DNA of 64,000 nucleotides. It comes from Crenobacter luteus (GTDB lineage Bacteria; Pseudomonadota; Gammaproteobacteria; Burkholderiales; Chromobacteriaceae). This document shows, piece after piece, positions 1 through 64,000 of the stretch (position 1 is the first letter of the stretch; each line of letters starts with the position of its first letter). Where the stretch lies: the NCBI RefSeq assembly GCF_004345725.1, contig NZ_SLXG01000016.1:1-64000 (forward strand), given 5' to 3'. The translations under genes were made by a program, and so were the position numbers. The notes below the pieces were generated by a model. The model was not told the origin of the DNA, did no database searches, and saw only the letters and a program-made list of their open reading frames with translations.

Positions 1-83
1 TGATGAAGCGCATGGCCTATGGCTACCGGGACAGCGAGTACTTCTTCCTGAAGATCAGGGCCGCTTTCCCCGGGAATCCGTGA
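1..83 (+). CDS. ISL3-family transposase, C-terminal end (partial)
   Basis: The reading frame is open from the window edge to TGA at 81-83. It encodes RMAYGYRDSEYFFLKIRAA followed by FPGNP, the usual carboxyl end of ISL3 (IS204/IS1001/IS1096/IS1165) DDE transposases. The enzyme would catalyse cut-and-paste movement of its own element. Only about 27 codons are visible, so intactness cannot be judged. The element probably ends within a few bases of the stop codon: the complement of 61-89 starts GGTTCTTCAC, a plausible ISL3 terminal repeat, and a chromosomal terminator hairpin begins at 93. No target duplication can be confirmed without the other end. Confidence 0.75.
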   Translation, partial: MKRMAYGYRDSEYFFLKIRAAFPGNP

Positions 84-92
84 AGAACCAAA

Positions 93-122
93 AAAAGGCG
101 AAGGCATAAGCCTTCGCCTTTT
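93..122. terminator. Bidirectional intrinsic terminator between the IS end and ybiT
   Basis: A perfect 13-bp stem (93-105 with 110-122) with an ATAA loop has an A-run on one side and a T-run on the other. It can therefore stop transcription from the transposase on the plus strand and from ybiT on the minus strand. Confidence 0.8.
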
Positions 123-199
123 GATAGCGGCTTCGACAAGCCCGGCGCGACGCGACTCCGCGCGGTTGCTGCTACGCAACAAACGCGCGCCGCCAGGGC

Positions 200-1828
<1,629 letters not shown>

Positions 1829-1982
1829 GTCGGATTTCCCTGTCGGCAAACAGCCGTAAGTACTCGAAAAAACAGACATTCTAGCACAAAGCCCCCATCG
1901 CTTCGCCCCGCCGCCCCGCCCGCCGCGACGGGGCCCGCGCCGCGGCGCCGAGCGTCGCTATCGCCGCCAAGACAAATTCCGC

Positions 1983-1988
1983 TACAAT
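1983..1988 (+). promoter_or_regulatory. Putative -10 element for dapA-bamC
   Basis: TACAAT lies 38 nt before the dapA start in the divergent ybiT-dapA gap. No convincing -35 box is visible, so this is a tentative sigma-70 -10 hexamer. A weak Shine-Dalgarno (AGGCTG) lies about 11 nt before the ATG. Confidence 0.4.
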
Positions 1989-2026
1989 CGAAAGCCTTTG
2001 CATCCCACTTCAAATAGGCTGAAATT

Positions 2027-2902
2027 ATGCTCACCGGAAGCCAGGTGGCTCTGGTCACGCCGATGTTCGACGATGGCCGGGTCGATTTCGAGTCCCTCAA
2101 GCGTTTGGTTGAATTCCACATTCAGAACGGCACCGCAGCCCTGGGGGCGGTCGGCACCACCGGCGAATCGGCCACCCTGACGGTTGACGAGCACATCGCG
2201 GTCGTGAAGGCCACGGTCGAATACGCCGCCGGCCGCGTGCCGGTGGTCGCCGGCACCGGCGGCAACTCGACCGCCGAGGCGATCGAGCTGGCGCGCCTGG
2301 CGAAGGAAGCCGGCGCCGATTACTCGCTGTCGGTCGTCCCCTATTACAACAAGCCGACCCAGGAAGGCATCTACCGCCACTACCGCGCGATCGCCGAAGC
2401 GGTCGACTTGCCGGTGATCCTTTACAACGTGCCGGGCCGTACCGTCGCCGACATGAGCAACGACACCGTGCTGAGGTTGGCCGAGGTACCCGGCATCGTC
2501 GGCCTGAAGGACGCGACCGGCGATATCGGCCGCGCCTGCGATCTGGCGCGCCGCGTGCCCGACAACTTCGCGCTCTACTCCGGCGACGACCCGACCGGCA
2601 TGGCCTTCATGCTGTGCGGCGGCCACGGCGTGATCTCGGTCACCGCCAACGTCGCGCCCAAGGCGATGAGCGAGCTGTGCGCCGCGGCGCTGGCCGGCAA
2701 GCCGCGCGAGGCGCGCGCGATCAACGACCGCCTGCAGGGTCTGCACAAGCACCTGTTTGCCGAACCCAACCCGATCCCGGCCAAATGGGCGCTCGCGCGC
2801 ATGGGCCTGATCGGCGCCGGCCTGCGCCTGCCGCTGACCCCGATGACCGACGCCCCCGTCGCGCCGCTCGAAGCGGCGATGCGCGAGGCCGGCGTCCTTT
2901 AA
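2027..2902 (+). CDS. dapA: 4-hydroxy-tetrahydrodipicolinate synthase DapA
   Basis: DapA condenses pyruvate with aspartate semialdehyde, the first committed step of lysine and diaminopimelate synthesis, in the cytoplasm. The TIM-barrel lyase signature is complete: GTTGES at 43-48 (Thr44-Thr45), YNVPGRT with the catalytic Tyr near 133, and GLKDATGD carrying the Schiff-base Lys near 161. The length is 291 aa (family about 292). bamC follows 19 nt downstream, the same dapA-bamC pairing as in E. coli, so co-transcription is likely. One copy of the 10-base repeat lies inside the gene at 2476-2485, where it encodes Leu-Ala-Glu with a TTG leucine codon. Confidence 0.97.
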
Positions 2903-2921
2903 CCCCCTCACGGGAGAACGC

Positions 2922-4055
2922 ATGAAACGCATCGCGTCCCTCACCCTGCTGGCCGGCAGCGTCCTCGTCGCCGCCTGCAGCTCGACCGATCCGATGTCCA
3001 GGCTGGACTACAAGACCGAAGGCCCGGCCAAGAAGAGCGGCGCCGGCCTCGAAGTACCGCCCGACCTGACCGCACCGCAGGTGCAGAACCGCTACAGCAT
3101 CCCCGGCGGCGCCTCGCTGTCCGCGCTCAAGGAGGCGCAGGCCGACACCAGGGCCACGCCGCGCGCCGACGGCGCCGTGCTGTCCCGGGTCGACGACGTG
3201 CGCATGGCCCGCGACGGCAACCAGCGCTGGCTGGTGGTCGGCAAGCAGAGCCCGCAGGAATTGTGGCCGCTGCTCAAGGCGTTCTGGCAGGACAACGGCT
3301 TCGTCATCAAGACCGAAGAGCCCGAGATCGGCATCATGGAAACCGAGTGGGCCGAGAACCGCGCCAAGCTGCCGAACGACGGCTTCCGCAAGCTGATGGA
3401 AACCGTCGGCCTCGGCGCGGTCTACTCGACCCCCGAGCGCGACAAGTTCCGCATCCGCCTCGAGAAGACCGCCGAGGGCACCGAGGTCTACTTCTCGCAT
3501 CGCGGCATGTACGAGATCTACACCCGCGAGGCCCGCGACGAGACCCGCTGGCAGCCGCGTCCGAGCGACCCGGAACTCGAAGCCGCCTTCCTCGGCCGCT
3601 TCATGGTCCGCCTCGGCATCCAGAACGAGAAAGCCCGCCAGGCGGTCGAGTCCGTCACCGCGACGCCCAACCCGGTCGCGACCCGCGCGCGCCTGGAAGG
3701 CGACACGCTGATTGTCGTCGACAGCTTCGACCGCGCGTGGCGCCGCATCGGCCTCGCGCTCGACCGCGTCGGCCTCGTCGTCTCCGATCGCGACCGCTCG
3801 CAGGGCACCTACTTCGTGCGCCCCGCGCAGAGCGAGGCCGAGGCGAAGGCCGAGGGCGGCTTCTGGTCCAGCCTCGCCTTCTGGAAGGACAAGCCGCAAA
3901 AAGCCGGCGGCAAGGTCGACAACGACTACCGCGTCGTCGTCAAAGCGGCCGGCAGCGCGCAAAGCACGCTGACCCTCACCGACGCGCACGGCGCGGCCCT
4001 GCCCGCAGCCGAGGCCCGCACCTTGCTCGGCAAGCTGCGCAACGAATTGCAGTAA
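2922..4055 (+). CDS. bamC: Outer membrane assembly lipoprotein BamC
   Basis: BamC (NlpB) is a lipoprotein subunit of the BAM complex, which folds beta-barrel proteins into the outer membrane. The signal peptide ends in a lipobox, LVAAC, with the lipidated Cys at residue 19. The mature N-terminus has the conserved BamC stretch around YKTEG and LEVPPDLTAP that binds BamD in E. coli. Two helix-grip-like repeats follow (about 95-215 and 235-377). At 377 aa it is a little longer than E. coli BamC (344). A GGGAGAA Shine-Dalgarno precedes the ATG. It sits directly behind dapA and ends at a strong terminator. Confidence 0.92.
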   Translation: MKRIASLTLLAGSVLVAACSSTDPMSRLDYKTEGPAKKSGAGLEVPPDLTAPQVQNRYSIPGGASLSALKEAQADTRATPRADGAVLSRVDDVRMARDGNQRWLVVGKQSPQELWPLLKAFWQDNGFVIKTEEPEIGIMETEWAENRAKLPNDGFRKLMETVGLGAVYSTPERDKFRIRLEKTAEGTEVYFSHRGMYEIYTREARDETRWQPRPSDPELEAAFLGRFMVRLGIQNEKARQAVESVTATPNPVATRARLEGDTLIVVDSFDRAWRRIGLALDRVGLVVSDRDRSQGTYFVRPAQSEAEAKAEGGFWSSLAFWKDKPQKAGGKVDNDYRVVVKAAGSAQSTLTLTDAHGAALPAAEARTLLGKLRNELQ

Positions 4056-4078
4056 GGGGGCGGCCAACGTCAGACGCC

Positions 4079-4102
4079 AAAGCCCGCCGCAAGGCGGGCT
4101 TT
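4079..4102 (+). terminator. Terminator downstream of bamC
   Basis: A 10-bp perfect stem (4079-4088 with 4093-4102), GCAA loop and a T-run, 24 nt after the bamC stop. Confidence 0.8.
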
Positions 4103-4155
4103 TCTTCGCCCGGACGGACAGCCGGACGATCGTCGGCACGAAAACGCCGGACAGC

Positions 4156-4183
4156 AAAAAACCGGCCCGTGGGCCGGTTTTTT
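4156..4183. terminator. Bidirectional terminator, mainly for the 4202-4408 lipoprotein
   Basis: A 13-bp stem (4156-4168 with 4171-4183) has six A on one flank and six T on the other. It lies 18 nt past the stop of the minus-strand lipoprotein gene. Confidence 0.75.
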
Positions 4184-4201
4184 GTCACTTCGTGCGCCGG
4201 A

Positions 4202-4408
4202 TTACTGGGCAGCGGAAGCGTCAGCAGCCGGAGCCGAAGCGTCGGCAGCGGCGGCCGAAGCGTCAACGGCCGGAGCCGAAGCGTCAACGGCCGGAGCCGA
4301 AGCTTCGACGGCCGGAGCCGAGGCGTCAACGGCAGCAGCTTCTTCTTTTTTGCCGCAAGCGGACAGAGCAACGGCCAGCAGGGCAGCAACGAGGAGCGAC
4401 TGTTTCAT
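4202..4408 (-). CDS. Small repeat-containing lipoprotein, function unknown
   Basis: A 68-residue predicted lipoprotein. The N-terminus is a signal peptide with lipobox LSAC, putting the lipidated Cys at 18, followed by the charged GKKEEAAA. The rest is a low-complexity tail of heptads of the type VDASAPA, about five copies with small changes, encoded by a 21-bp direct DNA repeat. There is no globular domain. Similar Ala/Pro-rich short lipoproteins are common in Neisseriales and function is not known. AAAGG lies about 11 nt before the ATG. It is flanked by its own terminator and about 280 bp of non-coding DNA, so it is probably a single-gene unit. Confidence 0.75.
   Translation of the reverse strand: MKQSLLVAALLAVALSACGKKEEAAAVDASAPAVEASAPAVDASAPAVDASAAAADASAPAADASAAQ
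4209..4332. repeat. 21-bp tandem repeat inside the lipoprotein gene
   Basis: The unit, close to GCGTCAACGGCCGGAGCCGA plus one base, recurs about five to six times. The central copies are nearly identical and the outer ones diverged. The period is a multiple of three, so a gain or loss of units changes protein length by seven residues without breaking the frame. Confidence 0.8.
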
Positions 4409-4688
4409 TTTTTCTATACCTTTGAGAGTGTGTTGAAGGTAAACGATACGTCTATAGCGATGCCGCGCCTGTTTATCCGAAGCGACGGCACAAAACCATC
4501 AGTGCGCAGGATTGTATCACGAACGCCCGGCCTGTCTAGGGGGAGCGCAGATAAAAAAGCGACACGTCCGTGCACAGGGTTGCTGCAACGCAGCATACCG
4601 GAAAATTCGGCCTTTCGCGTCCCCCGTAGCGGATGGCAACGCCGAATTTTCAGAAACGAACCGGTTCCGTTGCCATTTCGCGACAGGT
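4409..4688. other. Intergenic region between the lipoprotein and roxA
   Basis: About 280 bp with lower GC than its surroundings. It should contain the promoter of the minus-strand lipoprotein and the 3' flank of roxA. I see no convincing open frame, RNA gene or strong terminator hairpin here. Confidence 0.5.
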
Positions 4689-5807
4689 TCAGCACAGATG
4701 CCAATAGCCTAACTGCCAGCCGTCGTACAAGACCTTCAGCATGGATGCGGCCACTTGTTCGCCCGCGAGCTCGCGACGATTCGAAAGAATTTCCCACGAT
4801 TCCACCGCAGCACCTTCAACCTCCAGCTTCTCGCCGTTGCAGTAGAACGCCCCGTCGCGGTACAGGATCAATGTTTTCAGGTCGAGCTTGACACCCCGTT
4901 CGCGCGCGGCGTCGGCGAATGCGTCCTCCTCCAGCTCCTCGTCGGCGCCGTCGTAGAACACGTGCGCCTTCGGTTCGGTCAGGTAGTGGCCGAGGAAGTC
5001 CGCCACCTCGTCGCGCCCCCAGCTCACGCGCCGCAGCGTGTCGAACACCTGGTCGACCATCGCCTCGCCGATCCGCGCCGGTTCGGCCTGCCAGGCGAGA
5101 TCGGGGTCGGCGTAGCGCCCGTCCAGGCACACGCGGTCCTGCAGGTAGACGAGGAACTGGCTGGCCAGCTCCTGCGCGCTCGGCGCCCGGAAGCCGATCG
5201 AGTAGGTCATGCCCGGCTCGAGCGCGACGCCGTAGTGCGCGTAGCGCGGCGGCAGGTAGAGCATGTCGCCGTGCTCGAGCACGTATTCCTCCTCGACCCT
5301 GAAATCCTTGAGGATCTTCAAGGGCGCCCCGTCGACCAGCGTCATGTCCTGCTGCGCGGCGATCTGCCAGCGCTTGCTGCCGCCGACCTGCAGCAGGAAC
5401 ACGTCGTAGGAATCGAAGTGCGGACCGACGGTGCCGCCGGGCGGCGCGTAGCTGATCATCAGGTCGTCGAGCCGCGCGTAGGGCACGAAGTCGAAGCGCC
5501 ACAGGATGTCGGCGATATGCGGCAGGTGGTGGTTGACGCCCTGCACCAGCAAGGTCCAGTCGGTCGCGGGCAGCTTGCGCAGCCGGCCGGCACGGAACGG
5601 CCCGTGCTCGACGCGCCAGTCGCCGCCCCGGCACTCGATCAGGCGCGACTCGACGTCGTCCTGCTGGGCCAGACTGGCCAGCCACGGATAGTCGACGTGC
5701 GGGCCGACGTCCTTGAGCGCGCCCCGGATCAGGAGCGGCTTCTTGTGCCAGTAGTCGGCGAGGAATTGTTGCGGCGTCAGGCCGCCGAGCAGCGGGTTGG
5801 GGTTCAT
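4689..5807 (-). CDS. roxA: JmjC-domain ribosomal protein L16 arginine hydroxylase (RoxA/YcfD-like)
   Basis: A 2-oxoglutarate/Fe(II) oxygenase of the cupin-like JmjC class. E. coli YcfD (RoxA) hydroxylates an arginine of ribosomal protein L16, and this 372-residue protein has the same plan. It begins NPLLGGLTPQQFLADYWHKKP, the typical substrate-domain start. The iron-binding HxD is in GPHFDSYDVFLLQ and the distal His in YAHYG. The C-terminal half is the helical dimerisation/winged-helix region. It is divergent from slyD across 145 bp. The repeat word is absent from this gene. Confidence 0.88.
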   Translation of the reverse strand: MNPNPLLGGLTPQQFLADYWHKKPLLIRGALKDVGPHVDYPWLASLAQQDDVESRLIECRGGDWRVEHGPFRAGRLRKLPATDWTLLVQGVNHHLPHIADILWRFDFVPYARLDDLMISYAPPGGTVGPHFDSYDVFLLQVGGSKRWQIAAQQDMTLVDGAPLKILKDFRVEEEYVLEHGDMLYLPPRYAHYGVALEPGMTYSIGFRAPSAQELASQFLVYLQDRVCLDGRYADPDLAWQAEPARIGEAMVDQVFDTLRRVSWGRDEVADFLGHYLTEPKAHVFYDGADEELEEDAFADAARERGVKLDLKTLILYRDGAFYCNGEKLEVEGAAVESWEILSNRRELAGEQVAASMLKVLYDGWQLGYWHLC

Positions 5808-5840
5808 GGGCTTTTCTCGGTTGCGGTGCAGGCGATGGTT

Positions 5841-5846
5841 TACAAT
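5841..5846 (+). promoter_or_regulatory. Putative -10 element for slyD
   Basis: TACAAT lies in the roxA-slyD divergent gap, about 107 nt before the slyD start. The -35 match is poor (TTGCGG with a short spacer), so the call is tentative. Confidence 0.35.
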
Positions 5847-5952
5847 AGGGACAGCGCCTTACAGCGCATTGCCAAGCGGGCCGCCTCGCGCGACCTTCTC
5901 GCACGCGGTGCGGCCGGCGCCTTTGGTTTGAATTCTCACGGAAAGCTCACTC

Positions 5953-6432
5953 ATGCAAATTGCCAAAAATACCGTCGTGACCCTGCACTACGAAATGTTC
6001 GACGGTGAAAACAACCTGATCGACAAGACCGAAGAGCCGATCAGCTACCTGCATGGTGGCTACGACGGCATCTTCCCGCTGGTGGAAGAGGCTCTGCAAG
6101 GCAAGGCTGTGGGCGAAACCATCGACGTGACCATGCAGCCGGACGACGCCTTCGGCGAGCCGGAAGAAGAGCTGGTCCGCGTCGAGCCGATCGACGTGTT
6201 CCCGGCCGACGTCGAAGTCGGCATGATGTTCGAGGCCGACGACCCGGAAACCGGCGAAGTGCTGCTGTTCCGCGTCACCGACATCGCCGACGGCAAGGCC
6301 GTCGTCGACGCCAACCACCCGCTGGCCGGCCAGGTGATCCGCTTCAAGGCGACCGTCGCCGACGTGCGCGACGCCAGCGCCGACGAGGTGGAGCACGGCC
6401 ACGCCCACGGCGAGCACGGCCATCATCACTGA
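5953..6432 (+). CDS. slyD: FKBP-type peptidyl-prolyl isomerase SlyD
   Basis: A cytoplasmic prolyl cis-trans isomerase and chaperone of the SlyD family. The FKBP core starts VVTLHYEMFDGENNLID and has GKAVGETIDVTM. The insert-in-flap domain follows (about 70-125). The tail is a His-rich metal-binding stretch, EHGHAHGEHGHHH, typical of SlyD proteins that handle nickel. The length is 159 aa. GGAAAG lies before the ATG. A terminator built partly from the 10-base repeat begins 27 nt after the stop. Confidence 0.93.
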   Translation: MQIAKNTVVTLHYEMFDGENNLIDKTEEPISYLHGGYDGIFPLVEEALQGKAVGETIDVTMQPDDAFGEPEEELVRVEPIDVFPADVEVGMMFEADDPETGEVLLFRVTDIADGKAVVDANHPLAGQVIRFKATVADVRDASADEVEHGHAHGEHGHHH

Positions 6433-6458
6433 TCGTTCCGTTCGTCGCAAGACCAGCA

Positions 6459-6483
6459 GGGTTGGCCGAGGCCAACCCTTTTT
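6459..6483. terminator. Terminator after slyD, containing one repeat copy
   Basis: The stem of GGGTTGGC with GCCAACCC and a CGAG loop is followed by a run of five T. One arm plus the loop is an exact copy of the repeat (6461-6470); the other arm is its incomplete mirror. It overlaps the 3' end of the opposing PAP2 gene region. Confidence 0.75.
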
Positions 6484-7247
6484 CATGCCCGCCGGCGCGC
6501 CCTTCCCCACGCGATCGCCAGCGCCGCCAGCGCCGCCGCCACCAGCAGCAGGCGCCACCCGGCCTCGACGTCCGCGGCCGCCCAGACCCCGAGCGCCAGA
6601 TGGACGGCGTAGCCGCCCGTCAGCAGCAGCGCCACGCCGGCCGGACGCGCCCCGTCGAGCGCGGGCACAGCGAGCCGGCAAGCCAGCGCCAGCCGCGCGC
6701 AGGCCCAGCCGAGCAGGCCGCCGGCGAGCAGGTCCACCGGCCAGTGCAGGCCCACCGCCACGCGCGACAGCATGATCCCCGCCGCCAGCAACGCCAGCGC
6801 GGCGCGCGAGCGCGCCGCCGCGCCGTGCGCGAGCAGGGTCGCCAGCAGCGCCGCGGCGGTCGAATGGCCGGACGGAAAGGCATTGGTGAACGGCACGCTG
6901 TCCAGCAAGTGGAAACTGCCCGCCGCCAGCACCAGCGGCGGCCGCGCCTCGGCGAACAACAGCTTGAACAGCGCCGACAGGACGAGCGCCAGCGCGTAGC
7001 CGGACAAAGCCGCCGGCCAGCGTCCGGGACGACGGCTCGCCCAGACCGCCAGCAGAATGGCGACGACCGCCCATTCGCCGACCACCGACAGGCCGAGCCA
7101 CAGGCCGGGCGGCAGCGCGGCGGCGGCGTGGTTGAACGCAAGGAACAGCGCGCGGTTGGCGCCGGGCCAGGCGAGCAGCACGGCAAGGCCCGACAGCGCA
7201 AGGTAGAGCGGCCATGGCGCGATGGCGGACGGACGGGATATCAGCAT
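6483..7247 (-). CDS. PAP2-family membrane phosphatase
   Basis: An integral inner-membrane phosphatase of the type 2 phosphatidic acid phosphatase superfamily, likely acting on lipid phosphates such as undecaprenyl pyrophosphate or phosphatidylglycerol phosphate. All three catalytic motifs are present: K95-x6-R102-P103, PSGH at 125-128, and S161-R162-x5-H168-x3-D172. About six hydrophobic segments surround them. The C-terminus has an extra hydrophobic pair beyond the core. It starts inside the last codons of prmC (7-nt overlap), so it is translationally coupled to prmC. The true substrate is not evident from sequence. Confidence 0.85.
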   Translation of the reverse strand: MLISRPSAIAPWPLYLALSGLAVLLAWPGANRALFLAFNHAAAALPPGLWLGLSVVGEWAVVAILLAVWASRRPGRWPAALSGYALALVLSALFKLLFAEARPPLVLAAGSFHLLDSVPFTNAFPSGHSTAAALLATLLAHGAAARSRAALALLAAGIMLSRVAVGLHWPVDLLAGGLLGWACARLALACRLAVPALDGARPAGVALLLTGGYAVHLALGVWAAADVEAGWRLLLVAAALAALAIAWGRARRRA

Positions 7248-8059
7248 GGACGTTGGCCGAGGGTGATGCGGTCCAGACCGGCCAGATCGACCAGGGTTTC
7301 GACGCGCGCAAGGCCGGCCGCCGCGAACAGCGCGCGCACCGCGCCCGCCTGGTCGTAGCCGTGCTCGACGATCAGCCAGCCGCCCGGCGCCAGCCGCCCC
7401 GGCGCGCCGGCCGCCAGCTCGCGCAGGCAGGCAAGGCCGTCGGCCCCGTCGGTCAGCGCGCCGCGCGGCTCGAAGCGCAGATCGCCCTGCTCGAGATGCC
7501 GGTCGCCGGCGGCGATGTACGGCGGGTTGGACGCGATCAGGTCGTAGCGCTCGCCGGCCGGCAAGGCGTCGTACCAGCTACCGCGATGGAAACGCACCGG
7601 CGCGCCGAGGCGGTCGGCGTTGTCGCGCGCGATCGCCAGCGCGCCGGCGGAGATATCGGCGGCGTCGACCGTCCAGGCCGGCGCCTCCAGCGCCAGCGTG
7701 ACGGCGACGATGCCGCTGCCGGTCCCGAGGTCGACCGCGCGACACGCCCGCTCGCGCGGCAGACGCGCCAGCGCCGCCTCGACCAGGTGCTCGGTCTCCG
7801 GACGCGGGATCAGCACACCGGGCGCGACGCGGAAGGCGCGGCCGAAGAATTCGCGCGCGCCGACCAGGTAGGCGACCGGCTCGCCACGCCGTCGCGCCCC
7901 GGCCATCGTCTGGAAGGCGGCGACGACCCGGTCGGGGGCCGCCTCGTCGCCGCGCGCGATCAGTTGCGCGCGCGTCAGCCCGGACGCGGTTTCGAGCAGG
8001 AGGCGCGCCTCCAGCCTCGGCAGGCCGGCGTCGCGCAACAGGTCGTCGTAGCTCGTCAT
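7241..8059 (-). CDS. prmC: Release factor glutamine methyltransferase PrmC
   Basis: PrmC methylates the GGQ glutamine of release factors RF1 and RF2. The 272-residue product has an N-terminal helical domain (1-75), the SAM-binding motif DLGTGSG (110-116) and the substrate-binding NPPY at 178-181. The ATG at 8059 follows the mgtE stop by 5 nt. A GTG nine bases further upstream is possible but adds nothing. The last codons (LGQRPC) are written with an exact copy of the 10-base repeat (7252-7261). Confidence 0.93.
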   Translation of the reverse strand: MTSYDDLLRDAGLPRLEARLLLETASGLTRAQLIARGDEAAPDRVVAAFQTMAGARRRGEPVAYLVGAREFFGRAFRVAPGVLIPRPETEHLVEAALARLPRERACRAVDLGTGSGIVAVTLALEAPAWTVDAADISAGALAIARDNADRLGAPVRFHRGSWYDALPAGERYDLIASNPPYIAAGDRHLEQGDLRFEPRGALTDGADGLACLRELAAGAPGRLAPGGWLIVEHGYDQAGAVRALFAAAGLARVETLVDLAGLDRITLGQRPC

Positions 8060-8064
8060 CGTCG

Positions 8065-9504
8065 TCACATCAGGAACAGGGTTGCCAGCCCGAGGAAGAT
8101 GAAGAAGCCGCCCGAATCGGTGCAGGCGGTGATCATCACGCTGGAGCCGACCGCCGGGTCGCGGCCGAGCCGCGCCATCGTCATCGGGATGAACACGCCG
8201 ATGGTCGCCGCCAGCATCAGGTTCAGCGTCATCGCGGTGGTCATCACCACGCCGAGCGGCAGGCTGCCGTACAGCGCCCAGGCCAGCACGCCGAGCGCGC
8301 TGCCCCACACCAGACCGTTGATCAGGCCGACGCCGAGTTCCTTGCGCCACAGACGCAAGGCCTGGCTCGCCTGCATCTGGCCCATCGCCAGCGCACGCAC
8401 GATCATCGTGGTGGTCTGGTTGCCCGAGTTGCCGCCGATGCCGGCGACGATGGGCATCAGCGCCGCCAGCGCGACGATGCGCTCGATCGAGCCCTCGAAG
8501 GCACCGATCACGCGCGAGGCGACGAAGGCGGTGACCAGGTTGACCGCCAGCCACGCCCAACGGTTCTTCACCGAGTCGAGCACCGGCGCGAACAGGTCTT
8601 CCTCCTCCTTCAGGCCGGCCATGTTCAGCATGTCGCTCTCGGACTCCTCGCGGATCACGTCGACCATCTCGTCGACGGTCAGCCGGCCGATCAGCCGGCC
8701 GTCGGCGTCGACCACCGGCGCGGTCACCAGGTCGTAGCGTTCGAAGGCGAGCGCCGCGTCCTCGGCGTCCTCGTCCGGATGGAAGGCGACCACCTCGGTC
8801 GCCATCACGTCCTCGACCAGCGCCTCGGGGTCCGACACCAGGAGCTTGCGCAGCGGCAGCACCCCCTTGAGCACGCCGGCCTCGTCGATCACGAACACCT
8901 TGTCGGTCGGCTCCGGCAACTCGTCGAAGCGGCGCAGGTAGCGCAGCACCACCTCGCAACTGACGTCGGCGCGGATCTTGACCAGCTCGAAGTCCATCAG
9001 CGCGCCGACCTGGTCGTCGCGGTAGGACAGCGCCGACTGCAACTGCTCGCGCTCCTCGGCGTCGAGCGAGCCCATCACCTCGTACACCACCTGGCGCGGC
9101 AGGTCGGGCGCGAGGTCGGCCAGCTCGTCGGCGTCCAGCTGCTCAGCGGCGGCGACCAGTTCCTGCTGGTCCATCGACTCGATCAGCGTCTCGCGGACCG
9201 CGTCGGACACCTCGAGCAGGATCTCACCGTCGCGCTCGGCCTTGACCAGGTCCCAGACCAAGAGACGGTCCTCGGGCGGCAGCGCCTCGAGGATGTAGGC
9301 GATGTCGGCCGGGTGCAGCGCGTCGAGCTTGTGCTGCAGTTCGGCCAGGTTCTGCTTGTGAACGATGGATTCGACCAGGTCGTGGCGCGGCATGTCCTGG
9401 CGGTGCACCAGGCCCTCGACGAGACGGTGGCGCTCGATCAGGCGCTGCACCTGGGCGAGGTTGTCCTGCAGGCGGTCTGCAGGTTTCTTTTCTACTACGT
9501 TCAT
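8065..9504 (-). CDS. mgtE: Magnesium transporter MgtE
   Basis: A homodimeric magnesium channel of the MgtE family in the inner membrane. The order is an N-terminal superhelical sensor domain (about 1-140), two CBS domains (about 145-270), a plug helix, and five C-terminal membrane helices with the pore motif around GGNSGNQTTTMIVRALA and the conserved TDSGGFF near the end. The length is 479 aa from the ATG at 9504, which has GGAGG 5 nt upstream; a GTG at 9510 is less well placed. No M-box riboswitch fold was evident in the 5' gap, so control is probably through the CBS domains at the protein level. Confidence 0.93.
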   Translation of the reverse strand: MNVVEKKPADRLQDNLAQVQRLIERHRLVEGLVHRQDMPRHDLVESIVHKQNLAELQHKLDALHPADIAYILEALPPEDRLLVWDLVKAERDGEILLEVSDAVRETLIESMDQQELVAAAEQLDADELADLAPDLPRQVVYEVMGSLDAEEREQLQSALSYRDDQVGALMDFELVKIRADVSCEVVLRYLRRFDELPEPTDKVFVIDEAGVLKGVLPLRKLLVSDPEALVEDVMATEVVAFHPDEDAEDAALAFERYDLVTAPVVDADGRLIGRLTVDEMVDVIREESESDMLNMAGLKEEEDLFAPVLDSVKNRWAWLAVNLVTAFVASRVIGAFEGSIERIVALAALMPIVAGIGGNSGNQTTTMIVRALAMGQMQASQALRLWRKELGVGLINGLVWGSALGVLAWALYGSLPLGVVMTTAMTLNLMLAATIGVFIPMTMARLGRDPAVGSSVMITACTDSGGFFIFLGLATLFLM

Positions 9505-9682
9505 GCACACCTCCTCCGCCGATCGGCGGCGGGACGCTAGGCGCGCACGGTCATCGGGCGGGGATCAGGATTGGGTTGAAGCTGTGTCGCGGAAATCGGT
9601 TCCGGGATAACTGGGCAAGTCCATGATTCAAACCGCGTTGCGCGGTCAAAACGGGAAAACGGTTAATTTTATCATGCCGATA

Positions 9683-9711
9683 CCCCGGCCCGCCAGACAG
9701 ACGGGCCGGGG
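9683..9711. terminator. GC-rich hairpin after mtgA, possible weak terminator
   Basis: A perfect 10-bp GC stem (9683-9692 with 9702-9711) lies 45 nt past the mtgA stop, but no T-run follows on either strand. It could be a factor-dependent stop or an RNA-end stabiliser. Confidence 0.35.
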
Positions 9712-9755
9712 CATCCGGACAAAGCGGGCACCGGCGTGTTACCGCGCGTAAACGC

Positions 9756-10439
9756 TCAGGGTACGTCGGCGTAGCGCATGCGGCGTACGATGATGCGGGT
9801 CTTTTTCGCCAGCCCCGGCGCGGCGCGATGCTCGTCGTAATAGCGCGGGTTGGGCACCATCGCCGCAAGACGGGCCGCCTGCGCCGGCGAGAGGCGCGCC
9901 GCCGAAACGCGGAAATAATGCCGGCTCGCCGCCTCGGCGCCGAACACGCCGTTGCCCCACTCGATCACGTTCAGGTAGATCTCGAAGATGCGCCGCTTGT
10001 CCATCACCGCCTCGAGCATCACGGTGATCGCCGCCTCCTCGAGCTTGCGCCACGGCGTCTTCCTGCTCGACAGGAACAGATTCTTCGCCAGCTGCTGGCT
10101 GATGGTCGAGCCGCCGGCGACGATCCTGCCTTTTTGCATATTCTTCTCGAACGCCGCCTCGATGCCGTCCCAATCGAAACCGACATGGTCGACGAACTTG
10201 GCGTCCTCGGAGGCGACGATCGCGCGCTTGAGGTTGGCCGAGATCCGCTCGTACGGCACCCACTTGTGGTGCAGTTCGGCTTCCGGGTCGTTTTCCTGCA
10301 GGCGCGCGAGCTGCTCGTTCATGAAGGTGCTCGCCGACGGGTTGTTGGCGCGCCAGTAGACGATATGGCCGAAGATCCACAGGTTGTACAAAACAAAGGC
10401 GGCCAGAAGGGCCGCCCCGATTTTCAGCAGCAGGCGCAT
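9756..10439 (-). CDS. mtgA: Monofunctional peptidoglycan glycosyltransferase MtgA
   Basis: A GT51 enzyme that polymerises lipid II into glycan strands at the periplasmic face. A single N-terminal membrane anchor (about 5-28) is followed by the GT51 motifs: EDAKF with catalytic Glu78, GGSTISQQLAKN (109-120), RKLEEA, and EIYLNVIEWG with the second acidic cluster. There is no transpeptidase domain; 227 aa is the usual length. It starts 3 nt after the aroE stop, so the two form an operon. Confidence 0.95.
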   Translation of the reverse strand: MRLLLKIGAALLAAFVLYNLWIFGHIVYWRANNPSASTFMNEQLARLQENDPEAELHHKWVPYERISANLKRAIVASEDAKFVDHVGFDWDGIEAAFEKNMQKGRIVAGGSTISQQLAKNLFLSSRKTPWRKLEEAAITVMLEAVMDKRRIFEIYLNVIEWGNGVFGAEAASRHYFRVSAARLSPAQAARLAAMVPNPRYYDEHRAAPGLAKKTRIIVRRMRYADVP

Positions 10440-10442
10440 GAA

Positions 10443-11264
10443 TCAGGCCAACAGGTCCCGCAGCAGATTGGTCACGGTGCGCGTCTCCGGCTGCACGCCA
10501 CGCCAGATGCGGAACGATTCGGCCGCCTGCTCGACCAGCATGCCGAGGCCGTCGGCCAGCATGCCAGCGTTCTCGGCTTGCGCGCGCGCCAGGAAGGGGG
10601 TCAGGCCCTTGCTGTAGACCATGTCGTAGGCCAGCGTGCGCGGGGTGAACACGCCGCGCGGAATCGGCGGCAGGTCGTTCGACAGGCTCGACGAGGTCGC
10701 GTTGATGATGATGTCGAAGGTACGACCGGCGAGCGCCTCGTAGCCGACTGCCTCGATGGCGCCGAACGGGCCGAACTGGTGAGCCAGCGCCTCGGCCTTG
10801 ATCAGCGTGCGGTTGGCGATGGTCAGCGCGGCCGGCCGCTGCTCCAAGAGCGGCACCAGCACGCCGCGCACCGCGCCGCCGGCGCCGAGGATCAGCACGC
10901 GCTGGCCCTCGATCGGAAAGTCGAGGTTGTCGACGATGTCGCGCACCAAGCCGACGCCGTCGGTGTTGTCGCCAAAGGCCTTGCCGTCCTTGAAGGTCAG
11001 CGTGTTGACCGCCTCGGCGGCGCGCGCGCGCTCGGTCAGCTCGTCGGCGTAGCGGAAGGCGTCGCCCTTGAACGGCAGCGTGATGTTGAGGCCGCGGGCA
11101 CCGGCGGCGACGAACTCGTCGACCACGTCGTTGAACTTGCCGAGTTCGGCGTACAGGCGCTCGTAGGCGATGTCCTCGCCGGTCGCCTTGGCGAACTCGG
11201 CGTGGATGAACGGCGACTGGCTGTGAGCGATCGGGTTGCCGATCACGGCGTAACGGTCGGTCAT
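10443..11264 (-). CDS. aroE: Shikimate dehydrogenase AroE
   Basis: NADPH-dependent reduction of 3-dehydroshikimate to shikimate in aromatic amino acid synthesis. The N-terminal substrate domain has NPIAHSQSP, the catalytic Lys66 in NITLPFK, and Asp102 in GDNTDGVG. The nucleotide-binding loop is GAGGAVRG. The length is 273 aa. AGGGA lies upstream of the ATG at 11264. It leads the aroE-mtgA unit. Confidence 0.96.
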   Translation of the reverse strand: MTDRYAVIGNPIAHSQSPFIHAEFAKATGEDIAYERLYAELGKFNDVVDEFVAAGARGLNITLPFKGDAFRYADELTERARAAEAVNTLTFKDGKAFGDNTDGVGLVRDIVDNLDFPIEGQRVLILGAGGAVRGVLVPLLEQRPAALTIANRTLIKAEALAHQFGPFGAIEAVGYEALAGRTFDIIINATSSSLSNDLPPIPRGVFTPRTLAYDMVYSKGLTPFLARAQAENAGMLADGLGMLVEQAAESFRIWRGVQPETRTVTNLLRDLLA

Positions 11265-11428
11265 GGTAAAGCGTATCCCTTTGGCAAATGCGTGGCGCGG
11301 TGGAGAAACACCGCCGATGGCATGACTTTGCCTTGATGCGCGACGCGGCGCAAGCCGTCTCCGCCGCCGATGTCGCAACGCAGCAAAAGCCCGGCCCGGC
11401 CGCGCGGGCGCGACCGGGCCGTACTCGC

Positions 11429-11881
11429 TCAGCCCTGCACCCAGGGCAGGCCGCGCCCCTTCCAGCCGCCGATAGTGCCGCGATGGCCGGCGGCGTCCTT
11501 GTCGCCCTCGAAGCCCTCGAGCACGTTGTAGACCGAGGTGTAGCCGGCGCCGGTCGCCAGCCGCGCCGCCTCGTCCGAGCGCACGCCGCTGCGACACATG
11601 AACAGCACCATCGCCTCGGGGCTGACCTGCTCCTTCAGCTGCGCGAGAAAGTGTGGGTTCGGCTGCATGCCCGGCCAGGTCTTCAGCTCGATGCGCACCG
11701 AGTTCGGCACCGTGCCGACGAACTGCCACTCCGCCGCGCTCCTGACGTCGACCAGCACGACGCCGGGCAACTCGCCCATCAGGTGGGCCGCTTCCTGCGG
11801 CAACAGCGCACCGGAATACGGCAGCGCCAGTTCCTGCGCGCGCCGATGCGCGACGCCGAGAATTTCCTTGCTTTGGCTCAT
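11429..11881 (-). CDS. Rhodanese-like domain protein
   Basis: A single-domain rhodanese (150 aa), probably a cytoplasmic sulfurtransferase. The active-site loop is CRSGVRS with the persulfide Cys at 96. The CH2A-like LVDVRS motif lies at 43-48. An ideal AAGGAG lies 8 nt before the ATG at 11881; longer upstream starts are not supported. Its physiological sulfur acceptor is unknown. It is transcribed divergently from glnA. Confidence 0.85.
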   Translation of the reverse strand: MSQSKEILGVAHRRAQELALPYSGALLPQEAAHLMGELPGVVLVDVRSAAEWQFVGTVPNSVRIELKTWPGMQPNPHFLAQLKEQVSPEAMVLFMCRSGVRSDEAARLATGAGYTSVYNVLEGFEGDKDAAGHRGTIGGWKGRGLPWVQG

Positions 11882-11984
11882 CGTTTTCTCCTTGCCGCGG
11901 CCTGCACAATTCAAACCCGCCACGGCCTAAATGCGTTATAACACTGTGGGCCGCGCACCGGGAGAGGGCAGCCGCGCCGACAAA

Positions 11985-12001
11985 TGCACCAAACAGGTGC
12001 A
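11985..12001. promoter_or_regulatory. NtrC-type enhancer site 1 upstream of glnA
   Basis: TGCACCAAACAGGTGCA is a perfect match to the known NtrC dyad TGCACC-N5-GGTGCA. It lies about 85-100 nt upstream of the sigma-54 promoter, the normal enhancer distance. Confidence 0.85.
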
Positions 12002-12014
12002 TTGCCGCGATCCA

Positions 12015-12031
12015 TGCACCATGATCGGGCA
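12015..12031. promoter_or_regulatory. NtrC-type enhancer site 2 upstream of glnA
   Basis: TGCACCATGATCGGGCA has a perfect left arm and a degraded right arm. Its centre is 30 bp (close to three helical turns) from the centre of site 1, so two NtrC dimers could sit on one DNA face. Confidence 0.7.
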
Positions 12032-12082
12032 AAACCGGCGCCCCGGGCGAGCCGGCTCCCGCATTTTCCGGGCCGCGAAGAC

Positions 12083-12100
12083 CTGGCACGCTTCATGCTT
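12083..12100 (+). promoter_or_regulatory. Sigma-54 promoter of glnA
   Basis: CTGGCACGCTTCATGCTT matches the -24/-12 consensus TGGCACG-N4-TTGC at all but one position, with correct GG-to-GC spacing. It lies about 70 nt before the glnA start and downstream of two NtrC sites. Confidence 0.85.
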
Positions 12101-12168
12101 AGTTCTTGGCGTACCGGATTTCACCGATTCCAATAGCCATCTATTGCACAAAGCCTTAGGAGAGACAC

Positions 12169-13587
12169 ATGGCGGTTGCAGACGTTGTAAAACTGATCCA
12201 GGACAATGATGTCAAATTCGTTGACCTGCGCTTTACCGACACCCGCGGCAAAGAACAGCACGTGACCATCCCGGCCCACGTCGTACTGTCCGAGCCGGAA
12301 GAGTGGTTCGAGCACGGCCACGCCTTCGACGGTTCGTCGATCGCCGGCTGGAAAGGCATTCAGGCTTCCGACATGCTGCTGATGGCCGATCCGGCCTCCG
12401 CCAAGATCGACCCGTTCTTCGACGAGCCGACCGTGTTCATGACCTGCGACGTGGTCGACCCGGCCGACGGCAAGGGCTACGACCGCTGCCCGCGTTCGGT
12501 CGCCAAGCGTGCCGAAGCCTACCTGAAGGCCTCGGGCATCGGCGACACCGCCTACTTCGGTCCGGAACCGGAATTCTTCATCTTCGACTCGATCACCTGG
12601 GGCCAGGACATGTCCGGCTGCTTCGTGAAGATCAACGCCGAAGAAGCGGCCTGGTCGTCGAGCAAGGAATACGAAGGCGGCAACACCGGCCACCGTCCGG
12701 GCGTCAAGGGCGGCTACTTCCCGGTGCCGCCGGTCGACTCGTTCCAAGACATCCGCTCGGCCATGGTGCTGGTGCTGGAAGAACTGGGCGTGCCGGTCGA
12801 AGTGCACCACCACGAAGTGGCCACCGCCGGCCAGAACGAAATCGGCACCAAGTTCAGCACCCTGGTGCAACGCGCCGACTGGACCCAGATCCTGAAGTAC
12901 GTGGTGCACAACGTCGCGCACAGCTACGGCAAGACCGCCACCTTCATGCCCAAGCCGATCTTCGGCGACAACGGCTCGGGCATGCACGTGCACCAGTCGA
13001 TCTGGAAAGACGGCCAGAACCTGTTCGCCGGCGACGGCTACGGCGGCCTGTCCGAGACCGCGCTGTACTACATCGGCGGCATCATCAAGCACGCCAAGGC
13101 GCTGAACGCGATCACCAACCCGGGCACCAACTCGTACAAGCGCCTCGTGCCGCACTACGAAGCGCCGGTGAAGCTGGCCTACTCGGCCAAGAACCGCTCG
13201 GCCTCGATCCGCATTCCGCACGTGGCGAGCCCGAAAGGCCGTCGCATCGAAGCGCGCTTCCCGGATCCGCTGGCCAACCCGTACCTGTGCTTCGCCGCGC
13301 TCCTGATGGCCGGCCTGGACGGTATCCAGAACAAGATCCACCCGGGCGACGCGGCCGACAAGAACCTGTACGACCTGCCGCCGGAAGAGGACAAGCTGAT
13401 CCCGACCGTGTGCGCCTCGCTCGACGAAGCGCTGGCCGCGCTGGAAGCCGACCACGAGTTCCTGACCCGCGGCGGCGTGTTCAGCAAGGACTGGATCGAC
13501 GCCTACATCGAACTGAAGATGCAGGAAGTCAACCGTCTGCGCATGATCCCGCACCCGGTCGAGTTCGAGCAGAGCTACAGCGCCTGA
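12169..13587 (+). CDS. glnA: Glutamine synthetase, type I (GlnA)
   Basis: ATP-dependent amidation of glutamate, the main ammonia-assimilation enzyme (dodecamer). The family signatures are present: FDGSSIAGW, the ATP-binding [18 protein letters not shown], and the adenylylation loop NLYDLPPEE with the modified Tyr at 401. This indicates GlnE-type covalent control. The length is 472 aa. GGAGA lies before the ATG. A sigma-54 promoter with two NtrC sites lies upstream, and ntrB-ntrC follow after a small gene. The coding sequence uses more optimal codons than its neighbours, consistent with high expression. Confidence 0.98.
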
Positions 13588-13603
13588 TCGACGCCGATCG
13601 ACG

Positions 13604-13631
13604 AAAAACCCGCCCCCGTGGCGGGTTTTTT
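13604..13631 (+). terminator. Terminator after glnA
   Basis: An 11-bp stem (13604-13614 with 13620-13630) followed by six T, starting 17 nt after the glnA stop. Confidence 0.85.
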
Positions 13632-13748
13632 CTTGCCCGTCGCCAGACGCCGGGCATGACGAGGGCGGCGCTTTTGCTTATGATGAAAGCGTTGCTGCGG
13701 CGCATGATTGCGCCGGCCCCGCCCAGCCCTCTTCCGCAGTGGACTCCG

Positions 13749-14252
13749 ATGAAAGCACTTCCCCTCGTCTTGGCCGCCCTCCTGAGCGGCACCGTCCAGG
13801 CCGCGGTGTACAAACACGTCGACGCCGACGGCCGCGTCACCTATACCAACGTGCCGATCCGCGGCAGCCAGCGCCTCGAACTCGCGCCGCTGTCGAGCTA
13901 CCGTCCGGGCGGCGTCGCGCCCTCGCCCGCTGCGGCGCCGCGCGCGAAAGACGACGGCGGCGCGGCGGCGCGTCCGGCCCCCGCCCCGTCCGGCGGCGGC
14001 TTCCCGCAGGTCAGCGCCGACACGCAGAAGCAGCGCGACGCCGGCCGGCGCAAGATCCTCGAGGACGAACTGGCCAACGAGACCCGGGCGCTGGCCGAAG
14101 CCAGGAAGGCGCTCGCCGACGGCGAGGCGGTGCGGCTGGGCAACGAGAAAAACTACCAGAAATACCTCGACCGCGTGCAGAAGCTCAAGGACGCGGTGAC
14201 CGACCGCGAGAAGAACGTCGCCGCGATCCGGAAGGAGCTCGGCCAACCCTGA
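13749..14252 (+). CDS. DUF4124 domain-containing periplasmic protein
   Basis: A 167-residue exported protein. A signal peptide (about 1-18, ending VQA) is followed by the DUF4124 motif AVYKHVDADGRVTYTNVP. A Pro/Ala-rich linker comes next, then a C-terminal coiled coil (about 95-167) rich in Lys, Glu and Arg. Function is unknown; such proteins often lie between glnA and ntrB in Betaproteobacteria. The start was chosen because it places the signal peptide at the N-terminus; upstream ATGs add an unlikely leader. The gene ends in a repeat copy (14238-14247) that encodes LGQP. Confidence 0.8.
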   Translation: MKALPLVLAALLSGTVQAAVYKHVDADGRVTYTNVPIRGSQRLELAPLSSYRPGGVAPSPAAAPRAKDDGGAAARPAPAPSGGGFPQVSADTQKQRDAGRRKILEDELANETRALAEARKALADGEAVRLGNEKNYQKYLDRVQKLKDAVTDREKNVAAIRKELGQP

Positions 14253-14258
14253 GCCGCA

Positions 14259-14275
14259 CGCACCAGATCGGTGCA
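14259..14275. promoter_or_regulatory. NtrC-type site upstream of ntrBC
   Basis: CGCACCAGATCGGTGCA differs from the NtrC dyad TGCACC-N5-GGTGCA at a single position. It lies about 125 nt upstream of a sigma-54 promoter and suggests autoregulation of the ntrB-ntrC operon. Confidence 0.7.
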
Positions 14276-14398
14276 TTCGTGACGCGCGCCGGCCGCCGGC
14301 CGGCACCGCAACCGGGCCGGGCCCCGCGACATCCGTCGGCGGTCCGGCTTTTTCGCGCCCGGGCACGACGAAACGGCACGGGTTATCCCCAAGACAAA

Positions 14399-14416
14399 CT
14401 GGCGCGACACTTGCTT
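14399..14416 (+). promoter_or_regulatory. Sigma-54 promoter of ntrB-ntrC
   Basis: CTGGCGCGACACTTGCTT has TGG-N9-TTGC with correct spacing; the only departure in the -24 box is A to G. It ends 34 nt before the ntrB start. Confidence 0.8.
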
Positions 14417-14450
14417 TTGTTACGGTATCGCCCCGAAGGTGTGCACCGCC

Positions 14451-15506
14451 ATGATCCCCACCCGATACGCCGGACTGGAACTGCTCGACACCCCGGTGAT
14501 GATCGTCGACGCCGACGGCGCCGTCCGCTTCGTCAACCCGGCGTGCGAGAACCTGCTCGCGCTCGGCCGCCGCGAACTGACGCGCCAGCGCATCGCCACG
14601 CTGTTCCGCGACAGCGGACCGCTCGCGCAGGCGGTGGCGACCACGCTCCGGCAGCACGCCAGCTTCATCGAGCACGACCTCGCGCTCGGCCTCGCCCACC
14701 AGGACGGCGTGCTGCACGTCGCGCTGACCGTCACGCCGCTCGACGGCGACGAGCCGCTCGCGCTGCTGGAAATGCGCGCGCTCGACCAGCAACTGAAGAT
14801 CGCCAACGAGGAGCGACTCTTGCTGCTGCAGCAGGCCAACCGCGAGCTGATCCGCAACCTCGCGCACGAGATCAAGAACCCGCTCGGCGGCATCCGCGGC
14901 GCGGCGCAGCTCTTGGAGCACGAGTTGGCCGAGCGACCCGACCTCAAGGAATACACCGCGGTGATCAAGGAAGAGGCGCTCCGGCTGCAGTCGCTGGTCG
15001 ACCGCATGCTGATGCCGAACCAGCGCCACGCGCCGACCGAGGTCAACATCCACGAAGTGCTCGAGCGCGTGCGCAGCATCCTCTTGGCCGAAACGCCGAA
15101 GGGCCTGGTGGTGCGGCGCGACTACGACACCAGCCTACCGCTCCTGATCGCCGACAAGAGCCAGCTGATCCAGGTGGTGCTCAACATCGCCAAGAACGCG
15201 GTGCAGGCGATGAAGGGCGAGGGGCAGATCACGCTCAAGACCCGCGTCGCGCGCCAGGTGACGCTGGCGCGCAAGCGCCACGCGCTGGCGTTGAAACTGC
15301 AGATCGCCGATACCGGCCCCGGCATCCCCGACGACATCCGCGACCACATCTTCCACCCGCTGGTCACCGGCCGCGCCGAGGGCACCGGCCTCGGGCTGAC
15401 GCTGGCGCAGGCCTTCGTGCACCAGCACGGCGGCGCGATCGAGTTCGAATCGCGCCCGGGGCAGACCATTTTCACCGTACTGTTGCCGTTCAGCCGCGAC
15501 AGCTGA
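14451..15506 (+). CDS. ntrB: Nitrogen regulation sensor kinase NtrB (GlnL)
   Basis: A cytoplasmic histidine kinase/phosphatase that sets the phosphorylation of NtrC in response to PII. A PAS-like sensor domain (1-110) precedes the dimerisation domain with NLAHEIKNPLGG, phospho-acceptor His139 (the same number as in E. coli GlnL). The ATPase domain follows with N-box NIAKNAVQAM, DTGPGIP and EGTGLGLTLA. There are no membrane helices. The length is 351 aa. The ATG at 14451 is preferred to a GTG at 14439 that lies too close to the AAGG. ntrC begins 26 nt downstream. Confidence 0.95.
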   Translation: MIPTRYAGLELLDTPVMIVDADGAVRFVNPACENLLALGRRELTRQRIATLFRDSGPLAQAVATTLRQHASFIEHDLALGLAHQDGVLHVALTVTPLDGDEPLALLEMRALDQQLKIANEERLLLLQQANRELIRNLAHEIKNPLGGIRGAAQLLEHELAERPDLKEYTAVIKEEALRLQSLVDRMLMPNQRHAPTEVNIHEVLERVRSILLAETPKGLVVRRDYDTSLPLLIADKSQLIQVVLNIAKNAVQAMKGEGQITLKTRVARQVTLARKRHALALKLQIADTGPGIPDDIRDHIFHPLVTGRAEGTGLGLTLAQAFVHQHGGAIEFESRPGQTIFTVLLPFSRDS

Positions 15507-15532
15507 ACGGCCCCGAACAAAGGACGACGCGC

Positions 15533-16969
<1,437 letters not shown>

Positions 16970-16985
16970 CGTCGCGCGCGCCACG

Positions 16986-17021
16986 GACAAGGGCTCGGCC
17001 AACGTTGGCCGAGCCCTTGTC
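16986..17021. terminator. 36-bp perfect palindrome of two repeats, ntrC/MscS bidirectional terminator
   Basis: Bases 16986-17021 are perfectly self-complementary. The centre is a CTCGGCCAAC (16994-17003) joined directly to GTTGGCCGAG (17004-17013). It lies 16 nt after ntrC and 42 nt from the convergent MscS-like gene stop. The T-content after the stem is modest on each side. Confidence 0.75.
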
Positions 17022-17063
17022 TTGTCGCCGGCGTCCCAGCACCCGCTCGCGCGCTCGCCCCGG

Positions 17064-18608
17064 TCAGCCGCTGCGCGTCAGCCCGAAGAAGCGCCGCATC
17101 CGCTCCATCAGCTCGTTGCCCGGCTCCGGCAAGGGCGCGGCGGCCGGGTCGGGATGCTGCCGCTTGCGGCGGCGCTCGGCCAACCTTTTCTCCAGCGTGC
17201 GCGACAGGCTCTCCAAGAGCTCCTTGCGCGAGCTGAGTATGGTCTGCAGCGCCTCCTTGTCGAGCCGGAAGCATTCGACCGTGCCGCGCGCGACCACCGT
17301 CGCGCTCCTCGCCTCGCCGGTCATCAGCCCCATCTCGCCGAATACCTGCCCCGGGCCGAGCACGTCGACCAGCTGCCGGCCTTGGCCGTCGTCGACCCAT
17401 ACCTCGACTTCGCCCTTGATCAGGATGTAGAGCCGGTGCGCGACCTGCCCCTGCTGCATGATGGTGTCGCCGGTGACGAAGGGCGTGAACCTGAGCTGCT
17501 CGGCCAGCTGCACGCGCTCGGCCTCGGTCAGCGGCGCGAACAGGTCGACGCGCGACAGCGCCGCCAGCCGCTCCTCGATATGGCGCCGGTGGCGCGCCTC
17601 GAAGTATTTCTCGTTTTCCTTGGTGATCGCGACGTTGTACTGCGGCGCGGCGATGCGCACGTTGTGACGGCGCAGCGCCGCGTCGACATGGGCGCGCACC
17701 ATCGAGTCGGTCGGGTCGTCGAGGTTGAGGTCGAGCAGCCAGTAACGCACCGCGTAGCGGCACAGGCCGTTCTCGAAGCCCATCAGCACGCAGTTGGGCG
17801 GCGGCTCGTCGGCGACGTTCGGGATGTGCGCCTCGGCCAGCGCCTTCTCGACTTTCTGGATCACCTGGGTCGGCAGCGTTTCCCAGTCGACGTCGAAGTG
17901 CACCCAGCGCCGCCACTGCGACGGCTCGCCCTGGCGGCGGCCGAGGATGACGAACTTCTGCTTCATCAGCACGCTGTTCGGGATCACCACCGTCTCCCAG
18001 TTGCGCGTCTCGACGCTGGTCGCGCGCCAGTTGATCTCGACCACGCGGCCGGTGACGTCGTCGAGCCGGATCCAGTCGCCGATGTCGACCGAGTTGTCCA
18101 GCTGCAGCGCGATGCCGGCGAGGATGTTGCCCAGCGTGTCCTGCATCGCGAACGCCAGCACCGCGGTGATCACCGCCGACGTGGTGACGATCTGCGACAG
18201 GTCGAGCCCCGCCTGACGCAGCAGCACCAGCCCCCACGCGAGGTAGGCGACCGCGACGACGATGTCTTCGAGGATGCGCGGCGGCGTCAGGTGCGCCAGG
18301 GGCAGCGCGAGGCGGAACACCACCATGCCCCAGACGCGGATCAGGATCAGCCCCAAGAGCACGACGCACACCTCGGACAACAGCGTCCAGCTCAACGCCT
18401 GGCTGTCGCGGCCCATCCACAGCGACAGGCGCAGCAACGCGAACAGCAGCAGCGTCACCCACAGCGCGTGGCGCAGCCGGCGGCGGCTGTCGGCGTGGTA
18501 GCGGTAGAGCGCCACGCCCAACAGCAGCGTGACGAGGGCCAGCGTCACGGTGTCCTGCCAGCTGCCCGGCAAGGTCCCGCCCAGCCAGCGGTTCAGATCG
18601 GTCGACAT
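17064..18608 (-). CDS. MscS-family mechanosensitive channel with cyclic-nucleotide-binding domain
   Basis: A 514-residue inner-membrane protein. Four to five hydrophobic segments lie in residues 15-170. The MscS pore helix and beta domain follow (AFAMQDTLGNILAGIALQLD, IGDWIRLDD, the family signature VVEINWRATSVETRNWETVVIPNS). A Crp-type cyclic-nucleotide-binding domain occupies about 365-480 (LYILIKGEVEVW, GQVFGEMGLMTGEARSATV). A charged coiled tail closes the protein. This architecture is known as MscS coupled to a cNMP sensor (MscK/bCNG-like). The ligand (cAMP, c-di-GMP or other) cannot be read from the sequence. Confidence 0.88.
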   Translation of the reverse strand: MSTDLNRWLGGTLPGSWQDTVTLALVTLLLGVALYRYHADSRRRLRHALWVTLLLFALLRLSLWMGRDSQALSWTLLSEVCVVLLGLILIRVWGMVVFRLALPLAHLTPPRILEDIVVAVAYLAWGLVLLRQAGLDLSQIVTTSAVITAVLAFAMQDTLGNILAGIALQLDNSVDIGDWIRLDDVTGRVVEINWRATSVETRNWETVVIPNSVLMKQKFVILGRRQGEPSQWRRWVHFDVDWETLPTQVIQKVEKALAEAHIPNVADEPPPNCVLMGFENGLCRYAVRYWLLDLNLDDPTDSMVRAHVDAALRRHNVRIAAPQYNVAITKENEKYFEARHRRHIEERLAALSRVDLFAPLTEAERVQLAEQLRFTPFVTGDTIMQQGQVAHRLYILIKGEVEVWVDDGQGRQLVDVLGPGQVFGEMGLMTGEARSATVVARGTVECFRLDKEALQTILSSRKELLESLSRTLEKRLAERRRKRQHPDPAAAPLPEPGNELMERMRRFFGLTRSG

Positions 18609-18656
18609 GGCACCCTCCCCTTCGGCCAGCCGTCATGATTACAGCATAGCGTGCAA

Positions 18657-18686
18657 GCAAAACGCCGTCCCGCAGGGGACGGCGTT
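18657..18686 (-). terminator. Terminator after metE
   Basis: An 11-bp perfect stem (18661-18671 with 18676-18686), loop GCAG, with a T-run on the minus strand, about 20 nt past the metE stop. Confidence 0.75.
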
Positions 18687-18706
18687 CGCGCGGGGACGGA
18701 CGGCGC

Positions 18707-20989
18707 TCAGACGACGACGCTCTCGGCCAGCTTCTCGCGCAGGCGGCGGGTGACCGCCATCATGTTGGCGAGCGCGGCCTTCACCTCGGGCCAGCCGCGG
18801 GTCTTCAGGCCGCAGTCCGGGTTCACCCACAGGCGGCGCGCCGGGATCACCGCCAGCGCCTTGGAGAGCAGCCGCTCGATCTCTTCCTCGGCCGGGATGC
18901 GCGGGCTGTGGATGTCGTAGACACCCGGCCCGATCTCGTTCGGGTACTCGAAGTCGGCGAAGGCGGTCAAGAGCTCCATGTCCGAGCGCGAGGTCTCGAT
19001 GGTGATCACGTCGGCGTCGAGCGCGGCGATCGCCGGCAGGATGTCGTTGAACTCCGAGTAGCACATATGGGTGTGGATCTGCGTCGCGTCGTCGACGCCG
19101 GCCGACGACAGGCGGAAGGCCTCGCCGGCCCACGCGAGGTAGGCGTCCCAGTCGGCGCGCTTCAAGGGCAGGCCCTCGCGCAGCGCCGGCTCGTCGATCT
19201 GGATCACGCGGATGCCGGCGGCCTCCAGGTCGAGCACCTCGTCGTTCAGCGCCAGCGCCAGTTGCTTGCACACCAGGCTGCGCGGCGCGTCGTCGCGCAC
19301 GAAGCTCCACTGCAGCATGGTCACCGGGCCGGTCAGCATGCCCTTCATCGGCTTGTCGGTCAGGCTCTGCGCGTAGGCCGACCACGCGACCGTCATCGGG
19401 TGCGGACGCGCGACGTCGCCGAAGATCACCGGCGGCTTCACGCAGCGGCTGCCGTAGCTTTGCACCCAGCCGTGGCGGGTGAACAGGTAGCCGGTCAGCT
19501 GCTCGCCGAAATACTCGACCATGTCGTTGCGCTCGGCCTCGCCGTGTACCAGCACGTCGATGCCCAGCGCCTCCTGCTCGCGCACCGCCAGCGCGATCTC
19601 CTCGCGCATCGCCGCCTGGTAGTCGGCCTCGGCCAACTCGCCGCGACGGAAGGCGGCGCGCGCGGCGCGGATGGCGGCGGTCTGCGGGAAGGAGCCGATG
19701 GTGGTGGTCGGCAGCAGCGGCAGCTTCAGCCACGCGGCCTGCTTGGCGGCGCGCGCAGGGTAGGCGCTGTCGCGGCGGTCGGCGCCCGGCGCGAGGCTGG
19801 CGAGCCGCGCGGCGACCTCGGGACGGTGGACGCGCGGACTGTTGCGGCGCGACTGCTGCACGAAGTCGCTCGCCGACAGTTCGTTGGCGATGTCGCCGCG
19901 GCCGTGCACGACGCCGCGCTTCAACAGCTTCAGCTCGTTGAGCTTCTGCACCGCGAAGGCGAGCCAGCTCTTCAGTTCGACGTCGAGCTCGGTTTCCTGC
20001 GCGACGTCGAGCGGGCTGTGCAACAGCGAGCAGCTCGGCGCGATCCACAGCGCGTCGCCGAGCGTCGCGCGCGCAGCCTCGAGCTGGCCGAGCGCGGCGG
20101 ACAGGTCGGCGCGCCACACGTTGCGGCCGTCGATGACGCCGGCCGACAGCACGCGATTCGCCGGCCAGCCCGGCAGGAAGGCATCGAGCTGTTCCGGCGC
20201 GCGCACGAGGTCGAGGTGCACGCCGGCCACCGGCAGCGCGGCGATCAGCTCGCGCTTGTCGGCGACGCCGCCGAAATAGGTCGCCAGCAACAGCTTGACC
20301 TTCGCCTCGGCCAACGTTTGGTACACCGGCGCGAACGCGGCGAGCCACTCTGCCGGCAGGTCCAGAGCCAGAATCGGCTCGTCGATCTGCACCCAGTCGA
20401 CGCCCTCGGCGGCCAGCGCGTCGAGCACGCCGGCGTAGGCCTCGGCCAGGCGGGGCGCCAGTTCGAGCGGCGCGCTGCCGTCCTTGGCCTTGCCCAGCCA
20501 CAACAAGGTCAGCGGGCCGACCAGCACCGGCTTGGCGGCGACGCCGAGCGCGCGCGCCTCGCGCACCTCTGCGACCAGGCGCGCCGGGTTGGCGAAGAAG
20601 GCGGTGTCGGCGCGCCATTCGGGGACCAGGTAGTGGTAGTTGGTGTCGAACCACTTGGTCATTTCCATCGCGTGGTGCGTCGCGTCGCCGCGCGCCAGCG
20701 TGAAGTAGCCCTTGAGGTCGAGCGAGGCCGCGTCGAGGCCGAAACGTTTCGGCAGCGCGCCGACCAGCACCAGCGCGTCGAGCACGTGGTCGTACAGCGC
20801 CGCGTCGCCGACCGGCACGCGCTCGACGCCGGCGCCGCGCTGCAGCAGCCAGTGCTTCTCGCGCAGGATGCGCGCGTGGTTCAGCAGCTCGTCGGCCGCG
20901 ATCTCGCCCTTCCAGTAGCTCTCCAGCCAGAACTTCAGTTCGCGACGGGCGCCGACGCGGGGGAAGCCGAGGTTATGAACGGTACTCAT
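18707..20989 (-). CDS. metE: Cobalamin-independent methionine synthase MetE
   Basis: Transfers a methyl group from 5-methyltetrahydropteroyltri-glutamate to homocysteine. The 760-residue protein has the duplicated barrel of MetE. It begins [19 protein letters not shown]. The zinc ligands lie in [11 protein letters not shown] and NPDCGLKTR; the Glu ligand is in VHGEAERND. Two adjacent ATGs exist (20992 and 20989); AAAGGA lies upstream of both. It is divergent from metR, which normally activates metE with homocysteine. Two repeat copies (19628 and 20306) lie inside. Confidence 0.97.
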
Positions 20990-20992
20990 CAT

Positions 20993-21083
20993 GCAATCCT
21001 TTCTTCAGTTAACGGATGCATGATGCTGGGCACTCGTTTATGATTCAAACGCATTATTTTTGCGTTCAACATGAGGATCGTTC
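20993..21083. promoter_or_regulatory. metE-metR divergent control region
   Basis: The 91-bp gap is the AT-richest spot of the area. It contains an inverted repeat AACGCA-N7-TGCGTT flanked by TTCAA and TTCAA-type half sites, compatible with MetR or other LysR-type operator DNA (TGAA-N5-TTCA family). No SAM or cobalamin riboswitch fold was seen. Confidence 0.5.
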
Positions 21084-22007
21084 ATGAATCAGTCGCCGCT
21101 CGAACTGCGCCACCTGAAGACCGTCGTCGCGCTGGCCGATACCGGCAGCGTGTCGCGCGCCGCCGAGCGGCTGTTCCTGACCCAGTCGGCGCTGTCGCAC
21201 CAGTTGAAGCAGCTCGAGGCCGCCTACGGGCTCGAACTGTTCGCGCGCAAGAGCCAGCCCTTGCGGCTGACGCCGGCCGGCGAGCGGCTGCTGACGCTGG
21301 CGCGCCAGCTGCTGCCGCAGGTCGCCGCCGCCGAGCGCGACCTCGCGCGGCTGCGCGAGGGCGAGGCCGGCGAATTGCGCATCGCGGTCGAGTGCCACAC
21401 CTGCTTCGACTGGCTGATGCCGGCGATGGACACCTTCCGCAGCCACTGGCCGGCGGTCGAACTCGACATCGTGTCGGGCTTCCACGCCGACCCGGTCGGG
21501 CTGTTGCTGTCCAACCGCGCCGACCTGGCGATCGTGTCCGATATGGAGCCCCAGCCCGGCGTCGTGCACCGGCCGCTGTTCGCCTACGAGATGGTCGCGG
21601 TGCTCGCGCGCGACCATCCGCTGGCGGCGAAGAAGTCGCTGGAGGCGGCCGACTTTGCCGGCGAGACGCTGATCACCTACCCGGTGCCGGACGACATGCT
21701 CGACCTGCTCAAAAAGGTGCTCAAGCCGGCCGGCGTGAACCCGAAGCGGCGCACCAGCGAATTGACGGTCGCCATCGTGCAACTGGTGGCGAGCCGGCGC
21801 GGCATCAGCGCGCTGCCGTTCTGGGCGGTGGTGCCGTATCTGGAGCGCGGCTACGTCGTCGCGCGGACTATCGCCGGCGGCTTGCAGAGCGAGCTGTACG
21901 CCGCGCTGCGCGAGGACGACGCGCGGCTGGCCTACCTGGACGACTTCCTCGCGACGGTGCGCGACACCAGCTTCGCCAGCCTGCCGGGGCTATCGGCGCT
22001 GGGCTGA
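21084..22007 (+). CDS. metR: LysR-type regulator MetR
   Basis: A LysR-family transcription factor, 307 aa. The N-terminal winged helix-turn-helix (LRHLKTVVALADTGSVSRAAERLFLTQSALSHQLKQLE, about 8-46) has the MetR-type ALSHQLK recognition helix. The C-terminal co-inducer domain (about 92-300) begins LRIAVECHTCFDWLMP, characteristic of MetR. Its divergent position beside metE supports control of methionine synthesis with homocysteine as co-inducer. GAGGAT lies upstream of the ATG. Confidence 0.92.
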   Translation: MNQSPLELRHLKTVVALADTGSVSRAAERLFLTQSALSHQLKQLEAAYGLELFARKSQPLRLTPAGERLLTLARQLLPQVAAAERDLARLREGEAGELRIAVECHTCFDWLMPAMDTFRSHWPAVELDIVSGFHADPVGLLLSNRADLAIVSDMEPQPGVVHRPLFAYEMVAVLARDHPLAAKKSLEAADFAGETLITYPVPDDMLDLLKKVLKPAGVNPKRRTSELTVAIVQLVASRRGISALPFWAVVPYLERGYVVARTIAGGLQSELYAALREDDARLAYLDDFLATVRDTSFASLPGLSALG

Positions 22008-22073
22008 GGCGCGCGATTGCAACGGTCATAGCAAGGGATGCAGAATGCAACTTTCCCGTCCGGCGACAATGCC

Positions 22074-24197
22074 ATGCTCCTTTCCCCGGCCCGCTTCGCC
22101 GCCCTGCTCGCGCTGTTCGCCACGCTGCTTCCGCTCGCCGCCGTCGCGACGACGCCGCCGCAGCGGCCGGCGCGCGTGCTCTTGGTCAACTCCTACCACC
22201 CCGGCTACAAGTGGAGCGACGACATCGGCCAGGGGCTGTGGGACGGCCTGAGCCGCTCGGGGCGCAAGGTCGAGCTGTCGATGGAGTTCCTCGACAGCCG
22301 GCGCTTCCCGACCGGGCCGCACCGCCGCTCGCTGCTGACGGTGATGCAGACCAAGTACCAAAACTACCGGCCCGACCTGATCGTCGCCGCCGACAACGCC
22401 GCCTTCGACTTCATCACCCAACACCGCGCGGAGCTGTTCCCCGGCGTGCCGGTGGTGTTCTGCGGCTACAACAATCTGCGCCCGGAGGCGCTCGAGGGGC
22501 TGGAGCGCATCACCGGCGTCAACGAGGAGGTGAACATCGCGGCGACGGTCGACGCGGCGCTGGCGCTCCACCCGGCGACGCGGACGCTGGTCTTCGTGCT
22601 CTCGACCGGCGAGCTCAGCAGCGCGCGCCACGTGCCGCTGGTCGAGAAGGACGTCGCGCCGCGCTACCGGTCGCGCTACCGGATCGAGACGATCAAGGAC
22701 GCGTCGATGGCCGAGATCCGGCGCCGGCTCGCCTCCGTCGGTCGCGACGCGCTCGTCTTCATCGCCGGCCAGACGCGCGACGCCGGGCTGGGCCGCGCGC
22801 TGACGCCCGAGGAAAACGGCCGGCTGATCGCCTCGGCCAGCCCGGCGCCGGTCTATTCCTTCTGGGACTTCTACCTCGGCACCGGCGTCGTCGGCGGGCT
22901 GGTGCTCAACGGGCGCGACCAGGGGCTGGCCGCCGCCGAGATGGGCGCGCGCATCCTCGAGGGCACGCCGCCGGAGGCGATCCCGCCGCTGATGAGCTCG
23001 CCGACCACCGCCCAGTTCGACTACCGCGCGATGCGGCGCCACGGCATCGCCGAGTCGGCGCTGCCGGCCGGCGCCGTCGTGCTGAACCGCCCCGCCTCGC
23101 TGTGGGAGCTGTACAAGTGGCAGATCGTCGCGTCGCTCTGCGCGCTGCTCACGCAGACGGCGTTGATCGTCGTGCTGCTGCGCCTGATGCGGCAGCGCCG
23201 CCAGGCGCTGGTCGAGCTGGAGCGCGAACGCGGTCGGCTCGAGGAGCGGGTCGTCGAGCGCACCGGCGAACTGGCGGCGCGCGGCGAGCAGTTGGCCGAG
23301 GCGGTCGCGGTACGCGACGCCATCCTCGACAACGCGGTGGTGTCGATCGCGCTCTTGAAGGGATGGCGCTTCGTCTGGCTCAACCCGCACATGGTCGACA
23401 CCTTCGGCTACGCCGCCGGCGAGCTGATCGGCCAGACGCCCGAACGGCTGTGCGCCGCCCCCGGGGACTGGCGGCGCGCCGCCGACGACGCGCCGGCTGC
23501 GCTGCGCGGCGGCGGCCAGCAGGGCGAGTTCCTGCTGCGGCGCAAGGACGGCTCGACGCTGTGGTGCCTGATCAGCGGCCGTGCGCTGGACCCGGCCCAC
23601 CCCGCGCGCGGGACGATCTACATCGCCGTCGACATCGACGCGCGCCACCACGCCGAGCACGCGCTGCAGGCGCTGAACGCGGAGCTCGAGCGGCTCGCCA
23701 CCGTCGACCCGCTGACCGACCTGGCGAACCGGCGCAGCCTGCTGACGGCGCTGCAGCGCGAGGGCGAACGCGCGGCGCGCTACGGCACGCGCTTCTCGGT
23801 GCTGATGATCGACGTCGACCATTTCAAGACCATCAACGACGAGGACGGCCACGAGGCGGGCGACCGCGCGCTGCGCGGCCTCGCGCAGACGCTGGGCCAG
23901 ACGGTGCGCGCGACCGACCTGGCCGGGCGCTGGGGCGGCGAGGAATTCCTGGTGATCTGCCCGGAAACCGGCCCCGGCGGCGCGCTGACGCTGGCCGAGA
24001 CGCTGCGCGGCCGCGTCGAGGGCGCCGACTTCGGCCTGCCGCGCCGCGTAACGGTATCGATCGGCGTCGCCAGCAGCCACGCCGGCATCGCGCTGGACGC
24101 GCTGCTCAGGGACGCCGACGCGGCGCTCTACCGCGCCAAGGCCGCCGGGCGCAACCGCGTCGCGACGACGCGCCCGAGCGCCGAGCCCGCCGGCTGA
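22074..24197 (+). CDS. Membrane diguanylate cyclase with periplasmic ABC-substrate-binding-like sensor and PAS domain
   Basis: A c-di-GMP synthase with an unusual sensor. From the ATG at 22074 the order is: signal sequence (1-26), a periplasmic domain of about 310 residues resembling ABC-transporter substrate-binding proteins (VLLVNSYHPGYKWSDDI at its start), one membrane helix (about 348-372), a short coiled coil, a PAS domain (about 405-525) and a GGDEF domain with intact GGEEF at 621-625. No inhibitory RxxD is obvious just upstream. There is no EAL domain. An ATG at 22038 would add 12 non-signal-like residues; neither start has a strong Shine-Dalgarno. The ligand is unknown. Confidence 0.85.
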   Translation: MLLSPARFAALLALFATLLPLAAVATTPPQRPARVLLVNSYHPGYKWSDDIGQGLWDGLSRSGRKVELSMEFLDSRRFPTGPHRRSLLTVMQTKYQNYRPDLIVAADNAAFDFITQHRAELFPGVPVVFCGYNNLRPEALEGLERITGVNEEVNIAATVDAALALHPATRTLVFVLSTGELSSARHVPLVEKDVAPRYRSRYRIETIKDASMAEIRRRLASVGRDALVFIAGQTRDAGLGRALTPEENGRLIASASPAPVYSFWDFYLGTGVVGGLVLNGRDQGLAAAEMGARILEGTPPEAIPPLMSSPTTAQFDYRAMRRHGIAESALPAGAVVLNRPASLWELYKWQIVASLCALLTQTALIVVLLRLMRQRRQALVELERERGRLEERVVERTGELAARGEQLAEAVAVRDAILDNAVVSIALLKGWRFVWLNPHMVDTFGYAAGELIGQTPERLCAAPGDWRRAADDAPAALRGGGQQGEFLLRRKDGSTLWCLISGRALDPAHPARGTIYIAVDIDARHHAEHALQALNAELERLATVDPLTDLANRRSLLTALQREGERAARYGTRFSVLMIDVDHFKTINDEDGHEAGDRALRGLAQTLGQTVRATDLAGRWGGEEFLVICPETGPGGALTLAETLRGRVEGADFGLPRRVTVSIGVASSHAGIALDALLRDADAALYRAKAAGRNRVATTRPSAEPAG

Positions 24198-24216
24198 GGC
24201 GGCGCCGGCACGCGAA

Positions 24217-24238
24217 ACGCCCGGCCGAAGCCGGGCGT
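24217..24238. terminator. Hairpin between the diguanylate cyclase and sixA
   Basis: A 9-bp perfect stem (24217-24225 with 24230-24238) with CGAA loop in the gap between convergent genes. The T-tract is poor, so terminator function is moderate confidence. Confidence 0.55.
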
Positions 24239-24262
24239 CCTTGGTCGTTCGCCTGCGCGCGG

Positions 24263-24727
24263 CTAGTCGCCGGCGCCGACCATGCCCGGCGTCATCATCA
24301 CCCTGAGCACGCACTGCGCATCGCCGTTGCGCTCGCGCCGCTGTATCCACCACACCGCGCCCTTCTTGACGCTCCAGTCCTGCTCGGCGTCGGCCAACAA
24401 CAGCGACGCGACGCGGCCCAGATAGGGCTGGTGACCGACCAGCACCACCGTGCCCTCAACCCGGGGCCAGCCGAGCGCGGCGAGCACGTCGGCGGCGCTC
24501 GCGCCGGGGTTGATCGCCGGCAGCACCTCGGCGTGCTTGCCCAGCGCGGCGCCGGTCTGCCGCGCGCGGCGCGCCTCGGACACCAGCAACCGGTAGTCCT
24601 CCGGCAGGCGCGGACGCAGCCAGGCTGCCATCGCGCCAGCCTGCTGCTGGCCCTTGCGGGTGAGCACGCGCGCCAGATCGTCGCGCCCTTCCTCGGCCTC
24701 GGCGTGACGCCACAGGATCAGTTCCAT
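24263..24727 (-). CDS. sixA: Phosphohistidine phosphatase SixA-like
   Basis: A histidine-phosphatase-superfamily enzyme (154 aa). The catalytic LWRHAEAE places the nucleophile His at 8. The second catalytic His is in VLVGHQPYLG. SixA removes phosphate from phosphohistidine (PTS NPr/HPt proteins) in E. coli. The ATG at 24727 has AGGGGGA upstream. It is convergent with the diguanylate cyclase gene. The substrate in this organism is inferred. Confidence 0.85.
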   Translation of the reverse strand: MELILWRHAEAEEGRDDLARVLTRKGQQQAGAMAAWLRPRLPEDYRLLVSEARRARQTGAALGKHAEVLPAINPGASAADVLAALGWPRVEGTVVLVGHQPYLGRVASLLLADAEQDWSVKKGAVWWIQRRERNGDAQCVLRVMMTPGMVGAGD

Positions 24728-24796
24728 CTCGCTTCCCCCTCGTTTCCGGTCTGCCGCCACTGTAGCGCGGCGGCGTGTCTTTAGCATGTCAGAGCG

Positions 24797-25513
24797 TCAC
24801 ACGCCCATCCAGTGCAGCAGCACCGGCAGCAGGGCCGCCGTCGCGACGCCGTTCAGCCCCATCGCCAGCCCGGCGATCGCGCCGGCGCGCTCGGAGAGCT
24901 GGAAGGCGCGCGCAGTGCCGACGCCGTGCGCCGCCAACCCGGTCGAGAAGCCCAGCAGCCAGTCGTGCGCGAGGCCGAGCCGGTCGAACAGCGGCTTGAC
25001 GACGATGGCACCGAACACGCCCGAGATCAGCACGAAGGCGGTGGCGAACTCGGGCACGCCACCGCTCTGCTCGGCCAGGCCGATCGCGAACGGCGTCGTC
25101 ACCGAGCGCGGCGCCAGCGACAGCACCAGCTCGCGCGGCAGGCCGAACAGTTGGCCGAGCCCCGCCGCGCTGACGACGCCGACCACCGCGCCGACCAGCA
25201 GCGTCGCCGTCAGCGGCGCGAACGCGCGCTTGAGCCGCGCGAGGTTCAGGTAGAGCGGCACCGCCATCGCCACCGTCGCCGGGCTGAGCAGCCAGTAGAC
25301 GACGCTCGCGCCCTGCATATAGGTCCGGTAATCGACGCCGGCCGCCAGCAGAAAGACGACCACCAGCAGCACGCCGACGAACACGCTGTGCAGCAGCGGC
25401 TTGCCGCCGGCGCGACGGTTGACCGCGAGCGCGATCCGGTAGGCGAGCAGCGTCAGCAGCAGGCCGAACAGCGGCGCGCTCTTCAGGTATTGCCAGCCCT
25501 CGTAAAGGTTCAT
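24797..25513 (-). CDS. lrgB: LrgB/CidB family membrane protein
   Basis: A 238-residue inner-membrane protein of the LrgB (YohK) family, seven to eight hydrophobic segments. Conserved family stretches include SLAPRSVTTPFAIGLAE and AAHGVGTARAF. LrgB partners with LrgA; the pair has been linked to murein hydrolase export, autolysis control and, in some bacteria, pyruvate uptake. It overlaps lrgA by 4 nt (ATGA). One repeat copy lies at 25150-25159. Confidence 0.85.
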   Translation of the reverse strand: MNLYEGWQYLKSAPLFGLLLTLLAYRIALAVNRRAGGKPLLHSVFVGVLLVVVFLLAAGVDYRTYMQGASVVYWLLSPATVAMAVPLYLNLARLKRAFAPLTATLLVGAVVGVVSAAGLGQLFGLPRELVLSLAPRSVTTPFAIGLAEQSGGVPEFATAFVLISGVFGAIVVKPLFDRLGLAHDWLLGFSTGLAAHGVGTARAFQLSERAGAIAGLAMGLNGVATAALLPVLLHWMGV

Positions 25514-25887
25514 GCGCCCTCCTCGTCGGCGGGCGCGTCCGCCAGCAGCGGATGGCCGGCGAGCAGCCGCCGCAGCAGCCAGGCGGACGCGAGCAGCGTC
25601 GCCAGCGTCGAGACCGTCAGCACCACGGCGAGCGCCGCCGCGTGCTCGGCCAACCGCGCCGACAGCAGCACCGCGCCGACGCCGGACGGGATGAACAGCA
25701 GCGACAGGTGCTGCATCAAGGGCGGCACATGCTCACGCAGGGTGAGCGGCACGCCGCGCCGCACGCACAGCGTGAGGAACAAGAGCAGCATGCCGAGCAC
25801 CGAGCCCGGCAGCGGCAGCGCGAGGCTGCGCGCCAGGAATTCGCCGGCCAGGTAATAGCCGATCAGCCAGATGAGCGTTTCCAACAT
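25510..25887 (-). CDS. lrgA: LrgA/CidA family holin-like protein
   Basis: A 125-residue protein with four hydrophobic segments, of the LrgA/CidA (YohJ) family (LPLPGSVLGMLLLFLTL, LLFIPSGVGAVLL). It is the first gene of the lrgAB pair, divergent from ubiC across 74 bp. No strong Shine-Dalgarno is visible upstream of the ATG. The molecular role (holin-like or transporter subunit) is not settled for the family. Confidence 0.85.
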   Translation of the reverse strand: MLETLIWLIGYYLAGEFLARSLALPLPGSVLGMLLLFLTLCVRRGVPLTLREHVPPLMQHLSLLFIPSGVGAVLLSARLAEHAAALAVVLTVSTLATLLASAWLLRRLLAGHPLLADAPADEEGA

Positions 25888-25948
25888 GATGTTTTTCTAA
25901 TTGATAACCTTAGGGCAAAGCCGTGGGACAGCGCCCCGGCGGCTTTGG

Positions 25949-25954
25949 CATAAT
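25949..25954 (+). promoter_or_regulatory. Putative -10 element of ubiC-ubiA
   Basis: CATAAT lies only 7 nt before the chosen ubiC ATG, and no Shine-Dalgarno intervenes. If used, the transcript would begin at or next to the start codon (leaderless). Confidence 0.35.
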
Positions 25955-25961
25955 GCGCGCC

Positions 25962-26495
25962 ATGAATCCGTCCACCTTTTGGGGCGATGCGCCCCCGGCC
26001 GTCCCGGCGGCCGTGTTGCCGTACCTGACCGAGGCCGGCTCGCTGACCGAGCGGCTGCTCGCCACCGGCCACCGCTTCGACGTCGTCGTGCGCTTCCAGG
26101 GCAGCGCGCCGCTGTTCGACGAGGAGAGCGCCGCGTTCGCGCTGCCCCGGGGCAGCATCGGCACCGTGCGCGAAGTCGTGCTGACGCTCGACGACACGCC
26201 GGTGGTGGTCGCGCGCAGCGCCGCCCGCCTCGGCTGCCCGGTGTGGAAGAGCGTGCTGACGCGCGGCACGCGCTCGCTCGGCCTCACGCTGTTCGGCGAG
26301 CTGCCGGCGCTCGCGCGCGCGCCGCTGCGCTACGCCGAGCTCGACGCGCGCCACCCGTTCTACCCGGCCGTCGTGCGCCAGGCGCGCCACGCCGCGCCGC
26401 GCTACCCGGCACGCCGCTCGCGCTTCACGATGCAAGGCGAATCGCTGCTCCTGTGCGAAGCCTTCCTGCCCGCCCTCGCCGACTTCCTGCCATGA
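25962..26495 (+). CDS. ubiC: Chorismate--pyruvate lyase UbiC
   Basis: Converts chorismate to 4-hydroxybenzoate and pyruvate, the entry step of ubiquinone synthesis. The 177-residue product fits the small UbiC family: LTERL near the start, [28 protein letters not shown] and a closing LLLCEAFLP. It overlaps ubiA by 4 nt, and UbiA uses its product. I chose the ATG at 25962; ATG 25953 is possible. Confidence 0.88.
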
Positions 26496-27376
26496 CTCCG
26501 ACCGCCACCTTCGACCTTCGCGAACGCCTCGCCGTCTACGCGCAGCTGATGCGCATCGACAAGCCGATCGGCACGCTGCTGCTCTTGTGGCCGACCTGGT
26601 GGGGGCTGTGGCTGGCCGCCGGCGGCTGGCCGGGCTGGACGCTGTTCCTGATCTTCACCGCCGGCACCTTCCTGATGCGCTCGGCCGGCTGCGTGGTCAA
26701 CGACTACGCCGACCGCGACTTCGACGGCGCGGTCGAACGCACCAAGAACCGTCCGTTCGCGCGCGGCGCGGTGACGAAGAAGGAGGCGCTGCTGCTGGCC
26801 GCCGGCCTGACGCTCGCCGCGCTGCTACTGATCCTGCCGCTCAACGCGCTGACGCTGCTGTTGAGCCTGCCGGCGGCCTTCCTCGCCGCCAGCTACCCGT
26901 TCACCAAGCGCTTCTTCCCGATCCCGCAGGCCTACCTCGGCATCGCGTTCGCCTTCGGCATCCCGATGGCCTTCGCCGCGATCCAGAACCACGTGCCCTT
27001 CGTCGCCTGGCTGACGCTCGTCGCCAGCGCGTTCTGGACCGTCGCCTACGATACCGCCTACGCGATGGTCGACAAGCCGGACGACCTCAAGCTCGGCACG
27101 ATCAAGACCTCGGCGATCACCTTCGGCGACTACGACGTCGCCGCGGTGATGGCCTGCCAGGCGGTCTTCCTCGCGCTGATGGGCGTGGTCGGCCACGTCG
27201 CCGGTCTCGCCTGGCCCTACTACGCCGGCCTCGCCGCCGCCGCCGCCCTGGCGCTGTCGCAGTACCCGGCCGTCGCCAGCCGCGACCGCGCGCGCTGCTT
27301 CAAGGCCTTCCTCGACAACAACCGCGTAGGCGCCGCGATCTTCGCCGGCATCGCGCTGTCCAGCCTGGTCGGCTGA
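26492..27376 (+). CDS. ubiA: 4-hydroxybenzoate octaprenyltransferase UbiA
   Basis: A membrane prenyltransferase that attaches the polyprenyl tail to 4-hydroxybenzoate. The two Asp-rich motifs are present: NDYADRDFD at 70-78 and [13 protein letters not shown] near 185-197. About eight hydrophobic segments are visible; 294 aa. It is coupled to ubiC (ATGA overlap). The transcript ends at a strong hairpin made from two repeat copies. Confidence 0.95.
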
Positions 27377-27394
27377 GCCGCCGCCCCCACCGTC

Positions 27395-27435
27395 AACAGG
27401 CTCGGCCAACCTTATCGAGGTTGGCCGAGCCTGTT
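27395..27435. terminator. Bidirectional terminator of an inverted repeat pair, after ubiA
   Basis: An 18-bp perfect stem (27395-27412 with 27418-27435) with loop TATCG. Its core is CTCGGCCAAC at 27401-27410 facing GTTGGCCGAG at 27420-27429. It lies between convergent ubiA and the FixH-like gene. Confidence 0.8.
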
Positions 27436-27455
27436 CGCATCGCGCCCCTTCCTCC

Positions 27456-27881
27456 CTACTGCGTCCTAAACGGCACCGTGTAGCGCCGTCCTCCGGCCTC
27501 GAGCGTCATCAGCCAGTCGCGCGCGCCGGTCGCGCACACCGGCAGCGTCACCGTCGCGCGCCAGCCGCCGCCGTCGGCGACGAAGCGGTAGCGGTTGAAG
27601 CCCATGTCCATCGCCGGCATCGCGAACTCGGCGCTCGGCGGCTCGCCCGGCACGCCGTCGACGCGGATCTCGAACGGCGCCTCCTGGCGCGGCGGACGCG
27701 TGAACAGCAGCCGGCCGCCGCCGGGCAGCTCGCAGCCCTGCTGCGGCACGCAGTTGAGCGGCTCGGCCGCGACCGCGTCGCCGTCCTTCTGCCAGTACCA
27801 GCTGATCAGCAGGAACTTGAGCGCCGCGACGACGAGCAGCCCGACGCCGATCGCGCCCCATTTCAGTTGCGTGCGCGTCAT
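27456..27881 (-). CDS. Small membrane-anchored protein, FixH/YtkA-like
   Basis: A 141-residue protein with one N-terminal membrane helix (about 7-29) and a periplasmic beta-rich domain. The stretch FAMPAMDMGFNRYRF resembles the methionine-rich PxMxMG region of FixH/YtkA-like proteins, some of which are tied to copper handling. Two Cys (near 43 and 49) and one Cys near 117 lie in the outer domain. The match is to a broad family, so function is open. It overlaps the Nudix/TPS gene by 4 nt at the end of a minus-strand operon. Confidence 0.65.
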   Translation of the reverse strand: MTRTQLKWGAIGVGLLVVAALKFLLISWYWQKDGDAVAAEPLNCVPQQGCELPGGGRLLFTRPPRQEAPFEIRVDGVPGEPPSAEFAMPAMDMGFNRYRFVADGGGWRATVTLPVCATGARDWLMTLEAGGRRYTVPFRTQ

Positions 27882-28807
27882 CGCCACGCCCCCCGCATCA
27901 GCGCGACGCCCTGCGCGCCGTGTGCGAACGCGTCCGGCAAATCGGCCGCCGCGAGGCCGCCCAATGCGTACACCGGCAGCGGGCAGCCGTCGGCGAGCCG
28001 GCATTCGAAGCCGTCCCAGCCGAGCGGCGCGGCGCCCGGGTGCGTCGGCGTCGCCTTGACGTGGCCGAGCAAGAGGTAGTCGACGCCGAGCGCCTCGGCC
28101 TTCGCCTTGGATTCGGCGCCGTGGATCGACGCGCCGACCCACGCGAAGTCGGGGCGGCTGTCCGCCGCCATCAGCCGCGCCTCGGAAAGGTGCACGCCGT
28201 CGACCGGCAGCCCGGCAAGCCAGGCCGGATCGGCGTTGACGAACACCCGGCCGCCGGCCGGGCGCACCCGCGCGGCGACCTCGACGACGAAGCGCGCCAG
28301 CGCCTCGCGCGTGTAGCCCGGTTCGCGCACCAGCACCGCCGCCGGCGGGGCCTCGGCCAACCGTTTGAGAATGACTTCCTCGCCGACCTCGTGCGCGCAG
28401 CTGATCGGCAGCAGCGGCGGCAGCTCGAGCGCCTTCAGGATCGGCCCGTTGGCCGGCAGCATCGGACCGACGGTCAGTGCGCCCGGCGTCTGCCACGCGA
28501 TGGTCTGCCCCTCGCGCATCTCGAATTCGCCCGTCCAGCGCCACACGCGGTAAAAGCGCAACCGCACGGTGGCGTGCTCGTAGACGTGCACCTTGGTCAG
28601 CCACGGCGTGGCTTCCTCGACGTCGATGCCGAGCTCCTCGTGGAACTCGCGTTTGAGCGCCGCGAACGGCGCCTCGCCCGGCTCGATCTTGCCGCCCGGG
28701 AATTCCCAGTAGCCGGCGTAGGGCTTGCCTTCGGGCCGGCTGCCCAAGAGGAAACGGCCGTCCTTGTCGATCAGCGTGCCGGCGACCACCTCGACGATCC
28801 GGCTCAT
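27878..28807 (-). CDS. Nudix hydrolase fused to a thiamine-phosphate-synthase-like domain
   Basis: A 309-residue two-domain protein. The N-terminal part (1-130) is a MutT-like Nudix hydrolase with an intact Nudix box (Gly39, Glu45, Arg53-Glu54, Glu57-Glu58, Gly60), expected to clear oxidised dGTP. The C-terminal part (about 135-309) resembles ThiE/TenI barrels (VFVNADPAWLAGLPVDGVHL, LLLGHVKATPTHPGAAPLGW, VYALGG). The fusion occurs in many Proteobacteria as a mutator-type hydrolase; catalysis by the second domain is not established. ATGA overlaps join it to the genes on both sides. Confidence 0.85.
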   Translation of the reverse strand: MSRIVEVVAGTLIDKDGRFLLGSRPEGKPYAGYWEFPGGKIEPGEAPFAALKREFHEELGIDVEEATPWLTKVHVYEHATVRLRFYRVWRWTGEFEMREGQTIAWQTPGALTVGPMLPANGPILKALELPPLLPISCAHEVGEEVILKRLAEAPPAAVLVREPGYTREALARFVVEVAARVRPAGGRVFVNADPAWLAGLPVDGVHLSEARLMAADSRPDFAWVGASIHGAESKAKAEALGVDYLLLGHVKATPTHPGAAPLGWDGFECRLADGCPLPVYALGGLAAADLPDAFAHGAQGVALMRGAWR

Positions 28808-29691
28808 GCCTCGGCCCCGGGGATCAAGGGCTTGCGCTCCGCCTCGTCGCGGCCGGCCCAGTCGCGCGCGAACTGGTAGGCGACGCGGCCGCTGCGGGCG
28901 CCGCGCGTCAGCGCCCACTGCAGCGCGGCGCGCTCGGCGCCCTCGTCCATCGCGAGGCCGTAGTGCGCGAGCCAGGCGGCGACCGCGTCGAGGTAGGCAC
29001 CCTGGTCGAAGGGGTAGAAGGTCAGCCACAGGCCGAAGCGGTCGGACAGCGACACCTTCTCCTCGATCGCCTCGCCCGGGTGGATCTCGCCGTCGACGTT
29101 TTGCGACGCGAGGTTCTCGCTCATCTTCTCGGGCAACAGGTGGCGGCGGTTGGAGGTCGCCATCACCAGCAGGTTGTCGCACTGCGCGGCGATGCCGCCG
29201 TCGAGCGCGGTCTTCAGCGCCTTGTACGCGTCCTCGCCGTCCTCGAACGACAAGTCGTCGCAGAACAGGATGAAGCGCTCGGGTCGCTCGCGCACCGCGT
29301 CGACGATCAGCGGCAGGTCGACCAGATGCCCCTTGTCGACCTCGATCAGCCTGAGGCCCTCGCCGGCGAACTCGGCCAGCAGCGCCTTCACCAGCGACGA
29401 CTTGCCGGTGCCGCGCGAGCCGGTGAGGAGCACGTTGTTGTACGGCCGGCCGGCGAGGAACTGGCGCGTGTTGCGGATCAGCTCGCGCTTCGGATGGTCG
29501 ACGCGCGTCAGCGACGACAAGCGGATGGTGTGCGGCGAACGCACCGCCTCCAGCCAGCCGGCCAGGCCCTGGCGGCGCCAGCGGAAGGCGTGCGCCGACC
29601 AGTCGGGCTCCGGCACCGCCGGCGGCAGCAAGGGCTCGAGGCGCGCCAGCAACTGCTCGGCGCGGCTCAGGAAGGCTTCGAGTTTGTCCAT
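28804..29691 (-). CDS. DUF815 family AAA ATPase
   Basis: A 295-residue P-loop protein. Walker A GSRGTGKSS lies near 93-101 and the Walker B-like FILFCDDLSFE near 145. The closing stretch QFARDWAGRDEAERKPLI is typical of the DUF815 family. The cellular role is unknown; it is regularly found beside mutT/Nudix genes. It is followed by the Nudix gene with a 4-nt overlap. Confidence 0.82.
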   Translation of the reverse strand: MDKLEAFLSRAEQLLARLEPLLPPAVPEPDWSAHAFRWRRQGLAGWLEAVRSPHTIRLSSLTRVDHPKRELIRNTRQFLAGRPYNNVLLTGSRGTGKSSLVKALLAEFAGEGLRLIEVDKGHLVDLPLIVDAVRERPERFILFCDDLSFEDGEDAYKALKTALDGGIAAQCDNLLVMATSNRRHLLPEKMSENLASQNVDGEIHPGEAIEEKVSLSDRFGLWLTFYPFDQGAYLDAVAAWLAHYGLAMDEGAERAALQWALTRGARSGRVAYQFARDWAGRDEAERKPLIPGAEA

Positions 29692-29789
29692 CAGGGTAGA
29701 ACTCCGCGACGGGGCCGGACAGCTACAGCGCCGGCCCCGCGAAGGGGTACAGGACGGACGGCGCGGCGGCCGCCCGGCACCGGAAGGGA

Positions 29790-30458
29790 TCAGTCGCGCA
29801 GCGTGATCACCGGCCAGCCGCGCTCTTCTGCGGTCGCGCGCAGCACCTCGTCCGGGTCGACCGCCACCGGGTGGGTGACCTTCTCCAGCAGAGGCAGGTC
29901 GTTGCGCGAATCGCTGTAGAAGAACACCTTGTCGTAAGACGCGAGGCTCTCGCCGCGCTCGGCCAACCACGCTTCCAGCCGCGTGATCTTGCCGGACTGG
30001 AAGCTCGGCACGCCGGTCGGACGGCCGGTGAAGTTGCCGTTCCCGTCTTCTTCGAGCTCGACCGCGATCAGGTGCTCGACGCCCAGTTCGCGGGCAATCG
30101 GGCCGGTGACGAAGCGGTTGGTCGCGGTGATGATCATCACCACGTCGCCGTCGGCCTTGTGCGCGGCCAGCAAGTCGCGCGCCTTTTGCGGGATGATCGG
30201 CTTGATGTGCTCTTCCATGTACTGCGCGTGCAGCGCGTCCAGGCGCGCGCGGTCGAAGCGCGCCAGGGGCGTCAGCGCGAATTCGAGGAATTCGTGGATG
30301 TCGAGCGTACCGGCCTTGTACTGCTCGTAGAAGGCGTCGTTGCGCGCGTGGTAGACGTCGGCGTCCAGTAGGCCCTGCTTGATCAGGAAACGCGGCCATT
30401 CCACGTCGGAATCGCCGGCGATCAGGGTGTTGTCGAGGTCGAAAAGCGCAAGGTTCAT
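29790..30458 (-). CDS. HAD-IB family phosphatase (SerB-like)
   Basis: A 222-residue haloacid-dehalogenase-superfamily phosphatase. Motif I is FDLDNTL with catalytic Asp7 and Asp9; motif II is IITATN; motif III/IV is YSDSRNDLPLLE. A helical cap lies at about 15-100. Related beta-proteobacterial proteins are annotated as phosphoserine or histidinol-phosphate phosphatases; the substrate cannot be assigned here. It overlaps the hda stop by 4 nt. Confidence 0.82.
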   Translation of the reverse strand: MNLALFDLDNTLIAGDSDVEWPRFLIKQGLLDADVYHARNDAFYEQYKAGTLDIHEFLEFALTPLARFDRARLDALHAQYMEEHIKPIIPQKARDLLAAHKADGDVVMIITATNRFVTGPIARELGVEHLIAVELEEDGNGNFTGRPTGVPSFQSGKITRLEAWLAERGESLASYDKVFFYSDSRNDLPLLEKVTHPVAVDPDEVLRATAEERGWPVITLRD

Positions 30459-31129
30459 GATGGGCTCGAAGTGGTTTGCAGGATATTCTTCACCAGCGGC
30501 ACGGTGATCGGACGCCGCAGCGCCAGCGAATAGCGGTCGAGCAGGTCGATCATGTCGACCAGGCTCGCCAGGTCGCGCCGCCAGTGGGTCAGCAGGTAAC
30601 GGAACACGTCGTCGGGGATCGCCAGCTGGCGGCTCTCGGCGTGGCGCGCGAGCGCGGCGAGCTTGTCGTCGTCCGACAGCGGCTTGACCTCGAACACTAG
30701 CCCCCAGCCGATGCGGGTGCGCAAGTCGTCGCGCAGCGCCAGCGCCATCGGCGGCCGGCGGCCGGCCATCAGGAGCCGCCCTTCGCCGGCTTCCTTGAGC
30801 GAGTTGTAGATCGAGAACAGCGTGATCTGGTCGTCCGGGTGCAGCTCGTCGACGTGGTCGACGGCGATGAAACTGGCCTCGCGCGCGAACTCGGGCAGCC
30901 GGTCGACACGCGCGTCGAGGTAGATCGACGCGCGCCCCAGCGCCTCGGCGTGCGCGATCCACGCCTGCAGCAGGTGGCTCTTGCCGCTGCCCGGCTCGCC
31001 CCACAGGTACAAAAAGCGCTCGGCTTGCGGGTCGATGAGGGCGGTCACCACCTCGCGGTTGCGCTCGGCGACGAAGCTGTCGAAGGCGGGCAGGGGTTCG
31101 GGCGTGAGATTGAGAACGAGTTGATCCAT
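30455..31129 (-). CDS. hda: DnaA regulatory inactivator Hda
   Basis: An AAA+ DnaA homologue that, with the loaded sliding clamp, makes DnaA hydrolyse ATP and so limits re-initiation. The clamp-binding peptide QLVLNL is at residues 3-8. Walker A is GEPGSGKSH and the sensor region follows. It lacks the DnaA DNA-binding domain (224 aa). It is the first gene of hda-HAD. Confidence 0.9.
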
Positions 31130-31217
31130 CCGGACGGCGGGCGATGCAAGGCTTCTGTCGAGAACGCCATTCTACGCGCAAGGGCAATTCGGCGAAACCG
31201 CGCGCGCCACGCGCACG

Positions 31218-31248
31218 CGGGGTTTCCCGGCTACTCGGGGAAACCCCG
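31218..31248. other. Hairpin in the hda-purM divergent gap
   Basis: An 11-bp perfect inverted repeat (31218-31228 with 31238-31248) lies about 90 nt before the purM start. No T-run follows, so it is more likely an operator or RNA leader structure than a terminator. CATTAAAAT just downstream could supply a -10 box for purM. Confidence 0.4.
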
Positions 31249-31337
31249 TCCCATTAAAATACAGGCACTTGGCGACCGGGACGCTCCCGTGCCGTCGCCG
31301 CGCGTTTCCACCCCGATCGCTCTTTGCGGAGTCCACC

Positions 31338-32375
<1,038 letters not shown>

Positions 32376-32492
32376 AGCGCGCCCGCGTCGCCCCTCTTGC
32401 GCTGTTCGCCCTCGCGGCGGCAGCGCTTTTCGTTTATAAGGGCGGGGCAAGACCTCGCGTCGTCCCCGTCCAACGCATCGCCCGCATCGACC

Positions 32493-33125
32493 ATGAAAAA
32501 CATCGTCATCCTGATTTCCGGCCGCGGCTCCAATATGCAGGCCATCGTCAACGCCCGGATCCCGGGCGCGCGCATCGCCGCCGTCGTCAGCAACCGCCCG
32601 GACGCGGCCGGCCTCGCGTGGGCGGCCGAACGCGGCATCGAGACCGCCGTGCTCGACCACAAGCGCTTCGACTCGCGCGACGCGTTCGACACCGCGCTGA
32701 TCGAGACGATCGACCGCTACCAGCCCGACCTCGTCGTGCTGGCCGGCTTCATGCGCATCCTGACCGCCGGCTTCACCGGCCACTACGCCGGCCGGCTGAT
32801 CAACATCCACCCGTCGCTGTTGCCGGCCTTCCCCGGCCTGCACACCCACCGACGCGCGATCGACGAGGGCTGCCTGATCGCCGGCTGCACCGTGCACCTG
32901 GTGACCGCCGAGCTCGACCACGGCCCGATCCTCGCGCAGGGCGTGGTGCGCGTGCTGCCCGGCGACAGCGAAGACGCGCTCGCCGCGCGCGTGCTGACGC
33001 TCGAACACGTGCTCTACCCGCGCGTGGTGTCGTGGTTCGCCGCCGGCCGCGTCGCGGTCGGCGCCGACGGCTCGGCCGACCTGTCCGCCGTCGACGCGGC
33101 CGAGCGCCTGCTGGTCGCCGACTGA
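32493..33125 (+). CDS. purN: Phosphoribosylglycinamide formyltransferase PurN
   Basis: Formylates GAR with 10-formyl-tetrahydrofolate. The N-terminal ISGRGSNMQAI phosphate loop, the catalytic NIHPSLLPAFPG (Asn and His) and the Asp in AELDHGPIL are present. The length is 210 aa. No strong Shine-Dalgarno precedes the ATG. It is the first of three closely spaced genes (purN, DUF3108, RsmB-like). Confidence 0.94.
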   Translation: MKNIVILISGRGSNMQAIVNARIPGARIAAVVSNRPDAAGLAWAAERGIETAVLDHKRFDSRDAFDTALIETIDRYQPDLVVLAGFMRILTAGFTGHYAGRLINIHPSLLPAFPGLHTHRRAIDEGCLIAGCTVHLVTAELDHGPILAQGVVRVLPGDSEDALAARVLTLEHVLYPRVVSWFAAGRVAVGADGSADLSAVDAAERLLVAD

Positions 33126-33135
33126 CACCGTCGCC

Positions 33136-34185
33136 ATGCGCCGCCTGCGCCTCTTCGTCCTCGCGTTCGCCGTCTCGCTCGCCGTCCACGCGCTGCTGCT
33201 GGGCGGCGGCGACTGGCTGCCCGACATCGCGCTGCCGACGCCGCCCGAGCGGCTCGCGCCGATCACCGCGACGCTGGCGGCGCAGCGGCTGGACGAAACG
33301 CCGGCGGCGCCCTCCCCGCCCGGGGCCTTACCCGCCGCCGGCCCGGCCGAGCCCGCACCGGCCCGCCCAGCGCGGGCGGCGGCGAAACGCGACGCCTCCA
33401 CCGCCGGAGACGCTGCGGCCCGGCACGAGGCGTCGGCCCCGGTTGCGGTGCGCCAGACGCCGCAACACGAAGCGGTCGGCGCCGCGCCGGCCGACGCCGA
33501 CCCGCCGCGAACGGCCACCACCGGCCAGAACCTAGTCGAGCCCGGACGCTTTCCCTCGCAAATCGCCGTGCGTTATCGCGTGTATTACGGCAGACTGTCG
33601 ACCGGCGGCAACGTCCGCTGGCAGGCTGAGGCTGGCCGTTACCGCCTCGACGCCTACCTGAGCACCTTCATCGGCCCCGACCTCCACTACCGTTCCGAGG
33701 GCCGGATAGGCGCCCAGGGCCTCGTGCCCGAACGCTACCAGGCCTGGCGCGACAGCGACGAACGCGAGAGCGCGACCTTCGACTGGGACGCCGGCCGCCT
33801 CGTCTACGGCGACCGCGACAAGGAAAAGCAGGACGCGCCCCTCGCCGGCGGCGCGCAGGACCTGCTGAGCATGGCCTGGCAACTGGCCGTCACCGGCGGC
33901 GCCGACCTCGGCGACACCGTGCAGCTCACCAACGGCCGCAAGGTCTACCGCTACCCGCTCCGGCTCGCCGGCCAGACGCGCTACCCGGACGAGAACGGCC
34001 TGACCGTGCTGGTGGTGCAAAGCCGGCACGAAGACGAACTGACCGAATTCTGGCTGGCGCCCGAGCTCAACAACCTGCCGGTCAAGATCGTGCGCATCGA
34101 CAAGAACAAACGCATCGAGCAGCACGCCACGCGAATCGACATCAACGGCAAGTCCGTCTGGGACCTGCCGGCCAAGAACGACTGA
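33136..34185 (+). CDS. DUF3108 domain-containing protein
   Basis: A 349-residue protein with an N-terminal membrane anchor or signal (about 5-25), a Pro/Ala-rich linker (about 35-135) and a C-terminal beta-rich DUF3108 domain (about 140-349; IAVRYRVYYGRLSTGG, YRSEGRI, DLLSMAWQLA). Function is unknown. The purN-DUF3108-methyltransferase order is conserved in Betaproteobacteria. It lies 10 nt after purN. Confidence 0.82.
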   Translation: MRRLRLFVLAFAVSLAVHALLLGGGDWLPDIALPTPPERLAPITATLAAQRLDETPAAPSPPGALPAAGPAEPAPARPARAAAKRDASTAGDAAARHEASAPVAVRQTPQHEAVGAAPADADPPRTATTGQNLVEPGRFPSQIAVRYRVYYGRLSTGGNVRWQAEAGRYRLDAYLSTFIGPDLHYRSEGRIGAQGLVPERYQAWRDSDERESATFDWDAGRLVYGDRDKEKQDAPLAGGAQDLLSMAWQLAVTGGADLGDTVQLTNGRKVYRYPLRLAGQTRYPDENGLTVLVVQSRHEDELTEFWLAPELNNLPVKIVRIDKNKRIEQHATRIDINGKSVWDLPAKND

Positions 34186-34191
34186 AGACCC

Positions 34192-35445
34192 ATGAGCCTC
34201 AAACCGACGCAACTGAAACACCTGGCCGAAGTGATCACGCGGCTGACCGCCTTCGACCGCCCGGCCGACGCCGTCCTGTCGGCCTACTTCCGCGAGAACG
34301 CCAAACTCGGCGCGCAGGACCGCCACCTGATCGCCGAGACCGCCTTCGCCTGCCTGCGCCGCTACGCACAGATGAGCGCGCTGTGCGGCCCGCACCCGAC
34401 GGCGCGCAAGCTCGCGCTGGCGACGCTGACCCGCGTGCGCGGCATGAACCTGCGCGAACTCGAAGAGGCGCTGTCCAAGGGCGAGCGCGAGTGGGTGATC
34501 GAACTGAAGGGCAAAACGCCCGAGCTCGACCTCGCCGGCCAGACCGAACTGCCGGCCTGGGTGATCGAGCGCCTCGGCATCGACGACGAGGCCGAGATCC
34601 GCGCGCTCGCGCGCGGCCTGATGGAGTCGGCGCCGCTCGACTTGCGCGTCAACACGCTGAAGATGAAGCGCGACGCGGTGCTCGAGAGTCTCAAGGCCGG
34701 CGGCTTCGACGCCGGGCCGACGCCGTACTCGCCGCTCGGCATCCGCATGAAGGGCAAGCCGGCGCTGAACCGCCACCCGCTGTTCCTCGAGGGAGCGTTC
34801 GAGATCCAGGACGAGGGCAGCCAGTTGCTCGGCCTGATCACCGGCGCGCGCCGCGGCGAGATGGTGGTCGACTTCTGCGCCGGCGCCGGCGGCAAGACGC
34901 TGCTGCTGGGCGCGCAGATGGCCAGCACCGGCCGCCTGTACGCCTTCGACGTGTCGGAAAAGCGCCTGGCCAACCTCAAGCCGCGTCTGGCGCGCTCGGG
35001 GCTGTCGAACGTGCACCCGCAGCTGATCGCGCACGAGAACGACGCACGCATCAAGCGCCTCGCGGGCAAGGCCGACCGCGTGCTGGTCGACGCGCCGTGC
35101 TCCGGCCTCGGCACGCTGCGCCGCAACCCGGACCTCAAGTTCCGCCAGAGCCCCGAGAGCGTCGCGCGCCTGAACGCGATGCAAAAGAACATCCTCGAGA
35201 GCGCCGCACGGCTGGTGAAGGTCGGCGGCCGCCTCGTCTACGCGACCTGCAGCGTGCTGCCGCTGGAGAACCGCGACGTGGTGAACGCCTTCCTCGCCGC
35301 GCATCCCGAGTTCGAGCTGGTGCCGATGAGCGCGCTGTTGGCCGAGCACAAGGTCGCGCTCGACACCGGCGACTTCCTCGAAATGGCGCCGCACAAGCAC
35401 GACACCGACGGCTTCTTCGCCGCCGCGCTGACGCGCAAGGGCTGA
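34192..35445 (+). CDS. RsmB/NOP-family RNA (cytosine-5) methyltransferase
   Basis: A 417-residue m5C RNA methyltransferase of the RsmB/NOP/Sun superfamily. An N-terminal helical region (1-145) is shorter than the NusB-like domain of true RsmB. The SAM-binding FCAGAGGKTLLLG precedes the two active-site cysteines, in DAPCSGLGTLRRNPD and YATCSVLPLEN. The RNA target (16S rRNA or other) is not clear, and a separate RsmB may exist elsewhere. It starts 6 nt after the DUF3108 gene. A repeat copy (35337-35346) encodes LAE. Confidence 0.87.
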   Translation: MSLKPTQLKHLAEVITRLTAFDRPADAVLSAYFRENAKLGAQDRHLIAETAFACLRRYAQMSALCGPHPTARKLALATLTRVRGMNLRELEEALSKGEREWVIELKGKTPELDLAGQTELPAWVIERLGIDDEAEIRALARGLMESAPLDLRVNTLKMKRDAVLESLKAGGFDAGPTPYSPLGIRMKGKPALNRHPLFLEGAFEIQDEGSQLLGLITGARRGEMVVDFCAGAGGKTLLLGAQMASTGRLYAFDVSEKRLANLKPRLARSGLSNVHPQLIAHENDARIKRLAGKADRVLVDAPCSGLGTLRRNPDLKFRQSPESVARLNAMQKNILESAARLVKVGGRLVYATCSVLPLENRDVVNAFLAAHPEFELVPMSALLAEHKVALDTGDFLEMAPHKHDTDGFFAAALTRKG

Positions 35446-35549
35446 GCGCAGCGCCGGCGCGCGGCGTGGATTTGACCGGCCCGCCGCGCGCGCCCTAAAA
35501 TAACCCATTGAAACAGTCAAGTATTCAACCTTCCGTTAAAGGGTTCCCG

Positions 35550-35870
35550 ATGAGCGTGCAGGACACCATCCGCCAAACCGTCACCGACAATCCGGTGGTT
35601 TTGTTCATGAAGGGCTCGGCCCAGTTTCCGCAGTGCGGCTTCTCGGCGCGTGCGGTGCAGATCCTGGCCGCCTGTGGCCGCGAGGACTTCGTCACCGTCG
35701 ACGTGCTGGCCGACCCGGAGATCCGCCAGGGCATCAAGGATTACTCGAACTGGCCGACCATTCCGCAGCTGTACGTGAACGGCGAGTTCATCGGCGGCTC
35801 GGACATCATGTTCGAGATGTTCCAGTCCGGCGAACTGCAGACGCTGCTCGGCCAACCGCAGCAGCAATAA
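35550..35870 (+). CDS. grxD: Monothiol glutaredoxin Grx4 (GrxD)
   Basis: A CGFS-type monothiol glutaredoxin, 106 aa, which binds and delivers [2Fe-2S] clusters. The motif QCGFS places the Cys at 29; WPTIPQLYVNGEFIGGSDI carries the glutathione-binding TVP-like and GG regions. AAAGGG lies 8 nt before the ATG at 35550. The last codons, LLGQPQQQ, contain an exact repeat copy (35848-35857). Confidence 0.95.
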   Translation: MSVQDTIRQTVTDNPVVLFMKGSAQFPQCGFSARAVQILAACGREDFVTVDVLADPEIRQGIKDYSNWPTIPQLYVNGEFIGGSDIMFEMFQSGELQTLLGQPQQQ

Positions 35871-35997
35871 GGCCGCGGCGCCATCCGGGCGCCTACGCAT
35901 TCGCACCGGCGGCGGTGGGCGAATACAATCGACGTATTCGCCGGCCGCCGCCGGTTTACCGTTTCCCGCCCCGGGCGATCTCGATGGAGTCATGCCG

Positions 35998-36552
35998 ATG
36001 TTGATGGAACTGGAACGCGCCTCGCTGTTGGTGATCGACGTTCAGGAAAAACTGGTGCCGGCCGTGTTCGACGCCGACGGTCTGGTCGCGCGCGCGCGCT
36101 GGCTGGTCGAGGTCGCCGCCGAACTCGGGCTCGCGACGGTGTTTTCCGAGCAGTACCCGAAGGGCCTCGGCCACACGCTGCCGGCGCTGCTCGACGCCGC
36201 GCCGGGCGCGACCGTGGTCGACAAGCGGCACTTCTCCTGCGTCGCGGCCGACTGCCTGCCGGCCAGCCTGCTCGAGCGCGAGCAGATCATCGTGTGCGGC
36301 ATGGAAACGCATGTGTGCGTGCTGCAGACGGTGCTCGAGCTGCGCCGCGCCGGCAAGAAGGACGTTTTCGTGGTCGCCGACGCGGTCGCCAGCCGCTCGC
36401 GCGAGAACCACGAGCTGGGCCTGGCGCGCATGCGCGACGCCGGCGCGCACATCGTGTCGCGCGAGATGGTGCTGTTCGAGCTGCTGCGCTCGTCCGGCCA
36501 CGAGCGCTTCCGCCACCTGAGCCAGACCTACCTGACCGGCGAGCAGCCCTAA
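35998..36552 (+). CDS. Isochorismatase-family cysteine hydrolase
   Basis: A 184-residue alpha/beta hydrolase of the isochorismatase superfamily (YcaC/nicotinamidase-like). The putative triad is Asp14 (VIDVQEK), Lys76 (VDKRHFS) and Cys107 (GMETHVCV). The ATG at 35998 has GGAG 8 nt upstream; an ATG at 35992 is too close. The substrate is unknown. It stands alone and ends at a repeat-pair terminator. Confidence 0.83.
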   Translation: MLMELERASLLVIDVQEKLVPAVFDADGLVARARWLVEVAAELGLATVFSEQYPKGLGHTLPALLDAAPGATVVDKRHFSCVAADCLPASLLEREQIIVCGMETHVCVLQTVLELRRAGKKDVFVVADAVASRSRENHELGLARMRDAGAHIVSREMVLFELLRSSGHERFRHLSQTYLTGEQP

Positions 36553-36569
36553 ACCGCGCCCCGCCTTGC

Positions 36570-36620
36570 CGCGAAAACGCCTCGGCCAACCCTTGATGGG
36601 TTGGCCGAGGCGTTTTCGCG
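36570..36620. terminator. 23-bp stem terminator built on an inverted repeat pair
   Basis: Perfect stem 36570-36592 with 36598-36620, loop TTGAT. The core is CTCGGCCAAC (36581-36590) facing GTTGGCCGAG (36600-36609), and outside it A4 pairs with T4. It serves the convergent hydrolase and ABC ATPase genes. Confidence 0.85.
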
Positions 36621-36631
36621 TCGCGCCCCCC

Positions 36632-37330
36632 TCAGCCGACGAGCGCCGGCGACGGCGCGATGCGGCCGTCGACCAGATTCACCCTGCGCGGGCAGTCTTG
36701 CGCCAGCCGCTCGTCGTGAGTGACGACCAGGAAGGTGACGCCCTGTTCGCGGTTGATGTCGTGCATCAGCGCGAACACCTCGGCGGCGGTCTGCGTGTCG
36801 AGGTTACCGGTCGGCTCGTCGGCCAGCACCAGCCGCGGCCGGTTCGCCAGCGCGCGCACGATCGCGACGCGCTGCTGCTGGCCGCCCGACAGCTGCACCG
36901 GCCGCTTGCCGGCATGCTCGGCCAGGCCGACGCGCTCGAGCAAAGCCAGCGCGTGCTCGCGTGCGCCCGCGGGCAGCCGCCCCGTGCCGGCGAACACCGG
37001 CATCAGCACGTTCTCGAGCGCGGAAAAGGCCGGCAAGAGGTGGTGGAACTGGAACACGAAGCCGAGGTAGCGGTTGCGCAGCCGCGTGCGCGCGTCGTCG
37101 TCGAGCGCCTCGGCGCGTTCGCCGGCGATGGTCAGCGCGCCGTCGTTCGGCGGCTCCAACAGGCCCATGATGTTCAGCAGCGTCGACTTGCCCGAGCCGG
37201 ACGGCCCGGCGAGGCTGACGAACTCGCCCTCGTGCAGGACGAGGTCGACGCCGTGCAGCACCTCGACCCACGGCGCCTCGCCGCCGCCGTAGCCCTTGCG
37301 CACGCCCTCGAGCCGGATCACCTCAGCCAT
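36632..37330 (-). CDS. ABC transporter ATP-binding protein (LolD/MacB subfamily)
   Basis: A 232-residue ABC ATPase. Walker A GPSGSGKST lies at 42-50, the subfamily Q-loop at FVFQFHHLLPAFSALENVLMP, the signature LSGGQQQRVAIVRAL and Walker B LVLADEPTGNLD. It is the last gene of a three-gene exporter operon (adaptor, FtsX permease, ATPase), with an 8-nt overlap with the permease. The presence of an HlyD-type adaptor favours a MacAB-like efflux or export system over LolCDE. Confidence 0.88.
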   Translation of the reverse strand: MAEVIRLEGVRKGYGGGEAPWVEVLHGVDLVLHEGEFVSLAGPSGSGKSTLLNIMGLLEPPNDGALTIAGERAEALDDDARTRLRNRYLGFVFQFHHLLPAFSALENVLMPVFAGTGRLPAGAREHALALLERVGLAEHAGKRPVQLSGGQQQRVAIVRALANRPRLVLADEPTGNLDTQTAAEVFALMHDINREQGVTFLVVTHDERLAQDCPRRVNLVDGRIAPSPALVG

Positions 37331-38543
37331 GGCGGATCGCCTCGACCGGGTCGAGCCGCGCGGCGCGCCACGCCGGCGCGAACGCCGACAGCACGCCGAC
37401 CGCGCTGGCGACGCCGGCGGTGACGTAGAACAGTCCGGGCGTGATCACGACCGGGAACAGCGGGCTGCCATCCGGCGTGATCGCGATGCGCGAGAGGCCG
37501 ACCGCCATCGCCGCGCCGAGCGCGGTGCCCAGCAAGGAGCCGACGCCGCCGACCAGCGCGCCCTGCAGCAGGAAGATCGCGCGGATACGCGAGGCCGGCG
37601 CGCCCATCGCGCGCAGGATGCCGATCTCGCGCTGCTTTTGGACCACCGACACCACCAGCACGCTGGCGATGCCGAGCGCGACGGCGAAGGTGACGAAGAC
37701 GCGGATCATCATGCTCGACGCGCTCTGGCTCCTGAGCGCGACCACCAGTTGCGCGTTGTTGTCCTGCCAGCTGTCGGCGTCCAGCCCGGTCAGCGCGCGC
37801 GCGCGCGCCTTGAGCGCGTCGGCCTCGAACAGGTTGTCGGCGCGGAAGTACAGCTCGGTGACCTCGAGCCGGTAGCCCAGCAGGCTCTGCGCGGCGCGCA
37901 GCGGCAGCAGCGTCCAGCGCCGGTTCAGGTCGCGCAGACCGAAGTCGAGCACCGCGCCGACGGTGAAGGTCTGCGCCGCGCCGGTCGCCGACAGCAGCCG
38001 CAGCCGCGAGCCCGGCGCCAGCCCGAGCTCGCGCGCCAGCTCGCTGCCTATCATCACCGTGCCGGTCGGCAGCGCGATCGCGCCGGCCTTCAGCTTGGGC
38101 GCCAAGGGCACGATGCGCGCGTAGTCGTCGAGCTCGACGCCGATCAGCGACACCGACTTGTTGATCCCGCCGCGCGTCGCGAAGCCCGGCCCGGACGCGA
38201 TCGCCGCGCCGGACGCGATGCCCGGCAGCGCGCGCACCGCGTCGAGCCGCTGCTGCCAGTCGTCTATCGTGTTCTCGCGCTGCGTGCGTTTCTCGACCTC
38301 GGCCCGCACCGCGCCGCCGGCCGGCGGCGCGATGAGCCGACGGTTCTCGTCCTCGCGCGGCTTGAGCACCAGGTGGGCCTGCGTCGACAGCGTCTTGTCG
38401 ATGATGTTGGCCTGCAGGCCGGCGACCACCGCGGTAATGTAGACCACCACCGCGACGCCGATCGTCACGCCGGCGAGGATCAGCGCGGTCTGGAAGCGCC
38501 CCTCGCGCATCAGCCGGAAGGCGACGGTGACGACGAAGCTCAC
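37323..38543 (-). CDS. FtsX-like ABC transporter permease
   Basis: A 406-residue permease of the MacB/FtsX type. One N-terminal membrane helix (about 20-42), a large periplasmic domain (about 45-270) and three C-terminal helices (about 280-395). The coupling stretch QKQREIGILRAMGA and the final WRAARLDPVEAIRHG are typical. It works with the adjacent ATPase and adaptor. The substrate is unknown. Confidence 0.87.
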   Translation of the reverse strand: MSFVVTVAFRLMREGRFQTALILAGVTIGVAVVVYITAVVAGLQANIIDKTLSTQAHLVLKPREDENRRLIAPPAGGAVRAEVEKRTQRENTIDDWQQRLDAVRALPGIASGAAIASGPGFATRGGINKSVSLIGVELDDYARIVPLAPKLKAGAIALPTGTVMIGSELARELGLAPGSRLRLLSATGAAQTFTVGAVLDFGLRDLNRRWTLLPLRAAQSLLGYRLEVTELYFRADNLFEADALKARARALTGLDADSWQDNNAQLVVALRSQSASSMMIRVFVTFAVALGIASVLVVSVVQKQREIGILRAMGAPASRIRAIFLLQGALVGGVGSLLGTALGAAMAVGLSRIAITPDGSPLFPVVITPGLFYVTAGVASAVGVLSAFAPAWRAARLDPVEAIRHG

Positions 38544-39601
38544 GGCGACACCTCGCGCGCACGCGCGCCGGGCGCGAGCCCGGGCGGCGCGACGACGACC
38601 CGCTCGCCGCCCGACAAGCCGTGCCGGATCTCGACGCGGCCGTCGCGCGGCGTATCGGCGTCGACGCGGCGAAAGACCAGCCGGCGCCCGTTAAGCAGCA
38701 GCACGCCGGCGGCGCCGTCGTGGCGGACGAGCGCGCCGGCCGGCAGCAGCAGCGCGCGCGCGCGGCGCGCGACGACGAGCTCGGCCGACACCGTCATACC
38801 CGACTTGAGCCAGGCCGGCGGCGCGCGCGGCACGAGCGCCACCTCGACCGTGCCGCGGTCGCGGTCGACCTGGGCGGCGACGCGCGCGACGGTCGCGTCG
38901 AACGGCGCGTCCGGGTAGGCGTCGGCGGCGACGCGCGCCGCCTGGCCGGGCGCGAGCCGCGCGAGGTGGCGCTCGTCGACGTCGAGGCGGATCTCGGGCG
39001 CGCCGGCGGCGACGAAGGCGAGCACGCCGCGCCCGGCGGCGACCACGTCGCCGACGTCGACGTCGCGGCGCACCAGCACGCCGTCGTCGGGCGCGCGCAG
39101 CGTCAGCTGGCCGCGCCGGCTGCGACTGGCGGACAACTGCGCGAGCGCGGCGTCGGCCTGGCGCCGCGCCTGCTCGGCGCGCAGACCCTCGGCGTCGAGC
39201 GCCGCGCGGCTGACGAAACCCTGCGCGAACAGCTCGCGCTGCCGCGCCAGCTGCCGTTCGGCCTCGGCGCGCGCCGCGCGCGCCGCGGCAAGGTTGGCCG
39301 AGGCCTGCGCCTCGGCGGCGGCCGCCTCCTCCGATTCGAGCCGCAGCAGCACGTCGCCGCGCGCGACCGCCCTCCCCTCGGCGACCGGCGTCGCGGTCAC
39401 GCGCGCCGTCTGCGTCGGCCCGAGCAACGTCTCGGCCGGCGCGCGCACGCGGCCGCTCGATACCACCGTTTCGAGCAGCGGCGCGAAACGCGCGACCTCG
39501 ACCGTCACCGCCGTGCCGCGCCACCACCACGCCCACGCCAAAACGCCGCCCACGGCGGCGGCGAAGAGCAACAGCAAGCGGCGGGAAAAAATGCGTCGCA
39601 T
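38540..39601 (-). CDS. HlyD/RND-type periplasmic adaptor subunit
   Basis: A 353-residue membrane-fusion protein. The N-terminal anchor (about 6-25) is followed by a lipoyl half motif, an alpha-helical hairpin rich in Ala/Glu/Arg (about 80-140), the second lipoyl half (LRAPDDGVLVRRDVDVGDVV) and beta-barrel domains. It overlaps the permease by 4 nt. The start is uncertain: ATG 39601 or 39622, both without a good Shine-Dalgarno. One repeat copy at 39293-39302 lies in the hairpin. Confidence 0.83.
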   Translation of the reverse strand: MRRIFSRRLLLLFAAAVGGVLAWAWWWRGTAVTVEVARFAPLLETVVSSGRVRAPAETLLGPTQTARVTATPVAEGRAVARGDVLLRLESEEAAAAEAQASANLAAARAARAEAERQLARQRELFAQGFVSRAALDAEGLRAEQARRQADAALAQLSASRSRRGQLTLRAPDDGVLVRRDVDVGDVVAAGRGVLAFVAAGAPEIRLDVDERHLARLAPGQAARVAADAYPDAPFDATVARVAAQVDRDRGTVEVALVPRAPPAWLKSGMTVSAELVVARRARALLLPAGALVRHDGAAGVLLLNGRRLVFRRVDADTPRDGRVEIRHGLSGGERVVVAPPGLAPGARAREVSP

Positions 39602-39657
39602 CGGGACGGTTCGCGTTAGCATGCGGGGTTTGTCATCAACCACAAGGAAACGACGTC

Positions 39658-39978
39658 ATGGCCCTTTTTCAAGACGTGCTGGCCACCTTGCCGGCCTGCG
39701 ATCACCTCGAGGCGCTGGAACTGCGGGACGCGAACGGCGAACTCGTCGCGCGCCTGGCGAACCAGCCGGGTACCGCCGGTTCGGTCCGCGTCTACCACGC
39801 GCTGTTCCAGACTTTCGGCGCGATCGACGCCGCCGCCGCCGCGCGCGGCATCGAGCTTTATGCCGAGCACAGCGACGACGCGCGCGCGCATCCGGGCAAG
39901 CATCCGAACATCGACCGCCTGTTCGCGATCGTCGCCGGCGCGCCGGCGCTGTCCGTCGCCCTGATTCAGCGTAGCTGA
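39658..39978 (+). CDS. DUF2322 family protein
   Basis: A 106-residue cytoplasmic protein of unknown function. The closing region GIELYAEHSDDARAHPGKHP followed by NIDRLF is the conserved DUF2322 signature; the family is mostly seen in Neisseriales and Pasteurellaceae. AAGGAAA lies before the ATG. It is divergent from the exporter operon across 56 bp. Confidence 0.85.
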   Translation: MALFQDVLATLPACDHLEALELRDANGELVARLANQPGTAGSVRVYHALFQTFGAIDAAAAARGIELYAEHSDDARAHPGKHPNIDRLFAIVAGAPALSVALIQRS

Positions 39979-40014
39979 GGCGGCCGGGCTCGGCCAACGC
40001 CACACCGGCCGCAA

Positions 40015-40046
40015 AAAAACGGGCAAGCGCAAGCTTGCCCGTTTTT
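40015..40046. terminator. Terminator between DUF2322 and rhlE
   Basis: A 14-bp perfect stem (40015-40028 with 40033-40046), GCAA loop and terminal T-run. It lies between convergent genes. A single repeat copy (39989-39998) sits just before it but is not part of the stem. Confidence 0.85.
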
Positions 40047-40061
40047 CGTGTCACGCCCCGC

Positions 40062-41447
40062 TCAGCGGCCGCCGCCGCGCGGCGCCTCGACCTTGTAGCG
40101 CGGCGGCAAGAGCAGCGCCGGGATCTCGCGGCGGCGCGCACCGGGGCGGGCGAGCGCGCGGCGCGGCGCCGCCGGCTCGGACAGCGCCGCGCTCGCGGCG
40201 GCGCCGTTACCACGCTGTGCGCCCTGGCCGCGCGGTGCCGCCGCTGCGGCAGGCGCGGGCTGGCGCGGCGCCGGCTCGGCGGCCTTGGCCGGACGCGGCA
40301 TCCACGACGGCCAGAAGCCGTCGACCGGCTCGGGCTTGAGCGTCTGGCGCGTCAGCTTCTCGATCGCGTCGAGCTGCTTGCCCTCGTCCTCGCCCATCAG
40401 CGAGATCGCGACGCCCGACGCGCCGGCGCGGCCGGTGCGGCCGATGCGGTGCACGTAGTCCTCGGGCGAGTTCGGCAGCTCGTAGTTGACGACGAAGGGC
40501 AGCTCGGAGATGTCGAGGCCGCGCGCGGCAACGTCGGTGGCGACCAGCACGCGCAAGTCGCCCGACTTGAACGCCGCCAGCGTCTCCAGCCGCGCGCCCT
40601 GCGCCTTGTCGCCGTGGATCGCCTCGACCGACAGACCGTCGCGCTTGAGGTCGCGCGCCAGCGTATCGACGCTCTGCTTGGTCTTGCAGAACACGATCAC
40701 CTGGCTCATCTGGCGCGTCTTGATCAGGTGCGACAGCAGGTAGCGCTTGCGATTGGCGTCGACCGCGTACACATGCTGCTCGACCTGCTCGTTGGTCTGG
40801 TTCTGGCGCGCGACCTGCACCAGCTCCGGCGAGTGCATGAAGTCCTCGGCCAACTTCTTGATCTCGGGCGCGAAGGTGGCCGAGAACAGCAGCGTCTGAC
40901 GGTTTTTCGGCAGCAGGCCGAGGATCTTGCGGATGTCGTTGATGAAGCCCATGTCGAGCATGCGGTCGGCTTCGTCGAGCACCAGCATTTCCACGCGGTT
41001 CAGGTGGATGGTCTTCTGCTGCACATGGTCGAGCAGGCGGCCCGGCGTCGCGACGACGATCTCGACGCCGCGGCGCAGCGCCTCGGTCTGCGGGTCCATG
41101 TTGACGCCGCCGAACACGACGACGTGCCGCAGCGGCAGGTACTTGGTATAGGCGGCGACGTTGACCGCGATCTGGTCGGCCAGCTCGCGCGTCGGCGACA
41201 GGATCAGCGCGCGCACCGGGTGCATCGCCGGCGAGGCGCTCGAATTGGCGAATTTCTTCAGCCGCTCGAGGATAGGCAGCATGAAGGCGGCGGTCTTGCC
41301 GGTACCGGTCTGGGCGGCGGCCAAGAGGTCGCGCCCGGTCAGCACCTTGGGGATGGCAGCGGCCTGGATCGGCGTCGGCTGCGAATAGCCCAGCTCCTCG
41401 ATCGCCCGCTGGATCTCGGGCGCCAGGCCTAGCTCGGCAAAGGACAT
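40062..41447 (-). CDS. rhlE: DEAD-box RNA helicase RhlE
   Basis: A 461-residue ATP-dependent RNA helicase. The motifs run in order: Q motif (GYSQPTPIQ), AQTGTGKT, PTRELA, DEAD in LVLDEADRML, SAT, and the C-terminal VFCKTKQSVD, TDVAARGLD and HRIGRTGRAG. A disordered Pro/Ala/Arg-rich tail follows (about 375-461). AGGAG lies 8 nt before the ATG. RhlE-type helicases act in ribosome maturation and RNA decay. Confidence 0.92.
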   Translation of the reverse strand: MSFAELGLAPEIQRAIEELGYSQPTPIQAAAIPKVLTGRDLLAAAQTGTGKTAAFMLPILERLKKFANSSASPAMHPVRALILSPTRELADQIAVNVAAYTKYLPLRHVVVFGGVNMDPQTEALRRGVEIVVATPGRLLDHVQQKTIHLNRVEMLVLDEADRMLDMGFINDIRKILGLLPKNRQTLLFSATFAPEIKKLAEDFMHSPELVQVARQNQTNEQVEQHVYAVDANRKRYLLSHLIKTRQMSQVIVFCKTKQSVDTLARDLKRDGLSVEAIHGDKAQGARLETLAAFKSGDLRVLVATDVAARGLDISELPFVVNYELPNSPEDYVHRIGRTGRAGASGVAISLMGEDEGKQLDAIEKLTRQTLKPEPVDGFWPSWMPRPAKAAEPAPRQPAPAAAAAPRGQGAQRGNGAAASAALSEPAAPRRALARPGARRREIPALLLPPRYKVEAPRGGGR

Positions 41448-41532
41448 GTCGGACTCCTGACAACAAAGCCGGGTGCGCCTTCCGTCATCCGGACGACGCA
41501 CCCGTGCAGTTCATTCAATCAATGGCAGCGGC

Positions 41533-42453
41533 TCAACCCAGTTGCTGGGCGAGGCTCAGAAGGAAGATCGCCGCCAGCCACAGCAGCACCGTGCGCCACA
41601 CCAGGCCGACTGCGCTCTTCAGGTAGTTCGGGTCGGCCTCGTCGCCGACGCCGAGTTCGGGGCGGAACTTGACCGTGTAGTCCTGGCGCAGCGGGTCGCC
41701 GAGCTTGACGCCGAGCGCGCCGGCCGCCGAGGCGAGCAGGATGCCGTTGGCGTAGTTGCCCCAGGTGCGGGCCTGCGAGCGCCAGCAGTACACCGCGTCC
41801 TCGAAGTCGCCCATCACCGCGAAGCTCGCCGCGGTCAGCCGTACCGGCAGCCAGTCGAGCCAGCCGAGCGCGCGGCCGGCGAAGCGGCCGAAACGGTCCT
41901 CGTCCTGCAGCCGCTCGCCCCACTTGTGCCCCAGCATCAGCGCGAGGCGATAGAGCACCGCGCCGACCGGGCCGGGCAACAACACGAACCAGAACATGGT
42001 GCCGAACACGTGGCGGTAGCTGTCGACCACGCCCTGCTCGATCGCCAGCCGCGAAATCTCGCCGACCGACAGCTCGGCGGTCGGCTGGCCGGTCCACTGC
42101 GCGAGCGTCTGGCGCGCGTCGAGGTCGCGCCCCTCGGCCAGCGCCTGCGAGATTTCGGAGAACGCGCTCGAGAAGTGGCGGAAGCCCATCGTCAGATAGA
42201 GCACCAGCACGTTCCACGCGAAGGCCAAGATCGGGGTGAGGGCGTAGAGCGCCCAGTACACGCCGAGGGTGACGAGCACCGGCGGCAGCACGGCGACGAG
42301 CCACGCGACCACGCCGTGCCGGTTGGAGCCGGCGTTGAGCGTGCGTTCCAGGTGGTTGGCGTAGCGGATGAACAGGTGCCAGACGCGGTTGCGGTTGCCC
42401 AGCGGACGCAACTGTTCGAGCGCCAGCGCCACGATCAGCGATAACAGGGTCAT
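41533..42453 (-). CDS. CobD/CbiB family membrane protein
   Basis: A 306-residue membrane protein related to adenosylcobinamide-phosphate synthase (CbiB/CobD) and AmpE-like proteins. Hydrophobic segments lie near 1-14, 48-90, 145-170 and 280-303. Conserved stretches include LYLTMGFRHFSSAFSEI and DWLPVRLTAASFAVMGDFEDA. No other cobalamin gene is near, so a role in B12 synthesis is doubtful. Function unknown. Confidence 0.72.
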   Translation of the reverse strand: MTLLSLIVALALEQLRPLGNRNRVWHLFIRYANHLERTLNAGSNRHGVVAWLVAVLPPVLVTLGVYWALYALTPILAFAWNVLVLYLTMGFRHFSSAFSEISQALAEGRDLDARQTLAQWTGQPTAELSVGEISRLAIEQGVVDSYRHVFGTMFWFVLLPGPVGAVLYRLALMLGHKWGERLQDEDRFGRFAGRALGWLDWLPVRLTAASFAVMGDFEDAVYCWRSQARTWGNYANGILLASAAGALGVKLGDPLRQDYTVKFRPELGVGDEADPNYLKSAVGLVWRTVLLWLAAIFLLSLAQQLG

Positions 42454-42584
42454 GGATGCTTAGGGTTCTTGTGTGGCCCGGGACCGAAGATACCACAAGG
42501 AGGACGCCGCGCCCACCGATGCGCCGCCGGCGCGGACGACGGCCGGCGCCGCTCGCCAGCGGCAACGCGCGCGCGAAGCGGTCT

Positions 42585-43052
42585 TCAGGCCGAGCCCAGG
42601 TGGCGGCCGCCGGACAGCACCGCGCCCTGGCTGCCGTCGCGGTGGTAGCTGACGGTGGCCGCCGCCGCGCTCTTGAGCACCGTCAGCGCCTCCTCGACCT
42701 GGTCGAGACGTTGGCCGAGCAGCCCGCCGTTGTGGGCGTTGAGCGCGCGCGCGCGCGCCAGCGCCAGCTCGAGCGCCTCCCAGGCCGCGAGCGCGTCGGG
42801 CCGCCCGGCGAGCCAGGCGTGCAGGCGCGCGGCGTCGCCAAGGCCGGCGGCGCGCATCGCGTCGGCGCGCGCGCGCGACGGCGCAGCCAGCGCGGCCAGC
42901 TGCGCGGCCTTGCGCTCGGACAGCGCGAGCAGCGCCTGCGCGTCGCGCCCGAGCAGCGCGCGCTGCTCGTCCTCCAGCGTCTGCGACAGCGCGGCCAGCA
43001 GGCCGGCCTCCTCGCGGCACAGCGCGGCGAAATGTTCGGCGGCGTCGTTCAT
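42585..43052 (-). CDS. flgN: Flagellar export chaperone FlgN
   Basis: A 155-residue helical protein with FlgN family features: heptad-rich helices, LLALSERKAAQLAAL in the middle and a flexible C-terminus with a YHRDG motif. FlgN escorts hook-filament junction proteins FlgK and FlgL to the export gate. It lies 64 nt after flgM, as in other flgM-flgN operons. One repeat copy at 42710-42719. Confidence 0.85.
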   Translation of the reverse strand: MNDAAEHFAALCREEAGLLAALSQTLEDEQRALLGRDAQALLALSERKAAQLAALAAPSRARADAMRAAGLGDAARLHAWLAGRPDALAAWEALELALARARALNAHNGGLLGQRLDQVEEALTVLKSAAAATVSYHRDGSQGAVLSGGRHLGSA

Positions 43053-43116
43053 CGGTGGCTTCCGTGGCAAGGACGCGCGCCCGCCACGGCGGCGGGCGCG
43101 CAAAGGGTGGGGACGG

Positions 43117-43401
43117 TCAGCGGCCCAGGAGTTCGCGGGCGCTGTCGATCAGCTTGTCGGCGATCGCGCCGGCGTCGATCTCGAAGCGGCCCTCGGCGAT
43201 CGCCTGCTTGATCGCGTCGACCTTGGCCGCGTCGAAGCCCGGCTCGGCGCCGAGGCTACGCTCGATACGGCCTATCTTGCTCGCCAGCGGGTTGATCTCG
43301 ACGCTGTCTTGCGCGGCGTCGGCCCTGACCGGCTCGCGCGGCGCGGACTTGGTCGGCCCGGTGTAGTTCGCCAGGGCCTTGCCCAGGGTGTCGATTTTCA
43401 T
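43117..43401 (-). CDS. flgM: Anti-sigma-28 factor FlgM
   Basis: A 94-residue FlgM. The short disordered N-terminus is followed by the sigma-28-binding C-terminal half (VDAIKQAIAEGRFEIDAGAIADKLI). It holds FliA until hook completion. It has its own sigma-28 promoter 34 nt upstream, so FlgM output is fed back by FliA. Confidence 0.93.
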   Translation of the reverse strand: MKIDTLGKALANYTGPTKSAPREPVRADAAQDSVEINPLASKIGRIERSLGAEPGFDAAKVDAIKQAIAEGRFEIDAGAIADKLIDSARELLGR

Positions 43402-43434
43402 GGCAAAACCTTATGCAGCAATTCCATGTCCTCA

Positions 43435-43461
43435 TTATCGGCGCGAAACGGCGCAGCTTGA
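43435..43461 (-). promoter_or_regulatory. Sigma-28 (FliA) promoter of flgM-flgN
   Basis: On the minus strand TCAAGCTG and GCCGATAA are separated by exactly 11 nt, matching the FliA consensus TAAAGTTT-N11-GCCGATAA. The -10 octamer is perfect. It lies just past the flgA stop and just before flgM. Confidence 0.85.
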
Positions 43462-43469
43462 GCTTTTTC

Positions 43470-44147
43470 TCAAAACGGCAGCCTGACGCTGCCGTCCGCC
43501 TGTACCCGGCCGCGCACCTGACGGCCCGACGGCATGCGCACCGATACCTCGTCGCCGGCCGCCGCGTTGCCGAGCGCCTTGCCCTGCGCGCTGACGACGA
43601 AACCGTCGCTTTGCGCGCGCACCAGCACCGGCTGGTTGCTGCGCACGACGATGGGCGCGACGAGCATGAAGCGGCGCAGCCACGCGCCCTCGGGCAGACC
43701 GCTCTTGACCACCTGGCCGACCGCCGCCTCGGGGGCATCGAGCACCTGGCCGCCGAGCGCCGGATTCGGCAGCGGCGCGAGCTTCAGGTCGGCGGCGCTC
43801 AGCGTCTCGCCGGCCTGGATGCGCCGCGTCGTCACCACGCCGACGCGCGCCTCGCCGATCGAAACCGGGTAGCGCAGCTGCCAGCCGGCGGCGGCGCAGC
43901 CGACCTCGACGAAGGTGTTGCCGCTCTGCGCGGCGCCGGCCGGCCAGGACACCTGCGGCGCCGCGCAGGCCGGCAGCGCGAGGCGGCCCGCCGGCCGTCT
44001 GAGCTGGTAGCTCACGCCGCGCGGCGCGAGCTCGGCGTCGAGGAAGGCGCGCACCGGCGCGTCGAGCGCGGCCCAGCCGCCGCTGGCCAGGGCGGGGACG
44101 GCGAACGCGCAGGACAGCGTCGCCGCCAACAGTCGCGAAGTCTTCAT
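43470..44147 (-). CDS. flgA: Flagellar P-ring assembly protein FlgA
   Basis: A 225-residue periplasmic chaperone for P-ring formation by FlgI. A signal peptide (about 1-21) is followed by the N-terminal domain and a C-terminal SAF/beta-clip domain (ARVGVVTTRRIQAGETLSAADLK, QAAV-type GQVVKSGLPEGAWL). The ATG at 44147 puts the signal at the start. It lies upstream of flgM on the same strand. No other flagellar genes are adjacent. Confidence 0.9.
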   Translation of the reverse strand: MKTSRLLAATLSCAFAVPALASGGWAALDAPVRAFLDAELAPRGVSYQLRRPAGRLALPACAAPQVSWPAGAAQSGNTFVEVGCAAAGWQLRYPVSIGEARVGVVTTRRIQAGETLSAADLKLAPLPNPALGGQVLDAPEAAVGQVVKSGLPEGAWLRRFMLVAPIVVRSNQPVLVRAQSDGFVVSAQGKALGNAAAGDEVSVRMPSGRQVRGRVQADGSVRLPF

Positions 44148-44179
44148 GGCGTCCATTCTACGGCGCTTCGCCGCGCATG

Positions 44180-44205
44180 AAAAACGGCCGCCCGAAGGCG
44201 GCCGT
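44180..44205 (-). terminator. Terminator after thrC
   Basis: A 9-bp GC stem (44184-44192 with 44197-44205), loop CGAA, followed by TTTTT on the minus strand, about 37 nt past the thrC stop. A one-mismatch repeat (44224-44233) lies between the stop and the stem. Confidence 0.8.
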
Positions 44206-44241
44206 CGGCGTCTGCCGGCCGAGCTTGGCCGAGCGGGACGA

Positions 44242-45654
44242 TCAGGCGCTCAAGGCGCGCTCGATATAGGCCTTGACCTCGCCGACCGCGTTGGCGCCGA
44301 ACTCGGTCACCTTCTGCGGCAGGTCTTCGATGCCGTCGAAACCGGCCGGACGCGGCGGCTGCTTGCCGAGCGCCTCGACGATGGTGTCGGCGAACTTGGC
44401 CGGCAGCGCGGTCTCGAGGCACACCACGATCTCGCCCGGCTGGCGCACGTCGCGCGCGACCTTGATGCCGTCGGCGGTGTGGGTGTCGACCACGACGCCG
44501 TCCTCGGCGTCGACCCGGCGGATGGTCGCCAGGCGGTCTTCGTGGCTGCTCTTGCCCGACACGAAGCCGAAGCGCTCGCGCACCTCGGCCAACTTCGCCG
44601 ACAGGTCGAAGCCTTCGCCCGAGTCGACCTTGGCCCACAGCGCGCGCACCTGTTGCGGATCGCGGCCGACCAGGTCGAACACGAAGCGCTCGAAGTTGGA
44701 CGCCTTGGAGATGTCCATCGACGGGCTGGAGGTGATGTAGGTCTCGCTGCTCGCGCGCGGACGGTAGACGCCGGTACGGAAGAACTCGTCGAGCACGTCG
44801 TTCTCGTTGGTGGCGACGATCAGGCGCTCGACCGGCAGACCCATCTGGCGCGCGATATGGCCGGCGCAGACGTTGCCGAAGTTGCCCGACGGCACGCAGA
44901 AGCTGACCTTCTGCTCGTTGCTGTCGGTGGCGTTGAAATAGCCCTTGAAGTAGTACACCACCTGGGCGACGACGCGCGCCCAGTTGATCGAGTTGACCGT
45001 GCCGATCTTGTACTTGGCCTTGAAGGCGTGGTCGTTCTGCACCGCCTTGACGATGTCCTGGCAGTCGTCGAACACGCCCTCGATCGCGAGGTTGTGGATG
45101 TTCGCGTCCATCAGGCTGTACATCTGCGCGCGCTGGAAGGCGCTCATCTTGCCGGCCGGCGACATCATGAACACGTTGACGTTGTGCTTGCCGCGCATCG
45201 CGTATTCGGCGGCGCTGCCGGTGTCGCCCGAGGTGGCGCCGACGATGTTGAGCTGCTCGCCTTTTTTATCCAGCACGTACTCGAACAGGTTGCCGAGCAA
45301 CTGCATCGCCATGTCCTTGAACGCCAGCGTCGGGCCGTTGGACAGTTCGAGGATCACGAGGCCGTCGTTCAGGCGCTTGACCGGTGTGATGTCGGCCGAG
45401 CCGAACACCTCGGCGGTGTAGGTGCGCGAGACGATGTCGCGGAGGTCCGCCGCCGGGATGTCGTCGGCGAACAGGCTGATGATCTCGAAGGCCAGCTCGG
45501 CGTACGACAGGTCGCGCCAGGCGTCGAGCTGGGCTCGGCCAACCTTGGGGTAGCTTTCCGGCAGCGCGAGGCCGCCGTCGGGCGCGAGGCCCATCAGGAT
45601 GGTGTCGGAGAACGGCAGCGGCGCGAGGCCGCCGCGGGTACTGATGTAGCGCAT
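44242..45654 (-). CDS. thrC: Threonine synthase ThrC
   Basis: PLP enzyme making threonine from O-phosphohomoserine. The PLP Lys is K113 in LAFKDMAMQ; GATSGDTGSAAEYA binds the phosphate, and SGNFGN follows. At 470 aa it belongs to the long class. It follows hom with one small gene between. Two repeat copies lie inside (44584 and 45534). Confidence 0.96.
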   Translation of the reverse strand: MRYISTRGGLAPLPFSDTILMGLAPDGGLALPESYPKVGRAQLDAWRDLSYAELAFEIISLFADDIPAADLRDIVSRTYTAEVFGSADITPVKRLNDGLVILELSNGPTLAFKDMAMQLLGNLFEYVLDKKGEQLNIVGATSGDTGSAAEYAMRGKHNVNVFMMSPAGKMSAFQRAQMYSLMDANIHNLAIEGVFDDCQDIVKAVQNDHAFKAKYKIGTVNSINWARVVAQVVYYFKGYFNATDSNEQKVSFCVPSGNFGNVCAGHIARQMGLPVERLIVATNENDVLDEFFRTGVYRPRASSETYITSSPSMDISKASNFERFVFDLVGRDPQQVRALWAKVDSGEGFDLSAKLAEVRERFGFVSGKSSHEDRLATIRRVDAEDGVVVDTHTADGIKVARDVRQPGEIVVCLETALPAKFADTIVEALGKQPPRPAGFDGIEDLPQKVTEFGANAVGEVKAYIERALSA

Positions 45655-45660
45655 GATTCC

Positions 45661-45993
45661 TTACCGAAATTTGAAGCTGCAGGCGAGCGCCGCCCGCTCG
45701 AGGAGGCCCTTGAGGCGGGCGTCCTCCTTGACCTTGATCTCGCCGCCGATGATGCCGATCACATCCTCCTTGGACAGCGCGGCGCTGACGCGCTCGGCGG
45801 TACAGCCGCACACGCGCTGCGGGTTCGAACCGGTCAGCAACTTGCCCCAGCTCGAATCCTGCGCCTTGTTCACGCACAGCAGGGTCAGGCCCTTCTGCGT
45901 GATCTCGCGACCCTGCCCGGCCAACGGTTCGGCGGCGACGCCGCCGGCGAGGGCGACGAGCGCCGCGGCGGCGGCGATGAAGGCCTTAGCCAT
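45661..45993 (-). CDS. Small periplasmic cysteine-containing protein, function unknown
   Basis: A 110-residue protein. The signal peptide (about 1-21, ending VAA) is followed by a mature domain with four cysteines at 40, 62, 64 and 105, including a CGC pair. They could form two disulfides or bind a metal. No family was recognised. It overlaps the end of hom by 8 nt and ends 6 nt before thrC, so it is co-transcribed inside a threonine operon. A one-mismatch repeat (45916-45925) lies in it. Confidence 0.7.
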   Translation of the reverse strand: MAKAFIAAAAALVALAGGVAAEPLAGQGREITQKGLTLLCVNKAQDSSWGKLLTGSNPQRVCGCTAERVSAALSKEDVIGIIGGEIKVKEDARLKGLLERAALACSFKFR

Positions 45994-47296
45994 TGAGTTC
46001 TTCCATGCGGATGCGCACTACCTTGCCCGCCACCGACTCGAGCGCCTCGATCGCGGCGATCGCGGCGTCGACCTTTTTCTCCTCGACGCGGTGGGTCAGC
46101 AGCACGACCTCGGCCGGCGCGGCCGGATTCACGCCCTTCTGGATCACCGCCTCGATCGAGATGCCCTGCTCGGCCAACAGGCGGGTGATGTCGGCCAGGA
46201 CCCCGGTGCGGTCGGCCGCCTCGATGCGCAGGTAGTAGCTGCTGACGACCTCGGCGATCGGCAGGATGGTCAGGTCCTGCAACTGGTCCGGCTGGAACGC
46301 CAGGTGCGGCACGCGGTGTTCCGGGTCGGCGGTCGCCAGGCGGGTCACGTCGACGATGTCGGCGACCACGGCCGACGCGGTCGGCAAGGCACCGGCGCCG
46401 GCGCCGTAGTACAGCGTCGGGCCGACGGCGTCGCCCTTGACCAGCACGGCGTTCATCACGCCGTTGACGTTGGCGATCAGGCGCCCTTCCGGGATCAGCG
46501 TCGGGTGCACGCGCAGCTCGACGCCCTTGTCGGTGCGGCGCGTCAGGCCCAAGAGCTTGACGCGGTAGCCCAGTTCCTCGGCGTACTTGATGTCGCGGCC
46601 GTCGAGCCGGCTGATGCCCTCGAGGTAGCACTTGTCGAACTGCATCGGGATGCCGAACGCGAGCGCGGCCATGATGGTCAGCTTGTGGCCGGCGTCGTGG
46701 CCCTCGACGTCGAAGGTCGGATCGGCTTCGGCGTAACCCAGGCGCTGCGCCTCCTTGAGCACGTCGGCGAAGTCGCTGCCCTGCTCGCGCATCTCGGTCA
46801 GGATGAAGTTCGAGGTGCCGTTGATGATGCCGGCGATCCACTCGATGTGGTTGGCCGACAGGCCCTCGCGCAGCGCCTTGATGATAGGGATGCCGCCGGC
46901 GACCGCCGCCTCGAAGGCGACGGTGACGCCCTTCTCCTGCGCCTTCGCGAAGATCTCGTTGCCGTGGATGGCCAAGAGCTTCTTGTTGGCGGTGACCACG
47001 TGCTTGCCGTGCTCGATCGCCTTGAGGACGACCTCCTTGGCGACGGTGTCGCCGCCGATCAGCTCGACCACGATGTCGACTTCCGGGTGGGTGGCGACGG
47101 CGAAGGCGTCGTCGACCAGCAGCACGTCGTCGCCGCACACCTCGCGCGCGCGCACGAGGTCGCGGTCGGCCGCCATGAACAGGCGGATCTCGCGGCCGGC
47201 GCGGCGGCTGATTTCCGCGGCGTTGCGTTTGAGCACGGTGGCGGTGCCGCCGCCGACGGTGCCCGCGCCAATCAGGCCAACATGGATCGGCTTCAT
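45986..47296 (-). CDS. hom: Homoserine dehydrogenase Hom
   Basis: NAD(P)H-dependent reduction of aspartate semialdehyde to homoserine. The N-terminal Rossmann motif GLIGAGTVGGG, the catalytic domain with FEAAVAGGIPIIKALREGL and GIINGTSNFIL, and a C-terminal ACT domain (about 355-436) for threonine feedback are present. The length is 436 aa, a monofunctional enzyme without aspartokinase. GGGAGA lies 7 nt before the ATG at 47296. It starts the hom-small protein-thrC operon. Confidence 0.96.
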   Translation of the reverse strand: MKPIHVGLIGAGTVGGGTATVLKRNAAEISRRAGREIRLFMAADRDLVRAREVCGDDVLLVDDAFAVATHPEVDIVVELIGGDTVAKEVVLKAIEHGKHVVTANKKLLAIHGNEIFAKAQEKGVTVAFEAAVAGGIPIIKALREGLSANHIEWIAGIINGTSNFILTEMREQGSDFADVLKEAQRLGYAEADPTFDVEGHDAGHKLTIMAALAFGIPMQFDKCYLEGISRLDGRDIKYAEELGYRVKLLGLTRRTDKGVELRVHPTLIPEGRLIANVNGVMNAVLVKGDAVGPTLYYGAGAGALPTASAVVADIVDVTRLATADPEHRVPHLAFQPDQLQDLTILPIAEVVSSYYLRIEAADRTGVLADITRLLAEQGISIEAVIQKGVNPAAPAEVVLLTHRVEEKKVDAAIAAIEALESVAGKVVRIRMEELNG

Positions 47297-47343
47297 CGAA
47301 TTCTCCCTGGTTCGTCTAATGGTCTGGCAGTTCAAGACCGCCT

Positions 47344-47397
47344 GGCGAGCCGCTGCGCCTAGCGGCGGCTCGCCGGGCGGCCCTGCGAGAGGGCCGC
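47344..47397. other. Two adjacent hairpins between alaA and hom
   Basis: Stem 1 pairs 47344-47352 with 47366-47374, stem 2 pairs 47377-47384 with 47390-47397. Both are GC-rich and neither has a T-run. They lie 7-60 nt after the alaA stop and 48-100 nt before hom, so they may be a rho-dependent end, a leader structure or RNA-end protection. Confidence 0.4.
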
Positions 47398-47404
47398 TCC
47401 GGGA

Positions 47405-48634
47405 CTACAGCGTGCCGTGGCGGCGGCGGTAGTCCTCGAGGAAGCGGCCGATACGGCCGAAGGCCTCGGTCAGGTCGTCGGTATTGGGCAGGAACACGAC
47501 GCGGAAATGGTCCGGCGCGATCCAGTTGAAGCCGGTGCCCTGCACCAGCAGCACCTTCTCCTGCTGCAGCAATTCGAGGATGAACTGCTGGTCGTCGACA
47601 ATCGGGTACATCTCGGGGTCGAGGCGCGGGAACAGGTAGAGCGCGCCCTGCGGCTTGACGCAGGAGACGCCGGGGATCTCGGTCAGCATCTTGTACGCGA
47701 GGTCGCGCTGGCGCCCGAGGCGGCCGGTCGGCAGCACCAGGTCGTCGATGCTCTGGTAGCCGCCCAGCGCGGTCTGGATCGCGTACTGGCCGGGCGCGTT
47801 CGCGCACAGCCGCATCGACGCGAGCATGTTCAGCCCCTCGATGTAGTCGCGCGCGTGCTTCTTCTCGCCCGACACGCTCATCCAGCCGGCGCGAAAGCCG
47901 CAGGCGCGGTAGTTCTTCGACAGGCCGTTGAAGGTGACGCACAAGACGTCGGGCGCCAGGCTGGCGATCGAGGTGTGCTTCGCGCCGTCGTACAGCACCT
48001 TGTCGTAGATTTCGTCGGCGTAGATGATCAGCTGGTGGGTGCGCGCGATCTCGACTAGCCCAGCGAGGATCCAGTCCGGGTACAGCGCGCCGGTCGGGTT
48101 GTTCGGGTTGATGACGACGATGGCTCGCGTGGTCGGCGTGATCTTGGCGCGGATGTCGTCAAGGTCGGGCAGCCAGCCGGCCGACTCGTCGCAGCGGTAG
48201 TGGGTTGCGCGGCCGCCGGCGAGGCTGACCGCCGCCGTCCACAGCGGGTAGTCCGGCGCCGGCACCAGCACCTCGTCGCCGTTGTCGAGCAGCGCCTGCA
48301 TCGCCATCACGATCAGCTCGGACACGCCGTTGCCGATGTAGATGTCCTCCATGCCGACGCCCGGCAGCTGCTTTTCCTGCGCGTAGTGCATGATCGCCTT
48401 GCGCGCCGAGAACAAGCCCTTCGAGTCGGTGTAGCCCGAGGCGTTCTGCAGGTTGGCGATCATGTCCTCGATGATCTCGTCGGGCGCGAAAAAGCCGAAC
48501 GGCGCCGGGTTGCCGATGTTCAGCTTGATGATGCGATGGCCTTCTTCCTCCATCGCCTTGGCGTGCTCGAGCACCGGGCCGCGGATGTCGTAACAGACGT
48601 TGGCGAGTTTCTGCGATTTGTGGACGGGCTGCAT
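47405..48634 (-). CDS. alaA: Alanine-synthesising aminotransferase AlaA
   Basis: A class I PLP aminotransferase, 409 aa, close to E. coli AlaA over the whole length (KLANVCYDIRGPVLEHAK at the start, IYIGNGVSELIVMAMQALL, NPNNPTGALYP, the PLP-Lys in FNGLSKNYRACGFRAGW). AlaA makes alanine from pyruvate and glutamate. It lies upstream of hom on the same strand with a 108-nt gap containing two hairpins. Confidence 0.92.
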   Translation of the reverse strand: MQPVHKSQKLANVCYDIRGPVLEHAKAMEEEGHRIIKLNIGNPAPFGFFAPDEIIEDMIANLQNASGYTDSKGLFSARKAIMHYAQEKQLPGVGMEDIYIGNGVSELIVMAMQALLDNGDEVLVPAPDYPLWTAAVSLAGGRATHYRCDESAGWLPDLDDIRAKITPTTRAIVVINPNNPTGALYPDWILAGLVEIARTHQLIIYADEIYDKVLYDGAKHTSIASLAPDVLCVTFNGLSKNYRACGFRAGWMSVSGEKKHARDYIEGLNMLASMRLCANAPGQYAIQTALGGYQSIDDLVLPTGRLGRQRDLAYKMLTEIPGVSCVKPQGALYLFPRLDPEMYPIVDDQQFILELLQQEKVLLVQGTGFNWIAPDHFRVVFLPNTDDLTEAFGRIGRFLEDYRRRHGTL

Positions 48635-48746
48635 GCTGGCTTACCGATCTTTGTCGACGCCGCCTGACGAAGCGGCTGTATAGGTTGATGTCCGATGGGT
48701 GGTGCGAAGTCCTGGCCGGCACGGGCCGCGTGGGCGCCAGGGCGGG

Positions 48747-48752
48747 TATAAT
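48747..48752 (+). promoter_or_regulatory. -10 element (TATAAT) for the Mth938-like gene
   Basis: A perfect TATAAT, preceded by GGG, 77 nt before the gene. The -35 is weak. Confidence 0.5.
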
Positions 48753-48828
48753 CGTATCCGAATCCGTGGTGCGCTGCACGAACCTGTCGACGGCGGCGGC
48801 GCGCCCAGCCAAAGCGAGACCCTGCCCC

Positions 48829-49191
48829 ATGAAACTGCATCAATCCAAGCTCAACGGCAACCTGTTCACCGGCTACGGCGACGGCTTCGTGCTGATCAAC
48901 GCCGAGCGCCACGAAGGCAGCCTCGTCGTCACCGCCGACAGCGTCGCGCCGTGGGCGCCGGCCAGCTTCGACGCGCTCGAGGCCGAGCACTTCGCCGCCA
49001 TCGCCGCGCTCGCGCCCGAGGTGGTACTGTTCGGCAGCGGCAAGACGATCCGTTTTCCGCACCCGCGCCTGACCGCCGCGCTGACCGAGCACGGCGTCGG
49101 CGTCGACGTGATGGACACCCAGGCCGCCTGCCGCACCTTCAACATCCTGATGGCCGAGGACCGCAAGGTGGTCGCGCTGCTGCTGACCTGA
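48829..49191 (+). CDS. Mth938-like (DUF498) domain protein
   Basis: A 120-residue single-domain protein of the Mth938/NDUFAF3 fold. LVVTADSVAPWAP, EVVLFGSGKTIRFP and GVDVMDTQAACRTFNILMAEDRKVVALLL are family signatures. Homologues in mitochondria assist complex I assembly; the bacterial role is not established. It is divergent from alaA and ends at a repeat-type terminator. Confidence 0.87.
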   Translation: MKLHQSKLNGNLFTGYGDGFVLINAERHEGSLVVTADSVAPWAPASFDALEAEHFAAIAALAPEVVLFGSGKTIRFPHPRLTAALTEHGVGVDVMDTQAACRTFNILMAEDRKVVALLLT

Positions 49192-49217
49192 GCGGCCCCC
49201 GAACCGCCACAAAAGCC

Positions 49218-49262
49218 AAAAGCTTGGCCGAGCCCCGCGACGCGGGCTCGGCCAAGCTTTTT
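49218..49262. terminator. 18-bp stem terminator from an imperfect repeat pair
   Basis: Stem 49218-49235 with 49244-49261, 8-nt GC loop, A4/T5 flanks. Each arm carries a nine-of-ten copy of the repeat (CTTGGCCGAG 49223-49232, CTCGGCCAAG 49247-49256); the change is the same, symmetric base in both arms, so pairing is kept. Confidence 0.85.
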
Positions 49263-49337
49263 GCCGGGCGCCGGGCGCGCGCCAAGAAAAGGGCCGGGCG
49301 CAATGCCCGGCCCTGCCCCGTCGCCCCGCCCCCGCGC

Positions 49338-50858
49338 TCAGCGCCAGAACAACAGGCCGAGCAAGAGGAGCGCGATCACGCCCAACAGGAAGTTCTGCCG
49401 CTTCTGTTCGCGCATCAGCTGCGTGTAGCCGGCGATCAAGAGCTCGGCGTGGTTGGCCGACAGCGCCTCGTTGATCTTCCTCGGCAAGGCCGGCAGCGTG
49501 CTCGCCCAGTTCGGCGCCTCGTTCCTGATCGTCTTGACGAGACCGCGCCAGCCGACCTGCTCGTTCATCCACTTGACGAGGAAGGGCTTGGCGGTCGCCC
49601 ACAGGTCGAGGTCCGGGTCGAGCTGGCGCCCCAGGCCCTCGATATTGAGCAAGGTCTTTTGCAGCAATACCAGCTGCGGCTGGATCTCGACGTTGAAGCG
49701 GCGGCTGGTCTCGAACAGACGCAGCAGCACCAGGCCAAACGAGATCTGGCTCAAGGGCTTCTCGAAGATCGGTTCGCACACGGTGCGCACCGCCGCTTCC
49801 AGTTCCTCGGCGCGCGTGTCCTTCGGCACCCAGCCCGACTCGATATGCGCGGTGGCGACGCGGTGGTAGTCGCGGTTGAAGAAGGCGAGGAAGTTGACCG
49901 CCAGGTAGTGCTTGTCGGTTTCGGTGAGCGAGCCGACGATGCCGAAGTCGAGCGCGATGTAGCGGCCGTCCGGCGCGACGAAGATGTTGCCCGGGTGCAT
50001 GTCGGCGTGGAAGAAACCGTGCCGGAACACCTGGGTGAAGAAGATCTCGACGCCGAAGCGGCTCAATTTTTTCAGGTCGACGCCGGCGTTGCGCAAGGCG
50101 TCGATCTGCGACACCGGGATGCCGCGCATCCACTCCATCGTCATCACGTTGCGCGAGCAATAGTCGAAGTACACCTCGGGCACGATCAGCTGGTCGGAGC
50201 CGACGAAGTTGCGCCGCAGCTGCGAGGCGTTGCCGGCCTCGTGCATCAGGTCGAGCTCGTCGTGCAGGTGGCGGTCGAACTCGGCGACCACCTCGCGCGG
50301 TTTCAGCCGCTTGCCGTCGGGCAGGTAGCGCTCGACCAGGCCGGCCAGCGTCGCCATCAGCGCCAGGTCCTGCGCGATCACCGGCGCGATACCGGGGCGC
50401 AGCACCTTGACCGCGACCTCGCGCCCCGGCGTGCCGTCCGGCTGGCGCAGCCGCGCGTAGTGCACCTGCGCGACCGAGGCGCTGGCGACCGGCGCGAGGT
50501 TGAATTCGGCGTAGATCGCCTCCAAAGGTTGGCCGAGGCTGACTTCGACGACGCGGCGCGCCTCCTCGCCCGGGAACGGCGGCACCTTGTCCTGCAAGCG
50601 CGCCAGCTCGTCGGCGTAGTCTGCCGGCAGCAGGTCGCGCCGCGTCGACAGCACCTGGCCGAACTTGACGAAGATCGGGCCGAGCGCCTCGAGCGCGAGA
50701 CGCACGCGCACCGGCAAGGGCTGCGACAGGTCGCGCGGGATCGGCGCGAGCCGTATCAGGCCGTGGATCAGCCTGAGACGCGGCCGGCCCGCGAAGAATT
50801 CGTCGAGGCCGTAACGGTAAAAGGTCGAGGCGATTTTGATGAAACGGGCAAGACGCAT
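49338..50858 (-). CDS. ubiB: Ubiquinone biosynthesis protein UbiB
   Basis: An atypical ADRK/ABC1-family kinase-like ATPase required for ubiquinone synthesis, thought to help extract lipid intermediates from the membrane. KxGQ-type [16 protein letters not shown] and the P-loop-like A-rich stretch [11 protein letters not shown] are present, with the kinase-like [10 protein letters not shown] and DFG motif in ALDFGIVG. Two C-terminal membrane helices (about 475-506). It starts 7 nt after ubiJ. One repeat copy at 50528. Confidence 0.94.
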
Positions 50859-50865
50859 GTAAGGA

Positions 50866-51465
50866 TCAACCGCCCTGCTCGTCGCGGGCGTCGCGGGATG
50901 GGGAGAGGGCCGCCTCGAGCCGCGCGAGGCGTTTGTCGCAGCGCTCGACGTCGTCGCGCAGCGTGTCGACCGCGGCGACGAAACGGTTCACGTCGTGTTT
51001 TTTCGCCAGCAGCGGCGCTTCCTCGCGCAGGTGCTCGAACCAGTTCTCGGCCAGCCGCCAGCCGACGGCGCCCTTGAGGCCGAGCGCGCTTTTGACCACG
51101 CCCTCGAGCCGGTGCGCGGCGGCGTCGCCGACCAGCCGCGACGCGTCCTCGGCGGCGTCCCACTTCATCCGCGCGATCACGCGTGCGACGTGGCCGGCCA
51201 GCTCGGCGTCGCCCTCCAGGAGCACGTCGGACAGCGCCGGCTCGCGACCGGTCAGCGTCGAGAGCGCCGCGCCGGGCTTGAGGCGCACGGTCGCCTCCGG
51301 CTCGCCCTCGCAGGCGGCCAGCCAGCCCTCGTCGGTGATCACGCCCTCGACCGCCAACGGCGGCAGGCGCACCGCGACGCGGCGGCCGGCGCGGTGCGCC
51401 AGCTCGGCGCGCAGCGCCGGGTGCTGGTTGATCAGGTGGTTGAACACGGCGATGGTGATGCGCAT
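50866..51465 (-). CDS. ubiJ: Ubiquinone biosynthesis accessory factor UbiJ
   Basis: A 199-residue protein with an N-terminal SCP2 lipid-binding domain (about 15-110) and a C-terminal coiled coil (about 160-190). UbiJ with UbiK binds ubiquinone intermediates in the soluble Ubi complex. It lies directly upstream of ubiB and downstream of a lysE-type gene. AAGGA lies 9-10 nt before the ATG at 51465. Confidence 0.85.
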
Positions 51466-51478
51466 GACGGATCGGTCC

Positions 51479-52108
51479 TTACGCCGCGTGCGAACGCGAC
51501 AGCAACAGTTGAACGCCCAGGCCGACGAACAGCGCACCACAGGCGCGGTTGAGCCAGGCCGACGCCGCGCCGCCGCGCAGCAGCGCGCCCAGCCGCGCGG
51601 CGCTCAGCGCCAGCGCGAGGCCCCACAGCGTGCCGGTGGCGACGAAGGTCAGCCCGAGCAGCACGAAGGGCGCACCGCCGGCGCCGGGCGCGACGAACTG
51701 CGGCAAAAAGGCGAGGAAGAACAGCGCGACCTTGGGGTTGAGCAGGTTGGTCAGCCACGCCTGGCGGAACAGCGCGGCGCTCGAGAGCGCGACCGCCTCG
51801 GCCGGCCCGGCCGACGTCGCACGGCCGGCCCGGAAGCTTTGCACGCCGAGCCACACGAGGTACAAGGCGCCGGCGAGCTTGACCGCCTCGAACGCCAGCG
51901 CCGAGGTCGCCAGCACCGCCGACAGGCCGGCGGCGGCCAGCGCGGTGTGCGACAGCGCGCCGGCGCCGATGCCGAGCGCCGACAGCACGCCGGCGCGGCG
52001 ACCGCGCGCGACACTCTGGCCGACGATGAACAGCGTGTCCGGCCCCGGGATCAGATTCAGCATGACGCTGGCGGCGACGAAAGCGCCGAAATGCTGGATA
52101 CCGTCCAT
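51479..52108 (-). CDS. LysE/RhtB family exporter
   Basis: A 209-residue transporter with five to six hydrophobic segments and the family motif NLIPGPDTLFIVGQSVARGRRAG at the start. LysE/RhtB members export amino acids such as threonine, homoserine and leucine. It is embedded between ubiE and ubiJ, on the same strand and with short gaps (13 and 31 nt). The substrate is unknown. Confidence 0.88.
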   Translation of the reverse strand: MDGIQHFGAFVAASVMLNLIPGPDTLFIVGQSVARGRRAGVLSALGIGAGALSHTALAAAGLSAVLATSALAFEAVKLAGALYLVWLGVQSFRAGRATSAGPAEAVALSSAALFRQAWLTNLLNPKVALFFLAFLPQFVAPGAGGAPFVLLGLTFVATGTLWGLALALSAARLGALLRGGAASAWLNRACGALFVGLGVQLLLSRSHAA

Positions 52109-52139
52109 CTCCCCTCCGCTTGCGGCGCGACGCGCCGAC

Positions 52140-52877
52140 TCAGAACTTGTAGCCCTTGTGCAGCGCGACGACGCCGGCCGACAGGTTGTGGTAGTCGACC
52201 TTGCCGAAGCCCGCCTCGACCATCATCTGCTTCAGCGTTTCCTGGTCCGGGTGCATGCGGATCGATTCGGCGAGGTACTGGTAGCTTTCGGCGTCGCCGG
52301 CGACCAGCTTGCCCATGATCGGCAGCGCCTTGAACGAGTAGATATCGTAGAACGGCGACAGCGGCTTCCATACCTTGGAGAACTCCAGCACCAACAGCTT
52401 GCCGCCGGGCCTGAGCACGCGGTGCATTTCCTTGAGCGCCGCGTCCTTGTGCGTCATGTTGCGCAGGCCGAAGGCGACCGACACCAGGTCGAAGTAGTTG
52501 TCCGGGAACGGCAGCTTCTCGGCGTCGGCCAGCGACACCGGCAGCACGATGCCCTCGTCGAGCAGGCGGTCGCGGCCGACGGTCAGCATCGAGCTGTTGA
52601 TGTCGGTCAGCCACACCTCGCCGGTCTTGCCGACGCGCTTGTGCCAGCCGCGCGACAAGTCGCCGGTGCCGCCGGCGATGTCGAGCACCTTGTCGCCCGG
52701 CTTCACACCGGCGGTGTTCAGCGTGAAGTGCTTCCACACGCGGTGCAGGCCGCCCGACATCAGGTCGTTCATCACGTCGTACTTCTGCGCCACCGAGTGG
52801 AACACCTCGGCGACCTTCTGCGCCTTTTCCGATTCGGCGACGTTCTTGAAGCCGAAGTGGGTCTGTTGTTCGCTCAT
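52140..52877 (-). CDS. ubiE: Ubiquinone/menaquinone C-methyltransferase UbiE
   Basis: SAM-dependent C-methylation in quinone synthesis. [21 protein letters not shown] is the typical start, SAM motif [12 protein letters not shown], and the UbiE signatures [14 protein letters not shown] and [16 protein letters not shown]. Length 245 aa. DUF971 lies 3 nt upstream. All five genes from DUF971 to ubiB share strand and short gaps, forming a ubiquinone unit behind queA. Confidence 0.95.
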
Positions 52878-52880
52878 GCC

Positions 52881-53252
52881 TCAATCCCTCGCTGCGCCGG
52901 CCGCGGCCAGGCGGTTCAGATAGTCCTGCCAGTACTGTTCGCGCCTGGCGCCCAGTTCATAGAGATAGCTCCAGCTATAGAGGCCGGAGTCGTGCCCGTC
53001 GGTGAACACCAGCTTGACCGCGTAGTGGCCGACCGGTTCGATCGCGCTGATGTTCACGTCGCGCTTGCCGACCTGCAGCACCGCCTGGCCGACGCCGTGA
53101 CCGCGCACCTCGGCCGACGGCGAGTAGACGCGCAGGTATTCGCACGGCAGCTCGAAGCGCGCACTGTCGTCGAAGGCGATCTCGAGCACCTTAGACTGCG
53201 CGTGCAATTGCAGTTCGGTCGGCATCGGGGTGTTCGGGTTCAGTCCGCTCAT
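52881..53252 (-). CDS. DUF971 (gamma-butyrobetaine-hydroxylase-like) domain protein
   Basis: A 123-residue protein of the DUF971 family, the N-terminal metal-binding-like domain of gamma-butyrobetaine hydroxylase without the catalytic part. [21 protein letters not shown] and [19 protein letters not shown] are family marks. Function unknown. It overlaps queA by 4 nt and precedes ubiE. Confidence 0.85.
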
Positions 53253-54283
53253 GCTTGCGTGTCCTTTTCGCGCTCGAGCAGCATCGCGTCGCCGTAGCTG
53301 AAGAAGCGGTATTCCCGCTCGACCGCGTGCGCGTAGGCGGCGCGGATGTGCTCGTAGCCGGCGAAGGCCGACACCAGCATCATCAGCGTCGACTTCGGCA
53401 GGTGGAAGTTGGTCAGCAGCCGGTCGACCACCTGGAAGCGGAAACCCGGCGTGATGAAGATGTCGGTCTCGCCGCGCCCGGCGACGAGCGCGCCGCCCTG
53501 CGCCGCCGATTCGAGCGCGCGCATGCTGGTGGTGCCGATCGCCATCACGCGGCCGCCGTTCGCTTTCGCGTGGGCGATCGCCTCGACGGTCGCCGCCGGG
53601 ATCTCGTAGATCTCGCTGTGCATCTTGTGTTCCAAGATGTTGTCGACCCGCACCGGCTGGAAGGTGCCGGCGCCGACGTGCAGCGTCACGTAGGCGAGCG
53701 TCACGCCGCGCGCCTCAAGCTCGGCCAACATCGCGTCGGTGAAGTGCAGGCCGGCGGTCGGCGCGGCGACGGCACCCTGCTCGCGCGCGTAGACGGTCTG
53801 GTAGCGGGCGTCGTCGTCGGCGTCGGTGTCGCGCTCGATATACGGCGGCAGCGGCAACTTGCCGGACGCGTCGAGGATGTCGAATACGTTGTCGGCGGCC
53901 AAAAAGCGCAGCTTGAACAGTTCGCCGACGCGCTCGACCATCTCGGCCTCCCAGCGCCCGGCGAAGACGATGCGACCGCCCGGCTTGGGCGACTTGCTGG
54001 CGCGCACGTGGGCGAGCACGGTGTGTTCGTCGAGCACGCGCTCGACGAGCGCCTCGACCTTGCCGCCCGAGGCTTTTTCGCCGAACAGGCGCGCCTTGAT
54101 CACGCGCGTATCGTTGAACACCAGCACGTCGCCGGCGCTAACCTGCTCGGCGAAAGAGGCAAAGACGCTGTCTTCGAGACGCGGGCCGTCGACCAGCAAG
54201 AGGCGGCTGGCGCCACGCTCGGCCGGCGGGTGCTGGGCGATCAGGTGTTCGGGCAGGTGGTAATCGAAATCGGAAAGCTGCAT
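53249..54283 (-). CDS. queA: S-adenosylmethionine:tRNA ribosyltransferase-isomerase QueA
   Basis: Builds epoxyqueuosine on tRNA from preQ1 and SAM. The 344-residue protein has the QueA signatures [60 protein letters not shown] and [16 protein letters not shown]. The start at 54283 gives [11 protein letters not shown], the common N-terminus. A TATAAT lies 28 nt upstream. Confidence 0.96.
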
Positions 54284-54310
54284 GGCAAAATCTGGATGCG
54301 GAATCGGCCC

Positions 54311-54316
54311 ATTATA
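54311..54316 (-). promoter_or_regulatory. -10 element (TATAAT) of the queA operon
   Basis: A perfect TATAAT on the minus strand, preceded by GGG, 28 nt before the queA ATG. The -35 is not clear. Confidence 0.55.
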
Positions 54317-54523
54317 CCCCGAGCCCCGCGGCAGGTCGCGCCGACGCGGCCGAATGACGCTTGCCAAGGCGGCAGCGGGCGTGCATGCTAGAGCGCTGAC
54401 TCCATTTTGCCACGCCGCCCTCTCCCCAACTGGCGGCGCTCCGGTTTAATTTCCGCAAAAGCTAGACATCTTGCAGCCATTTGCGGCAAACTCGCGCCCA
54501 TATTAACGACCACATCGCCGTTT

Positions 54524-54973
54524 ATGACCCGGAAAATCTTGGTGCTGCACGGCCCGAACCTGAATCTGCTCGGCGTTCGCGAGCCGCAACACTACGGGCG
54601 GGACACGCTGGACGACATCAATCGTCGCCTCGCATCGCAGGCCAAGTCCGCCGGCTTCGAGCTCGAAGCGCTGCAAAGCAACGCCGAGCACGAGCTGATC
54701 GACCGCATCCACGCGGCGCTGGACGACGGCACCGAGTTCGTGATCATCAACCCGGCCGCCTTCACCCACACCAGCGTCGCCGTGCGCGACGCGCTCTCCG
54801 GGGTCAAGCTTCCCTTTATCGAGGTTCACCTTTCCAACGTGCACGCGCGCGAACCGTTCCGCCACCACTCCTACTTTTCCGACGTGGCGGTCGGCGTGAT
54901 CTGCGGCCTGGGCGCCCACGGCTACGAGCTGGCGCTCGCCCACGCGCTGCGCGTGCTGGCCGCCAAGGCCTGA
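54524..54973 (+). CDS. aroQ: Type II 3-dehydroquinate dehydratase AroQ
   Basis: Dehydrates 3-dehydroquinate in the shikimate pathway. The 149-residue protein has the catalytic Tyr24 after [20 protein letters not shown], the Asn in [13 protein letters not shown], and [19 protein letters not shown]. The aroQ-accB-accC order is typical of Betaproteobacteria. No strong Shine-Dalgarno is seen. Confidence 0.95.
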
Positions 54974-55007
54974 ACCGACAAATCAGAGACCTATCCGAAG
55001 GACAACC

Positions 55008-55472
<465 letters not shown>

Positions 55473-55481
55473 GGCGGCGCT

Positions 55482-55540
55482 GACAAGGGGTGAGGCATGA
55501 GGTTGGCTTCCGGTGCCGGCTTCGTTCCTCACCCCTTGTC
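55482..55540 (+). other. Long stem-loop in the accB-accC spacer
   Basis: A perfect 14-bp stem (55482-55495 with 55527-55540) encloses a 31-nt loop, 10 nt after the accB stop. A second small GC hairpin follows near 55545-55560. There is no T-run after either. The rest of the spacer up to 55665 has no open frame I can support. Confidence 0.65.
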
Positions 55541-55665
55541 GTACGCGCCCGACGGGCGCGTGCCGTGCTTGAAAATACCCCGCCGCCGGCCAGGCGGCGC
55601 TGCGACAAAGTCAAAACGCGTGGCCGCCCGCTGCGGCCTCGGCGGTTTTGTCGGGGAGACCCTCC

Positions 55666-57024
55666 ATGTTTGAAAAAATCCTTATTGCGAACCGTGGCGA
55701 AATCGCGCTGCGCATCCAGCGCGCCTGCCGCGAAATGGGCATCAAGACCGTGGTCGTCCATTCCGAGGCCGACCGCGAAGCCAAGTACGTCAAACTGGCC
55801 GACGAATCGGTCTGCATCGGCCCGGCACCGTCGATCAAGAGCTACCTGCACGTGCCGGCCATCATCTCGGCCGCCGAGGTGACCGACTCTCAGGCCATCC
55901 ACCCGGGCTACGGCTTCCTGTCCGAAAACGCCGACTTCGCCGACCGCGTCGAGCAGTCCGGCTTCGTGTTCATCGGCCCGCGCGGCGACACCATCCGCCA
56001 GATGGGCGACAAGGTCGCCGCCAAGGACGCGATGATCGCCGCCGGCGTGCCGTGCGTGCCCGGTTCCGACGGCGCGCTGCCGGACGACCCGGCGCAGATT
56101 GTCAAGATCGCCAAGAAGATCGGCTTCCCGGTCATCATCAAGGCCGCCGGCGGCGGCGGCGGTCGCGGCATGCGCGTGGTGCACACCGAGGCGGCGCTGA
56201 TCAACTCGGTCAACATGACCCGCACCGAGGCGGCCGCGGCGTTCGGCAACCCGACCGTGTACATGGAGAAGTTCCTCGAACACCCGCGCCACATCGAGAT
56301 CCAGGTGCTGGCCGACGAGTACGGCAACGCGATCTACCTGGGCGAACGCGACTGCTCGATGCAGCGCCGCCACCAGAAGATCATCGAGGAAGCGCCGGCG
56401 CCCGGCATCACCGACGCGCAGCGCAAGAAGATCGGCGAAGCGTGCGCGGCCGCGTGCCGCCGCATCGGCTACCGCGGCGCCGGCACCTTCGAATTCCTGT
56501 TCGAGAACGGCGAGTTCTACTTCATCGAGATGAACACCCGCGTGCAGGTCGAGCACCCGGTGACCGAGATGATCACCGGCATCGACATCGTGCAGGAGCA
56601 GATCCGCATCGCCGCCGGCGAGAAGCTGCGCTACACCCAGGACGACGTGGTGCTGCGCGGCCACGCGATGGAGTGCCGCATCAACGCCGAGGACCCGTTC
56701 ACCTTCGTGCCGAGCCCGGGCAAGATCGAGAGCTACCACCCGGCCGGCGGCCCCGGCATCCGTATCGACTCGCACATCTATCAGGGCTACACCGTACCGC
56801 CGCACTATGATTCGATGGTCGGCAAGCTGATTTCCTACGGCGACACCCGCGACCAGGCGATGGCGCGCATGCGCGTCGCGCTGTCGGAGATGGCGATCAC
56901 CGGCATCAAGACCAATATCCCGCTGCACCAGGAGCTGTTCATGGACGGCGCCTTCCAGAAGGGCGGCACCACCATCCACTATCTGGAAGAACGCCTGTCG
57001 CAGCTGAAGAAGGGAGACGTGTGA
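55666..57024 (+). CDS. accC: Biotin carboxylase AccC
   Basis: Carboxylates the biotin on AccB using ATP and bicarbonate. The start [25 protein letters not shown] is the family N-terminus; ATP-grasp features include [12 protein letters not shown] and the biotin-carboxylase signature [25 protein letters not shown]. The length is 452 aa. GGGGAG lies 9-10 nt before the ATG at 55666. It overlaps prmA by one base. Confidence 0.97.
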
Positions 57025-57920
57025 TGGCTTGGCAACAGGCCAGTATCGATACCGACAGCCGCGTCGCCGAGGCGCTCGCCGACGCGCTGATGGAGGCCGG
57101 CGCGCTGTCGGCCGCCATCGAGGATGCGTGGGCCGGCACCGAGCAGGAAGAACCGATCTTCGGCGAGCCGGGCGAGCCGGTCGACAAGCTGTGGCAGAAG
57201 AGCCGCATCCTCGCGCTGTTCGCCGACGACGCCGACGTCGGCGCGCTGATCGCGCTGGCGGCGCTGGCCGCCGGCGCGCCGACGCCGGCGTTCACGCTCG
57301 AAACGGTCGAAGAGCAGGACTGGGTGCGGCTGACGCAGAGCCAGTTCGACCCGATCCGCATCTCCGACCGGCTGTGGATCACGCCGACCTGGCACGAGGC
57401 GCCCAACCCGCAGGCGGTGAACCTGCAGCTCGACCCGGGCCTCGCCTTCGGCACCGGCAGCCACCCGACCACGCGGCTGTGCCTGCAGTGGCTGGACGCG
57501 CACATCCAGGGCGGCGAGACGGTGTTCGACTACGGCTGCGGCTCCGGCATCCTCGCGATCGCCGCGCTCAAGCTCGGCGCCGCCAGCGCCGTCGGCGTCG
57601 ACATCGACCCGCAGGCGGTCAAGTCCAGCCGCGACAACGCCGCGCAGAACGGCGTGGTCGCCGAGTTCTTCCTGCCCGACGACGCGCCGGCGATCCAGGC
57701 CGACGTCGTGCTCGCCAACATCCTCGCCAACCCCTTGCGGCTCCTGGGCGAACTGCTGGCCGGTCACGTCAAGCCCGGCGGCAAGATCGTGCTGTCCGGC
57801 ATCCTCGCCGACCAGGCCGCCGAACTGTCCGGCATCTACTCGGCCTGGTTCGACATGGACCCGCCGGTCTTCGACGAAGGCTGGACCCGACTCACCGGAA
57901 CCCGACGCGCGACCGTATGA
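57024..57920 (+). CDS. prmA: Ribosomal protein L11 methyltransferase PrmA
   Basis: Trimethylates L11. The 298-residue protein has the N-terminal L11-recognition domain (1-60), a linker, and the SAM domain with LDPGLAFGTGSHPTTRLCLQWL, VFDYGCGSGILAIAALKLG and ANILANPL. The ATG at 57024 shares its A with the accC stop; GGGAG is upstream. The accC-prmA order is widespread. Confidence 0.95.
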   Translation: MAWQQASIDTDSRVAEALADALMEAGALSAAIEDAWAGTEQEEPIFGEPGEPVDKLWQKSRILALFADDADVGALIALAALAAGAPTPAFTLETVEEQDWVRLTQSQFDPIRISDRLWITPTWHEAPNPQAVNLQLDPGLAFGTGSHPTTRLCLQWLDAHIQGGETVFDYGCGSGILAIAALKLGAASAVGVDIDPQAVKSSRDNAAQNGVVAEFFLPDDAPAIQADVVLANILANPLRLLGELLAGHVKPGGKIVLSGILADQAAELSGIYSAWFDMDPPVFDEGWTRLTGTRRATV

Positions 57921-58984
57921 ACCACGCTACCCAGTGCCCGAGCTGCCAGACCCGTTTCAAGGTGACCGACGCCCAGCTGGCGGCCGCCGAGGGCATGGTC
58001 CGCTGCGGGCGCTGCGCGCACGTGTTCAACGCGCGTGAACACCTCGAAGGCCAGACGCCGCCGCCGGCCCCGCCGGCGAGCGCTGCCGACGACTTCGAGC
58101 TCGAGCTGCCCGACTTCGACCCCATCCTGCCACCCGGTGTCGCGCCGGACGACGCAGCGCCCGAGCCGGCGCCACCGCCGGTCGAGCCCACCGCGATGGC
58201 TGCCCCCGCCGACGCGGCCTCCGAGGCCGGCGAGCGGAACGACGACCTCGACGTGTTCGAGCGCGCGCTCAAGGAGGCGATGAACGGCGGCCGCCGCGAG
58301 CCGAGCGCCACCCGCATCGAGACCCTGGCCGACGCCGGCGACGAGCGCCGCGCCCCCGTCGAGACCGCCTCCGCGGCCGAGCACCCCGAGCACCCCGAAC
58401 CGGCCGAGGCGCCGGAAGCGCCCCTCCCCCTCGCCGCGCCCGAGCCGGCCGCCGCACGCGACGACGACGCGGAGGAAGACGACGAGCCCGGCCCCAGCCG
58501 CGCGCTGCTGATGACGCTGATCTTCGCGCTGCTGTCGCTGCTCGCGCTGTTGCTGCTGCTCGGCCAACTGGTCTACTTCAACCGCACCCGCATCGCCGCC
58601 GAGGTGCCCGAGCTGCGCCCGACGCTCGAGGCGGCCTGCCGCCCCCTGGGCTGCAGCGTGCCGCTGCCCGGCGACGCCGAGGCGATCCGCACCGAATGGT
58701 CGGAACTGTCCTTCGTGCCCGAGCACGCCCATCTGGTCCAGGTGTCGGCGACGCTGAAGAACCACGCGCCCTACCCGCAAGCCTTCCCGGCGATGGAGCT
58801 GACGCTGAAGGACGACGACGACCAGGTGCTGGTCAGGCGCAACTTCGCCGCCTCCGACTACCTGAAGCCGGACGATTTCAAGGCGGGCTACCTGCCCGGC
58901 AACGGCGAGGTCAAGGTGACGATGAAGCTCGACACCGGCAAGCTCAAGCCGCAGGGCTACAGCCTGCTGTGGTTCTACCCCTGA
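57917..58984 (+). CDS. Zinc-ribbon and DUF3426 domain membrane protein
   Basis: A 355-residue protein with an N-terminal MJ0042-type zinc ribbon (Cys7, Cys10, Cys30, Cys33; CPSCQTRFKV and VRCGRCAHVF), a long acidic Pro/Ala/Glu linker (about 45-192), one membrane helix (about 197-219) and a C-terminal periplasmic DUF3426 domain. The helix places the zinc ribbon in the cytoplasm. Function unknown. It overlaps prmA by 4 nt; the accC-prmA-DUF3426 order is common in Betaproteobacteria. A repeat copy (58559-58568) codes LGQL in the helix end. Confidence 0.85.
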   Translation: MNHATQCPSCQTRFKVTDAQLAAAEGMVRCGRCAHVFNAREHLEGQTPPPAPPASAADDFELELPDFDPILPPGVAPDDAAPEPAPPPVEPTAMAAPADAASEAGERNDDLDVFERALKEAMNGGRREPSATRIETLADAGDERRAPVETASAAEHPEHPEPAEAPEAPLPLAAPEPAAARDDDAEEDDEPGPSRALLMTLIFALLSLLALLLLLGQLVYFNRTRIAAEVPELRPTLEAACRPLGCSVPLPGDAEAIRTEWSELSFVPEHAHLVQVSATLKNHAPYPQAFPAMELTLKDDDDQVLVRRNFAASDYLKPDDFKAGYLPGNGEVKVTMKLDTGKLKPQGYSLLWFYP

Positions 58985-59004
58985 GACCCACCCCACCCGA
59001 GACG

Positions 59005-59028
59005 ACCGCACATCCCGTGCGGTTTTTT
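59005..59028 (+). terminator. Terminator of the accBC-prmA-DUF3426 operon
   Basis: A 7-bp stem (59005-59011 with 59017-59023) followed by six T, 20 nt after the DUF3426 stop. Confidence 0.75.
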
Positions 59029-59087
59029 CTTGTTTTTCCGCCATGCTCGGCCACGATGAGAAACACCATCACCGAAAGGGGAAAGAC

Positions 59088-59624
59088 ATGGACGGCTTCC
59101 GACTGCAGGTGGGCGAGGACAGGCTGCGCGTCGACGGCGACTTTCCGCGCCCCGGGGACTGGATGCCGAGCTTCATGCTGGTCGACGAGACGCTGAACGA
59201 CGTGTCGCTCGAGGCCTTCCTCGGCCAACCCAAGACGCTGATCACGCTCTTGTCGCTCGACGAGGAACGGCACGGCGGCATGGCGCTGCTGCGCGCAACG
59301 CTCGCGCGGCTCGAACGTTGGCCGAGCCTTGCCCGCATCGTCGTCACCATCGACTCGCCGTTCGCGCTGGCGCGCGTACGGCGCGAGCACGGCCTGCCCG
59401 GCGTCACGCTGCTCTCGACGCTGCGCGGGCGCGACTTCCACCGCCGCTACGGCGTGCTGATCGCCGACCACCCGCTGTCCGGCTTTACCGCACCGGCGCT
59501 GATCGTCGGCGACGGCGACGACCACGTCGTCCACGCCGAGCGGCTGGCCGACGTCGACGACCACTTCGACTGGCTCGCCTGCGAGGCCGCGATGTCGCGG
59601 CTGTTCCCGGCGCTGCCGGCCTGA
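59088..59624 (+). CDS. Thiol-peroxidase (Tpx)-like protein lacking both catalytic cysteines
   Basis: A 178-residue thioredoxin-fold protein clearly related to Tpx: MPSFMLVDETLNDVSLEAFLG, VTIDSPFALARVRREHGLPG, VTLLSTLRGRDFHRRYGVLIADHPLSGF. In Tpx the peroxidatic Cys sits in a TPVC-type motif after SLD; here the stretch reads SLDEERHGG (56-64). The resolving Cys region reads RREHG. The only Cys is 165. Peroxidase activity by the known mechanism is therefore unlikely; a binding or regulatory role is possible. AAGGGGA lies before the ATG. Two exact repeat copies (59220 and 59317) lie within 107 bp. Confidence 0.8.
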   Translation: MDGFRLQVGEDRLRVDGDFPRPGDWMPSFMLVDETLNDVSLEAFLGQPKTLITLLSLDEERHGGMALLRATLARLERWPSLARIVVTIDSPFALARVRREHGLPGVTLLSTLRGRDFHRRYGVLIADHPLSGFTAPALIVGDGDDHVVHAERLADVDDHFDWLACEAAMSRLFPALPA

Positions 59625-59638
59625 GCGCCGCGACAAAA

Positions 59639-59667
59639 GAAACGGGCTGCCAGCGGCAGCCCGTTTC
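59639..59667. terminator. Bidirectional terminator between the Tpx-like gene and gpsA
   Basis: A 13-bp perfect stem (59639-59651 with 59655-59667), AGC loop, between convergent stops, with A-rich and T-rich flanks. Confidence 0.8.
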
Positions 59668-59684
59668 GTTCGGCCCTCCCCTCG

Positions 59685-60689
59685 TCAGGCGAGCCGCTCG
59701 CCCGCCTCCGACTTGGGTGCCCGGCCCATCAGGTCGCCGACCACCTGCTGCGGGCTGGCGCCGTGGTAGAGCAGCGCGCACACCGCCGCCGTGATCGGCA
59801 TGTCGACCTCGAGCCGCTCGGCCATGGTCAGCACCTCGCGCGCGGTCGGCACGCCCTCGGCGACGTGGCCGAGCTCCTCGAGGATCACCGGCAGCGACTT
59901 GCCCTCGGCCAGCTTCAGCCCGACCTGACGGTTGCGCGACAGCGTGCCGGTACAGGTCAGGATCAGGTCGCCCATGCCGGCCAGCCCCATCATCGTCTGC
60001 GGACTGGCGCCGAGCGCGACCGCAAGGCGGCTGATCTCGGCCAGGCCGCGCGTGATCAGCGCCGCGCGCGCGTTCATGCCGAAGCCGAGGCCGTCGGCGA
60101 CGCCGGTGGCGATCGCCATCACGTTCTTCACCGCGCCGCCGACCTCGACGCCGACCAGATCGTCGTTGGCGTACAGCCGCAGACGGGTGCTGTTCAGCGC
60201 CAGCGCGGTACGGCGCGCGAAGGCGGCGTCCTCGGACGCGAGCGTGACCGCGCAGGGCAGCCCCTGCGCGACCTCGAGCGCGAAGCTCGGCCCGGACAGC
60301 GCGCCCGCGGCGGGCAGCGCGGGCAGCTCCTCGGCGACCACCTGGTGCGGCAGCAGGCTCGAGCCGGCCTCGAAGCCCTTGCACGCCCACAACAGCGGCG
60401 GCAGCGGTTGGCCGAGCGCGGCGAGCGCCCTGAGCGTCGGCCGCAGCCCGGCGATCGGCGTGACCACCAGCAAGAGTTCGGCGCCGGCCACCGCGCCCGC
60501 GAGGTCGGCCGTCAGCGCGAGCGACGCCGGCAGCGCGACGCCCGGCAGGTAACGCGCGTTCTCGCGCGCCGCCCGCATCGCGTCGACCTGTTCGGCGTTG
60601 CGCGCCCACAGCGTGACGTCGTGCTCGGCCGCGTAGGCGAGTGCGAGCGCCGTGCCCCAGGCGCCGGCTCCCAGTACCGCGATCTTCAT
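59685..60689 (-). CDS. gpsA: Glycerol-3-phosphate dehydrogenase [NAD(P)+] GpsA
   Basis: Reduces dihydroxyacetone phosphate to glycerol-3-phosphate for phospholipids. Rossmann motif [10 protein letters not shown] (7-16), [17 protein letters not shown], the catalytic Lys in [11 protein letters not shown] and [15 protein letters not shown] are present; 334 aa. It starts 1 nt after the SH3-protein stop. A repeat copy (60407) is internal. It is the last gene of the secB-SH3-gpsA run. Confidence 0.95.
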
Positions 60690-60690
60690 C

Positions 60691-61134
60691 TCACAGCCCC
60701 CACAGGTCGTCGATGCGCGCGTAGCCTTCCGCGCCGTCGCGATGCCTCACCCTGACCCAGCCGGCCCGGGGCGGCTCGACGAGCTCGAGCACGCCGTCGC
60801 GCGGCACCGCGAAGCGCACCGCCGCGTCGGCGGCGGCGCCCGCCCTCACCTCGGCGCGCTCGGCGACGACCAGCAGCCAGCGCTGATTGGACAGCGCCGC
60901 CGCCGGCATCCAGGCGACGCCGCCGGTCGCGTCGCGCACGCGCGCCCACTCCTTCTGCGTCGACAACACCTCGACCGGGTAGTAGCGGCTGACGACGAAC
61001 AACTTCTTCGCCGACAGCGCCGGCGCCTCGTAGAGCGCCACCCCGGTTTCCTTCACCGAGCGGAATTCCAGCGCCCCGGCCGACAGGCTGAACAGCCCCG
61101 CCAGGGTCGCCAACAGCCAGGCGCGCGCCGTCAT
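60691..61134 (-). CDS. SH3-domain periplasmic protein
   Basis: A 147-residue exported protein. The signal peptide (about 1-21, ending AGA) is followed by bacterial SH3-like repeats ([41 protein letters not shown], and a second unit near 95-145). Such domains often bind cell wall or proteins. Function unknown. It lies between secB (2-nt gap) and gpsA (1-nt gap). Confidence 0.78.
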
Positions 61135-61136
61135 GC

Positions 61137-61589
61137 TCAGGCCTGCGCGGTTTCGGCTTCGGCGCGCTGCTGCAGGTACAGCGACTCGAAGTTGATCGGC
61201 GCGAGCAGCACCGGCGGGAAGCCGGCGCGGTTCACCAGGTTGGACACGGTTTCGCGCGCGTACGGGAACAGGATGTTCGGGCAGGCGACGCCGATGATCG
61301 GCTCGACGTCTTCGTCGGGCACGTTGCGGATCTGGAAGATGCCGGCCTGCGCGACTTCGGCGAGGAACATCGTCTTGCCGTCGTCGAGCTTGGCGGTCAC
61401 GGTCACGGTCAGCGTGACCTCGACGAAGCCCTCCTCGACCTGCCGCCCTTCGGACGACAGCTGCATGTCGATGTTGGGGGCGGCCTGCTCGAGGAAGATC
61501 TGCGGCGCGTGCGGCACCTCGAGCGACAGGTCCTTGACGTAGATCTTCTCGATGGAAAATACCGGCTGCACTTCTTGTTGATCGCTCAT
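61137..61589 (-). CDS. secB: Protein-export chaperone SecB
   Basis: A tetrameric chaperone that keeps exported precursors unfolded and hands them to SecA. The 150-residue protein has [22 protein letters not shown], the acidic SecA-binding surface, and [34 protein letters not shown]. It is followed by SH3 and gpsA genes. grxC lies 101 nt upstream on the same strand. Confidence 0.97.
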
Positions 61590-61690
61590 GCTTGACGTCT
61601 CGCAAAAAACCCCCGCGGCACGCGGGGCGTCGTTGGAATAAGGTGTCGGGCATCATCGCACAGCGGCGCCCGGCTAGAAAGGGTGGCCGT

Positions 61691-61948
61691 TCAGTCGGCC
61701 AAGAGCGGGTCGAGCTTGCCGGCCTGGTTCAGCGCCGACAAGTCGTCGAAGCCGCCGACGTGGGTGTCGCCGATGAAGATCTGCGGCACGGTGCGACGGC
61801 CGGTCAGCGCCATCATCGCCTGGCGGATCTCGGGGTCGAGGTCGACGCGGATCTCCTCGATCTCGGCCACGCCCTTCTGCGTCAGCAGGCGCTTGGCCAT
61901 CTGGCAGTACGGGCAGACGAGGGTGGTGTACATCTTGACGGGTTTCAT
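61691..61948 (-). CDS. grxC: Dithiol glutaredoxin GrxC
   Basis: An 85-residue glutaredoxin 3 with the active site CPYC (Cys12, Cys15) and the glutathione-binding RRTVPQIFIGDTHVGGFDDL. It reduces mixed disulfides. It lies just upstream of secB, a common pairing. Confidence 0.95.
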   Translation of the reverse strand: MKPVKMYTTLVCPYCQMAKRLLTQKGVAEIEEIRVDLDPEIRQAMMALTGRRTVPQIFIGDTHVGGFDDLSALNQAGKLDPLLAD

Positions 61949-62000
61949 GGACGGACCTTTCGGATTCGACGAGGCATTATATCGGGCCGTTGCGCCACGG

Positions 62001-63347
62001 TCAGCGCGGCAGCCGCGCGAGCGCCTCGGCGACCAGCGCGTCGATCGCGCCGTTGCTGGATGCCGCGCTCTGGCCGTTGACGAGGGCGACCAGCGCGTAG
62101 CGGCGGCCGTCGCCGGCCTGGTAATAGCCGGCCAGCGCGCGCGCGTCGGCCAGCGTGCCGGTCTTGAGCCGCAGCCGCGGCCCCCAGTCCTTCAGGCGCT
62201 TTTGCAGCGTACCGTCCTCGCCGGCGATCGGCAGGCTGGCGGCGAACTCGGCGTACCACGGCCCGCGCGCGGCGTGACGCAGCACCTCGCCCAACAGCCG
62301 CGCGCTGACGCGCTCGCGACGCGACAGGCCGGAGCCGTTCTCGAGCACCAGCGCCTCGTCGGCGATGCCGGCTTCGGCCAGGCTTTGCCGCACCGCGCGC
62401 TCGGCGTTGGCCGGCGTGTCGCCCGGCCCCCGCCCCAGCGTCAGGTAGACGGCGCGCGCCATCGTGTTGTTGCTGTGCTTGTTGACGTCGGCGAGCACCG
62501 CCGTCAGCGGCGCCGACTCGCGTTCGGCCAACACCGCCGCGCCGGCCGGCGCCGCACCCGACACCGTCGCGCGCGGGCCGGCGCCGCCGAGCTCGCGCCA
62601 CAGCGCCGCAAAGCTTTGCCCGGCAAAGTCGCGCGCCGACAAGAGGTTCAGATAGGTCTGCGCGCCGTCGCAGCCGCGCGGCAGCCTGCCCGTCACCTCG
62701 ACGCGCGCGTCGTCGTGGCGGATCGCGACGTGGCCGCGCACGTCGCCGCAAGGCAGCTCGCCGCCGTCGACGAGCCGCGCGTCGAGCGTCACGCCGGGCA
62801 AGGCCGGGTCGAGCGCGGCGCGCGGCCCGGCACCGTCGTGGAAGAACTGCAGCCAGGCGACCTTGAGGTTGGTCAGGTGCGCGTCGGGCGGGATGGTGAA
62901 CACCCGCTCGGCGTCGCCGTTGAAGTCGGCGGCCGGCGCGACGCGGCTGAACGTCGAGCCGTCGAGCACCAGGTTGCCGGCGATCTCGCGCACGCCGCGC
63001 CGCCGCAGTTCGCGCAGCATCGCGATCAGGTCGCCGTCGCGAAAGCGCGGCTCGCCGCCGCCTATCCACGCGAGGTCGCCCTTGAGCACGCCGCTCTCTA
63101 TCGGTGCGGCGCTGACGAAGCGCGTCCGCCAGCGATAGTTGGGGCCGAGCGTCTGCAAGGCCGCCCAGCTCGTGACGAGCTTCATCGTCGAGGCCGGGTT
63201 CATCGCCGCGTCGGCGCGGTGCTCGAGCAGCGGCGCGCCGCCGTCGACGGGCGCCAGCCACAGCGCGTAGTCGCCGGCGGCGAGCGGCGCGGCGACGGCC
63301 GGCAGCGAGAGCGCCGCGACGGCGAAATGGGCGATCCAGCGGGTCAT
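62001..63347 (-). CDS. dacB: D-alanyl-D-alanine carboxypeptidase/endopeptidase (PBP4, DacB)
   Basis: A class C penicillin-binding protein that trims peptidoglycan peptides in the periplasm. A signal peptide (about 1-20) precedes SxxK (Ser53-Thr-Met-Lys56 in NPASTMKLVTS), SxN in NKHSNNTMA and KTG in LKTGTL. The insertion between SxxK and SxN is as in PBP4. 448 aa. AAGGAAA lies before the ATG at 63347. A one-mismatch repeat lies at 62523. Confidence 0.92.
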   Translation of the reverse strand: MTRWIAHFAVAALSLPAVAAPLAAGDYALWLAPVDGGAPLLEHRADAAMNPASTMKLVTSWAALQTLGPNYRWRTRFVSAAPIESGVLKGDLAWIGGGEPRFRDGDLIAMLRELRRRGVREIAGNLVLDGSTFSRVAPAADFNGDAERVFTIPPDAHLTNLKVAWLQFFHDGAGPRAALDPALPGVTLDARLVDGGELPCGDVRGHVAIRHDDARVEVTGRLPRGCDGAQTYLNLLSARDFAGQSFAALWRELGGAGPRATVSGAAPAGAAVLAERESAPLTAVLADVNKHSNNTMARAVYLTLGRGPGDTPANAERAVRQSLAEAGIADEALVLENGSGLSRRERVSARLLGEVLRHAARGPWYAEFAASLPIAGEDGTLQKRLKDWGPRLRLKTGTLADARALAGYYQAGDGRRYALVALVNGQSAASSNGAIDALVAEALARLPR

Positions 63348-63409
63348 CCGGTTTTCCTTATGACGGGGCCGACGCGCGATGCGCCGACCGGACAGCGGCG
63401 ATGCGCCGC

Positions 63410-64000
63410 TCACAACTCCTGCGGGTCGACGTCGAGCGACCAGCGCAAGGCGCGGCCGGCGCGCCTGGCCGCCGCCTCAAGGTCGGGCCGCCACGCGTCG
63501 AGGAAGGCGTGCAGCGGCGCGCGCTGCGGCGCCTCGACGATCAGCTGCGCGCGCTCGCGCCCCGCGAGCCGCGCCATCAGCGCCGGCACCGGGCCGAGCA
63601 CGGACACGCCGCGGGGCGGCACCAGCGCGTCGCGCACCGCCTCGAGAAAGGCGTTGGCGTCGACGATGTCGGGTGCGTCGGCGCGCAGGATGGCCTGGCA
63701 AGTGATCGGCGGCAAGGCGGCGCTGCCGCGCTCGGCCAACAAGGTCTTGGCGTAGCCCAGCGTGTCGTGCGCGATCAGCGCGGCGAACAGCGGGTGATCC
63801 GGCCACTGCGTCTGCACCAGCACCTCGCCCGGCGAGTCGGCGCGGCCGGCGCGGCCGGCGACCTGCGTCAGCACCGCGAACAGGCGCTCGGTCGCGCGGT
63901 AGTCGGCCGAGTAGAGCCCGGCGTCGGCGTTGACGACGATCACCCGCGACAGCGCCGGAAAGTCGTGGCCCTTGGCGAGCATCTGCGTGCCGACGAGGAT
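63410..64000 (-). CDS. priA: Primosomal protein N' PriA, C-terminal part (partial)
   Basis: The C-terminal 196 residues of the PriA helicase, which restarts replication at stalled forks. The visible part runs from the helicase motif LVGTQMLAKGHDFP (ATPase motif V) through QVAGRAGR (motif VI) to the C-terminal domain ending in LDVDPQEL. The frame stays open to the window edge, so the N-terminus lies beyond. It lies 62 nt upstream of dacB. An exact repeat copy lies at 63731-63740. Confidence 0.93.
   Translation of the reverse strand: MLVGTQMLAKGHDFPALSRVIVVNADAGLYSADYRATERLFAVLTQVAGRAGRADSPGEVLVQTQWPDHPLFAALIAHDTLGYAKTLLAERGSAALPPITCQAILRADAPDIVDANAFLEAVRDALVPPRGVSVLGPVPALMARLAGRERAQLIVEAPQRAPLHAFLDAWRPDLEAAARRAGRALRWSLDVDPQEL

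Follow-up and report, generated by a model that had tools for sequence, protein, structure and literature searches.

A gene on the plus strand at positions 59088 to 59624 of the 64,000-nucleotide stretch of Crenobacter luteus DNA that we analyzed (the window) encodes a 178-residue protein that is related to thiol peroxidase (Tpx) and in which neither redox cysteine remains. Our preferred reading, to which we assign a probability of about 0.6, is that the protein is a pseudo-peroxiredoxin: a displaced native Tpx, catalytically dead, that is kept under selection as a nonredox binding protein, most likely one that pairs with the working Tpx or regulates it, or one that holds a ligand or client. 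Judged by their residues and substitution patterns, the Cys-less Tpx proteins are very probably both catalytically dead and maintained; that the mechanism is specifically a partnership with the working Tpx is a much more tentative proposal. In several bacterial families the whole catalytic set was removed while the fold persisted, and one such protein already has a solved structure; this constitutes a natural experiment, and the matched dead and working Tpx within one genome provide a means to test the peroxiredoxin fold without redox chemistry.

The open reading frame lies at the coordinates given in the original prediction; an in-frame ATG is also found upstream, at 59043, and the alignment of orthologues favors the start at 59088. 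Against the NF001808 thiol peroxidase profile, the protein scored 79.2 bits (E 2e-22), below the curated cut-off of 123 bits, and its Pfam Redoxin score was exactly at the cut-off. Together with the nearest solved protein being 3KEB (E 4e-59), these searches bore out the Tpx homology claimed in the original prediction. An AlphaFold model built from 6 sequences (pLDDT 81, pTM 0.81) has the Tpx fold: its best match in the PDB is 3KEB (TM 0.88), and ranks 3 to 33 of the structure matches consist of thiol peroxidase entries and two peroxiredoxins with other names, 3P7X and 2YZH. Canonical Tpx structures (E. coli 1QXH and 3HVS, Yersinia 2XPD) share the fold at a TM of 0.76 to 0.81. Canonical Tpx proteins of the NF001808 type resemble the window protein in length and in the LST-R-F-YGV region but contain PxxxTxxC, Cys95 and Arg133, all of which are gone in the window protein. 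A normal Tpx paralogue with intact TPVC and FC is encoded in the window's own genome (G000:C17:14352) and is 33% identical.

The 3KEB entry, released in 2009 as "Thiol peroxidase from Chromobacterium violaceum" and containing four chains, is an orthologue with 54% identity to the window protein. Its catalytic columns carry the same residues as those of the window protein (Leu, Glu, Gly, Arg and Pro), and it differs by a C terminus that is ~42 residues longer; its deposited enzyme name is unsupported by its own residues. The chain is the protein of our locus L028 and, over 220 residues, shows no difference from that encoded by genome G029. Charged, helix-like C-terminal extensions of up to ~45 residues are present in many orthologues of genera g3 and g7 (L004, L008, L010, L018, L028 and others) and lacking in the window protein.

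We refer to the catalytic columns as Pro54, Thr58, Cys61, Cys95 and Arg133, which we take to be the E. coli Tpx numbering, with the Arg133 column presumably holding the catalytic Arg of Tpx. According to the alignment columns, the former peroxidatic loop covers residues 55 to 66 of the window protein (59250 to 59285, plus strand), where Pro54 has become Leu55, Asp58 is kept, Thr58 has become Glu59 and Cys61 has become Gly64, residues 62 and 63 being a two-residue insert. In the same alignment, the former resolving Cys95 column is Arg98 (59379 to 59381, plus strand), the former Arg133 column is Pro136 (59493 to 59495, plus strand) and an LSTLRGRDFH block spans residues 109 to 118 (59412 to 59441, plus strand). 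The alignment thus confirmed the replacement of the peroxidatic Cys, by Gly, and of the resolving Cys, by Arg, that had been read from the sequence, but the losses had been understated, as Pro54, Thr58 and Arg133 have also changed, to Leu, Glu and Pro. The description of the protein as cysteine-free holds for the two redox sites; a single Cys remains at residue 165 (LACEAA), at neither of them, and it is not conserved, the rows of the family containing zero to two Cys each.

According to PMC5719442, peroxiredoxins are characterized by a P-x3-T/S-x2-C active-site pattern and by one active-site Arg that is strictly conserved across them. The three columns of this pattern hold Leu, Glu and Gly in the window protein, and all 33 rows of its family have Pro in the Arg133 column and Arg in the column of Cys95, the resolving residue of atypical 2-Cys Tpx. 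In a nematode peroxiredoxin belonging to another subfamily, a mutant lacking both Cys had undetectable activity, as reported in PMC6617597. On these residues, the window protein would be unable to reduce peroxides, and their loss suggests a nonredox role.

The Cys-less gene was found in 53 of the 61 genomes of the window's family. In 52 of these, the copy appears as one long match (E < 1e-49), and none of the 53 has a stop inside the match; the sole split copy, lying over two frames, is in G044, whose draft assembly has a completeness of 80% and a contamination of 7%. The gene is absent from the remaining eight family genomes: G009 (only 61% complete), G024, G030 to G033, G035 and G036. Among 300 genomes sampled at the level of the order, 70 had a match at E up to 1e-25, and at the level of the class, 3 of 369 did, one of them the window's own genome. 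The matches outside the family are a mix of Cys-bearing and Cys-less proteins. A scan of contigs gave five loci from named genera, Aquitalea and Pseudogulbenkiania.

The rows of our alignment come from 201 Tpx-like proteins extracted from the fetched loci, 135 of them distinct. Sixty rows are Cys-less, 33 from the window's family (f1) and the others from four further families of the order (f5, 10; f22, 10; f32, 4; f51, 3). In the Cys61 column, these have Gly in 57 rows and Ser in 3, all three from f51; in the window protein and its family, no replacement nucleophile occupies the active-site position. Cys95 and Arg133 are missing in 60/60 and Thr58 is gone in 58/60, with the Arg133 column holding Pro in f1 and f51 and Thr or Ser in f5, f22 and f32; Pro54 is lost only in f1 and f51 (36 rows). 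The 75 Cys-bearing rows have Pro54, Thr58, Cys61 and Arg133 without exception and Cys95 in 74. Residues 110 to 118 (STLRGRDFH) are identical in 91 to 100% of the rows in each Cys-less group, the three f51 rows included, and in f1 and f51 Pro136, Arg152, Leu153 and Phe160 are innovations that do not vary.

The Cys-less proteins of f5, f22 and f32, encoded in tandem with a canonical Tpx, thus resemble the window protein in their branch of the tree, their genomic place, the Gly at Cys61 and the lack of Arg133 but differ in retaining Pro54, in lacking the two-residue insert and in the Thr or Ser of the Arg133 column. All nine of the tandem proteins considered exceeded the NF001808 cut-off of 123, at 145 to 172 bits, with 172 bits for one that was scanned directly, and such proteins would therefore be named as enzymes under that rule. 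"Thiol peroxidase" labels, the curated NCBIfam rule included, reach proteins without catalytic residues. Titles, abstract openings and text passages in the open-access literature gave no work treating Cys-less Tpx or 3KEB, and a mention within the full text of a paper is possible.

With the two Cys columns masked, a 107-row tree puts the Cys-less rows together on one side of a single branch (100/99). The split recurred (99/99) in a 77-row tree that excluded the long f51 sequences and masked every catalytic column as well as the entire loop. The Cys-less protein is cleanly separated from the genuine Tpx paralogues encoded in its own genomes; f1 and f51 are on long branches. The nearest Cys-bearing rows are Tpx of an LSTLRGRDFH group from nine other families of the order (f14, f15, f28, f33, f35, f43, f45, f47 and f50), which differ from the window protein in having a complete catalytic set, save for one f35 row lacking the resolving Cys only. 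This protein (L042, from G217) retains the peroxidatic Cys, but Arg takes the place of the resolving one, which makes it a one-Cys member of the group. The additional Tpx copies of G076, G083 and G307 belong to another type, which is Cys-bearing but has no resolving Cys, and are unrelated. The root is not inferred from the tree; since the two relatives read at class level both carry the Cys, we set it among the Cys-bearing rows. Most simply, the catalytic set would have been dismantled once, and the synteny described below agrees with one origin; two independent losses appear less likely, with AU tests rejecting neither of the alternative trees tried (p 0.36 and 0.23, the latter requiring two losses).

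Within the window, the Cys-less gene follows three conserved plus-strand neighbors: a gene that we take from its sequence to be accC (55666 to 57024 in marker-protein coordinates, with a start at 55648 in the ORF list), another that we likewise take to be prmA (57021 to 57920) and, immediately upstream, a gene for a protein with an MJ0042 zinc ribbon and DUF3426 (57917 to 58984). Downstream lies a convergent minus-strand gene, presumably gpsA (59685 to 60689). The original prediction credited the Cys-less gene with its own terminator, which is only partly borne out. In the hairpin behind the gene (59639 to 59667), the T-run is that of the minus strand, fitting the convergent gpsA; a plus-strand terminator-like hairpin does exist but lies upstream, between the DUF3426 and Cys-less genes (59004 to 59024).

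Across 12-kb loci, the order accC-prmA-DUF3426 followed by the Cys-less gene was seen in six of seven f1 loci, all six with convergent gpsA downstream (~2 kb off in L097); in the seventh (L096, from G021) the Cys-less gene is elsewhere. All five loci of f5, f22 and f32 have DUF3426, the Cys-less gene and a canonical Tpx in this order, with gaps of 16, 17, 93, 139 and 165 bases between the two Tpx genes; prmA was seen in four and accC in three of these, L104 ending just behind DUF3426. In f51, the Cys-less gene is beside gpsA and away from DUF3426 (2/2 loci). The shared place of the Cys-less genes is therefore behind prmA-DUF3426 in four families and beside gpsA in two. In f14, it is a Cys-bearing Tpx that comes after DUF3426, 91 and 622 bases away in the two loci. 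The f1 genome G030, in which the Cys-less gene is absent, has the DUF3426 gene followed directly by gpsA; this junction and the absence from 8 of the 61 family genomes indicate that the gene is dispensable.

We assessed co-occurrence in 58 chosen genomes by counting Tpx proteins over the cut-off. A canonical Tpx was present in 19 of the 21 examined genomes with the Cys-less gene, and its Cys could be read in 16 of the 19 (not in G021, G044 and G050); where seen in f1, the working Tpx is unlinked to the Cys-less gene. No canonical Tpx match was obtained from G191 (100% complete) and G318 (87%), both f51 genomes with the Cys-less gene, and a canonical partner is thus not obligatory. All 15 genomes from the nine families of the Cys-bearing LSTLRGRDFH group have a single Tpx over the cut-off, and it belongs to that group; its Cys was read in all 15.

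To evaluate selection, we computed dN/dS with the Nei–Gojobori method (NG86) for within-genus pairs at dS < 1.5, a measure that is crude on GC-rich genes. The single pair from the window's genus gave 0.37 for the Cys-less gene and 0.34 for the canonical Tpx (g1), and the medians in the five other f1 genera with usable pairs were 0.07 to 0.27; single Cys-less pairs ranged from 0.009 to 0.47. Where Cys-less and canonical genes could be compared elsewhere, the values were 0.10 and 0.14 in g31 (f22), 0.17 and 0.20 in g110, and 0.19 and 0.15 in g77. The gene had been called maintained rather than decaying, and per-genus medians of 0.07 to 0.37, well below 1, agree. The Cys-bearing single Tpx of f14, f15, f33 and f50 have a dN/dS of 0.04 to 0.10. 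These values are below those of five of the six genera in f1, where constraint is thus mostly looser than on these working Tpx. Of 52 core positions of Cys-bearing Tpx, 32 are kept in f5, f22 and f32 and 21 each in f1 and f51; among the five catalytic positions, the counts are 1, 0 and 0 (Fisher p 0.07 each), and f1 has also lost 26 of the 47 noncatalytic ones. A selective erasure of catalytic over other core positions is, with so few positions, a trend only and was not retained as a result. As a whole, the reading of a maintained, nonredox Tpx fold is upheld by the lack of a substitute nucleophile, by dN/dS below 1 and by the separation in the tree, the nonredox role itself being deduced from the residues.

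The preferred reading would explain these patterns as follows. In the ancestor of these families, the native Tpx would have stood behind accC-prmA-DUF3426. A second, working Tpx of another subgroup may then have displaced it, and most Cys-less lineages carry both. Relieved of catalysis, the native copy would have been stripped of its catalytic residues (in the window protein, Leu now stands at Pro54, Glu at Thr58, Gly at Cys61, Arg at Cys95 and Pro at Arg133), while the fold and a core of noncatalytic positions stayed under purifying selection. It would now act by binding, most likely by dimerizing with the working Tpx or regulating it, or by holding a Tpx-type ligand or client. Tpx dimers form across the A interface, according to PMC5719442. 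Since Tpx dimerize and the dead and live copies adjoin, a mixed dimer is our best single guess, held with well under even confidence; the absence of linkage in f1 and of a canonical Tpx in two f51 genomes speaks against it. A fuller version, in which a single-origin pseudoenzyme subfamily of five families tunes or stabilizes the working Tpx through mixed dimers, some formed from the adjacent tandem pair, seems doubtful to us as a complete account.

A ligand or client other than Tpx is about as likely as the mixed dimer. As a separate explanation, a binding protein unlinked to Tpx has a real though minority claim. Its emptied pocket and LSTLRGRDFH surface would take up a protein, a lipid or a metabolite, perhaps in connection with the functions of accBC, DUF3426 or gpsA. 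This explanation would suit f1, where the gene adjoins accC-prmA-DUF3426 and mostly gpsA and is away from the canonical Tpx, and f51, where it sits beside gpsA and two genomes are without a canonical Tpx; the new and invariant Pro136, Arg152, Leu153 and Phe160 in these two families also suggest a new surface. It fits less well with the place directly upstream of the canonical Tpx in f5, f22 and f32 and with the terminator-like site that, in the window, parts the upstream genes from the Cys-less gene. To our knowledge, the neighboring acc, DUF3426 and gpsA genes share no pathway, which weakens the proposed tie further.

A new catalysis might instead have arisen, with acidic and His residues (DExxHGG, REHGLP, RDFH) forming a metal site or a hydrolytic center. 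While His118 is invariant across the Cys-less groups and Asp58, Glu59 and His62 are common in f1, His62 is missing in genera g9 and g10 (Tyr or a gap) and outside f1, and His101 is Arg in some members of g7. Moreover, His118 also occurs in 66% of Cys-bearing sequences from the nearest subgroup and therefore predates the Cys loss; we rejected such a site as the main reading and consider it improbable. Slow decay of a displaced Tpx, marginally less probable still, would account for the family genomes without the gene, the long branches of f1 and f51 with their many other lost core positions, and a dN/dS in f1 mostly above that of the Cys-bearing single Tpx, but it conflicts with values well below 1 in every genus with usable pairs, near those of the canonical Tpx where both were compared. 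A relic would also hardly be free of internal stops in 53 family copies, with one split copy in a poor draft, or keep residues 110 to 118 at 91 to 100% in every Cys-less group. The remaining Cys165 could be taken as a sign of a sequencing or annotation artefact or of a Tpx with its Cys shifted elsewhere. This we regard as refuted, with practically no probability left to it: the same losses are shared by 33 distinct family proteins and the solved 3KEB chain, and Cys165 is unconserved.

The gene also contains two copies of a genus-specific, uptake-like 10-mer, CTCGGCCAAC, at 59220 to 59229 on the plus strand and 59317 to 59326 on the minus strand. The span of 107 bp for the pair is exactly as given in the original prediction, but the pair is not statistically remarkable. 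The window has 39 copies of CTCGGCCAAC where a third-order model expects 0.5, and random placement of 39 copies yields ~2.2 neighboring pairs at least as close as this one; two copies in one 537-bp gene have P ~0.04, and on both numbers the intragenic pair is unremarkable. Four pairs in the window are at most 97 bp apart, and the other three form short hairpins, which the gene's pair does not; close pairs are found, for example, at 16994/17004, 27401/27420 and 36581/36600, three sites that are inverted hairpins. We ruled out any connection of the repeats with the protein, since in G034, the second genome of the genus, the orthologous gene has neither copy.

The 10-mer was counted 1,590 times in the window's genome, 1,940 times in G034 and 13 to 165 times in the other 59 family genomes. 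Close pairs of Neisseria DNA uptake sequences form inverted hairpins, and CTCGGCCAAC looks like a genus-specific uptake sequence. No work on CTCGGCCAAC was found by title in the open-access literature; judged by their titles, the matches listed concern unrelated topics, with the 10-mer probably in primers. The highest count outside the genus, 165 copies in G035, is several times the family background and about one-tenth of the genus level; these copies are perhaps a remnant or a related dialect of CTCGGCCAAC. In both genomes of the genus, an inverted CTCGGCCAAC pair lies just behind the canonical tpx (L002:2040-2059 and L083:2064-2093).
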